From Candidatus Woesearchaeota archaeon (GTDB taxonomy: Archaea; Nanobdellota; Nanobdellia; Woesearchaeales; UBA9989), in NCBI GenBank assembly GCA_013329045.1, contig DUKZ01000054.1, positions 1 to 43,800 on the forward strand: a stretch of 43,800 bases of DNA, in the 5' to 3' direction. Below the pieces are notes generated by a model that made no database searches, was not told where the DNA came from, and saw nothing but the letters and a program-made list of their open reading frames with translations. Below, in pieces: positions 1 to 43,800 of the stretch (positions within the stretch are counted from its first letter, which is position 1; each line of letters opens with the position of its first letter). Both the position numbers and the translations under genes were made by a program.

Positions 1-27
1 GATTGAATTATGCAACACAGCAAATAT

Positions 28-1278
28 TTATGCAATATGGATCTGTTGGATCTGTTTTACCTTGTCTTTATTGTACGGGCTAGAGATACTTTTCTTGAAA
101 AGGTCTCCTGCACGAGGGAACTTCCTTTTCACTGCTACCTGGAGGATGCCATTGACGGGCTTTGCGGATGGATAGCGTTTCTTGAAGACTGCCACATGTT
201 TTGGCAATGAGAGGGGAGGGCCTTTATGGATAAATGATGCGGGAATCGGATCAGCCTCCAGGATAAACCACATCATGAAGGCGCTTCCTTGAAATTGGTG
301 CTGGGACTCTAGCAGGACAAACCCCCCTCTTTCCAGCTCTGCCTTGAGGAAGGTGAAGACTTTTAGCGCTTTTGATCCCACGATATCATCCTTTCCGTCA
401 AGAAGATTCGCCTTGACGATGAAGACAGGCTTATTTTTTGCAATCCTGATGATTGACTCCTTTGTCATGTCTTTTTGTCTGAAGAATGACGCGCTTGGCT
501 TCTTTTGCAGCTTTTTTGCCTGGTCTTTGAATGCATGAAAGCAATCAGCACTGAGCGCTGCTGCTGCATTCCTTGATTCCTGGACAGGATCGACGATAAT
601 CAATGGCGCTTGTATCTTTGATGCATTCATCGCCATGAAAACGTTCTTTCTCTTGTAATATTTTGCCGGATCGATGACTGTCTTTTCTTTCCAGGCTGAT
701 GCGCTTCTCAGTGTCTTTTCGAATGATCCATAATGGATGATGAGGATCTCGCACACATACCCTGAGAATCCCTTGATATGAGACTCCGCACCGTAGATAT
801 GATTTGCCTTGCAAAATGCCTTAAGAAGGCGGATATCATCCTTTTGCTTCTCTGAGGCATGTTTTAATACCCATGCTGAGTGCAAGGGGGAGATATCAGT
901 GATGTTTTCTGCCTCACTTGGCCTCCGGATCTTGATTATTGGAACAAATTCAAAGAGCACATCATTCTTTACCTGGAAATAATCCCGAGAGCCATGGATC
1001 CGCTGATAGATGGGAAAGAGGGACTTGATGGTCTTTTCAAGCTCGTCAGAGATGTTGTGATTATGGGAAAATTCTTTCTCGTAGAGAACGAAAATGTCTG
1101 CGTCTTTTTGGTTTTTGAGAAACGTGCCCTTGGCTCCAGAGCCGCCGATGATCGCTTTTGCCCTTTTGAGAGAGCCGTTGAGCTTTTTTAGCGTTGCCGT
1201 GATAGATTTTTGCAATTGGCCTTTTTCCTTCTTTGACGGCTTGATGGCTTCGAGGACCTCTTTCCTGACATTTTTCAT
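28..1278 (-). CDS. cca: CCA-adding enzyme (archaeal class I tRNA nucleotidyltransferase)
   Basis: This 416-aa protein should add or repair the 3' CCA of tRNAs from CTP and ATP without a template. The N-terminal nucleotidyltransferase fold is visible as GGSGAKGTFL (about residues 46-55) followed by DADIFV, which carries the paired carboxylates that bind metal. The middle has SGYVCEILIIHYGSF and VDPVQESRNAAAALS, both typical of the archaeal class I tail domain, so the protein looks full length. None of the three tRNA genes in this window encodes its own CCA, so the enzyme is needed. Its ATG lies about 22 nt from a TATA-like TTTATAAAT reading leftward, so the mRNA is probably leaderless. It is divergent from the small Cys protein at 1355. 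Confidence 0.93.
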   Translation of the reverse strand: MKNVRKEVLEAIKPSKKEKGQLQKSITATLKKLNGSLKRAKAIIGGSGAKGTFLKNQKDADIFVLYEKEFSHNHNISDELEKTIKSLFPIYQRIHGSRDYFQVKNDVLFEFVPIIKIRRPSEAENITDISPLHSAWVLKHASEKQKDDIRLLKAFCKANHIYGAESHIKGFSGYVCEILIIHYGSFEKTLRSASAWKEKTVIDPAKYYKRKNVFMAMNASKIQAPLIIVDPVQESRNAAAALSADCFHAFKDQAKKLQKKPSASFFRQKDMTKESIIRIAKNKPVFIVKANLLDGKDDIVGSKALKVFTFLKAELERGGFVLLESQHQFQGSAFMMWFILEADPIPASFIHKGPPLSLPKHVAVFKKRYPSAKPVNGILQVAVKRKFPRAGDLFKKSISSPYNKDKVKQIQQIHIA

Positions 1279-1295
1279 ATTTTTGATTGAGGAAG

Positions 1296-1334
1296 AATTA
1301 TTTATAAACCTTCGTATGCGAAAAGATTATAAAG
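1296..1334. promoter_or_regulatory. Divergent promoter region between cca and the small Cys protein
   Basis: A TATA-like TTTATAAA at 1301-1308 reads leftward as GAAGGTTTATAAATA, about 22 nt before the cca ATG. A second TATA-like stretch, ATTATAAAG at about 1326-1334, lies just over 20 nt before the rightward ATG at 1355. Both spacings fit leaderless archaeal transcripts. The assignment rests on sequence pattern and spacing only. Confidence 0.55.
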
Positions 1335-1354
1335 AAATAAATCATTATCTCCTT

Positions 1355-1516
1355 ATGGCAAAAGAAGTCAACGAGATCTGCAAGAACTGCGTTCGCTGGC
1401 AGCAATTCAACGACGCTTGTTGGGTGCACTGGGAAGGAAAGAAAGAATGCTCACACCGTGCAGAGACCAAAGATGAAGTGGACATGGCAAAACAGTTTTT
1501 GAACCCGGTATTCTAG
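1355..1516 (+). CDS. Small cysteine-containing protein (53 aa), possible zinc-binding
   Basis: A 53-aa ORF starts at the ATG at 1355; the longer in-frame extension upstream overlaps cca antisense and is not credible. It has CKNC near residue 9 and two further cysteines (ACW and KEC), four in all with spacing that could hold one zinc ion. The rest is polar with a hydrophobic end (AKQFLNPVF). A TATA-like box lies just over 20 nt upstream. I do not recognise a named family; it resembles the many small archaeal zinc-finger proteins of unknown role. Confidence 0.6.
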   Translation: MAKEVNEICKNCVRWQQFNDACWVHWEGKKECSHRAETKDEVDMAKQFLNPVF

Positions 1517-1879
1517 ACTAGATCATCATCAATTTAAACTCGGAACATGTGACTTAGTGTGCAGGAGCTAAAGAGAGATAGATTAAAGCATTTTTTTCAG
1601 TGGAAGCTTATGTCAATAAAAAGTCAATAAAAATACAAACAGTCAATGAGAAAGGCATGGTCAAAACTGCACATCTTTTACAGGAGATGGGGATACACTC
1701 GAGGTGCTACTCCTATAATCAAAGGAAAAAAAACTGCTCTAGGGTCCATATTTTATTTATCAACCGCAGAGAGGATAAAGAGACATTCTCCAAAAAGGTC
1801 GGGTTTTTTCATGAGAAAAAGACCAAACTCTTAGAAGAATCGTTAGGTTTATAAAATATATGAGAGTAAAAATGTTTAT
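1517..1879. other. Intergenic stretch without a convincing gene
   Basis: Two overlapping ORFs in different frames (84 and 62 aa) occur here. Neither shows a recognisable domain or a clear start signal, and I do not call either. The stretch contains an exact tandem 11-bp duplication at 1612-1633 and is AT-rich before the tRNA at 1880. Confidence 0.5.
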
Positions 1880-1909
1880 GCCGACGTGGCACAACCTGGT
1901 ACTGCGCAA

Positions 1910-1925
1910 ACCATATCGGGCGTAA
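1910..1925 (+). other. Putative non-canonical tRNA intron (position about 29/30)
   Basis: This 16-nt insert interrupts the anticodon stem of tRNA-Ser(GGA). Removing it restores five Watson-Crick pairs. The insert and its flanks can form TGCGC/GCGTA pairing, compatible with a relaxed bulge-helix-bulge. Position 29/30 is a known but uncommon intron site in some archaea. Not tested experimentally. Confidence 0.6.
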
Positions 1926-1933
1926 GACTGGAA

Positions 1934-1952
1934 CCACCATACCAGGTGAGAA
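1934..1952 (+). other. Putative canonical tRNA intron (position 37/38)
   Basis: This 19-nt insert follows A37 of tRNA-Ser(GGA). CTGG of the anticodon loop can pair with CCAG inside the insert, giving the central helix of a bulge-helix-bulge-like substrate for the archaeal splicing endonuclease. The bulge on the 3' side is larger than canonical. Confidence 0.65.
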
Positions 1953-2137
1953 ATCTTGTTTCCGCAAGGATATCCCGGTTCAAATCCGGGCGTCGGCGTT
2001 TTATTTTTCTTTAGCCCGTATTTGAACATGCTCGGACACGATGAAACAGGGTTTCACGTGCAAAGAGAAACTAGGTCTTTCTTTTGAATCAAAGATTTCC
2101 TGCACCTATCTTATCTCAATAGGAATGCATCAGATTA

Positions 2138-2159
2138 TTTAGAGGATGTTTAGAGGATG
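2138..2159. repeat. Exact 11-bp tandem duplication covering the stop of the sigma-like gene
   Basis: The unit TTTAGAGGATG occurs twice in tandem (2138-2148 and 2149-2159). Read on the minus strand, the duplicated unit contains the last codons and the TAA stop of the sigma-like gene, so the stop codon is duplicated. Confidence 0.9.
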
Positions 2160-2995
2160 TCTCCCAAGCTTAGCCTATCTGCGGTGACCAACCTTCGAAG
2201 CCGTTTTAATCCATCAGTCTGAATCTGCTCAATTCTCTGTCTTGAGAGATTAAATCTTCTACCAATATCCTCTAGTGTCCACTCTATTCCATCATCGAGA
2301 CCAAAGCGAAGCTTGATGACCTCCTGCTGACGTTCTTCGAGTAAACCGACATATGATCTGATGATGTCTTGCCGCCCAGTGCATGCAACCTGATCAGGGA
2401 TTGGAACAAGAGAACACGCGATCGATCCATAAAGAGATTCGTAATCCTCATCGATTGGCACATCCAGGGATTCTGGATACAAAAACCCATAATAGGTTTG
2501 AAATCTCTCCAGCTGATCAGGGGTAAGATTTAGATCAAGTGATACACTTCTTTGAGGATCTGCATCTCCCCGGAGCGTTGACATTTCCAGGGCTTCTTGG
2601 TATCGTGAAAACGCAGTGATCTCCCTCTCAGGAATGTAGACAAGAGGTGATCGTTCTCTTTTTACAAAACGCCGCAGGGGATTGAGGATATATGGCGTTG
2701 CAATAGTAGAAAAACGTGTTCCAAACCTCCAATTATAGATTCCAGCAGCTTGTATTAATCCAATATTTCCTTCCTGGACAGCATCAGGGAGGAGGCCATT
2801 ATACACACGCTTGCTAGCGAGAGAAACTACAAGGCGAAGGTTTGATTGGATCAAAGTTGTCCTGGCAGATTCATCCCTTTCTTCAATTCTTTTTCCAAGA
2901 TCAGTCTCTTGTTCTCTAGTGAGAAGAGGATATGACCCAACAACACGAAGATAAGCAGATATATCTGTTGCATCTGGAATACAATCATGATCCAT
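2150..2995 (-). CDS. Bacterial sigma-70 family protein in an archaeal genome
   Basis: This 281-aa protein has the order of a bacterial group 1/2 sigma factor. A region 1.2-like start (DISAYLRVVGSYPLLTREQE) leads into region 2.1 (LIQSNLRLVVSLA) and region 2.2 (DAVQEGNIGLIQAA), the surface that binds the RNA polymerase clamp. Regions 2.3/2.4 follow (RFGTRFSTIATPYI), then a linker and region 4 with TLEDIGRRFNLSRQRIEQI. Regions 2.2 and 4.2 are well kept. In the promoter-melting region the usual paired Trp (TWWIRQ) is replaced by TPYILN, so -10 recognition should differ. The ATG at 2995 lies about 26 nt from an archaeal GAAAAGTTTAAAAG element, so the gene is probably transcribed by the host machinery. 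Whether it binds archaeal polymerase is unknown. Horizontal acquisition is likely. Confidence 0.9.
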   Translation of the reverse strand: MDHDCIPDATDISAYLRVVGSYPLLTREQETDLGKRIEERDESARTTLIQSNLRLVVSLASKRVYNGLLPDAVQEGNIGLIQAAGIYNWRFGTRFSTIATPYILNPLRRFVKRERSPLVYIPEREITAFSRYQEALEMSTLRGDADPQRSVSLDLNLTPDQLERFQTYYGFLYPESLDVPIDEDYESLYGSIACSLVPIPDQVACTGRQDIIRSYVGLLEERQQEVIKLRFGLDDGIEWTLEDIGRRFNLSRQRIEQIQTDGLKRLRRLVTADRLSLGDIL

Positions 2996-3016
2996 ATCAT
3001 CGAGAGTGGAATTTCA

Positions 3017-3030
3017 CTTTTAAACTTTTC
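3017..3030 (-). promoter_or_regulatory. Archaeal BRE/TATA promoter of the sigma-like gene
   Basis: On the minus strand this reads GAAAAGTTTAAAAG, a purine-rich BRE joined to a TATA box centred about 26 nt before the ATG. The same GAAAAGTTTAWA pattern precedes the TFB gene and the GH57 gene in this window. Confidence 0.65.
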
Positions 3031-3072
3031 CCCCACAAGATTTAAAAACAACGTGGGTTCTCTTTATCCATC

Positions 3073-3175
3073 GCCTCGTTAGTGTAGTCCGGCCAATCAT
3101 GCGGCCCTCTCGATACAGAAAAAAAATTCTCTTAAGGGAAAGGCCGCGACTCGGGTTCGAATCCCGAACGAGGCA
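3073..3175 (+). tRNA. tRNA-Glu(CTC) with an intron
   Basis: Acceptor GCCTCGT/ACGAGGC, an archaeal Glu-type D-arm (GTGTAGTCCGGCCAATCAT), T-arm TCGGG-TTCGAAT-CCCGA and discriminator A are clear. The anticodon stem is CGGCC/GGCCG with loop CTCTCG..A, giving anticodon CTC. A 28-nt insert at 3113-3140 sits at the canonical 37/38 site; removing it leaves a 75-nt tRNA. No CCA is encoded. The 3' end is duplicated downstream at 3252. Confidence 0.9.
3113..3140 (+). other. tRNA-Glu intron (28 nt, position 37/38)
   Basis: The insert follows G37 and contains a run of eight A. CCCT before it can pair with AGGG near its 3' end, giving a short central helix next to the anticodon stem, in keeping with archaeal splicing substrates. 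Confidence 0.75.
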
Positions 3176-3271
3176 TTTGCCTTTCTTAGGGATTTGAACG
3201 TTGCTCCCAAGAGCGAAGCGAGAGGGTCCCAAAAATCTTGATTTTTGTGGACGAATCCCGAACGAGGCATT
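3158..3271 (+). repeat. tRNA-Glu 3'-end direct repeat flanking a 94-nt unit
   Basis: The 20-nt sequence CGAATCCCGAACGAGGCATT (T-arm 3' half, acceptor 3' strand, discriminator and trailer) occurs at 3158-3177 inside the tRNA and again exactly at 3252-3271. In between, GGGATTTGAACG at 3190-3201 is a diverged inverted copy of the T-arm that can pair with the downstream repeat, enclosing the hairpins listed as element C. The layout resembles attL/attR left by a tiny element using the tRNA 3' end, but no integrase is nearby. Confidence 0.75.
3190..3259 (+). repeat. Structured intergenic element, copy C
   Basis: The core GAGCGAAGCGAGAGGG (3211-3226) follows GCTCCC and can form a short hairpin, followed by CAAAAATC-TT-GATTTTTG (3230-3247). 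Both parts match copy A at 8377-8509: GAGCGAAGGGAGA, and GAAAATC-TTT-GATTTTC. The outer stem here is GGGATTTG with CGAATCCC from the duplicated tRNA end. Confidence 0.6.
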
Positions 3272-3391
3272 CTTTTATGCATATTGTCTAGCACACTTAT
3301 CTTTATAAAAACTTCTTCTGATGAACCACTACTCAATGCTTTTCTAATCAGGCGTTGGGTTCCATGGATAAAAGAGGGGGAGGTTTGAGAG

Positions 3392-4075
3392 ATGGCACAG
3401 AGAGTTGAGCGGGTGGATGAGATAATACCAATCAGATTTGCAGTGATGAGCTGTACTGATAAAACTGGGCTGGGGGAATTTGCGACGCGTCTTGTTGAAC
3501 TTGCAGATGATATCACTATCCTATCCACGGGAGGAACGTATACTGAATTGCATAGAGCACTGGCTGCTGTGGGTCGAGAAGGCCATGTAGAACAGATTAG
3601 TGAGTACACAGGACAGCCAGAGATTGCGGGCGGACTTGTCAAATCACTCCACCATAAACTGTTTCTAGGCTATCTTACTGAAACTGACAATCCAAATCAC
3701 CAGGAAGCGCTGGAAAGAGAGGGGGCACATCCCATTGACCTTGTCGTCTGCAACCTGTATAATTTTGGAAGTATAACACAAGACCCGGCAAAAGACATGG
3801 AGGATGCACGAGGACAGATTGATATTGGTGGACCTTCAATGATACGGGCGGCTGCAAAGAATTGGTTGAGAGTTGCAACCATTATTGATCCCTCAGATTT
3901 TGAACCAGTCCTGACAGAGATACAAATGAACGGAGGGGCCAGGTATGATACCAGGCGAACACTTGCAGCACGTGCATTTGACCATACCGCAAAGTATGAC
4001 CTGATGATTGCTAAACATTTGCTCGCCCAAACACCTCAGCAGGGCAGGGCTCCTTACCGGTTCGAGCCAGCATAA
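3392..4075 (+). CDS. Stand-alone IMP cyclohydrolase (PurH N-terminal domain)
   Basis: This 227-aa protein matches the IMP cyclohydrolase (MGS-like) half of bifunctional PurH, which closes FAICAR to IMP, the last step of purine synthesis. Visible motifs are SCTDKTGLGEFA, ILSTGGTYTEL, TGQPEIAGGLVKSLHHKL, DLVVCNLYNF and QIDIGGPSMIRAAAKN. The catalytic Lys of VKSLH is kept, although the usual RVKTLHP reads LVKSLHH. The AICAR transformylase half is absent and no remnant follows. The ATG is preceded by a GGAGGT Shine-Dalgarno and, further up, by TTTATAAAA at about 3302. A second, unrelated PurO-like enzyme is encoded at 15522. Confidence 0.88.
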   Translation: MAQRVERVDEIIPIRFAVMSCTDKTGLGEFATRLVELADDITILSTGGTYTELHRALAAVGREGHVEQISEYTGQPEIAGGLVKSLHHKLFLGYLTETDNPNHQEALEREGAHPIDLVVCNLYNFGSITQDPAKDMEDARGQIDIGGPSMIRAAAKNWLRVATIIDPSDFEPVLTEIQMNGGARYDTRRTLAARAFDHTAKYDLMIAKHLLAQTPQQGRAPYRFEPA

Positions 4076-4141
4076 GAATATAACTACTTTTAAGTAATTA
4101 ATAACGAAATTTATTTAAATTGAGAGATATATCATCAGCGC

Positions 4142-5653
4142 ATGATCAAGAGAAGCAGAGGATTTGGCCAGTGGAGCGCTATTACCAGCGTTGCGCTCGC
4201 AGTCATTACAGCCGGCATCAGCGGATATTTCTCCCATGCCCATGAGGCAAGGAGGGGACTGCAATATCAGCTTACCTTTTCTGAGCGAACACAAATCCAG
4301 CGTGACCTTCGCCGAAGCGAGATGCAAGGAGACAATCCCGAAGCCAACCCTATCCCTGCTGAAGACCTAAAAGGAGGCATCCTTCCAATCCTTCCTGCGT
4401 GGACTGATTACCTCTCCGCCGTTAATGACGCATCATTCAAGATCTATGAGTCATGGAACCATTCAGTCTATGGGAATGATGGCCGAATCGATTATCAAGG
4501 TTTTGCAGAACAGCTCAGGGGCAGGATGGATCCTGAGCATAAGACCCATACAAACAACCTCGCTGACCTTCTGGAGATTATCCCCAGAGCAGGGATCGCT
4601 GCCAGAACAGGCATTGCTGATGAAATCAACGTTGGAGCGAGCATGTCCAGAGCATCGCCATTATTCTCATCATCATGGAATTATCATCATTCGGACAACA
4701 CTCATCCTGAAACAAGACATAGATCAATACCAGTTTCACATATAACTATTAATGCAGATGGAGAGAGCGAGATGACCATCACCTATGAGGATGAAGAGTA
4801 TACAGAGGATGTTTATGACTCAACAGACAACAGATTTGTCTATTTTACGGGGCCAGCAGAGCAAGCGGCAAGTGAGCTGCGTAGAAGCCTCCAGGCAGTG
4901 CCCACCCTCCAGTTTGATTTTGACAGGGAGCTCCTCTTTGCTTCGAGAACGAATGCCCCAAATGATGAAGCAATCAGGCAAAGCAGGAGAAACCCTAACA
5001 GGAAAGATGACACAGAGCTCACAGAAGAACAAGTGAGAAATTATCGAGACTCCTGGAATATCGGATCGACGATAAGGCAGCGGTTGCCAACAGCTATTTC
5101 AGGATATATGGGAATGCCCATGCTCTCCCAACAGTGGGATACTGCCATGATCACCATGAGTGAAGAAGCAGCGCATGCAGGATTATTCAGATCATACCAA
5201 GGATTTCATGTTTCCTGTCCTCTGCTTGGTGGGGGGACGGTGCAGTTCTCCCGCGTTTCTTATGGAGGGATAGGATCGACCATCAGAGGCCCGGATGAAT
5301 ATGAACTCTCCCGGCGGGCAGAGACAAGTATACATTCCATCGCTTCTTCTGTCAAGGATATAGAACAAGGATTACATACAGGGATTGCATCAGCAACTGA
5401 ACTTAAACGAGCAATACCCTCATTCATAGCGCTTGTAGATAATGATGAGGCGAGCGAGCGCGCACTCCGGCATGCAAGTGAGCAGATTCTTGATACCACA
5501 AAAAGAATGTATCAATCAAACATTTCCGGAGGGATTGATGTTGCAGGATACAGGAAAAAATTCCCCTGGACTTTTGGTTTTGGCGGACTCTTGCTTGGGG
5601 GGCTGGTAGGGTATGGGATTGGCTCCCTGATAGATAAAAAAAGAGAATATTAA
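4142..5653 (+). CDS. Unknown protein with membrane anchors at both ends
   Basis: I do not recognise this 503-aa protein. Residues about 13-30 (ITSVALAVITAGISGYFS) form a signal anchor. Residues about 478-497 (FGFGGLLLGGLVGYGIGSLI) form a Gly-rich transmembrane helix followed by basic DKKREY. The roughly 445 residues between are polar, with many charged helices and a His-rich patch (NYHHSDNTHPETRHRS), and should face outside. A TATA-like ATTTATTTAAATT lies about 22-30 nt before the ATG, so transcription is probably leaderless. It is a single gene facing the vWA gene, with hairpins between the two. Confidence 0.7.
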   Translation: MIKRSRGFGQWSAITSVALAVITAGISGYFSHAHEARRGLQYQLTFSERTQIQRDLRRSEMQGDNPEANPIPAEDLKGGILPILPAWTDYLSAVNDASFKIYESWNHSVYGNDGRIDYQGFAEQLRGRMDPEHKTHTNNLADLLEIIPRAGIAARTGIADEINVGASMSRASPLFSSSWNYHHSDNTHPETRHRSIPVSHITINADGESEMTITYEDEEYTEDVYDSTDNRFVYFTGPAEQAASELRRSLQAVPTLQFDFDRELLFASRTNAPNDEAIRQSRRNPNRKDDTELTEEQVRNYRDSWNIGSTIRQRLPTAISGYMGMPMLSQQWDTAMITMSEEAAHAGLFRSYQGFHVSCPLLGGGTVQFSRVSYGGIGSTIRGPDEYELSRRAETSIHSIASSVKDIEQGLHTGIASATELKRAIPSFIALVDNDEASERALRHASEQILDTTKRMYQSNISGGIDVAGYRKKFPWTFGFGGLLLGGLVGYGIGSLIDKKREY

Positions 5654-5837
5654 TCGATAAAAGAAATTTGATCGATAAAAGAGATGAATATCCCCAGATG
5701 GGAGGAGAAGCGAGGGTCATTAATTAACAGAATCTGGGTAAATACTATACTCAGGATATACTCAGGAGAAACCTTAGCGCTTAGGGTTTTACCTCTTCTA
5801 CTAGCGGTTGGATTGGAGGCTTTGCCTCCGGGAATGA
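5654..5837. terminator. Convergent intergenic region with hairpins and a short repeat
   Basis: Between the two convergent genes lie a repeated ATCGATAAAAGA (5653-5664 and 5671-5682), a near-palindrome around AAACCTTAGCGCTTAGGGTTT-like sequence at about 5769-5789, and GGAGGC-TTT-GCCTCC at 5815-5829. These could end transcription from both sides. No coding signal is seen. Confidence 0.4.
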
Positions 5838-6560
5838 TTAAAATGCGTCAGGACCAATTGCTTCTGGCAGAATCTCACCTGTTACCTGCTTGAGTATTTC
5901 AGTTAGCTTTAGTGCATCTGCTGCATGATAAAGAGTTGCTCCTTGATCTACTAATCCTTGAAAGGAAGCATCTGTATTGAAAGCGATAATGTAGATGTTT
6001 GTTGGGGCATCACCAGTCGAGGCATTGATCTCATTAATCTTTCCTAGCAGGCTTCCTGGATTAATACGATCAGTATTTTTACCATCAGTGAGCGCCACAA
6101 CATATCTTCCCCCATGGCTCCGGTTCAGGATACTTTCTGCATGTGCCAGCGAGGTACCAAGAGGAGTATTGCCAGAGGGTTTTAGCCCATCAAGGGAGCC
6201 GGCCAATGCTGCATGATCAAAATCCCCAAACGGGACCGTTTCTACCACCTGTCCTCCAGAATAAGAAAGCAATCCTGCCTGGATATTCCTGAACCGGTCG
6301 TTATGCTCATCATACATGTCTAAGATCACTCTCAAAGATGCTCTCGCAGAGTCTATTTTTCTCGTACCATCCACCTTTTCATTCATACTCCTGGATGTAT
6401 CAATGATAAACTCCACTGATCTCATGTTAGGGTTTATCTTAATAACAGGCGATGGAGGGGTGATATCCGTAAAGTCGAGGAGTCCTACCTCCTCAGTGGG
6501 GTTTACACAACCAGAGAGGGCATAAAGCGCTGCGCCGAATGCGACGTATCTGAATTTCAT
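5838..6560 (-). CDS. vWA-domain lipoprotein
   Basis: From the ATG at 6560 (MKFRYVAF) the protein has a short signal peptide ending in the lipobox LSGC, so it is probably a membrane-anchored lipoprotein facing outside. The mature part is a von Willebrand A domain with a complete MIDAS: DTSRSMN, the Thr of SGNTPLGTSL, and LTDGKNTD. It should therefore bind a metal and a protein ligand. A start at TTG 8 codons upstream is possible, but the ATG is preferred: it puts the signal peptide first, and CTTTTTATTG lies about 25 nt before it. No chaperone ATPase partner is seen nearby. Confidence 0.85.
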   Translation of the reverse strand: MKFRYVAFGAALYALSGCVNPTEEVGLLDFTDITPPSPVIKINPNMRSVEFIIDTSRSMNEKVDGTRKIDSARASLRVILDMYDEHNDRFRNIQAGLLSYSGGQVVETVPFGDFDHAALAGSLDGLKPSGNTPLGTSLAHAESILNRSHGGRYVVALTDGKNTDRINPGSLLGKINEINASTGDAPTNIYIIAFNTDASFQGLVDQGATLYHAADALKLTEILKQVTGEILPEAIGPDAF

Positions 6561-6656
6561 AAGGGGTAAGAATGATTCACTCAATAAAAAGCTTGCTTTT
6601 TCAAAAAGTAGATTGATTGATGGGAAGCAGTTTTGTGGGATGCTGTTAAGAGGGGA

Positions 6657-7829
6657 TCATCCTAAAAGAGTATGGAGAACATCATAAACGGCTTCTGTTG
6701 ACTGCTTGCTGACTGTTGTATCAATGAGCTGCTTTACCGCTTCTACGTCAAGAATTTCCTCTTCAACAAGGTCCGTTGCTACCTGCGCGACAAAAGGCGC
6801 ATCATCCACACACCCTTTTAATACTGCATAACCAAACAGGTGGCAAAAATTGCGTTCTGCATTAGAATCGGTTTTACAAGAATAATGCGCATCATAATCA
6901 AATACTGGCTGGAGCGCATCAAAAAGGACAGCTGCACACTCAAGGTTTAATTCTATAAAATTCAACACGCCCTCGGCAGTATCACCTGCCAGGATCAGCC
7001 AGTCTGCTATGCCCCCAGCGTTCTCATACAGAAATCTCTTTGGTTTAGAGAATTTTTCCGGATTGGCTTCTTCTGCTCTCCTAAAAGAAGATTCACGCCT
7101 TCTGTCCAACGCATCGAGATGTTCTTCCCATGTCCTCCCCAACCTGAATCCCTCTGTCAAGATCACGCGCAGGTACCTCGCTTTCACTTGGTCTGGAATG
7201 TCCTGGAACCTATCAAAGAATGTCCTGTCAGTATGATTTATCTGATTTACCCACTCATGAAGAGTATACTTGTCTTGCGGCGAGAGAGTTGGCCGCATTG
7301 TTTCAAGGATAGCCACTGATCTTTCCATCCCAGCCTGATCCTCCTCGGAAACAACAGTATGTTCTATATTAGCCTTCAACTCTGCAATATGCTTCTCATG
7401 TGGTGCCAGAACAGCTAATTGCGTTAAGGCAATAATCTTCCCCTCCAATGCAGTCCTAGCAGAGGACAATTGTGCTTCATATCTAGCTTTTAGCTGAGGA
7501 CCTGCAATTGACTGGGCAACCCTCGATGCAGCAATAAAATATGTTTGATAAGGTTCCTCTAGAGAAGCTAAAGCCTCATGTGCTGCTTCTTCCCCAGAAA
7601 AGGTTCTCCAAAAATGGGCTAACTCACTCCCAGCATATGCAAATGTGTTGTTAGCATCCATGAACCTGTTACATGCTAATATACGGCCATCTGAGGGAGT
7701 ATCACACTGAGCAACAGGAGCAAAACACGACTGTGAGAGTGTGAGTTTTTTCTCTTCGCCGGTGAGGACATGTTCACCATAAAGAGGCACCTTACCCCTC
7801 CCAAGGTTGCGTGAACTGAGTAGATACAT
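6657..7829 (-). CDS. Unknown helical protein, 390 aa
   Basis: I do not recognise this protein. It has no signal peptide or membrane segment. It is mostly amphipathic helix, with alternating acidic and basic stretches from about residue 70 to 240, and seven scattered cysteines, including CFAPVAQC near residue 35 and a C-terminal group (LECAA, YSCK, NFCHL, KGCVDD). TTTATAAAC at about 7851-7859, read leftward, lies about 25 nt before the ATG, which supports this start. It follows the ArsR-like regulator on the same strand, 54 nt downstream, so the two could be co-regulated. Confidence 0.65.
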   Translation of the reverse strand: MYLLSSRNLGRGKVPLYGEHVLTGEEKKLTLSQSCFAPVAQCDTPSDGRILACNRFMDANNTFAYAGSELAHFWRTFSGEEAAHEALASLEEPYQTYFIAASRVAQSIAGPQLKARYEAQLSSARTALEGKIIALTQLAVLAPHEKHIAELKANIEHTVVSEEDQAGMERSVAILETMRPTLSPQDKYTLHEWVNQINHTDRTFFDRFQDIPDQVKARYLRVILTEGFRLGRTWEEHLDALDRRRESSFRRAEEANPEKFSKPKRFLYENAGGIADWLILAGDTAEGVLNFIELNLECAAVLFDALQPVFDYDAHYSCKTDSNAERNFCHLFGYAVLKGCVDDAPFVAQVATDLVEEEILDVEAVKQLIDTTVSKQSTEAVYDVLHTLLG

Positions 7830-7883
7830 CTGAAGGGAAAATAGTCAATAATTTATAAACGTTACTATCCTAGAGTTACTTTT

Positions 7884-8288
7884 TCAGCCCAAGTTCCTAT
7901 CAATCTCTGCTGCGACTTCCTTTAGGTCATCACATGTCCTTTTGAGATCTTTTTCCAACTCCTCAATCAGAAGGGTTAGGCTTCCTACCCGAAGAAAATA
8001 CCTGTTTGACCTATTGATGACAAGGCCAGCGTCGATCAACCGCGATAAGTGATGGACAACAGTGCCTCTTGTTAACGTGAGGCGTTCTGCCAGATCATCA
8101 GAAGAGAGCGCGATGCCCTTTTTTGAAGCCTTCAAGAGCTCAATAAACAACCGAAAGCAGCTGTGGTCTTTATCTCTCAATCCCACAAGACCAAGAGACC
8201 TGGCAACCCACTGGAGCTCCTCATTGATATTCTTGCTAGTCGGCCTGGCAATCCTGCTGATGGTGATGCTTCGTTCGATGTAATACAT
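7884..8288 (-). CDS. ArsR/TrmB-like winged-helix regulator
   Basis: From the ATG at 8288 (MYYIERSITI) this is a protein of about 134 aa. The central wHTH reads DDLAERLTLTRGTVVHHLSRLIDAGLVINRSNRYFLR, a typical ArsR-like recognition helix and wing. A C-terminal helix (LIEELEKDLKRTCDDLKEVAAEI) is probably a dimer coiled coil. The longer reading upstream adds a Leu/Ile-rich stretch that covers the promoter and is rejected. A TTTAAATAT box lies about 25-33 nt before the ATG. The ligand is not evident, and there is no cysteine pair for metal sensing. Confidence 0.8.
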   Translation of the reverse strand: MYYIERSITISRIARPTSKNINEELQWVARSLGLVGLRDKDHSCFRLFIELLKASKKGIALSSDDLAERLTLTRGTVVHHLSRLIDAGLVINRSNRYFLRVGSLTLLIEELEKDLKRTCDDLKEVAAEIDRNLG

Positions 8289-8549
8289 GATGTGTTGACT
8301 TAAGATTGACAAATATTTAAATGTTGTTATGGATAAGTCAAGCAAGAATAGGTCAAGTAAGATTAAACGGGAAAGAGGCAACACCATTGGCGCAGATTGC
8401 GCAGTCTCTGCGCGAAGGTTTGTGAGCGAAGGGAGAAAACCGGTCGTTGGCGAATAGCCAACCTTGAAAATCTTTGATTTTCGTTGTGCCTGCCGATAGT
8501 GGTGTTGCCATAATACAGAATAATTTATTTTATCTTATGGACAATGCCC
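8289..8549. other. Intergenic region holding promoter and structured element A
   Basis: The left part carries the ArsR-like promoter. The rest is mostly the 133-nt structured element at 8377-8509. I see no ORF worth calling. Confidence 0.6.
8377..8509 (+). repeat. Structured intergenic element, copy A
   Basis: An outer stem GGCAACACCA (8377-8386) pairs with TGGTGTTGCC (8500-8509), extended by GGC/GCC. Inside are four hairpins: TGCGCAG-TCT-CTGCGCG (8398-8414), GGTTT-loop-AAACC (8417-8441) with the loop containing GAGCGAAGGGAG, GTTGGC-GAATA-GCCAAC (8446-8462), and GAAAATC-TTT-GATTTTC (8466-8482). Order, loop motif and the flanks GGCGCA and TGCCTGCC recur in copy B at 16735 with different but still paired stem bases. 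It could be a structured RNA or a non-autonomous repeat. Confidence 0.75.
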
Positions 8550-8891
8550 CTACGAAAACCCTGAAGGACCAATTGTTGTGAGGATATGCAGGGTCTCATC
8601 AATCGCCTTTTGCTGATGCTTTTTATCAGACATTCTGACAAACCGGAGGAGAAGGTCAGTCATGTCTGCCTCTGAGAGAAACTTTAAGTTATATCCGTCC
8701 GCTAAAAAATAAAACCTGAATGAATCATATCTCAACTCTTTTATAACAATACTGCCCACCTGCCCCAGCACCTTTCCTTTTTTTGGGTTCTCCTGGACAG
8801 ATTCCATCAATGCAAAGATCTTTACTGATTCCTTCTTGAATACCTTTTCAATCTCTTCATACAAACTCAGGACGATCTCTACTCTGGCCAT
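8550..8891 (-). CDS. RelE/ParE-like toxin of a type II TA pair
   Basis: This 113-aa protein has the small alpha-beta layout of archaeal RelE-like mRNA interferases: an N-terminal helical half, then IVIKELRYDSFRFYFLADGYNLKFLS, and a C-terminal VRMSDKKHQQKAIDETLHI. Archaeal members commonly have a basic KKxQxxAID ending of this kind. Its start overlaps the end of the ribbon-helix-helix gene by 13 nt, the usual antitoxin-toxin order. It could instead be an inactive relative, because catalytic residues vary widely in this family. Confidence 0.75.
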   Translation of the reverse strand: MARVEIVLSLYEEIEKVFKKESVKIFALMESVQENPKKGKVLGQVGSIVIKELRYDSFRFYFLADGYNLKFLSEADMTDLLLRFVRMSDKKHQQKAIDETLHILTTIGPSGFS

Positions 8892-9082
8892 CGTTCTGCA
8901 TGCCGCCTTTTTGCTTCTTCGAGAGTTATTGTATCCTTTGAAGACATGAGAAATTCGCGCAATTGCTCTTTTATGGCATATTGATACATCCGCTTAATAA
9001 TCTCCTCATAGGTCTCCCCTTTTGCGCCAAGAGACGAAATCTGGTCTTTTGTCTCTTTTGATAATTGAATAGTTGAGTTCAT
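8879..9082 (-). CDS. Ribbon-helix-helix antitoxin
   Basis: From MNSTIQLS at 9082 this is a 67-aa protein. The start (STIQLSKETKDQISSLGAKGETYEEIIKRM) is a classic VapB/RHH-like strand followed by two helices. The C-terminal tail (SKDTITLEEAKRRHAERW) should wrap the partner toxin. The longer reading (103 aa) is rejected because it runs across a tandem duplication and an unrelated leader. It overlaps the toxin gene by 13 nt, so translation is probably coupled and the pair self-repressing. Confidence 0.78.
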   Translation of the reverse strand: MNSTIQLSKETKDQISSLGAKGETYEEIIKRMYQYAIKEQLREFLMSSKDTITLEEAKRRHAERWPE

Positions 9083-9113
9083 TGTATAGTTGCTATAGGC
9101 ATTATAGTATATC

Positions 9114-9143
9114 AATCTTTCCCTTGATAATCTTTCCCTTGAT
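9114..9143. repeat. Exact 15-bp tandem duplication upstream of the TA pair
   Basis: The unit AATCTTTCCCTTGAT is present twice, end to end, just upstream of the antitoxin start. Confidence 0.95.
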
Positions 9144-9210
9144 CCCATATCTGGACTCTGAGGCAAATGAAAGTGTCCTAGCTTCAGCAAAAACCTTAAA
9201 AAAACACAAC

Positions 9211-9220
9211 ATTTAAATAG
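9211..9220 (+). promoter_or_regulatory. TATA box of the grpE-dnaK operon
   Basis: ATTTAAATAG lies about 105 nt before the grpE ATG. Initiation about 25 nt downstream would fall near 9240, at the edge of the inverted repeat at 9243-9265, leaving a leader of about 80 nt. Confidence 0.6.
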
Positions 9221-9242
9221 AAAATGTTTATCTTAAGTGTTT

Positions 9243-9265
9243 ATTGTTGATTTAATATCAACAAT
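9243..9265 (+). promoter_or_regulatory. Perfect 9-bp inverted repeat at the predicted grpE transcription start
   Basis: ATTGTTGAT and ATCAACAAT are separated by 5 nt. The position directly after the expected start site fits an operator where a repressor would block transcription. It does not match the bacterial CIRCE element. It could also fold as a weak RNA hairpin. Confidence 0.6.
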
Positions 9266-9283
9266 CATCAACAAAACGCCTCT

Positions 9284-9317
9284 AGGAACTGGAACCTGTT
9301 TCCAGTTCCTTTTTTTG
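9284..9317 (+). terminator. Terminator-like hairpin with a U-tract in the grpE leader
   Basis: AGGAACTGGAA (9284-9294) pairs perfectly with TTCCAGTTCCT (9300-9310) around a 5-nt loop and is followed by a T run ending just before the grpE ATG at 9321. In bacteria this would be an intrinsic terminator. In an archaeal leader it could be an attenuator or a heat-sensitive structure covering the start region. No Shine-Dalgarno is visible before the ATG. Confidence 0.65.
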
Positions 9318-9320
9318 ATC

Positions 9321-9884
9321 ATGACAGAGAAAAAAGAACTCGGAAAGGAGAAGAAGGATGAGAAAAAGCTGGAGCAAAAAAGCCAGAAAGAAGACCATCA
9401 CGCAGTCTGCTCGTGCAAAAACGAGAAAAAGGAGATAGAACACCTCAGGGATGAACTGACCAAAAAAAACCAGGCAGTCCTCGACCTGACCCGCACAGCA
9501 CAATATGTGCAGGCAGAGTTTGAAAATTATAAAAAAAGGGTTGATCGGGAAAAGGAGGGATTCACCCAGTTTGCAGCAGCATCGCTCCTCAAAGATATCC
9601 TTCCTCTCATCGATAATCTTGAACTGGCAATCAAGCATAAGGAAAACAAAGAAGATTTTTGCAAGGGAATCGAGCTTACCTATGCAGCATTCATCAGCTT
9701 GCTCGAGAGCAAGGGGATCACACTCATCGACACATCAGGATTATTTAATCCTGAACAGCATGAAGTGCTCCTGACAGAAAAGTCAGACAAGCCGGATGGA
9801 ACCATCCTAGAAGAGCTGCAAAAGGGCTATCTTCTCCACGGCAAGGTGCTCCGGCCAGCGAAAGTAAAAGCTGCAAAATCATGA
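9321..9884 (+). CDS. grpE: GrpE, nucleotide exchange factor of DnaK
   Basis: This 187-aa protein releases ADP from DnaK. The N-terminus (about residues 1-60) is Lys/Glu-rich coiled coil with an odd HHAVCSCK insert. The GrpE core begins at YVQAEFENYKKRVDREKE and continues through LLKDILPLIDNLELAIK, GIELTYAAFISLLESKGI and FNPEQHEVLLTEKS. It ends in LLHGKVLRPAKVKAAKS, so all family landmarks are present. The ATG directly after the T-tract is chosen because the longer reading runs through the leader hairpins. It is the first gene of the chaperone operon, 18 nt before dnaK. Confidence 0.95.
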   Translation: MTEKKELGKEKKDEKKLEQKSQKEDHHAVCSCKNEKKEIEHLRDELTKKNQAVLDLTRTAQYVQAEFENYKKRVDREKEGFTQFAAASLLKDILPLIDNLELAIKHKENKEDFCKGIELTYAAFISLLESKGITLIDTSGLFNPEQHEVLLTEKSDKPDGTILEELQKGYLLHGKVLRPAKVKAAKS

Positions 9885-9902
9885 TCAAAGGAGGTATTCA
9901 TT

Positions 9903-11795
9903 ATGACACACGCAAAAGCAATAGGCATTGATCTTGGAACAACATTCTCGGCAGTTGCCGTCCTGGAAGGGGGAAAAGCGACTATCATCCCCAGCTCAGA
10001 GGGGGAACGAACAACCCCCTCAGTTGTGACCATCAAAGACAGCGAGCGCGTCGTTGGAAGGGTCGCAAAGAACCAGGCAGTGCTCCATCCAGAGAATACG
10101 GTCAGGTCAATCAAGAGGCATATGGGAGATAAAGAATTCAAATTAACGATTGATGGCAAGGAATATGCTCCGCCAGAAATTTCCGCCATGATATTGCGCA
10201 AGCTCAAAGCGGATGCTGAAGCATACCTTGGCTATCCTGTTAAGGATGCAGTAATCACTGTTCCCGCTTATTTTGAAGATGCGCAAAGACAGGCAACAAA
10301 AGATGCTGGCGCCATTGCAGGATTGAATGTCCTCAGGATTGTCAATGAGCCAACAGCAGCAGCCCTTGCGTATGGCCTGGACAAGAGCGAAGCCCACACT
10401 ATCCTTGTCTTTGATTTTGGCGGGGGCACATTTGATGTTTCTATCCTTGAACTTGGCGATGGGGTCTTTGAAGTCAAAGCAACATCTGGCAATAACCATC
10501 TTGGAGGAGATGACATTGACCAATCGCTCGTCGACTTAATGGCATCAGATTTCAAGAGGGAGCAGGGAATAGACCTTCGGCAGGACAAAACAGCGCTCCA
10601 ACGATTGCTTGAGGCATCAGAAAAAGCAAAGATCCAGCTTTCTACCAGCATGAAAGCCGCAATCAACCTTCCATTCATCACCCAAGGAAAAAATGGGCCG
10701 CTGCACCTGACAATGGAGATTACCCGAACAAAGTTTGAGAGCATCATCGAGGATATCCTCACCAAGCTCGAAGGGCCAACAAAGCAGGCAATAAAAGATG
10801 CAGGCATTAGTGCATCTGCGATCAACAAGGTCATCCTTGTCGGAGGCTCGACTAGAATCCCAAAAGTCCAGGAACTGGTCAAGAAGATCACCGGAAAAGA
10901 AGGAGATAAGTCAGTTAATCCTGATGAGGCAGTCGCACTTGGCGCTGCCATCCAGGCAGCAGTTCTCGGCGGGGAAATAAAAGATGTGCTCTTGCTTGAT
11001 GTGACCCCGCTCTCTTTGGGCATTGAGACCCTTGGCGGCGTCATGACACCAATCATTACCAGGAACATGACCATCCCGACAAAGAAAAGCCAGGTCTTTA
11101 GCACGGCATCTGACAACCAGCCAGCGGTGACAATCAATGTCCTGCAAGGAGAGCGGCCAATGGCGCAGGACAACAAGACCCTTGGCAGGTTTGACCTTGT
11201 GGGAATACCACCAGCACCTCGGGGCATCCCCCAGATAGAGGTGAGCTTTGACATTGATGCAAACGGCATAGTCCATGTCAATGCAAAGGACCTTGGGACA
11301 GGAAAAGAGCAAAAGATCACTGTCACTGGATCATCTAACCTCAATAAAGCAGACATTGCCCGGATGCAAAAGGAAGCAGAAGAACATGCAGCAGAAGACG
11401 CAAAAAGGAAAGAGGAAGCAGAGACTCTCATCACGGCAGAAAATATTGTCTACTCAACAGAAAAGCTCTTTAAGGAGCTCGGAGATAAGGTGCCAAAAGA
11501 CAAGGTCGAACCGGTACAAAAGGAAATCGACGAACTCAAAACCCTCATCGAGAAAAAAGATACCGACACGATCAAGAAAAAGCTCGAAGAGATCAACGAG
11601 CAGGTGCAAAAGATCTCGACTGAACTGTATGCGCACGCAGCAGAGCAGAGGGGGGCTGATGGGAGAGATGAAGCTGGAAAAGATGAAGCAGAAAACGGCG
11701 AAAAAGTCGTCGATGCTGAATATGAAGTAAAAGATGAGAACTCTGAGGATGCATCTGAAAGCAAACCGGATAAAAAGAAAACAAAGAAAAAGTAG
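9903..11795 (+). CDS. dnaK: DnaK (Hsp70) chaperone
   Basis: This 630-aa protein is a full-length Hsp70. The ATPase domain has [14 protein letters not shown] near the start, [41 protein letters not shown] and [11 protein letters not shown]. The interdomain linker and substrate domain follow ([19 protein letters not shown]), then a helical lid and a Lys/Glu-rich tail ending [10 protein letters not shown] in place of the bacterial EEV-type end. Its ATG follows a strong AAAGGAGGT at 9887-9895. Archaeal DnaK systems are generally considered to come from bacteria; this one is complete with GrpE and DnaJ. Confidence 0.97.
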
Positions 11796-11813
11796 TAGAG
11801 CTTGGAGACAAGG

Positions 11814-11975
11814 ATGAACACAAATAATCTATCACTTTGGATTGGGGCAGCATTGATCTGGTTCTACATCATCTGGAGGATGCAGGCCAACAGGCAACCA
11901 GGGATAGACCATGAGCTCGACCAGGTCCTTGATGCTGAAGAGTTCAAGGTAAAGGGGCAATTCGATGAACGATGA
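11814..11975 (+). CDS. Small single-pass membrane peptide in the chaperone operon (53 aa)
   Basis: This 53-aa ORF starts 18 nt after dnaK and ends in an ATGA overlap with the next gene, so it is very probably translated. Residues about 6-22 (LSLWIGAALIWFYIIWR) form one membrane helix. The rest is acidic and cytosolic if the helix inserts N-out (IDHELDQVLDAEEFKVKG). I do not recognise a family. Its position between dnaK and the TIM-barrel gene suggests a role tied to heat or membrane stress, which is only an inference. Confidence 0.7.
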   Translation: MNTNNLSLWIGAALIWFYIIWRMQANRQPGIDHELDQVLDAEEFKVKGQFDER

Positions 11976-12781
11976 ACATCGCGACGAGCTTTACTCCCTA
12001 CCAGCAAAAGACACATTTTGACCGGGTCAAGGCTGTTGCCTTTGCGAAAAGTGATGGGTTTAGTGCATTTGAATTCTCGCTTCTTGTCACGCCAGCAGAT
12101 ACGTACTTTAAAATTTCCCGTGACATTGTCAAGATCAAGGACATGGTCTTCTCTGTCCATGCGAACCATATCGACACAAACATCGCATCGATCAATGAGG
12201 ATATCAGGCGAACATCTGTCGAACAGGTAAAGACTGCCATCCAGTTCGCAAAAAGGATCGACTCGAAGATTGTCGTTGTCCATCCAGGCATATATAACAG
12301 GAAGATCTACGAGCAGGATGCGTATTTTAACCTCTACCGATCACTCGATGAGCTCCTCCCCTTTGCAAAGAAGTGGGGGGTGAACATCTGCATCGAGAAC
12401 ATGGAAGATAGTGAACGGAGGCTCCTTACAACACTCCAGCAAGTCTCCAGGATACTCGATCGCTATGACGGGCTCAAATTTGCCTTCGATGTCACCCATG
12501 CAGCAAAAAATGACCCAAACACTTACAGGGAATACTATAAGAGATTCGAGCCCAAAATCATGCATATCCAGATATCTGGACTAAAGAAGAGCCGGCAGCC
12601 TGGTGATGTGCCCCTTGGCCTCTCAGAACTTGATTTCACAGAGTTTATAAAAGACATCAAGGATTACCCAGGGATACTGCGGCTTGAGAGCAATGATTAT
12701 GAAACAAATATGAACTCGTTTCGATTCCTGAAAAACATCCTCTCAAAGATCGCTATGGAAGAACCAAAAAAAGAGGCATGA
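11972..12781 (+). CDS. Xylose-isomerase-like TIM barrel protein
   Basis: This 269-aa protein matches the sugar phosphate isomerase/AP endonuclease 2 superfamily (AP2EC). Metal-ligand positions are visible: VVVHPGIYNR (His), NICIENMED (Glu), FDVTHAAKN (Asp and His), IMHIQISG (His) and LRLESND (Glu). It could be an epimerase, an isomerase or an endonuclease IV relative; the ligand set is too incomplete for a confident nuclease call. Start and stop codons overlap those of both neighbours (ATGA), so it is co-translated within the chaperone operon. Confidence 0.8.
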   Translation: MNIATSFTPYQQKTHFDRVKAVAFAKSDGFSAFEFSLLVTPADTYFKISRDIVKIKDMVFSVHANHIDTNIASINEDIRRTSVEQVKTAIQFAKRIDSKIVVVHPGIYNRKIYEQDAYFNLYRSLDELLPFAKKWGVNICIENMEDSERRLLTTLQQVSRILDRYDGLKFAFDVTHAAKNDPNTYREYYKRFEPKIMHIQISGLKKSRQPGDVPLGLSELDFTEFIKDIKDYPGILRLESNDYETNMNSFRFLKNILSKIAMEEPKKEA

Positions 12782-13395
12782 TGGAAGCGGTCATCTTTGA
12801 CTTTGACGGCGTGATCGCCGACTCATTTGAATTAACATATGAGACATTCCACGAGATATTGCGCAGATACCATCTCCAGGGCATGCTCACGCGCGATAGG
12901 CTCAGGCGCTTTCTCAAACGGGACCATACATCCCTCCTCTACCATCTCAAACTCAAAAAAGAAGCGATTGGCACCTTTGAAAAAAGGTTCCAGGATCATT
13001 TCATGGCACACATCACCAAAGTCCCGATGTTTCCAGGGATGAAAAAGGTCATACAGGAATGCAGAAAAACAAAAAAGCTGGGGATCGTATCGACAAATAA
13101 GGAAATAATAATCGAAAAGTTCCTGAAACATCACAAAGTGAGGTCTTCATTCCACTCCATCGCAGACCAAAGCAAAGGTATAAAACCAAAGCCCGAACCC
13201 TTGCTCTATTGCTTATCGCAACTGCACATTCAACCAAACCACGCAGTGTTTATCGGCGATCGGCCAGTGGACCGGGAAACTGCCTGCCTAGCAGGGACAA
13301 GATTCATCGGCGTTCAGTGGGGATACCCGGGCAATATGTGGGAGAGCGAAGTGATGGTGCAATCACCAGAAGATATCCTTGAGGCAGTGAAATGA
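12778..13395 (+). CDS. HAD-superfamily phosphatase (Gph-like)
   Basis: This 205-aa hydrolase has HAD motif [11 protein letters not shown] (nucleophile Asp 8, acid Asp 10), motif II STNKE, motif III Lys in KGIKPKPEP and motif [10 protein letters not shown]. The helical cap between motifs I and II (about residues 15-80) is of the phosphoglycolate-phosphatase type. The substrate cannot be told. It overlaps its upstream neighbour by 4 nt and dnaJ by 4 nt. Confidence 0.88.
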
Positions 13396-14492
13396 CAAAA
13401 GACTACTATGAGATCCTTGGTGTCTCCAAGGAAGCAACAAAAGAAGAGATCAAGAAAGCATACAAGCAGCTCGCGAAAAAGTACCATCCAGACCTCAACA
13501 AGGAAGACCCTGAAGCAGGGGAAAAATTCAAAAAGGTCAACGAGGCAGCATCTGTACTTTCTGATGATAAGAAGCGGGAGGAATACGACCGCACGGGCAG
13601 CGTTGGGGAGAACCCATTTGGGCAAGGCGCTGATTTTTCCGATTTTGGATTTTCCTCGTTTGCAGACTTTGGGGACATTTTTGATACGTTCTTTGGGGGC
13701 GGAGGGACGAGACGGCCGCGAAAACGGCGAGGAGAAGATCTGCGCTATGATATAGAGATATCCCTTGAAGAAGCATATACAGGAGTTGAAAAAGATATTA
13801 TCATCACAAAGCAATCCCTCTGCGAAACATGCGGCGGGAGGGGGGCGCTTCATGAAAAAGACATCGTCACGTGCGCTGCATGCAGGGGATCTGGTGTTGT
13901 TCGGAGCGAACGAAGGACACCTTTTGGATACTTTACAACCCAATCAACCTGCCATTCGTGCAGTGGCACTGGCACGACCATCAAGCTGCCATGCACCGAA
14001 TGCCATGGGTCTGGCAAGCAGCGGGTGAAGAAAAAAATAAGCCTGACGATTCCAGCAGGGGTAGACAATGGCAATAGGATGCACCTTCCAGGCCAGGGCC
14101 AGGCAGGGGAGCGAGGATCAGTGCCAGGCGATCTCTATGTCTTTATCCATGTGAAAGAACACAAGATCTATGAAAGACGGGAGCATAACCTCTATATGCA
14201 GCTGCCAATCACGTTCGTGCAGGCGGCTCTTGGGGCAGAAGTGGAGGTTCCCACCCTTGATGGCAAAGCGACGATGAAAATTGCCCCCGGAACGCAGCCT
14301 TCGACCATTTATCGCCTCCGCGGAAGGGGCATGCCTGATGTGAACGCTTATGGAAAAGGAGACCTGATGGTGCAAGTCAATGTGAAGGTGCCAGAAAAAC
14401 TCACCAAACAGCAAAAAGATATCCTCAAAGAATTCGATGAGACAGACATAGAAGGGAGAGGGTTTCTCAAGAACCTATTTTCAAAAAGATGA
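13392..14492 (+). CDS. dnaJ: DnaJ (Hsp40) co-chaperone
   Basis: This 366-aa type I Hsp40 stimulates DnaK ATPase and delivers clients. The J domain has [12 protein letters not shown] and the HPD triad in KYHPDLN. A Gly/Phe-rich stretch follows (about 72-115). The zinc domain has four CxxCxGxG-type repeats: [24 protein letters not shown] and CTECHGSG. The C-terminal substrate domain and dimer end (FLKNLFSKR) are complete. Its position three genes after dnaK, behind the TIM-barrel and HAD genes, is unusual. Confidence 0.97.
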
Positions 14493-15037
14493 TGATTAGC
14501 GATTGGACTGTTGTTGGTGAAAGGCAGGTGTATAAGGGGCATAAGACGATTGTCAAAAAAGATTTTCGCATGCCAAATGGCATCGTCAAAGATTTTGATG
14601 TCATCGTCGCAAAACAAGTTGCAACAGTCTTTGCTTTGACATCGGATAATAAAGTGCTCATCGCCCGGCAGTTTCGCCCAGGACCACACAAGGTTGTCGA
14701 TGAACTGCCCGGCGGGTACTTTGAAGATGGCGAAGAGCCGCTCCAGGCAGCAGCCAGGGAATTATTGGAAGAGACAGGGTATAGTGGAGAATTGACCTTT
14801 GTTGGCAAAATGATTGGGAGCGCGTACACGACAATGGTGCGCTCTGTGTTTGTTGCACGCAACTGCAAGAAGGTAGCTGAGCTGAACCTTGATGATACTG
14901 AGTTCATTGAGGTGGTGGAAAAGAGCCTGCCAGAATTTCTCGAGCAGCTTCGTGCAGGAGAACTATCCGATATCAATGTTGCATATCGGTGCCTTGACTT
15001 TCTTGGGATACTCGTCATTGATGAGAACAAGCTTTGA
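14489..15037 (+). CDS. NUDIX hydrolase, ADP-ribose pyrophosphatase type
   Basis: This 182-aa protein has a perfect NUDIX box from Gly 76 to Tyr 98 (Gly, x5, Glu 82, x7, Arg 90-Glu 91-Leu, x, Glu 94-Glu 95, x, Gly 97). It is preceded by [16 protein letters not shown], which favours ADP-ribose or a related nucleoside diphosphate sugar. It overlaps dnaJ by 4 nt and is the last gene of the chaperone operon. Its end overlaps the convergent nadM gene by 23 nt, so an NAD-making enzyme and a probable ADP-ribose hydrolase meet tail to tail. Confidence 0.9.
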
Positions 15038-15470
15038 TGAACGGGATGATCTCTTGCGGGACAAGGTGATCCCAAGGAAGGCTGTTCTTGATATTGTTTC
15101 TTATCGCTGTTGAGGAGATACCCTGATAGCGTTCAAGGATGATGACTTTTTTGTCCTTGAAGAGGGAAGCAGTGTGAAGATTTCCTGTCAGGACAACATC
15201 ATAGGCAGCACCAGAATCGAGGTTTTTTCTCCAGACAATGTCATCTGGAACATCCCCCAGCAAACGGAGAGCAGCAGTGAGATTATTTGAAGAGAAGACA
15301 GTTTGAAGCATGAGCATTCGTTCTTCTGCTGTAAAAGGGTTTTCTTTCGTGTTTTGGATATTGGATGAACCGATGATGATGACAAGGTCATAGCGCTTTG
15401 CATAGGTCTTGATGACATGGAGATGGCCAAGATGGAATGGCTGGAACCTGCCGATGAAGATTGCTTTCAT
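15015..15470 (-). CDS. nadM: Nicotinamide-nucleotide adenylyltransferase, archaeal type
   Basis: This 151-aa enzyme joins NMN and ATP to make NAD. It has the nucleotidyltransferase signature GRFQPFHLGHLHVI near the N-terminus, IIIGSSNIQNTKENPFTAEERMLM, and the C-terminal ISSTAIRNNI motif, with the short length of archaeal NadM. A single gene, ending inside the convergent NUDIX gene. Confidence 0.95.
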   Translation of the reverse strand: MKAIFIGRFQPFHLGHLHVIKTYAKRYDLVIIIGSSNIQNTKENPFTAEERMLMLQTVFSSNNLTAALRLLGDVPDDIVWRKNLDSGAAYDVVLTGNLHTASLFKDKKVIILERYQGISSTAIRNNIKNSLPWDHLVPQEIIPFIKACSHQ

Positions 15471-15495
15471 GCAAGAAAAAAAGAAAAGAAGTATT

Positions 15496-15529
15496 TAAGG
15501 ATGCTTAAAACCTAAGGATGCTTAAAACC
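15496..15529. repeat. Exact 17-bp tandem duplication covering the stop of the PurO-like gene
   Basis: TAAGGATGCTTAAAACC occurs twice end to end (15496-15512 and 15513-15529). On the minus strand the last codon and TAA stop of the PurO-like gene lie in one unit, and the same TTTTAA recurs in the second. Confidence 0.95.
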
Positions 15530-16340
15530 GGTTTCTGACAGCAAATTCTGGGCCAGAAAGTCTTTGAAGGATCACACCTGCTGATACCTGGAAGTTTGCA
15601 CCATCTGGGCCCTCAATTGATTCAAAGAGCGCCTGAGCAAGATCATCTGCTGAGGTGAGCCCATGGACAGTAGCTTCCAAGGGAAGACCACGAAAAGAGG
15701 GAAGAGGGATTATATTTTCCCCGCTATAGGTGGTGATAGTATGAGCTATCCCATGGCTTAGGGGAAAGGCAACTAATTCCCTGCAGGGAAATTCTCCATC
15801 ACCTTGAGACCTCTTGAGAATATGCAAAGCGCCATATGAATCAATCGAATCTGGCCCATCAACAACCATCCCACTAATTCTTGGGGTATAGTTGGGTGCA
15901 TCAGGTTCAAATGTTGTTACATCAATGCCATCAATCATTCTTTCTCCATCGAACACGGAGGCGAGTATGTCCCCTGCAGACTTAGCACCATCTAGGGTTA
16001 TACTCATAGAGACAAGACCCCCTGTATTTTTATCAACAGTTTGGAGAGCATCGTCAATAATACCTGTTTGTTTTCCATTAGAACCAAAAAGTATTCCACG
16101 GTACTCTGCGAGTGCATCATAGACCAATAGTCTTGGATCTCCTTTTGATAATATCACAGGGTCGGTCACTTCAATGATTATCCGCTTCAATTCCTCATCA
16201 ATTTTGAGCCTTCGAGCCTGGCTGGAAGACGATCTTCCGGTTAGGGTGTAGCCAATGAATAGGTGTCCTTGCTCTGTCATACCAATAGTTACTCCTCTTC
16301 CTGAATATTCCATCTCGTGTAGTTTTTGAAAGTATACCAT
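15522..16340 (-). CDS. PurO-like IMP cyclohydrolase
   Basis: From the ATG at 16340 (MVYFQKLHEM), which follows a clear GGAGGT, this is a 272-aa protein. EYSGRGVTIGMTEQG and IGYTLTGRSSSSQARRL match the Tyr-x-Gly-Arg-Gly and TGRS..SQxR signatures of the archaeal PurO/IMP_cyclohyd family, which is unrelated in fold to PurH. The rest (DPRLLVYDALAEYRGILFGSNG) also fits. It should close FAICAR to IMP, or do a related reaction on a nucleotide. The in-frame extension upstream to 16517 crosses tRNA-derived repeats and is rejected. A PurH-type cyclohydrolase at 3392 would be redundant with it. Confidence 0.8.
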   Translation of the reverse strand: MVYFQKLHEMEYSGRGVTIGMTEQGHLFIGYTLTGRSSSSQARRLKIDEELKRIIIEVTDPVILSKGDPRLLVYDALAEYRGILFGSNGKQTGIIDDALQTVDKNTGGLVSMSITLDGAKSAGDILASVFDGERMIDGIDVTTFEPDAPNYTPRISGMVVDGPDSIDSYGALHILKRSQGDGEFPCRELVAFPLSHGIAHTITTYSGENIIPLPSFRGLPLEATVHGLTSADDLAQALFESIEGPDGANFQVSAGVILQRLSGPEFAVRNRF

Positions 16341-16416
16341 CGTTATAACCTCCTGCCACTCATTTTTAAGGGAATGATTAAAAAGATTGTTAGAATTGAT
16401 AGAGACTATTGAAATA

Positions 16417-16453
16417 GAGAGATTAAAAGAGAAACGAGAGATTAAAAGAGAAA
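16417..16453. repeat. 18-bp near-tandem duplication
   Basis: GAGAGATTAAAAGAGAAA occurs at 16417-16434 and 16436-16453, separated by one base. It lies between the PurO-like gene and the tRNA-Ser end repeat. Confidence 0.9.
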
Positions 16454-16572
16454 AAACGCCGCCACTGAGATTTGAACCCAGATACGGTCGAGCAGAGCTC
16501 TCCCTACCTGAGTCCAAAGACTAAGGATCGAATCGGAAGAGAAATAAAAAACGCCGCCACTGAGATTTGAAC
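16451..16572 (-). repeat. tRNA-Ser(TGA) 3'-end direct repeat flanking a 95-nt unit
   Basis: A 27-nt sequence (start of T-loop, acceptor 3' strand, discriminator and a run of T) occurs inside tRNA-Ser(TGA) at 16546-16572 and again exactly at 16451-16477, downstream in the tRNA sense. Just before the second copy, TTTGGACTCAG is complementary (two G-U pairs) to CTGGGTTCAAA, so the unit folds as a long hairpin around GAGC-TCT-GCTC. No 5' half of a tRNA is present, so this is not a second intact tRNA. It parallels the tRNA-Glu repeat at 3158-3271. Confidence 0.75.
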
Positions 16573-16635
16573 TCAGAAGTCCTTGCGGACACCCGGTCTC
16601 AAGCCGAGCGCAATACCGGATTATGCGATGGCGGC
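16552..16635 (-). tRNA. tRNA-Ser(TGA)
   Basis: 84 nt. Acceptor GCCGCCA/TGGCGGC, D-arm GCATAATCCGGTATTGC, anticodon stem CTCGG/CCGGG with loop CTTGAGA (anticodon TGA), long variable arm TCC-GCAA-GGA, T-arm CTGAG-TTCAAAT-CTCAG and discriminator G. No intron and no encoded CCA. Confidence 0.95.
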
Positions 16636-16678
16636 AAGATGAGCATCGCGAATTGTTTTATTTTTATTTTATCATTCA

Positions 16679-16709
16679 GGCAATAACAATAATGGCAATT
16701 GTTATTGCC
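16679..16709. repeat. Perfect 12-bp inverted repeat next to element B
   Basis: GGCAATAACAAT (16679-16690) pairs with ATTGTTATTGCC (16698-16709) over a 7-nt loop. Its ends (GGCAA/TTGCC) resemble the outer stem of element B 25 nt away, so it may be a collapsed copy. It could also terminate transcription. Confidence 0.75.
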
Positions 16710-16734
16710 AAATTCATCACTGTTTCATCACTGC

Positions 16735-16828
16735 TGGCAACAATACTGGCGCAAACCGCTGAGCCTCTCAGCGGAGTCTTTCGAACGAAGTGAAAAAGAC
16801 GTTTTGCCTGCCAGTAGTATTGTTGCCA
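16735..16828 (+). repeat. Structured intergenic element, copy B
   Basis: TGGCAACAATACT (16735-16747) pairs with AGTATTGTTGCCA (16816-16828), extended by GGC/GCC. Inside are CCGCTGAG-CCT-CTCAGCGG (16756-16774) and GTCTTT-loop-AAAGAC (16776-16800) with the loop containing GAACGAAGTGA. Layout and flanks (GGCGCA before, TGCCTGCC after) match copy A, but stem bases differ in a compensated way. Copy B lacks the last two hairpins of copy A. Confidence 0.75.
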
Positions 16829-16905
16829 ATGCACCTTTTATTATCTTTAGCTTTACCTATACTTGAATCTTTACCAATAAATCAATTCAGAAATTGTTTA
16901 TAAAC

Positions 16906-17076
16906 CTATCTTTCCTTACCAGTATCTTTCTTTGGCATCATCATTGCTATCCCATTCTTGATCGGATAGATAGCCTTGCACTTGGTGCAGGAGAGCGATT
17001 CTTTTCCTTCTTTGAGATCACCCCTGCAGGTAGGGCAGGCCATCACTGCCAAAATATTCTTTGGTATTGAAGCCAT
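16906..17076 (-). CDS. Trm112/YcaR-like zinc-ribbon protein (56 aa)
   Basis: A 56-aa protein with CPTC (residues 14-17) and CTKC (30-33), followed by KAIYPIKNGIAMMM. The CPxC...C..C..aYPI.dGIP pattern is that of the UPF0434/Trm112 family. In eukaryotes and archaea Trm112 partners activate methyltransferases that act on tRNA, rRNA and release factor. The methyltransferase-kinase fusion at 20480 is a possible partner. The gene is short enough to be missed by ORF filters. Confidence 0.85.
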   Translation of the reverse strand: MASIPKNILAVMACPTCRGDLKEGKESLSCTKCKAIYPIKNGIAMMMPKKDTGKER

Positions 17077-17194
17077 ACTAATTCACTGACAACCTTCATT
17101 ATTTATATCTTTCGCAACGCTCATAACAATTGCGAATCAAAAGTAGTTAATGGATAACCAGGCCAATTTTATCGACATTAACAACAAAAATACC

Positions 17195-17209
17195 GAAAAG
17201 TTTATATAT
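17195..17209 (+). promoter_or_regulatory. BRE/TATA promoter of the TFB gene
   Basis: GAAAAGTTTATATAT gives a strong BRE-TATA, about 95 nt before the ATG. The leader of about 70 nt carries a second TATA-like TGTATATAAAA at about 17223 and a small GTGGG/CCCAC hairpin before the Shine-Dalgarno. Confidence 0.65.
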
Positions 17210-17299
17210 GGTTGAAGAACTATGTATATAAAATTATTGTAAATTAATCATATATGTTGGGGGGACGTGTGGGCACAAACCCACCTCGAGGTATTCAAG

Positions 17300-18217
17300 A
17301 TGCCAGATTATATCAAGAAATGCCCTGAATGCGGCAGCATCAACTTATTCTGGAACAAGGCAAAAGGAGAGATCATCTGCAAGGACTGCGGCCTTGTTAT
17401 CGAGGATAAAATGGTCGATTTTGGCCAGGACTGGCGCGACTTTGAAGATGGTGATAAGAGTTCTAGCAGAGCAGGAGCGCCTAGCACGTACACACAGTAT
17501 GATCAGGGCCTTGGGACAGAAGTTGGCCAAAAAGCTGATTTATTCAATCTTGGCGATAAAGACAGGAACAAATTTTTCAGGCTTCGAAAATGGCAATATC
17601 GCATCTCTACTGCAATCGAGCGAAACTTAAAGCTGGCTCTAGCAGAGCTCAAAAGGGTATCATCCTATCTGAAGCTGCCAGCATCTGTTGAAGAAGAAGC
17701 AGCAAGGATTTACACATTAGCAGTCCAACGAGGGCTTGTTCGGGGAAGGTCGATGGAATCCGTCGTCTCTGGAGCATTATATGCGGCCTGCAGAAGGCAT
17801 GAGATCCCGCGGACGCTCGATGAGCTCTCTGAAGCCTCCGGCATCGACAAAAAGGAGATTGGAAGAACATACCGATTCGTCACGAGGGAGCTTGGCATCA
17901 CTATCCTTCCATCAAACCCAGCGGATTATATCGCACGATTCGCATCATCGCTCGCTCTCTCAGCAGAGACCCAAAGCAAGGCCGTCGAAATCCTTGAAAG
18001 AGCGCAAAAGTCAGAGCTCACCTCAGGGAGAGGCCCAACGGGCATTGCAGCAGCAGCACTCTATGTGGCTGCCTTGATGCATGGGGAAAAGAAGACCCAG
18101 CGGGAAGTTGCTGATGTTGCTGGCGTGACGGAAGTGACGATCAGAAACAGGTATAAAGAACTCCTTGACAAACTCAAGCTTGAGAAGGAAATCAAGAAAG
18201 TCAAGAAGAAAAAGTAA
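17300..18217 (+). CDS. tfb: Transcription factor B (TFIIB homologue)
   Basis: This 305-aa protein recruits RNA polymerase to TBP-bound promoters. The N-terminal zinc ribbon is CPECGS...CKDCG (about residues 8-30), followed by the B-reader region (GQDWRDFEDGDKSSSRAGAPSTY split over residues 40-65). Two cyclin folds follow: ARIYTLAVQRGLVRGRSMES in the first and ILERAQKSELTSGRGPTGIAAAALY in the second, ending in a C-terminal HTH (TQREVADVAGVTEVTIRNRYKEL) and a Lys tail. The ATG at 17300 follows GAGGT; a GTG 11 codons upstream is less likely. It marks the genome as archaeal and is the native counterpart of the sigma-like protein at 2150. Confidence 0.97.
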   Translation: MPDYIKKCPECGSINLFWNKAKGEIICKDCGLVIEDKMVDFGQDWRDFEDGDKSSSRAGAPSTYTQYDQGLGTEVGQKADLFNLGDKDRNKFFRLRKWQYRISTAIERNLKLALAELKRVSSYLKLPASVEEEAARIYTLAVQRGLVRGRSMESVVSGALYAACRRHEIPRTLDELSEASGIDKKEIGRTYRFVTRELGITILPSNPADYIARFASSLALSAETQSKAVEILERAQKSELTSGRGPTGIAAAALYVAALMHGEKKTQREVADVAGVTEVTIRNRYKELLDKLKLEKEIKKVKKKK

Positions 18218-18224
18218 GGATTCT

Positions 18225-18656
18225 ATGCAGATGTTAAAAAGAGGGCATGGCGCAGCCATGTCCGGAGGAACGATATCGGTGGTTTTGGTAGTCATCATCC
18301 TCATCCTTGGCTTCTATATCGTCAGCACTGAACTAAAAAAGCAGTGCAGGGGGGATGCAGACTGCACAACGGAGGAATACTGCGCGTATGACTTTACCTG
18401 CCACAAGAAAGAGGTCATCATCAAGACAGAAGTCCACCAGGACCTCATCATCCCGGCAGTCATCCTCGCAATCGCCCTCATCATCGCAGCGGCATATTAC
18501 AAAGGAGACATTACCTTGTCCAAAAAGAAACCTGAAAAGAAAGCAGAGTCCAAAAGAGCTGAGGACAAAGAGGAAATCTCCCAACAAGGGACATTGAAAA
18601 AAGAGCGCCTTGAGATCATCCCCTGGGATGAAGAGGAGAGGGGGAAAAAGAAGTAA
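18225..18656 (+). CDS. Small two-helix membrane protein with a Cys loop
   Basis: From the ATG at 18225 this is a 143-aa protein. The helix GGTISVVLVVIILILGFYIVS (about 14-35, given in part) is followed by an outside loop with four cysteines (KQCRGDADC...EYCAYDFTC). A second helix (IIPAVILAIALIIAAAYY) leads to a Lys/Glu-rich cytosolic tail. The CxxxxxCxxxxxC spacing resembles small secreted Cys-rich domains of this lineage, as in the gene at 22696. It starts 7 nt after the TFB gene, so probably shares its transcript. Function unknown. Confidence 0.72.
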   Translation: MQMLKRGHGAAMSGGTISVVLVVIILILGFYIVSTELKKQCRGDADCTTEEYCAYDFTCHKKEVIIKTEVHQDLIIPAVILAIALIIAAAYYKGDITLSKKKPEKKAESKRAEDKEEISQQGTLKKERLEIIPWDEEERGKKK

Positions 18657-18939
18657 TCATCTGATCCTTACTGATCTTCCCTGCTTTTATTATAATACCT
18701 TCACTCCTGAGAATCTCCATCTTCTTTTTTATCCCCCCTGCAAACCCACCAATCGAACCATCAGCATTGACGACGCGATGGCAGGGAACATTCGGCGCAA
18801 AAGGGTTCTTATGGAGTGCCTGGCCAACAGCCTGGTATGCTTTTATTCCAAGCGCCCCAGCTATTGCTTTATATGTTGTCACCTTCCCTTCCGGGACACG
18901 CCTGCATATTCCATATACTTGTTCTTCAAATGGTGTCAT
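18616..18939 (-). CDS. O6-alkylguanine-DNA alkyltransferase (MGMT/Ogt family)
   Basis: This 107-aa protein is the C-terminal catalytic domain alone. It has VPEGKVTTYKAIA, then the active-site VPCHRVV with Cys 53, then GSIGGFAGG. It should repair O6-methylguanine by transfer to Cys 53. The N-terminal domain of longer Ogt proteins is absent, as in many alkyltransferase-like proteins, but those usually have Trp in place of the Cys. It overlaps the HIT gene behind it by 4 nt and the convergent membrane-protein gene by 41 nt. Confidence 0.92.
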   Translation of the reverse strand: MTPFEEQVYGICRRVPEGKVTTYKAIAGALGIKAYQAVGQALHKNPFAPNVPCHRVVNADGSIGGFAGGIKKKMEILRSEGIIIKAGKISKDQMITSFSPSPLHPRG

Positions 18940-19475
18940 GGTCTTCTAAACAAATGAGATACGCGTTCATCATGATCCGGAGGGGTTGAGGAAGAAGGCA
19001 TCCTGAGGGATGGTATTGGCTTATCGAGATGAACTGGACCTTGCGGTGCTTTCTTTGCCTTGCCAATCATGAATGCCTTATCCTTGACTGATGAAAGAAT
19101 GCTGTCCATCTCGTTTGGTGCAAGGTCGAGCTTTTCCCAGGAAAAATCCAGCCCGTCATTCTCCCATCTTGGCAGGACATGGATGCAGAAATGGGGAAAA
19201 GATCGGGAGGAGTGCTTGCCTGAATTGACGATAATATTTGTGCCTTGGCATTTGAGGCCATCAAAAAGGACTGATGCTACATAGCTTGCAACATAAAAAT
19301 AATGAGTGATCAAAGAATCATCAACTGCCTGCATGGTGTCCTGGTGCTCCTTTGGCGCTACTATCACATGCCCCTGGATCATCGGCTTTTCTGGAGAGAA
19401 AGCGATCACTTTCTCATCCTCGTAGAGGGCCTGCAATTTTTTTGCCTGAAGGTGGTCGCAAAGGTCGCACATCAT
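18936..19475 (-). CDS. HIT-fold protein with Cys in place of the catalytic His
   Basis: This 179-aa protein starts with CDLC (zinc pair) and has the HIT layout: LYEDEKVIAFSPEKPMIQGHVIVAPKEH, then NIIVNSGKHSSRSFPHFCIHVLPRW split across residues 80-104. The HIT triad HxHxH reads His 95, Cys 97, His 99, so the middle His that normally takes the nucleotide is missing. It may bind nucleotides without hydrolysing them, or use Cys as a nucleophile. The Pro/Ser-rich tail of about 40 residues is unusual. It overlaps the next HIT gene by 4 nt. Confidence 0.85.
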   Translation of the reverse strand: MMCDLCDHLQAKKLQALYEDEKVIAFSPEKPMIQGHVIVAPKEHQDTMQAVDDSLITHYFYVASYVASVLFDGLKCQGTNIIVNSGKHSSRSFPHFCIHVLPRWENDGLDFSWEKLDLAPNEMDSILSSVKDKAFMIGKAKKAPQGPVHLDKPIPSLRMPSSSTPPDHDERVSHLFRRP

Positions 19476-20221
19476 TTCAATGCACCTCTGAACTTATCTA
19501 ATGGAATCTTCCTTGAAGACCCAAGAGAGACGCCAAAATGCTCCCCTACTGCTTTCATGTCAACCTTTGCAAAGAGACGTTTTAGCTGGGGATGGGCTCC
19601 TATCTGATCCATAAACGTATCCGGCGAGGATATCAGGATCTGCCCGAGTTGAGGATGGCTCTCTATCAGCTTGATCGCTTCACTAGTGCCCAGCGCTTTT
19701 GTTTCAGGGGGGCGGTGCCATTGTTCCTGGTGCTGCTGGAAATGGCGGTCCATCATCTGAGGCAGGTACTGGCGCATCAGCTTTATTGCTTCCTGATGTT
19801 TTTCATGATCGATGAGCTTTTTTCCTGAGAGATAAAACTTGCCCAGCCTATCATTCTTCTCCCGCGGCAAGAGATGGAGCATGAAATGCTGGGACTGCTG
19901 GCCGGCAATCCACCCATTAGCGATGAATAACGTGGTGCCAAAGGAGATCATCCCCTCTTCCAATGCTACAGCGAGCTCTTTTGCCCTGAGGAAGAGATGG
20001 GTAAAATCCTCATAGGGGATAAGAGGCATGATTGGATAGTGCTCTTTTGGCATGACTAAGAGGTGGCCTTTGGCGGCAGGATTGATGTCCAGCACAGCGA
20101 TGATCTTGTCATCCTCATATGCCTTTCTCGCAAACATCTCCCCAGAAATTATCTTGCAAAACGGGCATTGCTCCTTTTGCTTTTGCAAGGCTTCCTTCAT
20201 TTCAGGAGTCATTTCAGGCAT
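19472..20221 (-). CDS. HIT-fold protein with Met in place of the catalytic His
   Basis: This 249-aa protein has CPFCKIISGEMFARKAYEDD, INPAAKGHLLVMPKEHY and GQQSQHFMLHLLPRE. The triad reads His 112, Met 114, His 116, so the nucleophilic middle His is absent. The C-terminal extra 110 residues contain a His/Gln-rich helix (MDRHFQQHQEQWH) and a repeated HPQL motif (SHPQLGQIL and AHPQLKRLF), suggesting a second helical domain. TTTAAATAG about 25 nt upstream on the minus strand supports this start. First gene of a HIT-HIT-MGMT operon. Confidence 0.85.
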   Translation of the reverse strand: MPEMTPEMKEALQKQKEQCPFCKIISGEMFARKAYEDDKIIAVLDINPAAKGHLLVMPKEHYPIMPLIPYEDFTHLFLRAKELAVALEEGMISFGTTLFIANGWIAGQQSQHFMLHLLPREKNDRLGKFYLSGKKLIDHEKHQEAIKLMRQYLPQMMDRHFQQHQEQWHRPPETKALGTSEAIKLIESHPQLGQILISSPDTFMDQIGAHPQLKRLFAKVDMKAVGEHFGVSLGSSRKIPLDKFRGALK

Positions 20222-20319
20222 ACCACAACGCAGGTGCTCAGTCTATTTAAAGGTTTCAGAACGTCTTTTATAATTTCTTTTATATAAACAAATCATTTAA
20301 TCTTTTTACTGAGTTTAGT

Positions 20320-20364
20320 ATGAATAAAGGAAAAGGATATTATCATCTGGTGAGGACAACATAG
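20320..20364 (+). CDS. Possible 14-aa leader peptide
   Basis: ATG at 20320 opens a 14-codon ORF (MNKGKGYYHLVRTT) about 35-40 nt after a TTTTATATAAAC box. If transcription starts just before it, it would be leaderless. It ends 15 nt before the next micro-ORF. Evidence is positional only. Confidence 0.3.
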   Translation: MNKGKGYYHLVRTT

Positions 20365-20379
20365 ATAGGGGTGATACCT

Positions 20380-20493
20380 ATGGATAAAGAAAAAATCTGG
20401 CAATTCGAATGGGGAAACATCGAAGAGATGCAGCGTCTCTATGGCCTTACCGAAGAGGAGGCTACCATCATGAAATCGTTCATGGGGATATGA
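20380..20493 (+). CDS. Micro-protein, 37 aa
   Basis: This ORF has an ATG at 20380 preceded by an AGGGGTGAT Shine-Dalgarno and an upstream TATA box. The product is acidic and helical (WQFEWGNIEEMQRLYGL, then TEEEATIMKSFMGI). It overlaps the end of the convergent fusion gene by 14 nt. No family recognised. Confidence 0.5.
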   Translation: MDKEKIWQFEWGNIEEMQRLYGLTEEEATIMKSFMGI

Positions 20494-21631
20494 ACAGGTT
20501 TTTTATTTTTTTGTATTCCCCCTCTGCATGGCGTGACTTGTAGGCGGCAGCCATCTTCTTGATGGAGGGAATATCAATCGATATGTCTTTCTCCCCGAGC
20601 AATGGTACCAGGGCAAAGCTGGTAATGCATTGAAGGAACTGCGTGACATTCTTTGGGTCCGGCGTCTTTTTGCACCGCTCAAAGTCAATGAGTGTAACCT
20701 TGCTATCCCCAATAATAATATGCTTGTAGGGATGATGCATCTCCTCCTTATTCAGGTTTAGATTATCTAGCAACCTCATCTGATCCAACACCTCCCTAAT
20801 GACCCAGAGCACCTTCTCTTTTGAGGCTCCCTGGAGATAATCCATCAGGAATTTTCCCTCAACAAACTCATAGACAAAAAAATCCCTCCCTTCTGATAGC
20901 AGATGCGGGCCAATGCCCTTCTTGTTGAGCACCTTTAGCATCTCTGCCTCACGGTGCACGGTACCCATTGCAGGGCTGTCCTCCCGCTGGAGCTTGATTG
21001 CAACAGTCTTTTTTTTCTGAACTCCTTTGAAGATAAGCCCGCGATGGCCTTTTGCGAGCAGATGGATGTCCTTTATCTTGTTTGACCTTGCGATGCGGAT
21101 GATTGGACCAAGAGAGATCTCATAGACATACAACGTCTCGAACTCTATATTCCTCCGATCGATCTCCCTAAAATGATAGCCGTTGGAGCGGATAAACTCT
21201 TCGACCTTTGGCTTTTTGCTCTGAGAAGAAAAAAGAAGCAGTATCTTCCCATCATTCTTGAGGTGATCCTTTGCTGAGCAAAGGAACCGTTCTATAACCT
21301 CATATCCATGCTTGCCTCCATCAAGAGCAATATCTGCTGCCCGTGGATCATCAGGCAGATAAGGGGGATTGAAGAAGATCACATCAAATGATCCTTTGAT
21401 ATGGGAAAAAAGGTTTGAGAGCTTTGCTGAAAGGTTCCGGGTATTGGCATGCTGGATTTTTTCTATGGCTTTTGGGTTGATGTCAACGGCTACTACTTCC
21501 CGGGCAAACTTTGCAGCCTCCTTTGCGATGATCCCAGAACCCGCACCCATATCGAGCACCTTTCCTTTCGCATAGGCAGGGACATGTTTTAGGAGAAGAA
21601 AGCTGTCCTCTGCCGGCTCGTAAATGTTCAT
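20480..21631 (-). CDS. Fusion of HemK/Mtq2-like methyltransferase and RIO-like kinase
   Basis: This 383-aa protein has two enzymes in one chain. Residues 1 to about 172 are a Rossmann methyltransferase with YEPAEDSFLL, VLDMGAGSGIIA and NPPYLP (88-93), the NPPY motif used by HemK/PrmC and Mtq2 to methylate glutamine in release factors. Residues about 175-383 resemble archaeal predicted Ser/Thr kinases (COG2112, RIO/Bud32-like): a Gly-rich loop KGHRGLIFKG, VAIKL, HREAEMLKVL, GIGPHLL, EEMHHPYKHIII and LIDFERCKK. The two are normally separate genes. It may link release-factor methylation to phosphorylation, or simply couple two translation factors. Confidence 0.85.
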   Translation of the reverse strand: MNIYEPAEDSFLLLKHVPAYAKGKVLDMGAGSGIIAKEAAKFAREVVAVDINPKAIEKIQHANTRNLSAKLSNLFSHIKGSFDVIFFNPPYLPDDPRAADIALDGGKHGYEVIERFLCSAKDHLKNDGKILLLFSSQSKKPKVEEFIRSNGYHFREIDRRNIEFETLYVYEISLGPIIRIARSNKIKDIHLLAKGHRGLIFKGVQKKKTVAIKLQREDSPAMGTVHREAEMLKVLNKKGIGPHLLSEGRDFFVYEFVEGKFLMDYLQGASKEKVLWVIREVLDQMRLLDNLNLNKEEMHHPYKHIIIGDSKVTLIDFERCKKTPDPKNVTQFLQCITSFALVPLLGEKDISIDIPSIKKMAAAYKSRHAEGEYKKIKNLFISP

Positions 21632-21697
21632 GATCTGAATAAATTTAAGCGTACATAAGAAAGTTATGGTATGCAGAAGTAGGGTGCATAGAAGAAC

Positions 21698-22663
21698 TCA
21701 GGGACCCATCTCAGGCCGAAACCTTCCATTCTCCCTTGTCGGCAAAGGCTCGAATGCGTCATCATAGCCATCAATGAATTTCTTTTCGATCTCTTCCAAC
21801 TGCCTGGTTCGTTCCCGTTCTGCAACACTTTTTTTTGGCTTCTTTGCCAGTTTTTGCTCTTTTACTTCTTTTACTGATACCTGATCCTCAAGGTGCTCTT
21901 TTCTGACGATATCACCCATGGGTTCTGGCTGCGTTGGTTTTGAGACAGGAGCGATGAAGATTGTTGCCAAGACCATGCCAAGGACAATATTGAAGACCGA
22001 GAGGTTCTCAAACTCCATCCCTGAGATGATGGGAAAGCTCCCGGAGTTTCCGAGAATAAAGAATATCCCGCCAAACACAAAAGGGAGAAACCAGAGAAGG
22101 TTCTTTATCCCCTCATTTACCTTATTGATCATGACACCAATAATGATCAATGTCGCAAACGCTGGAAAAAGCCCGATCATGACCAGCCCGATGCTCTCAT
22201 CAATCAAAAATGAGAGATAAAAAGAACCCAGCAGGAAAACAATGATCGACCCCACAAAGACAAAATTATGATAATCGACTGTTTCCTTGTCAGGGATGGT
22301 GATGGCTTTCATCGCCTCTTCAATGATCTCTTTATGGTGGCCATGGCTGATGAGGACAGAGCGAACCTCCTCCACATCATACCCATGCTCCATCTGGTAC
22401 TGGATGTACCTGACGAGGGAAGAGATGATCTTGCCGTATAACTCCTGGGCCAATGCTTTCGATTTTACTTTCTCCCGCATTGCCGCATTCACATCAAAAT
22501 TCTTTCTCTTGAGCGTTTCTATTGCCTCTTGGACGAGGTCTTGGTGGTGGCCGCCTTCCAGCAAAGAACGCCTGATGCCATACAACGGATGCCCCTTGTC
22601 CATCTCTTCCTTGATATACCTGATCACCTCTTTCTTCAGATAATGGGCATACGTGTCTTCCAT
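21698..22663 (-). CDS. Membrane protein with two N-terminal helical repeats
   Basis: This 321-aa protein begins with two similar helical units, YIKEEMDKGHPLYGIRRSLL..GHHQDLVQEAI and YIQYQMEHGYDVEEVRSVLI..GHHKEIIEEAM, each ending in a GHH turn. Four hydrophobic helices follow (about residues 130-240), then a charged Lys/Glu coiled tail in the cytosol. Similar GH-repeat membrane proteins seem common in DPANN genomes, but no function is known to me. A single gene. Confidence 0.7.
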   Translation of the reverse strand: MEDTYAHYLKKEVIRYIKEEMDKGHPLYGIRRSLLEGGHHQDLVQEAIETLKRKNFDVNAAMREKVKSKALAQELYGKIISSLVRYIQYQMEHGYDVEEVRSVLISHGHHKEIIEEAMKAITIPDKETVDYHNFVFVGSIIVFLLGSFYLSFLIDESIGLVMIGLFPAFATLIIIGVMINKVNEGIKNLLWFLPFVFGGIFFILGNSGSFPIISGMEFENLSVFNIVLGMVLATIFIAPVSKPTQPEPMGDIVRKEHLEDQVSVKEVKEQKLAKKPKKSVAERERTRQLEEIEKKFIDGYDDAFEPLPTRENGRFRPEMGP

Positions 22664-22695
22664 TACAGTTTTTTAGGAAAATGGGTATATAAAGG

Positions 22696-24390
22696 TTATG
22701 CAAATTCGCACTCATTTACCTGCATCTGCGAAGAGCCTGCAGGGCACGAGGCATCCGCCATACATGCTGTCGTGAATTGATAATTGCAGATCTCAGAATA
22801 ATACATCCTTGCGAAAATCCAATGACCCCTCAAATCGGATTGGCAGGAGATGTAAGTGTCTGGAAAACACAATTTTGGATTGCATGGCTGCATACAAGTG
22901 ATGGAATAGCTTCTCGACCTTCCAATCATAATGGCATCACAACTGTCAAACATCAAGCCTTGATTCGTGCAATAAGAAGCATCACATGCGGGATACTCCC
23001 CATCAAGAGTTAAGGGAGTTAAGGCTGTTGGCCTGTGAAATTCTTTTGTCTTGTTCTGTTGACAGACAACAGATGTTGATGGCGGCGTTTGCCGGCAAGC
23101 GCCCTTATTGCAGCCATATTGGCAGGAGACAGTCTGTATCCTGCCCCCCTGCCCGCCCCCACAGTCAGTCTCCATAAGAGTATTATTATCTTTGCAATAA
23201 TCCCACCCGTATCCGATTCTGTTCACATACCCTTTTACATTTGGATTGACACCACCATCGGAATCATTGCACAATTCAACAGGTCTTGCAACCCAGGCGC
23301 CACCTCTACAATACGCCTGCTGAGGGGTTCCTTGAAAAATAACTGCTCCCGGCCCAACACACCCATCTGAACTGGCACAATCGCCAGACCCGCAGCACAA
23401 AGAACCATTTTGTGGGTAATCACCCTTCGTTTTGCAAGTCCTATTCGAATCACAGGGAAGAGCAGATGAACAGGGCATGCCAGGCTTTGCACTTGTAGAG
23501 GTATTTGAGGTGTTGTTTCCTGATGATTGATTAGCGTTATTCTGTTGATTTGTGTTGTTCTGTCCAGAAGAATGATTAGTATTATTCTGTTGATTTGTGT
23601 TGTTCTGTCCAGAAGAATGATTAGTGTTATTCTGTCCTGAAGTATTATTGCCAGGCAAGCATCTCACACAATACCCATATGCGCTTGAATGAGAATCACA
23701 GCCTGGGGTGTCCTCATGCACATCAGCACCAAATGGGCATTGTTGTTGATATTCTCCAACCCTCGCACACCAAAAGCCTTTGCCATAACGCTGCTGGCAG
23801 TTTGTGTAGGGAAGACAGGTATTATTTGCGCATGTTTGGCCTTGAGGACAAGCGCTCCATTGCCAATCAAAACAGCCAAGAGAATTTCTCACACATGTTC
23901 GCCGACCGTTATCATTGCATTCAGAAGTGTTTGGAGTGCATGTGTCCTGACACGCAGGCTGCGCGGACCATTCTCCTCCCCTGCAGTATTTCTGGGCCGT
24001 AGCAATAGAACTTGCATTTAGGACCGATCCTGCCTGGACGCACCCATCAGACGTTGCGCATTCTGTTGGCAGGCAGCAAAGGTCATAGTTGCCCGCATCC
24101 CCTGGCCTTTTGCAGGTTGTAGAATTGCCACAATCATCCTTGCTCTTGCACCCATTGCCATGCGTTGAGTATATCAGACCTCCTTCAAGAAGGAGAGGAG
24201 TCCTGATAGCATAAGAAATTTGGTTGGAAGCTTCGTTGGAAGCAGGTGATAGAGTAATTTTACCAAAAGCGCCTGAACTGCTTTTTGCAGAAAATGATGT
24301 GATCACTGATGATTGTTCCTCAGAGAAAACAAGAGGAGCCATCAACAAGATGACCAAAACAATTGCAGTTATGGGTTTTGTTTGTTTCAT
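22696..24390 (-). CDS. Secreted Cys-rich protein with a duplicated domain and Asn-rich linker
   Basis: This 564-aa protein has a signal peptide (ITAIVLVILLMAPLVFS). Two Cys-rich modules share the order DC...TCK...LCC...CA(T/S)SDGCV...YCRGG(E/A)W: about residues 80-140 and 310-372. Between them is an Asn/Thr/Ser/Gln linker (about 247-302) made of repeated QNNTNHSSG/QNNTNQ units with many NxS/T sites, which the nearby glycan genes may modify. More cysteines follow, suggesting a disulphide-stabilised surface or adhesin-like protein. It lies 4 nt after the pilin-like gene in the same direction. Confidence 0.75.
   Translation of the reverse strand: MKQTKPITAIVLVILLMAPLVFSEEQSSVITSFSAKSSSGAFGKITLSPASNEASNQISYAIRTPLLLEGGLIYSTHGNGCKSKDDCGNSTTCKRPGDAGNYDLCCLPTECATSDGCVQAGSVLNASSIATAQKYCRGGEWSAQPACQDTCTPNTSECNDNGRRTCVRNSLGCFDWQWSACPQGQTCANNTCLPYTNCQQRYGKGFWCARVGEYQQQCPFGADVHEDTPGCDSHSSAYGYCVRCLPGNNTSGQNNTNHSSGQNNTNQQNNTNHSSGQNNTNQQNNANQSSGNNTSNTSTSAKPGMPCSSALPCDSNRTCKTKGDYPQNGSLCCGSGDCASSDGCVGPGAVIFQGTPQQAYCRGGAWVARPVELCNDSDGGVNPNVKGYVNRIGYGWDYCKDNNTLMETDCGGGQGGRIQTVSCQYGCNKGACRQTPPSTSVVCQQNKTKEFHRPTALTPLTLDGEYPACDASYCTNQGLMFDSCDAIMIGRSRSYSITCMQPCNPKLCFPDTYISCQSDLRGHWIFARMYYSEICNYQFTTACMADASCPAGSSQMQVNECEFA
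23505..23650 (-). repeat. In-gene tandem repeats coding the Asn-rich linker
   Basis: Imperfect units of about 57 bp repeat within the secreted protein gene and code for QNNTNHSSG/QNNTNQ. The phase is kept, so repeat number can vary without breaking the frame. Confidence 0.8.
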
Positions 24391-24394
24391 TTTT

Positions 24395-25225
24395 TTACGG
24401 GCTCGCGGGAAGTGTGAAAGTTAGCTGATCGTTTGCGCAAGGAGGGGCTCCTGATGCTGGCAGGATATGATCACCAGTAGCATCGTGATACTGGAATCGG
24501 ATATTATTTGCTGCAGGATCGCTGCAATGAACACCGACAGGCAGTGGGAGCGTGATTTTGGTGTTTGCAGGTATTGTCCCCTCAATGCTGACTGTATCGC
24601 TCACCTGATTTTGGTCTGTTGCTGGTTGCAGGGTAAATGTTGGAGGGTTTGTCAATGTCCCACCAGCGCCTAAGGTAATGGTCGCCTGCGTCTCCCCTGT
24701 GCCGATCTGTACAGGAACACCCGCCTGAGTGACTTGTGTTTGGAATGTTTCTGCCACTCCAATATCAAATCCTTTTCCTTCCATGCTCAGCTCAAAATTT
24801 CCGTTTACTGCCTTTTCGCAAAGGTATCCTGGGCCATTCACCCGGATATCACCCAAACTTGTCTGCAGGATGACATCCTTTTTCTGGTTGACAAAAAAGA
24901 GGTTGTCTTTCGTCCCGGCTTTGAGAGAACTGGCAATCAGAGGAAAATTGTTTGAAAGGCCAGTAGAGGGGGGAATTACCGACGTATCCGCGATGCAGAC
25001 AATCACATTGTTGGGGATTGAAAACTGCGCCGTTTTCTTCTGCCCGTTTGCTGTCGAGTCTACAAATGCCTTGATCTCCTCTGACACCTTCAGTATTGTC
25101 GTCCGTTCACTAGTCTTTATCATGGCAGTTGCTGCCTTTGCTGCAAAGATGCCAATGAGGATAACAGAAACTGCAGCGATGATAACAGTAAAGAGCACTG
25201 AAACACTCGACCCTCTTTTTTGCAT
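24395..25225 (-). CDS. Pilin/archaellin-like surface protein
   Basis: From the ATG at 25225 (MQKRGSSVSVLFTVI) this is a 276-aa protein. A short basic N-terminus followed by a long hydrophobic helix (VIIAAVSVILIGIFAAKAA) matches a class III (prepilin) signal, cleaved after Lys-Arg-Gly. The mature part is beta-rich and Thr/Asn-rich (ETQATITLGAGGTLTNPPTFTL), as in surface pilins. The 21-codon upstream extension is AT-rich and rejected. No prepilin peptidase or ATPase is in the window. Confidence 0.72.
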   Translation of the reverse strand: MQKRGSSVSVLFTVIIAAVSVILIGIFAAKAATAMIKTSERTTILKVSEEIKAFVDSTANGQKKTAQFSIPNNVIVCIADTSVIPPSTGLSNNFPLIASSLKAGTKDNLFFVNQKKDVILQTSLGDIRVNGPGYLCEKAVNGNFELSMEGKGFDIGVAETFQTQVTQAGVPVQIGTGETQATITLGAGGTLTNPPTFTLQPATDQNQVSDTVSIEGTIPANTKITLPLPVGVHCSDPAANNIRFQYHDATGDHILPASGAPPCANDQLTFTLPASP

Positions 25226-25288
25226 GAAAGAGTATTGAGGATTAAGGTATAAAAATGTTTCTAAAAAAAGCTCAAGTGATAGGAGCAC

Positions 25289-25630
25289 CTACTTATACCC
25301 AAACAGTTTATTATAATCCTTATGATCCACTATGTTTAGAACAAACAAAAATATTTCGATGTTACTCCCCTCAATGGTATAAAGCATTCTCCAATAATTC
25401 GACAATTCAACCCTATACAAATTTTGAATCCCCCTGCCTCTTAATGTTTTTGGGATTAGGTTTTTAGCAATAGGATCTCCATACTGAGGATTATCTTTAA
25501 GGACAACCTTGATCCTTTCTATTGAGTTCAGAATGCTTTGAGACTCTTTATCAGTCCTCTTTTTTAATTCGAGGTAGCCCTCCTTTGCCTGGTCTTTCAA
25601 TAAAATCCTGACTTCTTTACCCAGATACAT
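25289..25630 (-). CDS. RelE-like toxin
   Basis: This 113-aa protein has KDQAKEGYLELKKR, NSIERIKVVLKDNPQYGDPI, LRGRGIQNLYRVELSNYWRMLYTI and VLNIVDHKDYNKLFGY. The NLYRVEL..YWRMLYTI strand pair and the terminal HKDYNKLFG are hallmarks of archaeal RelE-type interferases. It starts 1 nt after the wHTH gene's stop (TGA-T-ATG), the usual antitoxin-toxin coupling. Confidence 0.85.
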   Translation of the reverse strand: MYLGKEVRILLKDQAKEGYLELKKRTDKESQSILNSIERIKVVLKDNPQYGDPIAKNLIPKTLRGRGIQNLYRVELSNYWRMLYTIEGSNIEIFLFVLNIVDHKDYNKLFGYK

Positions 25631-25631
25631 A

Positions 25632-25937
25632 TCAGATTTCCAACGTGTTTTCCATCATCTTTCTCAAATGCTCTGGTTCTGCATATATCCACTGCACCCC
25701 TTTTGGGCCATAAATGATTTTTCCGCTCCTGAAGAGGTATTCAAGTGTGATCTTCAATGTTTGGTGCATCACTTGTTTTGGCAATCTCTGTTTGAGTTCA
25801 GCAATTTTTATAGGCATATCCCTATTCTTTTTAAGAAAATCTTCTACCATCAAGACAGTGATTAGGTTAGGATACCTCTTTATTTTATGGTCTTTTTTTT
25901 CAATCATTTCATTATTAGTAAATTTAAGTTCAGTCAT
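25632..25937 (-). CDS. Winged-helix antitoxin partner
   Basis: From MTELKF at 25937 this is a 101-aa protein with a wHTH: PIKIAELKQRLPKQVMHQTLKITLEYLFRSGKIIYGPKGVQWIY. The helix-turn-helix and wing are clear; the tail (EPEHLRKMMENTLEI) likely binds the toxin. Such wHTH antitoxins are less common than RHH ones. The palindrome at 25960-25980 is a likely operator. Confidence 0.75.
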   Translation of the reverse strand: MTELKFTNNEMIEKKDHKIKRYPNLITVLMVEDFLKKNRDMPIKIAELKQRLPKQVMHQTLKITLEYLFRSGKIIYGPKGVQWIYAEPEHLRKMMENTLEI

Positions 25938-25959
25938 TTTTATCACCAAATTAGATCAA

Positions 25960-25994
25960 TTGATACTTATTAAGTATCAAAAAATATATAAATG
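25960..25994 (-). promoter_or_regulatory. Operator palindrome and TATA of the wHTH/RelE module
   Basis: TTGATACTT-ATT-AAGTATCAA (25960-25980) is a perfect 9-bp inverted repeat. A TTTATATAT box at about 25983-25992, read leftward, is upstream of it. The palindrome therefore covers the expected transcription start, as for an autorepressor bound by the wHTH protein. Confidence 0.7.
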
Positions 25995-26025
25995 TTTCTT
26001 TTTTGTCAATACCCAGCACCGGTTT

Positions 26026-28467
26026 CTAAAAAAAGCTCTCCAGCTTGCTCTGGCTCTTGCTCTCCGCCAATGTTGCCGGGTCAACACCAAAGACAGCAAG
26101 CAAACGGTCAACAGAAGGGACAATCTGGTTATTGATGTAGTACTCCGCATCATACTCATTTTCGATCACTTCATCTGGAAACTTCGCCCGCTCGCCGATG
26201 GATCCTGCCCCCTGGCAGATAATATACTGGATGATTGATCCTCCAGAGACGGGAATACCCCGCTCCTTCATGCGCATTGCCACCTTCACATGAGGCCCTT
26301 TGCTCTCATATCCCTCAATATCCTTTGTGAGCTGGGTGAAGATGATCACCTGGTCCTTTGGAATCATATGCTTTCGAAGCTTTTCAATGATCTCCTGGGC
26401 ATATGCTGTTGCTTCCTTTGCATTCTTTGTCCTCAGCAGGATTGAGATCACTTCCCTTTGCACCTCTTTTGCGATGATGCTCCAATTCCTCCTGACAGTC
26501 TCAAACCCTTTGATAATGATCCTGTCTTTCTCATCGAGCAGGGCATACTTCTTCTTTGCCCCCCCCTCATTTCCCCGTGTTGGGACAAACAAGGCAGCCT
26601 TGAAATTGCCTTCATACTCAAGCTCCATGACTCCTGGAAGCGTCTCATTGATCTGCCTGACAAAGCGAAGAGCATCCTCTCTCTTCTTTTCCTCAAGCCC
26701 GATAAAGATGGAATCAGTATCAGAATAGATGACCTTAAAGCCTGCCGCTTGAGCCTTCTCGATGACCATCGTGATATAATGCCGGCCATAAGCAGTAACA
26801 CTCCTCCCAACATCAAAATTGTAGAATCTTGCCTGGATAAAGCCAAGATAGCCATAAAATGAATTCGCAAGCAGCTTTAAGGAGTTTTGCCTTGCATCAA
26901 GAAAGGGGTTTGGCGATTCCTTCATCATCTCTTTCACCCTGATCCTTCTCGAGATGAGATCATCGATCTGCTTTGCAAGAAAGCTTCTTCTTTCCTGCAC
27001 AAAAAATATCTTTGCGTCATCAAGCGGGACAGGGAGCGCATCCACAGTCGGCGGCAATGAGGAGAGGGTATCAGGACCGATATTGTGCGAAGAGATGATC
27101 GTCGGATAAAGGCTCCTGAAATCAAACATGAGGATGTTTTCATACAGCCCGGGAGTTGGCTGGAACACATAGCCCCCAACAAAAGATCTTCTCATGCGAT
27201 CCCTTGTCTCGCGATAGCTGGGCTTATTTGGCATCAGCTGATTCTCTGCCAGCGCCTGCTTGAACAAGAACCATTCAATCAACTGGGAAAAACCCATCCG
27301 GTTCACATCAAACAATGGCTGGCCGACAATCCTGGAGAACTCTATCAGATTTGGAAGGAGCTTCTCTGCCAGCTTCAAGGTCAGCATGGCATCATGCAGG
27401 TTATAGGCGCAGTATTGTTCGAGGCCTTGTTCTTCATCCCATGCTTTGTAGAGGACACTCACATCACTCTCGTGCTTGCCTTCACCGAGCAATTCCTTTG
27501 CAACAGCATCCAGCTTATAAGACTGGGTCTGAAGGTTTCCCCTCACGATGCGCTTTACAAACCGATAGACATCGATATGGGGCATACCAACAATCTCCAC
27601 CTGCCCTGCCTTATTCTTTATGATCTCTGAATGGTCCAGTCCTATATCCAGAGGGATCTTGTGCTTTTTTGCCCGAGTGATGATATAAGGGAAATCGAAA
27701 CCATCACCATTATAGGTTGCGATGATGTCGGGCCTTTGCGATTCTATCAGACGAAAGAAATGCTCTAGCAGGGCAGCCTCGCTTTCCACAAATTCTATAT
27801 CCTTCCTTTCGGTCTTGAACCGCTTCCAGGTGATAACCTTGCTCACAGACTTGCCAGAGACTGCGAGCATGATGATTGGATGCTCTTCTGGGACCATCAC
27901 CCGCCCATGAGGTGAATACGTCTCGATATCAAAGGCGAGAATGTTGAGGCTTTCCCTGTTTCCTTCTCCAGGAGAAATCGAAGAGAGCATGAAACAGGGA
28001 ACCCTTGAGGGATAAGAAAAAGGGACCGCCTCAACGGTATATGCATGCAGCATGGTGATGCCCTTATCAATCAAGTAGCGCTTTGCAAAGGGGATATCAT
28101 ACTCGAAGATATCCTCCACTTCGTCCATCTTCCTGACCTCTTCCCTTAATTTTGGGACGGATCCGGGTAGGTTGGTATGCGCCTTCAACAGGTCTATCTT
28201 CTTTCCAAGGTAGATCTTTGTTATCGGCTCAATATGGGTAAAAAATGCGCCCCCTTTCTCATCTTCCAGCTTGAAATCAAGCAGCCTCTTCATAAGAACT
28301 GTGCTTTCTCTCTGAACTTTTAACTTGATATAAAAGTAAGGGGGAAAAGTATTATCTGCAACAATGACATGACCCCCCTCCCCGCTGCGCCCGATGAGGA
28401 AGATTACTGCCTTGCCATCTATTATCCGATACGTCGCTTCGATAGGGTAAAAGGTAAATCCAGTCAT
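26026..28467 (-). CDS. polB: Family B DNA polymerase
   Basis: This 813-aa protein replicates or repairs DNA. The exonuclease motifs are FDIETYS (Exo I, about 180), YNGDGFDFPYI (Exo II) and YNLHDAML (Exo III). The polymerase motifs are DFRSLYPTIISSHNI (A), KLLANSFYGYLGF (B) and YSDTDSIF (C, Ser for the usual Gly). The C-terminus KSQSKLESFF fits a PCNA-interacting box. Length and all motifs indicate an active enzyme with proofreading. TTTATAAAC about 27 nt upstream on the minus strand gives a leaderless start. Confidence 0.96.
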   Translation of the reverse strand: MTGFTFYPIEATYRIIDGKAVIFLIGRSGEGGHVIVADNTFPPYFYIKLKVQRESTVLMKRLLDFKLEDEKGGAFFTHIEPITKIYLGKKIDLLKAHTNLPGSVPKLREEVRKMDEVEDIFEYDIPFAKRYLIDKGITMLHAYTVEAVPFSYPSRVPCFMLSSISPGEGNRESLNILAFDIETYSPHGRVMVPEEHPIIMLAVSGKSVSKVITWKRFKTERKDIEFVESEAALLEHFFRLIESQRPDIIATYNGDGFDFPYIITRAKKHKIPLDIGLDHSEIIKNKAGQVEIVGMPHIDVYRFVKRIVRGNLQTQSYKLDAVAKELLGEGKHESDVSVLYKAWDEEQGLEQYCAYNLHDAMLTLKLAEKLLPNLIEFSRIVGQPLFDVNRMGFSQLIEWFLFKQALAENQLMPNKPSYRETRDRMRRSFVGGYVFQPTPGLYENILMFDFRSLYPTIISSHNIGPDTLSSLPPTVDALPVPLDDAKIFFVQERRSFLAKQIDDLISRRIRVKEMMKESPNPFLDARQNSLKLLANSFYGYLGFIQARFYNFDVGRSVTAYGRHYITMVIEKAQAAGFKVIYSDTDSIFIGLEEKKREDALRFVRQINETLPGVMELEYEGNFKAALFVPTRGNEGGAKKKYALLDEKDRIIIKGFETVRRNWSIIAKEVQREVISILLRTKNAKEATAYAQEIIEKLRKHMIPKDQVIIFTQLTKDIEGYESKGPHVKVAMRMKERGIPVSGGSIIQYIICQGAGSIGERAKFPDEVIENEYDAEYYINNQIVPSVDRLLAVFGVDPATLAESKSQSKLESFF

Positions 28468-28505
28468 ACAGACGATAAACAGCTAAAGTTTATAAATCTG
28501 AAGGT

Positions 28506-28520
28506 CACATTTATATACTC
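28506..28520 (+). promoter_or_regulatory. TATA box of the radical SAM gene
   Basis: CACATTTATATACTC lies about 23-30 nt before the ATG at 28539, consistent with a leaderless transcript. Confidence 0.6.
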
Positions 28521-28538
28521 TTATGCTCCAGCTTTTGT

Positions 28539-29552
28539 ATGGGCAGTTTTAAGAGCACCCTCTCCACTCTCCGAAAAGGAAGGGTTGGAGTTGTTTTGGA
28601 CCAGATTTTCTATAAGACAATTAAGAGGCATGTGCTGATCCCACCTCCAGCAAAATACCTGATCGAGTCTGCAAGCATCTGCAACCTGCGCTGCCCAACG
28701 TGCGTTACTGGCTCTGGAAAATTGAAAAGAAAAAAGCAGCTCCTTTCCATAGAGGACTATAGGGTAATACTGAAAAAGATATCACCTTATGCAACGAGCA
28801 TGACGCTCCATAACTGGGGCGAGCCGCTCCTCAACAAAGACCTTCCTGAAATGATCACGCTCGCATCAAGTAAACATATCACCACAGAAATCTCAACAAA
28901 TGGGCAATTGCTCGATATGGAATGGGCAAGGCAGCTTGTTCGCAGCAAACTCTCCTACCTTATCATCGCCCTTGATGGCAGTACCCAAGAGGTATACGAA
29001 CGCTACCGCAAGGCCGGAAATGTCAATCGGACCATTGCAGGACTGCATAATATTACCAGGGCAAAGAAGGAGTCAGGGGCTAGATACCCACTTGTTGAAG
29101 TGCAGTTTGTCGCCATGAAGCACAACCTCCATGAGCAAAAGGAAGTTGAATGGATTGCAAAGCGAGGGGGCGCTGACTTTTTCAAGGTGAAGCTCTTTGG
29201 GATGAATCTTCATCATGAAGGGGTGCAGAAGCTAGCAGAAACTTTTGTCCCGCTCGAAAATATCTCGAGAGGGTATGAAAAGGACAATGAGGGGGTATTC
29301 ATCCAGAAAGGATTGATTCCAAATTACTGCACCATTGTCAATACAGCCATGACCATCAATTCTGATGGCACCGTCGCCTCCTGCTGCTATGATGAACAGC
29401 ATGACTTTCCTCTTGGGAATCTTGTGCAGCAAGGACTAAAAGAAATTTGGTATGGGAAGCCTTACCAAAACCTTCGAGCCGCAATACGCGCCAACAGGGC
29501 AGCTATTCCCATGTGCAACAACTGCCCGGAGCTTCGGCATACCATCAAATAA
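28539..29552 (+). CDS. Radical SAM/SPASM protein
   Basis: This 337-aa protein has the radical SAM motif CNLRCPTC (C-x3-C-x2-C) near residue 48, HNWGEPLLNKDL (the GEP motif) and a C-terminal SPASM set (PNYCTIVNTAM, SCCYDEQHDFPLGN, MCNNCPELR). SPASM proteins modify peptides or act as dehydrogenases on bound partners. No precursor peptide is obvious next to it. It heads the surface-glycan island and may act on a sugar or a protein there. Confidence 0.9.
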   Translation: MGSFKSTLSTLRKGRVGVVLDQIFYKTIKRHVLIPPPAKYLIESASICNLRCPTCVTGSGKLKRKKQLLSIEDYRVILKKISPYATSMTLHNWGEPLLNKDLPEMITLASSKHITTEISTNGQLLDMEWARQLVRSKLSYLIIALDGSTQEVYERYRKAGNVNRTIAGLHNITRAKKESGARYPLVEVQFVAMKHNLHEQKEVEWIAKRGGADFFKVKLFGMNLHHEGVQKLAETFVPLENISRGYEKDNEGVFIQKGLIPNYCTIVNTAMTINSDGTVASCCYDEQHDFPLGNLVQQGLKEIWYGKPYQNLRAAIRANRAAIPMCNNCPELRHTIK

Positions 29553-29567
29553 TAGGGGCTAAGAATA

Positions 29568-29630
29568 ACTATAGAAACTAAGACTATAGAGACTAAGAAT
29601 AGCGGCTAGTGAATATGCATGAATATGCAT
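29568..29630. repeat. Two tandem duplications in the spacer after the radical SAM gene
   Basis: ACTATAGAAACTAAG (29568-29582) is followed at once by ACTATAGAGACTAAG (29583-29597), one mismatch. GAATATGCAT occurs twice in tandem at 29611-29630. Confidence 0.9.
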
Positions 29631-29664
29631 AATCTTTTTATATCAATGAGATACCTTCTTGAAT

Positions 29665-30195
29665 ATGGCAATTACTGCTGTCATCCTCACCCACAACCAT
29701 GAGCTCTGCGTTGCAAAAGCAATCTGCCAGATCAAGGAAAGCCTGCCAGATGCAGACATCCTCGTTGCTGATACCTTTTCTGAAGACAATACAATCAAAG
29801 TGGCAGAAGCATTTGGCGCGAGGACTCTTATCATCCAACATTTTTCTGAGGCGCTGCAAAAAGCAAAAGAGACGAACGCTGGCACATACCTGCTCCTTGA
29901 CCCATCAGCGGGCATTAGCAAGAACGACCTTGCCCTGATGATTGATGCAATCTCCAATAATGTTGACATGGTCATTGGGGTGACTAGCGCAAAGCAGAAT
30001 CTTGCGACAAGGATATTCAATAAGAAATTTTCTTCCAGCACCACTGACCCTGGATCGCCGATCAGGGCGTTCAATGATAAAGTCCTTGAGAGTGCTCTTG
30101 GCTCCCCGCAAACCAGCCTCACTGAGATGACAGCTAGCGCCCTGGCACAAAAATTACGCGTGCAGGAGTGCAGCATTCGCACGAGTGAGCAATAG
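29665..30195 (+). CDS. Short GT2-like glycosyltransferase
   Basis: This 176-aa protein has the start of a GT-A fold: ITAVILTHNHELCVAKAICQIKE, DADILVADTFSEDNTIKVAEAFGA and AGTYLLLDPSAGI, followed by CSIRTSEQ. The usual DxD reads LLLDPSAG, which lacks the second Asp, and the acceptor half is very short. It may be a minimal dolichol-phosphate-mannose-synthase-like enzyme or an inactive relative. The ATG at 29665 is chosen over a TTG two codons earlier because a TTTTTATATC box lies about 25 nt upstream. Confidence 0.7.
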   Translation: MAITAVILTHNHELCVAKAICQIKESLPDADILVADTFSEDNTIKVAEAFGARTLIIQHFSEALQKAKETNAGTYLLLDPSAGISKNDLALMIDAISNNVDMVIGVTSAKQNLATRIFNKKFSSSTTDPGSPIRAFNDKVLESALGSPQTSLTEMTASALAQKLRVQECSIRTSEQ

Positions 30196-30231
30196 ATTTA
30201 TTCAGGATTCATTCAGAGGTGGATTCAACTA

Positions 30232-30265
30232 TTCTTTTAGTACCCTTGTTCTTTTAGTACCTTTG
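30232..30265. repeat. 17-bp tandem duplication between the GT2-like and MFS genes
   Basis: TTCTTTTAGTACCCTTG (30232-30248) is followed at once by TTCTTTTAGTACCTTTG (30249-30265), one mismatch. Confidence 0.9.
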
Positions 30266-30317
30266 AAAAAGAGGTGATGCTTAAAACTTCTCTTGAATTC
30301 CCCCTCTCTAAATTCCC

Positions 30318-31805
30318 TCATTTTTTCACCTTCCCCTCTTTTTCTATCTTCCCCAGCATGTTCTTGACAAATGTCTGTGACTCTTTCTCTTGGTTTATCT
30401 GCAAGACTATTCTTTTTTCTTGTTTTTTCTCTTTCTTTTGAGGACCCAGAGGCTGGGCACTGGCTTTTGGGGAGGTCTCATAGAACGCCCCAACAGCGCT
30501 TGGACGAAGGCCGATCCTTGGCTTGATGAAGACAGAAGAATGGAAGAGCGACCTGCCAAAGTTGACCTCAATCAATCGCATCTCCCTGAGCCGGGGGAGC
30601 CAGATTAAAGCGATGAGCATTCTTGCAATCCCTGAGAGAAGAAATAATGTCCGAATGACAACCACTCTCAGGAGCAGGCCGCCGGTGAGTGACCCAACAA
30701 AGATTGAGAGGCCGTGGAGCAGGTTAAAGTAGGCAACGCATCTTGTCCTCTTTTCAGGTGATGTTGCATCAAAAATGAAATTTCCTGCAGCGAGATTAAA
30801 ACCCCCCCAGACCATGCCTGAGAATGCCTGCAAGACCATCAGATAAGGAAGGGAGCTGCCAAAAAGCCAGAGCAACGGGACAAAAGGGATCAGGTAGCCA
30901 GTGATAAATAACACCTTCTTGCTGCCCTGGCTATCATTAAACTTTCCCCAGAGGCTAAGGGGGATGAGCCCTGCCAGGATCTCGATTGCGGTGAGCATGG
31001 TAAACTGCAGATAAGTCACATGGAGCACCTGGAACATGTAGACGACAAAAAAAGGGGAAGCGATGGTTGTTGCAAACCGAAAAAGACACATGAAGAGGAC
31101 AAACCTTCCATAGTTTGTCTCGCGAAGATGCCTGATAAAATCCACCAGTGAGAATGCAGCAGCAGGATTTGGGATTGATGGTTTCTCATACATCCTTGAG
31201 AGATAATATGCGGAGAGGAGCCGTGAGAGAAAAGCGAGAGAAAAAAGGATTGCAAAGCCAACAAGAAGGTTCTTTTCCCCAAAGAACTGGAGAATTGACC
31301 CTGCCGCCAAGGTGGATATGAAGGAGATAGAGCCTGCAATCCTGCTGCGCCTCCCAAAAAAGCTGCCGCGCTCATGGTCTGGCACAAGGTTACCAATGAG
31401 GGTTCGCCATAATGGGTTGATGAAGGTTCCCAACATGACAAACAGGCACATGAAGATAAGAAGCACAAAACCAGCATTTTTTTGGGGCGCAATGAGCGGT
31501 ATGAAAAGGATGGGAATCCAAAGCACTGCCTGCAGGGTCGCTGCAATAACAATCACCATCTTCTTTGACCTGAAAATATCCTGCACTTTGATTGCTGCAA
31601 GCTGGAAGAACGCACCGCAGAGCTCAGGGATCGATGCTAGAAGGGAGATGACCATATGAGAAGCATTCAGGAATAAGGCATAGGGAGCAATGAAGTTTGT
31701 CGTGCACCCTTCCATTAGTGAGAAAAATGATCCGTCAAGGATCGATGCCCGAAGGCTTCTCTTTGTCTCTTCCTTTTCATCTCCTGCACCAAGGCTCTGA
31801 TCCAT
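30318..31805 (-). CDS. MFS transporter
   Basis: This 495-aa protein has about 11-12 hydrophobic helices. Between helices 4 and 5 it has PDHERGSFFGRRSRIAGS, an MFS-type cytosolic loop, and a matching loop later (SPEKRTRCVAYFNLLHG). A Lys-rich soluble tail of about 80 residues ends the protein. The substrate is not evident; its position beside glycan genes suggests a sugar or a lipid-linked intermediate. It diverges from the GH57 gene. Confidence 0.85.
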   Translation of the reverse strand: MDQSLGAGDEKEETKRSLRASILDGSFFSLMEGCTTNFIAPYALFLNASHMVISLLASIPELCGAFFQLAAIKVQDIFRSKKMVIVIAATLQAVLWIPILFIPLIAPQKNAGFVLLIFMCLFVMLGTFINPLWRTLIGNLVPDHERGSFFGRRSRIAGSISFISTLAAGSILQFFGEKNLLVGFAILFSLAFLSRLLSAYYLSRMYEKPSIPNPAAAFSLVDFIRHLRETNYGRFVLFMCLFRFATTIASPFFVVYMFQVLHVTYLQFTMLTAIEILAGLIPLSLWGKFNDSQGSKKVLFITGYLIPFVPLLWLFGSSLPYLMVLQAFSGMVWGGFNLAAGNFIFDATSPEKRTRCVAYFNLLHGLSIFVGSLTGGLLLRVVVIRTLFLLSGIARMLIALIWLPRLREMRLIEVNFGRSLFHSSVFIKPRIGLRPSAVGAFYETSPKASAQPLGPQKKEKKQEKRIVLQINQEKESQTFVKNMLGKIEKEGKVKK

Positions 31806-31842
31806 CGCCGGCTTCTTTCATCCACCTGTTAATAAACACTAT

Positions 31843-31858
31843 GAGAAAAGTTTATATC
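31843..31858 (+). promoter_or_regulatory. BRE/TATA promoter of the GH57 gene
   Basis: GAGAAAAGTTTATATC repeats the GAAAAGTTTAWA consensus seen before the sigma-like and TFB genes. It lies about 45 nt before the ATG at 31902, leaving a leader of about 20 nt with a weak GGCGGA. Confidence 0.65.
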
Positions 31859-31901
31859 TTAAGACTTCTTTTTACCTGGATTGTTGTTTAGGCGGACATT
31901 C

Positions 31902-33191
31902 ATGGGAAAAAACGTTGCTTTCCTTTTTCATATGTACCAGCCCCCCTGGCAGGATGAGTATGTTCTCGAAAGAATTGTTGATGAATGCTATTCCTGGTTT
32001 ACTGCATGGCTTGCTGATCAGAGTGATTTCCACGCGACCGTCAACATCAATTATTCCCTCACGGAGCTTCTTGTCAAACATGGGCATACAAAAGTCATAG
32101 AAAATCTTGGAAGAGGAGTAGAAAGGGGATTGATTGAACTGACCAGCAGCGCTGCGTATCATGCATTGCTCCCCCTGATTCCTGAAAGGGAAATCTGGCG
32201 GCAGATAGAACTAAATGAGAAAGGCAATGGGAGTGTCTTCTCTGGAATCTGGAAGCCAGAAGGATTTTTCCCGCCTGAACTTGCATTTTCACCAGCACTA
32301 GCAAGAATCCTATCAGAGCTTGGGTACTCATGGACAATCAACGATGCTGTTGCCTATCAATGCCACAACGGTGATACCATCCCCCACCATGACATCGGCA
32401 TCCTCGAGGGCATCCCCTTGTTCTTCCGTGCAGACTGGAGCAACAAGTTTGCGATGGAATATCCAAAGAAGGGATGGGGCACAGATCGGTTCGTGACAGA
32501 CATGAATGGAGGGATCTCTGGATGGTTCCAAGGACGGGAGGGTTATCTTATTTTGGCTTTTGACATGGAAACTATTGGACATCACCTGAATGGGTTTTAT
32601 GATTTATGGCAGATGGAACAATTAGCAGACCATCTGAGAAGAAACCAGATAGCTCCTGTCACTATTTCTGCACTCTTGGGATTATTCCCGGAGAGAAGAG
32701 GATTGCCAGCACACAATGAACATGCCTATTGCAGCTCATGGTCCACACCTTTTGAAGACGTCAAACAGGCACCGTATCCCTTATGGTATCACCCCCAGAA
32801 TCCAACCCACAGCCGGCAATGGGACCTGCTCAATTATGCTGTTGGCCTTGTCAATTCATTAGAAGATGAAGGGATAATCAGTCCAGATCATCCTGTGAGG
32901 GGAATGCTCGATCGTGCCCTGAACAGCTGCCCTTTCTGGTGGGCAAACATCGGACGATGGAGCCCGGATATCATCATGGAAGGGGCAAAAAATGTGTATG
33001 GAGTGATAGAGGCCGCTGCGGATACATTGGAAAATGGCTATCGGCCGGTTGTTCACGCAGAAGCAAACAGATTGTATCAAGCAGTGCAGCTGTTTGTTGA
33101 GGGAAAACCAAGACCCAGGCCCCAAGGCATCGTCGAGGCACGAATGCGGGCGCGCCAAGGCTTTGCTCCAGCATTCGCTGGCGGAGACTGA
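31902..33191 (+). CDS. GH57 family glycoside hydrolase
   Basis: This 429-aa enzyme has the GH57 motifs: FHMYQPP at the N-terminus, GIWKPEGFFPPE (Glu nucleophile) and FDMETIGHH (acid/base Asp). It should act on alpha-linked glucans or related glycans. The region after residue 300 is the helical bundle common to the family. The ATG at 31902 is chosen over an upstream in-frame start because it fits the promoter. It sits in the glycan island, possibly turning over a storage or surface glucan. Confidence 0.9.
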   Translation: MGKNVAFLFHMYQPPWQDEYVLERIVDECYSWFTAWLADQSDFHATVNINYSLTELLVKHGHTKVIENLGRGVERGLIELTSSAAYHALLPLIPEREIWRQIELNEKGNGSVFSGIWKPEGFFPPELAFSPALARILSELGYSWTINDAVAYQCHNGDTIPHHDIGILEGIPLFFRADWSNKFAMEYPKKGWGTDRFVTDMNGGISGWFQGREGYLILAFDMETIGHHLNGFYDLWQMEQLADHLRRNQIAPVTISALLGLFPERRGLPAHNEHAYCSSWSTPFEDVKQAPYPLWYHPQNPTHSRQWDLLNYAVGLVNSLEDEGIISPDHPVRGMLDRALNSCPFWWANIGRWSPDIIMEGAKNVYGVIEAAADTLENGYRPVVHAEANRLYQAVQLFVEGKPRPRPQGIVEARMRARQGFAPAFAGGD

Positions 33192-33229
33192 CGATATCTT
33201 TTTATAACTCGGGCATCCTTCATGAGCAT

Positions 33230-34645
33230 ATGGGGGGAGTAAATAAACGAGCAATTCCTGTTGCTGCCATCGTAGCGTTCACGTTCTTTCTTGTCTTCTC
33301 ACCCCATATCGGCTATCGGTTTCCACTCCACATCGATGAATGGAGACACATCACGGAAGCAAAGCATATCGTTGAGGGAACATACCGGTTTGACCGAATG
33401 TCAGCCCTTGAATACCCTTTTGCAGCATTCCTCTCCCTTATCTTCAGAGCGGTGGATATCATACTCTTTTATCGGTTTTTGCCAGCACTCTTTGCCTGCG
33501 CATCAAGCCTTGCCCTCTTTTTTGTGATGCTGAGACTGACGGGAAAGTATCCTTCCGCACTCCTGGCCATGGTGTTTTTTGCCAGCCTTCGAAGCAATGT
33601 GAATGTGCTCGGGCTTTGGTTCTTGACGCCGCTTACCATGGCAATTCCCCTAATCTACCTGTTCTTCATATTCTTTCAAGAGGGAATTGATGGAGATCGG
33701 AAAAAAATGTGGTGGAGCATCGGACTATTGGCAATTACGTTCTTTATCCATCCATTATCAGCGTTGTTCACCATACCAATCATTGGTGTTTGCGGCATCA
33801 TCAAGTGGAAAAAGATAAAGGATATGATGATTCCCTTGATAAGCGGAGGGGTGATAACCCTTTTCAGCGGGATACTGCTCTTTCGTGCATATCTCTGGAA
33901 AGGAAGCATGGGAAAAACGCTCTGGATGATTGGAGAGATGCTCATCTTCAAGCATGGATGGGGAGTATTGGAGCTGGATATTGGGCTCTCATCGATCATA
34001 TCCTGGCTGCTGATTATCCTTGCACTTGTCGGGGCTGTGTTGTTGAGGAAAAGAATAGTATTCATTGCCTGGCCAGCAGTGCTCATCATCCTAAAGATAC
34101 TCTATGAATTGTTCCATATCGGCCTCTTCGTGCCATACCAACGATTGGTGTATTATCTTGCACTGGGGATAATTCCCCTCAGCGCAGCTGGAGGATACTA
34201 CCTGTTCAGAGAGATATTCCACATATCACCAAAAAGATGGAATGTGCCTCTCAGCTTCCTTTGCATCATGATCCTTATCATCGTGCCATTCATCGGGTAT
34301 GGCAAAACTGATGAACAAGTTGCAGTGTATCACATCATTGATGAGTATGATTACACGTCGTTGCTCGCACTCAAAGAGTTCCCAAAAGGAAGAGTTATGG
34401 CCCGGGTAGATTATTCTGCTGCAGTGCTTGCCATGACGCCGCATGAGATCTTTGCCACGTATTATTTTTATGGCGACCGAAAGGTTGTTGAGAAATTCTA
34501 CCAGCTCGAATATTGCGATGAGATGGAGGAATTCTACAAGACCAATAAGGTCGATTATGTTATCTTTTGGGCAGAGCCAAAATGCCCCTGGAACCTTGCA
34601 TATAAGGACAAGGTATTCATCTATGATGTCGGTGATATCAGGTGA
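33230..34645 (+). CDS. GT-C family membrane glycosyltransferase
   Basis: This 471-aa protein has about 10-12 hydrophobic helices, and HIDEWRHITEAKHIV in the first outside loop. An acidic motif in that loop is the hallmark of GT-C enzymes (PMT/ArnT/STT3-like) that use lipid-linked sugars. The C-terminal 100 residues form a soluble outside domain (MTPHEIFATYYFYGDRKVVEKFYQL). Its stop overlaps the GTG start of the next gene, so it is part of a co-translated cluster. Confidence 0.82.
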   Translation: MGGVNKRAIPVAAIVAFTFFLVFSPHIGYRFPLHIDEWRHITEAKHIVEGTYRFDRMSALEYPFAAFLSLIFRAVDIILFYRFLPALFACASSLALFFVMLRLTGKYPSALLAMVFFASLRSNVNVLGLWFLTPLTMAIPLIYLFFIFFQEGIDGDRKKMWWSIGLLAITFFIHPLSALFTIPIIGVCGIIKWKKIKDMMIPLISGGVITLFSGILLFRAYLWKGSMGKTLWMIGEMLIFKHGWGVLELDIGLSSIISWLLIILALVGAVLLRKRIVFIAWPAVLIILKILYELFHIGLFVPYQRLVYYLALGIIPLSAAGGYYLFREIFHISPKRWNVPLSFLCIMILIIVPFIGYGKTDEQVAVYHIIDEYDYTSLLALKEFPKGRVMARVDYSAAVLAMTPHEIFATYYFYGDRKVVEKFYQLEYCDEMEEFYKTNKVDYVIFWAEPKCPWNLAYKDKVFIYDVGDIR

Positions 34646-35463
34646 ACGCAAACATCTCTGTATTCATTATCACCTATAATGAGGAAAGAACCATCACAGA
34701 TTGCATAAGATCCGTCTCCTGGAGCAATGATATCGTCGTCCTGGATTCCAACAGCACAGACACGACAAAAAAGACTGTGTTGTCATTTCCTCAAACAAGG
34801 TTTGTCCAGAGAGCGTTTGATGATTTTTCAAGCCAACGAAACTATGGCCTCCATAAGATCACTTTTAAGAATCCATGGGTATTCATCATCGATGCGGATG
34901 AACGATGCCCAGAAGAGCTAGCGCAAGAGATGGCCCATGCGGCCAATGATAAAACAAAGGGAAAAAAATCCCCTGCATACCTCATCCGGAAAAAGGAATT
35001 TTTCCAGGGGAGAATGATGAAGCATAATACCTGCTATCCCGTGTGGTATGAGCGGCTTGTCAAACCAAAGGAAGTGAGGTTTGAAAGAGAGGTTCATGAG
35101 CACTTGGTCTTCAAAGGAAAACCAGGAAGACTCAAAGGGCACATCCACCATTACCCTTTTACAAAAGGATTATCACAGTGGATCTCAAAACATAACAACT
35201 ATTCTGATAGAGAAGCCTTGCTTGAATACTCAAGCACACCAAGATTCAGGATAAGAGAATTAATGAGCAAGAATGCCCCCAAGCGAAGAAATGCGATGAA
35301 AGCATTCTCCAGAAAGCTCCCATGCAGATGGGTGTTTTATTTCTTCTACAACCTCTTTTTTCGGTTGGCATTTCTTGACGGCATTCCAGGGATCCATTTC
35401 CTCTTCCTCAAAACATGGTATGAGTTCATCATCAGCCAGAAGGTGGCGGAGCTTCGAGGATGA
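34642..35463 (+). CDS. GT2 glycosyltransferase (WaaE/KdtX-like)
   Basis: This 273-aa enzyme starts at GTG (GTGA overlap with the stop before it). It has ISVFIITYNEERTITDCIRSV, IVVLDSNSTDTTK, SSQRNYG and FIIDADERCP (DADE as the metal site). VHEHLVFKG and HIHHYPF follow, the acceptor region of WaaE/KdtX-type glucosyltransferases. It should add a sugar to a lipid-linked or surface glycan. Translation is coupled to both neighbours. Confidence 0.9.
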   Translation: MNANISVFIITYNEERTITDCIRSVSWSNDIVVLDSNSTDTTKKTVLSFPQTRFVQRAFDDFSSQRNYGLHKITFKNPWVFIIDADERCPEELAQEMAHAANDKTKGKKSPAYLIRKKEFFQGRMMKHNTCYPVWYERLVKPKEVRFEREVHEHLVFKGKPGRLKGHIHHYPFTKGLSQWISKHNNYSDREALLEYSSTPRFRIRELMSKNAPKRRNAMKAFSRKLPCRWVFYFFYNLFFRLAFLDGIPGIHFLFLKTWYEFIISQKVAELRG

Positions 35464-36548
35464 GACTTTCAACATTTGCGCCGCTCTTCCTGAATAATCG
35501 CCTGACAGAAATCACTCTTTACACCACGGGAAAATGCAATTTCTCCTGCGCCCACTGCTTTGTCGCCCGGAGGCTCAACAAGAAATATGATGAATTAACA
35601 CTTGATGAACTAAAGAAGATAGGATCATTTGTTCCGGCACTGCAACGCATCTCTCTTTCCGGCGGAGAACCATTTCTCAGGAAGGACATCAAAGAGATGG
35701 CAGTGCTCTTCTCTAACAGCTGGCGTGCTGAGCATGTTGTCATCCCCACAAACGGCCACTTCACCAAAAATATCACTGAGACAATAGAGCACTTTGGGAA
35801 GAATGGAAAGGGCAGGCTTCGCATCCTTTTTTCGCTCACCGGCATCGGAAAAGAGATGGAAGCATTTGTCAGAGTCCCTGGCTCGTTTGAACGCTGGAAA
35901 CAATCACTTGCGAGCGCAAAGGATGCAGCAAAAGACTGCCCGAATGTGGAACTGGGCGTGCTCTCCTCTTATCATGAACAAAACCAGGACCGCTTCTTTG
36001 AGCTGATGGATTTTGTTATGAATGAATGCGGGATAGAGGATTTCAGCTTTGCGCTTGTTCGTCCGCACAAGCGCTATAGGCCAAAACTCAACCTTGATCG
36101 CTTTGAGCAGGTGCTCTTGGAGTATTACAAAAAAAGAAACAAACAACCCGCATTTACCAGGGCATATCGTGAACTCTACCGGGAGATGCTGCTCTCTTAT
36201 TACCGCAACCCAAGGATGATTGTTCCCTGCCAATCCGGCAAGATGAGGATTGTCATCTCGCCTGAAGGTGATGTATACCCCTGCGAGACGCTTGGCTTTC
36301 CAGCAGACCATCCAGAACCCTGGCACATCGGCAATCTCCGGGAAAGCGGATATAATTTATCCAACCTGATGAGATCCTCAAGGGCGCAGACTCTTCATCG
36401 CAAGATCGTCCGGGACAAATGCCACTGCCATGACGGATGCGACCTCTCCCTCAGCCTCCTTGCCTCTACCCCATTTAAATTGAAAATATTTTTTCGGGGG
36501 ATGAAGTATCTCATGATGCCCTCGCCGGGCAGGGGAGCATCTGGATAA
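35460..36548 (+). CDS. Radical SAM/SPASM protein
   Basis: This 362-aa protein has CNFSCAHC near residue 27, SLSGGEPFLRKD, and a C-terminal SPASM-like set (VPCQSGKMRIVI, DVYPCETLG, KCHCHDGCDLS). It overlaps the GT2 gene by 4 nt. With the SPASM gene at 28539 it suggests a radical modification step in the glycan or glycoprotein pathway. The final 35 residues are hydrophobic and basic and may sit at the membrane. Confidence 0.88.
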   Translation: MRLSTFAPLFLNNRLTEITLYTTGKCNFSCAHCFVARRLNKKYDELTLDELKKIGSFVPALQRISLSGGEPFLRKDIKEMAVLFSNSWRAEHVVIPTNGHFTKNITETIEHFGKNGKGRLRILFSLTGIGKEMEAFVRVPGSFERWKQSLASAKDAAKDCPNVELGVLSSYHEQNQDRFFELMDFVMNECGIEDFSFALVRPHKRYRPKLNLDRFEQVLLEYYKKRNKQPAFTRAYRELYREMLLSYYRNPRMIVPCQSGKMRIVISPEGDVYPCETLGFPADHPEPWHIGNLRESGYNLSNLMRSSRAQTLHRKIVRDKCHCHDGCDLSLSLLASTPFKLKIFFRGMKYLMMPSPGRGASG

Positions 36549-36554
36549 TTTGAT

Positions 36555-36630
36555 CTGCCCCTGTCTACACCTACCTACACCTACTTCCCCTATCTACACC
36601 TACCACCTACACCCCTATCTCACCTATCAT
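36555..36630. repeat. C-rich tandem repeat (CTACACCTAC-like)
   Basis: Degenerate copies of CTACACCTAC repeat over about 75 bp just after the radical SAM gene. No hairpin, no spacer pattern. Strand composition (C-rich, G-poor) is strongly skewed. Confidence 0.75.
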
Positions 36631-36707
36631 TCTCATGAACATAACCATTCGCATATGTTTTCCTGAAGAGCAATATCTATTAAAGCTGATATGTGAGCTT
36701 ATTGGCT

Positions 36708-37241
36708 ATGGAGCCACTTGTCCATCTTATCGTTCCCGTCCTGATAGTCCTGGCATTCAAGCCAAGATTGGATAAGAGACTTGTCCTTGGGCTCTCTGTG
36801 CTCACCGTGCTTCCTGACCTTGATGTGATCGTCGGGCATAGAAGCCTGTTCCACAACATCTTTTTTGTCATCATAGCAAGCCTCTTTGTCTTGCTCTTGT
36901 TCTTCCTCGCAAAATCCAGCAAGAGGATGACTGCGAATGCAGGATATCTGTCTCTCTTCTACCTCTCATCACACCTTCTCTTTGATATTGGCAGGCCAGG
37001 CATTCCCTTCTTTTACCCAATTTCTGATAGGTTGTATGGAGTGAGCATCCGCGTGCTTGCATCATCTGCGGGGGGAATAGCAAATGGGCTCTCCCTTCAT
37101 TTAGACCCCGCCTTTGTCATCAATGACCTGAGTCTTGGGACAACGATGGTCAACAGTCCAGCCATCAATACCTTTGGCGTGATGCTCCTCTTAGTGGTCA
37201 TCATCCTCGGGCTCTCTTCCTGGAGGAGGAAAGAATGGTAG
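36708..37241 (+). CDS. DUF457/YdjM-like membrane metal-dependent hydrolase
   Basis: This protein of about 177 aa has 4-5 helices and the family motifs PDLDVIVGHRSLFHN and SHLLFDIGRPG, whose Asp and His residues are thought to hold a metal. Family members (LexA-regulated YdjM relatives) have unknown substrates. Starts at ATG 36708 or a GTG five codons upstream are both possible. It overlaps the next GT2 gene by 7 nt. Confidence 0.82.
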   Translation: MEPLVHLIVPVLIVLAFKPRLDKRLVLGLSVLTVLPDLDVIVGHRSLFHNIFFVIIASLFVLLLFFLAKSSKRMTANAGYLSLFYLSSHLLFDIGRPGIPFFYPISDRLYGVSIRVLASSAGGIANGLSLHLDPAFVINDLSLGTTMVNSPAINTFGVMLLLVVIILGLSSWRRKEW

Positions 37242-38167
37242 AGATCAGCGTGTGCATTGCGACGTATCAAAGGCCGCATGGCCTATCACGGCTGCTCTCC
37301 AGCCTCGAGCGCCAGAAAGATATGGAGTTTGAATTAGTGATTGTTGAGAATGACATACAGGAACACATGAGAACACTTGTCGAAGAATTCTCCCAAAGGA
37401 CAAGCATCCCCTGCACATATGCCCTCGAACAAAGAAGAGGGATATCATATGCCCGGAACAAGGCTCTTAGCATGGCAAAAGGAAGATATATCGCATTTAT
37501 CGATGATGATGAGATCGCGACGGATACCTGGCTTTATCACCTCCATTCCACAATAAGGAGATACCCTTGCGATGGGGTGCTTGGCAGGATAGTCCATATC
37601 TACCCAAAAGGATCCTCAGGCCACCTAAACTATAATAATTTCCCGGATGATCTCCCGACCGGCTCAACACTTGATGGGATGGCAACAAGTAATACGCTTG
37701 TCAAGAAAGACGCCCTTCTGAAGTATAAGGGACCGTTCTCTGCAAGCTACAAGAATTATAGCGGGGAAGATGCAGCACTCTTCAAAAAGATGGTTACTGA
37801 AGGACATGTTTTTGTTGTGTGCCAGGAAGCGGTCACGTATGAATACATCCCAGCAGTCAGAACAACAATAAAGTGGGGATTGGAGAGAAAATTTAGCTAT
37901 GGAAACGCAATCACTAATGTCAGGATAAGACATAAGCAGAGAGTTTCCTTTTTCAAACCACTCATCGGCCTGGTTTATCATACAGGAGTATTCTTCCTTT
38001 GCCTTCCCTTTGGCAAGAAACATTCTGTCCCCCACATGGGCGAAGCCGCATATCGCCTTGGCATGCTCTTTGCGGTTATTGGGCATCGCATGGAATACTA
38101 CAAGACATCCAGGTCGCAGGATATCCCCCCTCAGAAAATGAAAAACTATATAAATCCGATCAAGTGA
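37235..38167 (+). CDS. GT2 glycosyltransferase
   Basis: This 310-aa enzyme has ISVCIATYQRPHGLSRLLSSLE, ELVIVEND, RGISYARNKALSMAKGRYIAFIDDDE (DDD metal site) and YSGEDAALFKKM (the ED catalytic pair). A C-terminal amphipathic or hydrophobic segment (LIGLVYHTGVFFLCLPFG) may anchor it to the membrane. It belongs to the glycan cluster and overlaps the previous gene by 7 nt. Confidence 0.9.
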   Translation: MVEISVCIATYQRPHGLSRLLSSLERQKDMEFELVIVENDIQEHMRTLVEEFSQRTSIPCTYALEQRRGISYARNKALSMAKGRYIAFIDDDEIATDTWLYHLHSTIRRYPCDGVLGRIVHIYPKGSSGHLNYNNFPDDLPTGSTLDGMATSNTLVKKDALLKYKGPFSASYKNYSGEDAALFKKMVTEGHVFVVCQEAVTYEYIPAVRTTIKWGLERKFSYGNAITNVRIRHKQRVSFFKPLIGLVYHTGVFFLCLPFGKKHSVPHMGEAAYRLGMLFAVIGHRMEYYKTSRSQDIPPQKMKNYINPIK

Positions 38168-38204
38168 GAAAACCAGGGGTTGTGGAAAAAATAGGAGATC
38201 ATGA

Positions 38205-38975
38205 ATGGATAAAAAAAAGGTATTATCAAGTGTTCACCTCATCGACATTCTTATTGTTGCAGCACTGGTCATGCTTTTCCTTGTCGCCCTTCGCCTCGTC
38301 ATTGTGGGAAGAGAAGAACAATATATACCAATAGGCATCCATCTGACAAATCAACAGAGCTATCTCATCGAGAAAATTGCTCTCGGAGATGCCTTTGTCG
38401 ATCAGGCTGGCAATACCATAGGCACCCTGCAGGAGCTCAGGGTCGTCCCAACACCAGCAGTAAATGTCTATGACGCTGATCTCTCCATCAATGTCACGCT
38501 CAAAAAAAGCTATATCGGCGGCAAGCCATCATTCAACAAAAAGCAGCTCTTCATTGGCACCCCTCTTACCCTGGAATCAGGCATGTACAGGGCAGATGGC
38601 ATTGTCACGTGGATCAACGAGAGCAATATCCTCAACCAATCATGGAAAAATGTCAGCTTACTTGTCCATGAGGTGCGGCCCTTTGTTGCTGAAACGCTCA
38701 AACCCGGACTCATTGCCCACCGAGGACAAGAGCCAATCGCGCGCATTCTTGCAGCGCATGCTGCTAGCTCACCAACTAAAGCACTCGTTGTCAAGGACAA
38801 TTCGCTCTACCAGGATGATGATCCATATTATGATGTTGAAGTGAATGCTACAATCCTTGTTGACGAAACATATTATCTCATTACTTTCAACAATATACCA
38901 GTGAAGATAGGCAGGACACTCTTTATCGATTTTGGGAATGTAGAAGTCTATGGTTTTGTCACAAGGATAGAATGA
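38205..38975 (+). CDS. DUF4330-like membrane-anchored protein
   Basis: This 256-aa protein has one N-terminal helix (IDILIVAALVMLFLVALRLVIV) and a beta-rich outside domain. It resembles DUF4330 proteins found beside polysaccharide genes: the VHLIDILIVAAL start, GNTIGTLQEL and KIGRTLFIDFGNVEVYGFV near the end. The role is probably in assembling or exporting the glycan, by neighbourhood only. Its stop lies within an 11-bp near-duplication (38965-38988) before the next gene. Confidence 0.65.
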   Translation: MDKKKVLSSVHLIDILIVAALVMLFLVALRLVIVGREEQYIPIGIHLTNQQSYLIEKIALGDAFVDQAGNTIGTLQELRVVPTPAVNVYDADLSINVTLKKSYIGGKPSFNKKQLFIGTPLTLESGMYRADGIVTWINESNILNQSWKNVSLLVHEVRPFVAETLKPGLIAHRGQEPIARILAAHAASSPTKALVVKDNSLYQDDDPYYDVEVNATILVDETYYLITFNNIPVKIGRTLFIDFGNVEVYGFVTRIE

Positions 38976-38984
38976 AAAGATAGA

Positions 38985-40571
38985 ATGACTAAGGCCCATG
39001 CATCATATACCAGAAGAGCGATTGATTCTCTCCTCACACCACAGCCCCTGCAATCAAAGATCATCCAATTCCTTCAATGGGGGGTCTATGCTTTTCAAGA
39101 CACAAAAACCTGCTCAGTTTTCCGCTCGGCAAGAAAAAAAATCCTGCCCTACAAAGAATGGCAGCTTTGGCTCTCATTTTTTGCCACATTCATCTTTTTC
39201 CTAGCATCACCATACCTGCCAGGATACACCCTGGTGAAGATTGTTGGCATCATCATCTTTTGGGAATCTGTCTTCTTTGTTGTCTCAAAAGATAGCTTGC
39301 ATGTCATCACGCATTATCTCCTCTCAATATATATTCTCCTCACAGCCATGGAATATAAAAGGAGAATATTCATGTATGAAGTGATCCCGCCCTCTTACCC
39401 ATTTTATTTCCAGCTGGCAGATGTCTGCCTCTTTATGCTCCTTCTGATTATCCTCAGAAAAGACACCCTGAAAACATCAGCTTTTCTCCCTTTGCTCCTC
39501 CTCTTTTTTGGCATCATCAGCATTTCTGCATTCGCCAGCATGAACCTCTTCTCAAGCTTTTCGTTCTTGCTCATCATCTCAAGAGGGATCATCACGTATA
39601 TTGTGCTCCAGAACACCCTTGACAACGATCAGGCGATAAGGGTATTCTTCAAAGCGCTTTTTTTTGTCAGCATCCTTATTTGTCTTTTTGGCATCACACA
39701 GTATCTATCTAAAAACTTGCTTAGCGTTTTTTACAACGTCCAGCACTTCGATGTGACCACCCCTTACTTCAGGATTACCAGCGCGTTTGGTCACCCAAAC
39801 CAGCTTGCAGCATTCTTGGTTTTAGCAGCAATCCCTGCCAGCGCCTTTGCATTTGCCACATTTAGTCCGGCAATCGGGGTCATTGCAGCCAGCCTTTTTA
39901 CTTTTACTCTCATCCTCACGTTTGGAAGGGTGGGGATAGCATCATACTTCTTTGGCATCCTTCTTTTCCTCTACCTGAAAGGAAAGATCCTCCTGTCAAA
40001 GGATACGATAAAGATAGTCTATGCGATCATCCCGATTATTTTGCTGTGCATGATCCTTCTCCTGCCAGCACTCAGCGAACGGATGAGAGACTCGAGCCTT
40101 TCAGAAACATGGGACACAAGAAAGAACCTTATCATCGAGGGATCGCTTATTATGGAAGATTTCCCCTTCTTTGGCGTTGGCATAAACGCGTTTGGTGATT
40201 TCCTTCGCATGCAGCCGTATAACCTTGTTGGGGAGACCATCCCTTTTATCCATAATGAACTATTGCATATCGGGGCAGAGGCTGGCATCTTTGCCATGAT
40301 CATCCTCCTCTTCATCGTTGCGCTCCCCGTGCTCCTCGCCTATTCACTCCTTGGCGCTGGAGAGAACAAGAGAGATCTCATGAGTGCTGCACTCTTTTGC
40401 TCCGTTGCCGCATTCAACATCTTTTTGTTCTTTGAGGGGGTGCTCTTTTGGGATCCCTTTTTCCATCTATTCATAGCGTTTATGGCAATCCTTGTCACCT
40501 TTAAGCAGAACGATTCTCATAGTAATCCTCATAGCGATTCTCGCGACCCAAAACTTTCTGTTTCGCAATGA
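38985..40571 (+). CDS. O-antigen ligase/polymerase-like membrane protein (Wzy/WaaL family)
   Basis: This 528-aa protein has about 12 helices. FRITSAFGHPNQLAAFLVLAA and FGVGINAFGDFLRM...FIHNELLHIGAEAGIFAMI carry the Arg, His and Glu residues typical of the outside loop of O-antigen ligases and polymerases. It should polymerise or transfer lipid-linked glycan outside the cell. Its last 24 codons include a repeat rich in His/Ser/Asp and overlap the convergent GT4 gene by 71 nt. Confidence 0.85.
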   Translation: MTKAHASYTRRAIDSLLTPQPLQSKIIQFLQWGVYAFQDTKTCSVFRSARKKILPYKEWQLWLSFFATFIFFLASPYLPGYTLVKIVGIIIFWESVFFVVSKDSLHVITHYLLSIYILLTAMEYKRRIFMYEVIPPSYPFYFQLADVCLFMLLLIILRKDTLKTSAFLPLLLLFFGIISISAFASMNLFSSFSFLLIISRGIITYIVLQNTLDNDQAIRVFFKALFFVSILICLFGITQYLSKNLLSVFYNVQHFDVTTPYFRITSAFGHPNQLAAFLVLAAIPASAFAFATFSPAIGVIAASLFTFTLILTFGRVGIASYFFGILLFLYLKGKILLSKDTIKIVYAIIPIILLCMILLLPALSERMRDSSLSETWDTRKNLIIEGSLIMEDFPFFGVGINAFGDFLRMQPYNLVGETIPFIHNELLHIGAEAGIFAMIILLFIVALPVLLAYSLLGAGENKRDLMSAALFCSVAAFNIFLFFEGVLFWDPFFHLFIAFMAILVTFKQNDSHSNPHSDSRDPKLSVSQ

Positions 40572-41700
40572 TCTGCTCATATGCCTTGATTCTTAGTTTC
40601 ATAGTTGCTGAACATTTCCATTTCCAAGCCAACTTTTTTCCATTCAAACCTACCGATCGCTGGAGGGACTCATCCTGATGGAGTTTTTCTACCTGCAAGG
40701 CGAGTTCTGGATATGTCGAACAGACAATACCATTTTCTCCTGAGGTAATCTCCTTTGCCACCCCTTCTGTGTCCATGGTAACCACTGGCGATCCTCCAGC
40801 CATTGCCTCAGCATTGACAAGACCAAATGTCTCATGCTGCGAGGGATGGATGAGCATCTCACACTGGGCATACCTCTCCTTCAAGTCTTCATCCCCAAGA
40901 CTACCATGGAAAATTACCTGCTCAGCAATGCCCTGCTGATCAACGAAAGACCGGATATCCCGGAGATGCGTCCTGCTGGTCTTGGGGCCAATAATATGCA
41001 GGCGCAACCCTTCATCCCGGCGGAGCACCCCTGCAATATTCCTGAAGAATTCAAGAGGAAGCTTTTGCTGAATTACCCTTGAGACGCATAATAACTGCCC
41101 CGGCACTCTCTTTCTCCTTCCAGTAAAAAAGATGTCGCTAACGGGCGGCGGGATCTCAAAGACCTGGCCTGGCATGCTCACACGCATCATGCTTGTCACA
41201 TATGCTGAGGGAGTGATGAGGGCAGGAAATGCCGCCAATGCTTTCCTAAAATGGTTCTTATGGGGGTAATAGAGTATCCGAAACGGCAATGATCCATAAT
41301 CTATTTCCTTATCAAATATCCCATGGACAGAGAAGACTTTCGGATAAGGTTGGCAAAGGGCGATGCCAGCATAAAAAGGGCGATGGCAATCAATGATATC
41401 CGGGGAAAATGTCCTTATCTCTTCTCCCAGCCGTTTTTTATCGGCCGCAAACAAGGGGAAAGCAATTGGAACAAACTTTTTCAGGAAAGGGATATTGCAA
41501 AGAAATCTCTTTCGCGGGGGCAATAATGCTTCTTGGACTCTTGAAGCATCTGCGGTGATCACCTTTGCGCTCCCATCAGGCAAGACAGAGATCACTTTTA
41601 CTTCATGATCCTTCCTTAATGCATCAGCAATCAGGGTCACTGTCCTGGATATTCCACCGGAAGCTACTGCCCCATAGTCCCCCAACAGAAGAATCCTCAT
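40501..41700 (-). CDS. GT4 glycosyltransferase
   Basis: From the ATG at 41700 (MRILLLGDYG) this is a 399-aa GT-B enzyme. The Gly-rich start (GAVASGGISRTVTLIADAL), the hinge (PGQLLCVSRVIQQKLPLEFF), the sugar-nucleotide site (EMLIHPSQHETFGLVNAEAMAGGSPVV; E-x7-E pair) are all present. A CTTAAAAAC box about 27 nt upstream on the minus strand supports this start; the 31-codon extension is Cys/Leu-rich and rejected. It is a close paralogue of the next gene. Confidence 0.92.
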   Translation of the reverse strand: MRILLLGDYGAVASGGISRTVTLIADALRKDHEVKVISVLPDGSAKVITADASRVQEALLPPRKRFLCNIPFLKKFVPIAFPLFAADKKRLGEEIRTFSPDIIDCHRPFYAGIALCQPYPKVFSVHGIFDKEIDYGSLPFRILYYPHKNHFRKALAAFPALITPSAYVTSMMRVSMPGQVFEIPPPVSDIFFTGRRKRVPGQLLCVSRVIQQKLPLEFFRNIAGVLRRDEGLRLHIIGPKTSRTHLRDIRSFVDQQGIAEQVIFHGSLGDEDLKERYAQCEMLIHPSQHETFGLVNAEAMAGGSPVVTMDTEGVAKEITSGENGIVCSTYPELALQVEKLHQDESLQRSVGLNGKKLAWKWKCSATMKLRIKAYEQIIAKQKVLGRENRYEDYYENRSA

Positions 41701-41788
41701 GGTGCAAAAAAGGGAATAGGAGTTTTTAAGCATTGTGCAACCGTATTGACAGATAGTAGAAAAAAAACAGTATTGTAAGATGAGAAGT

Positions 41789-41845
41789 ATCATGAAGAAT
41801 CATGAAGACAAAAATTATGAAAGCACTACAATAATTATGAAAGCA
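41789..41845. repeat. Short direct repeats between the two GT4 genes
   Basis: ATCATGAAGA is duplicated in tandem (41789-41808), and AATTATGAAAGCA occurs at 41813-41825 and again at 41833-41845. A related CATGAAAG follows at the end of the next gene, where the TGA stop lies. Confidence 0.85.
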
Positions 41846-41848
41846 ATA

Positions 41849-43003
41849 TCATGAAAGAATTCCAGTACTTTTCTGTTCAGCAATAATCTTTTTGTAAGCC
41901 AGGATCGTCTCTTTGACGACGAATGTTTCCCTCCATCGCTCTGCAAATGCCCGGGCTGATTTCCCAAGGGACTCTTGCAATGACTTATTGCCATGCAACA
42001 GGGAAATTGCTTTCCCAACCTCTCCTGCTGTGTTGCAGCTAAGGCCTTGTTTTCGATGAGTGATCAGGTTTGAAACGCCGCCGCATCTCCTCACGATGAC
42101 AGGAACGCCAGCTGCCATCGCTTCTGCAATGACAAGGCCGAAAGTCTCATGGACTGAAGGGTGCACTAGCATCTCACACCTCTCAAGATGGGCTGCTACC
42201 TCCTGATCATCCAAGTTCTCGTGAAAAGTTATCCTCCCCGTGAGATCATGAGACGCAAGGAAGCTTTTGACAGTCTTATAATATGCTTTATCTTCGATCA
42301 CTCCAAGGATATGAAGATGGAGCTTTTTGTTCTGTCTTGCCGCCTTTGAGAACTCTTCAAAGAATTCAAGCGGAAACTTTTGCTCGACTAGCCTGCCGAT
42401 GGAGAGTATCCTTCCAGGCTCGCTTTTTCTTGTTGGTAGATAGAACTCCTCCTTTACAGGAGAGTATATCTGGAAGAGCATCTTTGGATGAAAAGTCTTC
42501 ACATACGCTGTCACGGAGTCAGATATTGTTATGAATGCCGGAAATGTCCTGAGGGTCTTGAAAAAATGCATCCGGTGGATCCTTTGGGCCAGGTGATATT
42601 TGAGGGGGCCAGTGCTGTTTTCCTGATCAAATAGCGCATGGACTGAAAATACCTTCGGATATGGCAATGAGGATATAAGCTGGGCATAGAAAGGGCGATG
42701 CGCATGGATGATATCAGGATTGAACCGCTTGATCTCATCGATGATCTTTTTGTGATTCGTCAAATGAGATGTTATGATTGAAGGGATAAGAGACCTTAAG
42801 GGAGCGAGCTTTTTGTGGAGTGGTGACTTGAAAGGTAGCGCGCTCGCTTTCCCACTATGCATGACCTGCGTCTCTTCCCCTTTCCTGAGGCTGATGATCA
42901 TTACGTCATGGTCCTTTGCCATGGCATCGACGAGGAGCACGATAGATCTCCCAATGCCACCAGTGATTGGCTTTTCATACTCACCTAGATGAAGAATTCT
43001 CAT
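41849..43003 (-). CDS. GT4 glycosyltransferase, paralogue of the previous gene
   Basis: From the ATG at 43003 (MRILHLGEYEK) this is a 384-aa GT-B enzyme with the same layout as its neighbour: GGIGRSIVLLVDAMAKDHDV, HAHRPFYAQLISSLPYPKVFSVHALFD (split), PGRILSIGRLVEQKFPLEFF and CEMLVHPSVHETFGLVIAEAMAAGVPVI. The shared HRPFYA...YPKVFSVH stretch indicates a tandem duplication. The two probably add successive sugars to one glycan. Confidence 0.92.
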   Translation of the reverse strand: MRILHLGEYEKPITGGIGRSIVLLVDAMAKDHDVMIISLRKGEETQVMHSGKASALPFKSPLHKKLAPLRSLIPSIITSHLTNHKKIIDEIKRFNPDIIHAHRPFYAQLISSLPYPKVFSVHALFDQENSTGPLKYHLAQRIHRMHFFKTLRTFPAFITISDSVTAYVKTFHPKMLFQIYSPVKEEFYLPTRKSEPGRILSIGRLVEQKFPLEFFEEFSKAARQNKKLHLHILGVIEDKAYYKTVKSFLASHDLTGRITFHENLDDQEVAAHLERCEMLVHPSVHETFGLVIAEAMAAGVPVIVRRCGGVSNLITHRKQGLSCNTAGEVGKAISLLHGNKSLQESLGKSARAFAERWRETFVVKETILAYKKIIAEQKSTGILS

Positions 43004-43132
43004 GGAGGGTTGGATGGAGGAAACGTATTTAAGCATTTCGAGAAATTGGACAAATCACCACCTCCCCTGATTTTACGAGAATGTTTACGATGATTGTATG
43101 CCATACAGGTGTTTGGTTACAACAGACGGTTC

Positions 43133-43800
43133 TCATCTTTTTGATTTGAGATCGAATATTTTGGCCAGGGTCTTCATGACTTCTGTGAATGCTACCTCTT
43201 CAGCAAGAAGGGGGAGCATGTCCTGATCCCATCGCTTGTGCAAACGCTTCGCCTTATTGAACATCTTAACAACATCAAACTCGTAACCGGATTGTCTGCA
43301 TTTCTTTTCAGCGAGAGCAAGATCAATAGTGTATCCATTCTTGATGAGCATGTAGACATCAAAGTGGTCCCGTGGCTTGTTCCTGCCAATCGCTGCAGCG
43401 AGCTTTTCAGCGAACAACTCTTTTTGCGCAAGAGTATTCACTGAGAATTCTGGGATGAACCCCTCATAAAAATGTGGTACCTCATGTGTTTCTGGCTTTT
43501 CTATCAATGTTGCTCTTTCGTTCAGATCAATAAAGACCACATCTTTTTCTTCTGAGAATCCCCTATGGTGTACAAGTAATCTCTTGAAACCATCCACCTC
43601 CTTGTCCACAGTGACTTGTTCGAATATCCCGGAATCCTCAACTATCTTGATTATCTGCGAGGAAATCTTTTTTATATCCTCTGTTACTGTGTAATCAATA
43701 TCTTCACTAAGCCTTGCATAATGAAGGAATATCTTTTGCAACGCCGTATCTCCCTTAAAATATATCCCGTCAACATCTTTTAGAGCGAGGGTAGCCAAGA
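43133..43800 (-). CDS. AbiEii/nucleotidyltransferase-like protein, cut by the window edge
   Basis: The visible 221 residues match the nucleotidyltransferase AbiEii toxin family: GIYFKGDTALQKIFLHYARLSEDIDY (G-x-T-A-L and S-x-D-I-D), ELFAEKLAAAIGRNKPRDHFDVYML. The usual GGTAL reads GDTAL. The only visible start is TTG at the very edge, and the upstream frame is open, so the gene continues outside. Related proteins add nucleotides to tRNA 3' ends as toxins. The AbiEi-type antitoxin would lie upstream, outside the window. Confidence 0.8.
   Translation of the reverse strand, partial: LATLALKDVDGIYFKGDTALQKIFLHYARLSEDIDYTVTEDIKKISSQIIKIVEDSGIFEQVTVDKEVDGFKRLLVHHRGFSEEKDVVFIDLNERATLIEKPETHEVPHFYEGFIPEFSVNTLAQKELFAEKLAAAIGRNKPRDHFDVYMLIKNGYTIDLALAEKKCRQSGYEFDVVKMFNKAKRLHKRWDQDMLPLLAEEVAFTEVMKTLAKIFDLKSKR

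Follow-up and report, generated by a model that had tools for sequence, protein, structure and literature searches.

Results

The window, a stretch of 43,800 nucleotides, is contig C42 of a Woesearchaeales (DPANN) genome of 1.74 Mb in 55 contigs, for which the nearest named TFIIB relatives are from Candidatus Woesearchaeota, and carries on its minus strand a complete tRNA-Ser(TGA) gene whose 3′ end recurs a short distance downstream (Table 1). Read on that strand, the gene is followed by a T-rich trailer, TTTGGACTCAG, GTAGGGAGAGCTCTGCTCGACCGTAT, CTGGGTTCAAATCTCAGTGGCGGCG and a second T6 run. The repeat, which comprises the tRNA 3′ end together with its T-run, spans 32 nt, 31 of them identical (97%) and 27 in an unbroken row, with an offset of 95 nt; 69 nt separate the two tRNA ends. 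The 25-mer CTGRGTTCAAATCTCAGTGGCGGCG is present at 16576-16552 and 16481-16457 and nowhere else in the window, against a chance expectation of 0.00. The preliminary description had reported both this recurrence and a pairing between the copy and the sequence before it, and the two observations hold. TTTGGACTCAG (11 nt), hereafter the anti-T-arm, is the reverse complement of CTGAGTTCAAA in tRNA-Ser(TGA), with one G-U-compatible difference, and pairs with CTGGGTTCAAA of the tail copy; the pairing grows to 14 bp (TTTGGACTCAGGTA with TATCTGGGTTCAAA), with three deviations from a perfect inverted copy, all of them G-U pairs. The 52-nt core has a folding energy of -24.7 kcal/mol (z -4.13), equalled by none of 200 shuffles, and forms a single 14-bp hairpin with an inner stem; no bulge-helix-bulge was found in this unit. 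The GTC at the end of the spacer may, together with TTTGGAC, alternatively be a remnant of the variable arm. The tRNA survey found no remnant of a 5′ exon upstream of the gene. The open reading frame behind the unit (15522-16517, minus strand) has its mechanical start at a TTG within the tRNA-copy unit, and its true start is probably the ATG near 16340 (MVYFQKLHEMEYSGRG). On the other side of the gene, positions 16736-16827 hold an imperfect palindrome (GGCAACAATACTGGC...GCCAGTAGTATTGTTGCC); similar palindromes (GGCAACACCACTGGC...) lie close to tRNAs in L009, L011, L013, L016 and L026 and form a MITE-like family.

Table 1. Features of the tRNA-Ser(TGA) and tRNA-Glu units in the window.
Feature	Position	Strand	Basis
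Complete tRNA-Ser(TGA) gene, presumed working copy	16552..16635	-	ARAGORN; Rfam RF00005, 50.3 bits
T-rich trailer and spacer between tRNA-Ser(TGA) and unit (TTTTTTATTTCTCTTCCGATTCGATCCTTAGTC)	16519..16551	-	sequence
Anti-T-arm TTTGGACTCAG, 5′ arm of the Ser-unit hairpin	16508..16518	-	sequence, fold
Hairpin insert GTAGGGAGAGCTCTGCTCGACCGTAT of the Ser unit, probably at the place of the variable-arm/T-stem junction	16482..16507	-	fold; orthologue site comparison
Putative displaced 3′ exon of the Ser unit: copied T-arm, 3′ acceptor strand, discriminator	16457..16481	-	24/25 identical
Second T6 run of the Ser unit, copied along with the tRNA end	16451..16456	-	sequence
tRNA-Glu gene with anticodon intron, intact partner of the second unit	3073..3175	+	Rfam 44.2 bits
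Anti-T-arm GGGATTTGAAC of the tRNA-Glu unit	3189..3199	+	sequence
Two-hairpin core of the tRNA-Glu unit	3200..3252	+	sequence comparison, fold
Copied tRNA-Glu 3′ end	3253..3269	+	17/17 identical; 94 nt downstream

The second unit that had been described for this window, behind tRNA-Glu, is equally real. It belongs to the commoner, two-hairpin type, and its core is also present in the units behind Ala, Phe and Val(TAC); the Ser unit has the same layout with a single hairpin of its own. Since a search of the own genome found no relative of the Ser insert, one internal sequence for all units was rejected. A third tRNA gene, tRNA-Ser-like, with one or two introns and probably the anticodon GGA, was read by eye at 1880-1998 (plus strand), having been missed by ARAGORN and Rfam. 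Inspection by eye found no 3′-end copy behind it, in agreement with the original count of two units at three tRNA genes.

For a survey of such units we oriented and read 30 loci of the own genome and added 110 tRNAs from eight other Woesearchaeales genomes, which share only the order with that of the window; 137 genes were usable. An own-tail copy was defined as a match to the gene's last 17 nt with at least 13 identities, ending at most 250 nt downstream. By this measure, copies lie downstream of 22 of the 137 tRNA genes in the nine genomes, as against one upstream and 0.2 expected from shuffles, with a Fisher p of 2e-6 that is only indicative because relatives are not independent. The earlier judgement that the arrangement is recurrent and not due to chance is thus well founded. 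The lone upstream match (in G040) is the unit of a neighbouring tRNA, and one of the 22 downstream matches (G001 C17; 13/17 identical, acceptor 5/7) may be fortuitous. In the own genome, the tRNAs that have a unit downstream are Val(TAC), Ala(CGC), Gln, that of L011, Phe, Ser(TGA), Val(GAC), Ser(CGA) and Glu. Spacing over the 22 genes ranges from 64 to 158 nt, so that the near-equality of 95 and 94 nt in the window is a coincidence, the conserved 95-nt architecture proposed initially is not supported, and a family of fixed spacing was rejected. The tail copies are specific to their tRNA, measure 13-46 nt and start within the T-loop; those of most units retain 7/7 pairing with the 5′ acceptor strand, for which we claim no selection because detection demanded at least 13/17 identity. 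Behind tRNA-Ser(CGA) of L108 the spacer-hairpin-tail unit stands three times in tandem with a period of 102 nt, and at L003 the tRNA's own 3′ end follows about 35-55 nt downstream in inverted, not direct, copy.

The commoner unit consists, in this order, of trailer, anti-T-arm (GGATTTGAAC and variants), two hairpins and a tail copy that begins at T-loop position 57-59. Each anti-T-arm matches the variant of its own tRNA, as in GAGATTTGAAC at tRNA-Ile, GGATTCGAA at a tRNA-Glu, GCCGGATTTGAAC at a tRNA-Asn and GCGGGATTCGAAC at a tRNA-Lys; anti-T-arms occur downstream of 15 of the 137 tRNAs, compared to about 0.3 expected, and upstream of none. The first hairpin, with the consensus ATCCWCAAAAATC NNN GATTTTTGGGACC, covaries: among sequences gathered by similarity to this consensus, two-sided changes affect five of 11 pairs, and 97.5% of cells are paired, a value that none of 500 shuffles reached. 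A pattern for the hairpin core, drawn without regard to tRNAs, matched 10 of 279 genomes, all of them Woesearchaeales, in a set that included more than 100 genomes from other orders; eight of the 12 matches adjoin a tRNA whose tail has been copied or, at L279, are within a T-loop insert. Viral carriage was also considered, and IMG/VR yielded no exact match to the core under exact matching. The Glu-type core, with its two hairpins in tandem, is found near tRNAs, within protein genes and between genes. In L061 (1220-1251) and L068 (341-364), which represent two families, identical paired hairpins occupy one and the same place in a protein gene, DinD-like as judged by eye, whose frame would be restored if the hairpins were omitted and which lacks a target duplication; here the hairpins could be an intron, a bypassed sequence or a plain insertion.

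The same tRNA-Ser gene lies upstream of TFIIB in many Woesearchaeota (36 matches compared), and across genomes this one position presents plain genes, T-loop inserts, an insert at the junction of variable arm and T-stem (V/T junction), nested genes and displaced exons. It is plain in L099, L122, L123 and L139; it has a hairpin-rich T-loop insert in L091, L093, L106, L120, L128, L131, L133, L135, L146, L150, L152, L153, L157 and L161, and a V/T-junction insert in L126; and a displaced 3′ end comes after it in the window as well as in L094, L096, L124, L132 and others. When folded, the T-loop inserts of both L091 and L120 form textbook bulge-helix-bulge introns, in which the T-stem is followed by a 3-nt bulge, 4 bp, a second 3-nt bulge and an inner helix; for the long inserts folding gave no clear structure. 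In L124 and L132 the sequence before the displaced exon, GTTGGTGAGA, resembles GTTGGTGAAA, the 3′ end of the T-loop inserts in L093 and L146. As in L126, the insert site is the V/T junction in L096 and L107, and, as read by eye, this is probably also the site in the window's Ser unit. The own genome encodes a splicing endonuclease (PF01974, E 1.4e-32) as well as two reverse transcriptases, two tyrosine recombinases and two Y1 transposases, and no route is therefore excluded by missing enzymes.

At several loci an intact tRNA gene is nested within an interrupted one. In G014 (L246, C28:5441-5524), an intact tRNA-Ser lies within the first hairpin of the V/T-junction insert of an outer tRNA-Ser, in the order 5′ exon, CAAATTAGAAAATGCTGAT, intact gene, ATCAGCATTTTCTAATTG, second hairpin, 3′ exon. 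The outer gene carries an anticodon intron of its own, and its anticodon stem shows a compensatory change (ATGGC/GCCAT for CTGGC/GCCAG), a sign of former function. L094 has a similar layout with the 5′ exon in tandem, and in the own genome 5′ pieces lie upstream of Val(TAC), Val(CAC) and Ser(CGA); in all five of these nested loci both outer exons are present. In G014, in L103 and at the three own loci just named, the outer 5′ exon has a TATA-like box 33-35 nt ahead of it, and no such box is present at that distance from the intact gene, indicating that the intact gene sits within the older transcription unit. Most plain tRNA genes of the own genome have a TATA-like box 30-36 nt upstream.

Discussion

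In our assessment the chances are about even that tRNA-Ser(TGA) once had a second copy, interrupted by a hairpin, and that the unit downstream is the displaced 3′ part of that copy, a reading absent from the options of the preliminary description. What is left of that copy would be the hairpin insert at the variable-arm/T-stem junction, the T-arm, the 3′ acceptor strand and the terminator; the complete gene upstream would be the working one and the downstream exon a leftover. The Ser unit would thereby be a single case of a process affecting tRNA genes throughout Woesearchaeales, in which the T-loop (57-59) or V/T junction of a tRNA gene receives a hairpin-rich insert, sometimes a bulge-helix-bulge intron, a continuous copy then forms again either within the interrupted gene or upstream of it, and the former exons, left outside, decay. 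This order of events would apply to the Ser unit too, and its continuous copy may have originated by recombination with an intronless copy or from a mobile element that brought a replacement end. Exon displacement is supported by the recurrence of the units, by the range of states of the tRNA-Ser gene next to TFIIB, by the T-loop introns of L091 and L120, by the intron-like sequence before the displaced exons of L124 and L132, by the presence of the hairpin core of displaced units inside the T-loop insert of L279, by the outer exons and promoters of the nested loci and by the splicing endonuclease gene. As no 5′ exon remnant lies upstream, we infer the older copy at the Ser unit from its 3′ part alone. 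Three features count against this reading: simple exon displacement does not account for the anti-T-arm that most units possess; the fold of the Ser unit is a single hairpin and no bulge-helix-bulge; and the combination of a near-identical copied end with a differing variable-arm part is explained at least as well by target duplication.

Such a duplication is the essence of a reading that was already among the first suggestions and that we take as a serious alternative, although with the odds against it: a two-hairpin mini-element would insert into the T-loop of an intact tRNA gene and duplicate its target, from the T-loop to the 3′ end and often into the trailer, so that the tRNA stays complete, a second 3′ end comes to lie behind the element, and the T-loop introns are later derivatives. 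The suggestion stands insofar as the units do resemble the mark of a small inserted element whose core occurs in ten genomes, mostly beside tRNAs; as an account of their origin it ranks behind the displaced exon. The core is conserved and covaries over families of the order while being absent from the other orders sampled, the tails are tRNA-specific whereas inserts are common within a genome (own Glu, Ala and Phe; L132 Ser and Ile), copies begin at T-loop 57-59, and the duplication reaches into the trailer at the own Ala (46 nt), L285, L289 and G040. The genome also has genes for Y1 transposase and tyrosine recombinase; the hairpins would be IS200/IS605-derived mini-elements if one of the two Y1 transposases acted on them. 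A mini-element does not, however, predict outer 5′ exons with a promoter or the anticodon-arm piece behind Val(TAC); it leaves the tail specificity of the anti-T-arm unexplained, the length of the duplication is variable, and in protein genes the same hairpins are seemingly inserted without any duplication. The adjoining direct and inverted copies of one T-arm segment, the tandem arrays of L108 and the inverted tail behind L003 are what one would expect if replication slipped or switched templates at the T-arm, as a DNA hairpin, and in this way copied the tRNA end in both orientations and built tandem arrays, but a conserved, covarying hairpin core over a whole order and an exact T-loop start in many families make this improbable.

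Displaced 3′ tRNA ends are also a known outcome of integration (PMC3293823), and with its two tyrosine recombinase genes the genome could have hosted an integrative element that entered the T-loop by recombination, completed the tRNA with a 3′ end that it brought along, displaced the old end and lost its interior. We regard such a scar as very improbable, given that the inserts, at 22 tRNA genes, are merely about 50-140 nt long and gene-free, that different tRNAs of one genome share them although each would need its own attachment site, and that no integrase-bearing element lies in the 69 nt between the window's two tRNA-Ser ends. Slightly less likely still, in our estimate, is a functional downstream end, which might serve as an alternative 3′ exon, divert 3′ processing as a decoy or regulate by pairing with the T-arm: the retained acceptor pairing, the fit of anti-T-arms to their own T-arm variants and the stability of the Ser-unit hairpin relative to shuffles speak for it, whereas the units are absent from most tRNA genes of the same genomes, several copies carry T-stem and acceptor changes, and detection favours well-preserved copies. 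The 3′ half of a split tRNA, an early proposal in line with an isolated 3′ part that has a structured leader, was rejected and has a negligible probability: a complete gene adjoins, the copy has no anticodon arm, and the proposed search for a partner, carried out with the unit in the own genome (about 90% complete), returned no 5′ half with a matching leader.

The origin, movement and loss of archaeal tRNA introns is an old question with few recorded intermediates. Here, one orthologous tRNA gene occurs across one order in plain, intron, nested and displaced-exon states, with many of the inserts forming a recognisable hairpin family, which makes the question directly testable; the unit in the window, as most likely the leftover of an interrupted tRNA gene, would be a trace of tRNA introns coming and going. 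More speculatively, and with considerable doubt on our part, the paired hairpins of Woesearchaeales could be a mobile class that targets tRNA T-loops and V/T junctions, spares its host because a complete tRNA is supplied or regenerated by it next to the interrupted one or within it, and has given rise to the tRNA introns of the order; it would then represent a mobile archaeal tRNA intron in all its states, including tRNA genes nested in introns of their own kind. Only 14 tRNA genes are recognisable in G010 (100% complete) and 10 in G012 (90% complete), which suggests very heavy interruption, and annotators should be warned that tRNA counts in Woesearchaeales genomes are unreliable because of 3′ copies, hidden introns and nested genes.

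The arrangement is a new variant relative to the disruption of archaeal tRNA genes already described; open-licence titles and abstracts contained no description of its order-wide occurrence, and with subscription journals outside this scope a prior description is possible. Integrative elements of the SSV and pNOB8 types leave scars at archaeal tRNA genes in which a restored tRNA is followed by a displaced 3′ end. Our units share this order of parts, but have neither element nor integrase between the ends, and their inserts are common to different tRNAs. Archaeal bulge-helix-bulge tRNA introns are predicted in the T-loops of orthologous tRNA-Ser genes, and a similar 3′ intron end is preserved in the displaced units of L124 and L132; in the window, by contrast, a continuous tRNA is followed by a unit that is devoid of a bulge-helix-bulge.

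Casposons likewise target the 3′ end of tRNA genes and duplicate their target, with a T-loop motif TCAAATC, terminal inverted repeats and a duplication of 14-15 bp from 8 bp past the motif (PMC6614799); a duplication of this type was rejected, as the copies here begin within the T-loop and are 13-46 nt long. Direct repeats near intron borders are reported in general terms (PMC11782384). The mobile double-hairpin elements known from fungal and sponge mitochondria (PMC2800124) are a look-alike class by layout, being very short, non-coding paired hairpins in and between genes, yet they belong to another domain, common descent with them is not expected, and the preference for tRNA genes, the copied tRNA ends and the single hairpin of the Ser unit set our case apart. 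A further parallel is Caldiarchaeum subterraneum, where a tRNA fragment lies beside a complete copy with different introns and a 1.8-kb insert bears a recombinase (Sugahara et al. 2012, PMC3293823). There, too, a fragment accompanies a complete copy, and intron gain and fragment scattering meet at one locus; but while that case concerns a 5′ fragment of one tRNA and an insert with a recombinase gene, Woesearchaeales have mostly 3′ ends, at many tRNAs, with gene-free inserts of tens to about 140 nt, throughout a whole order.
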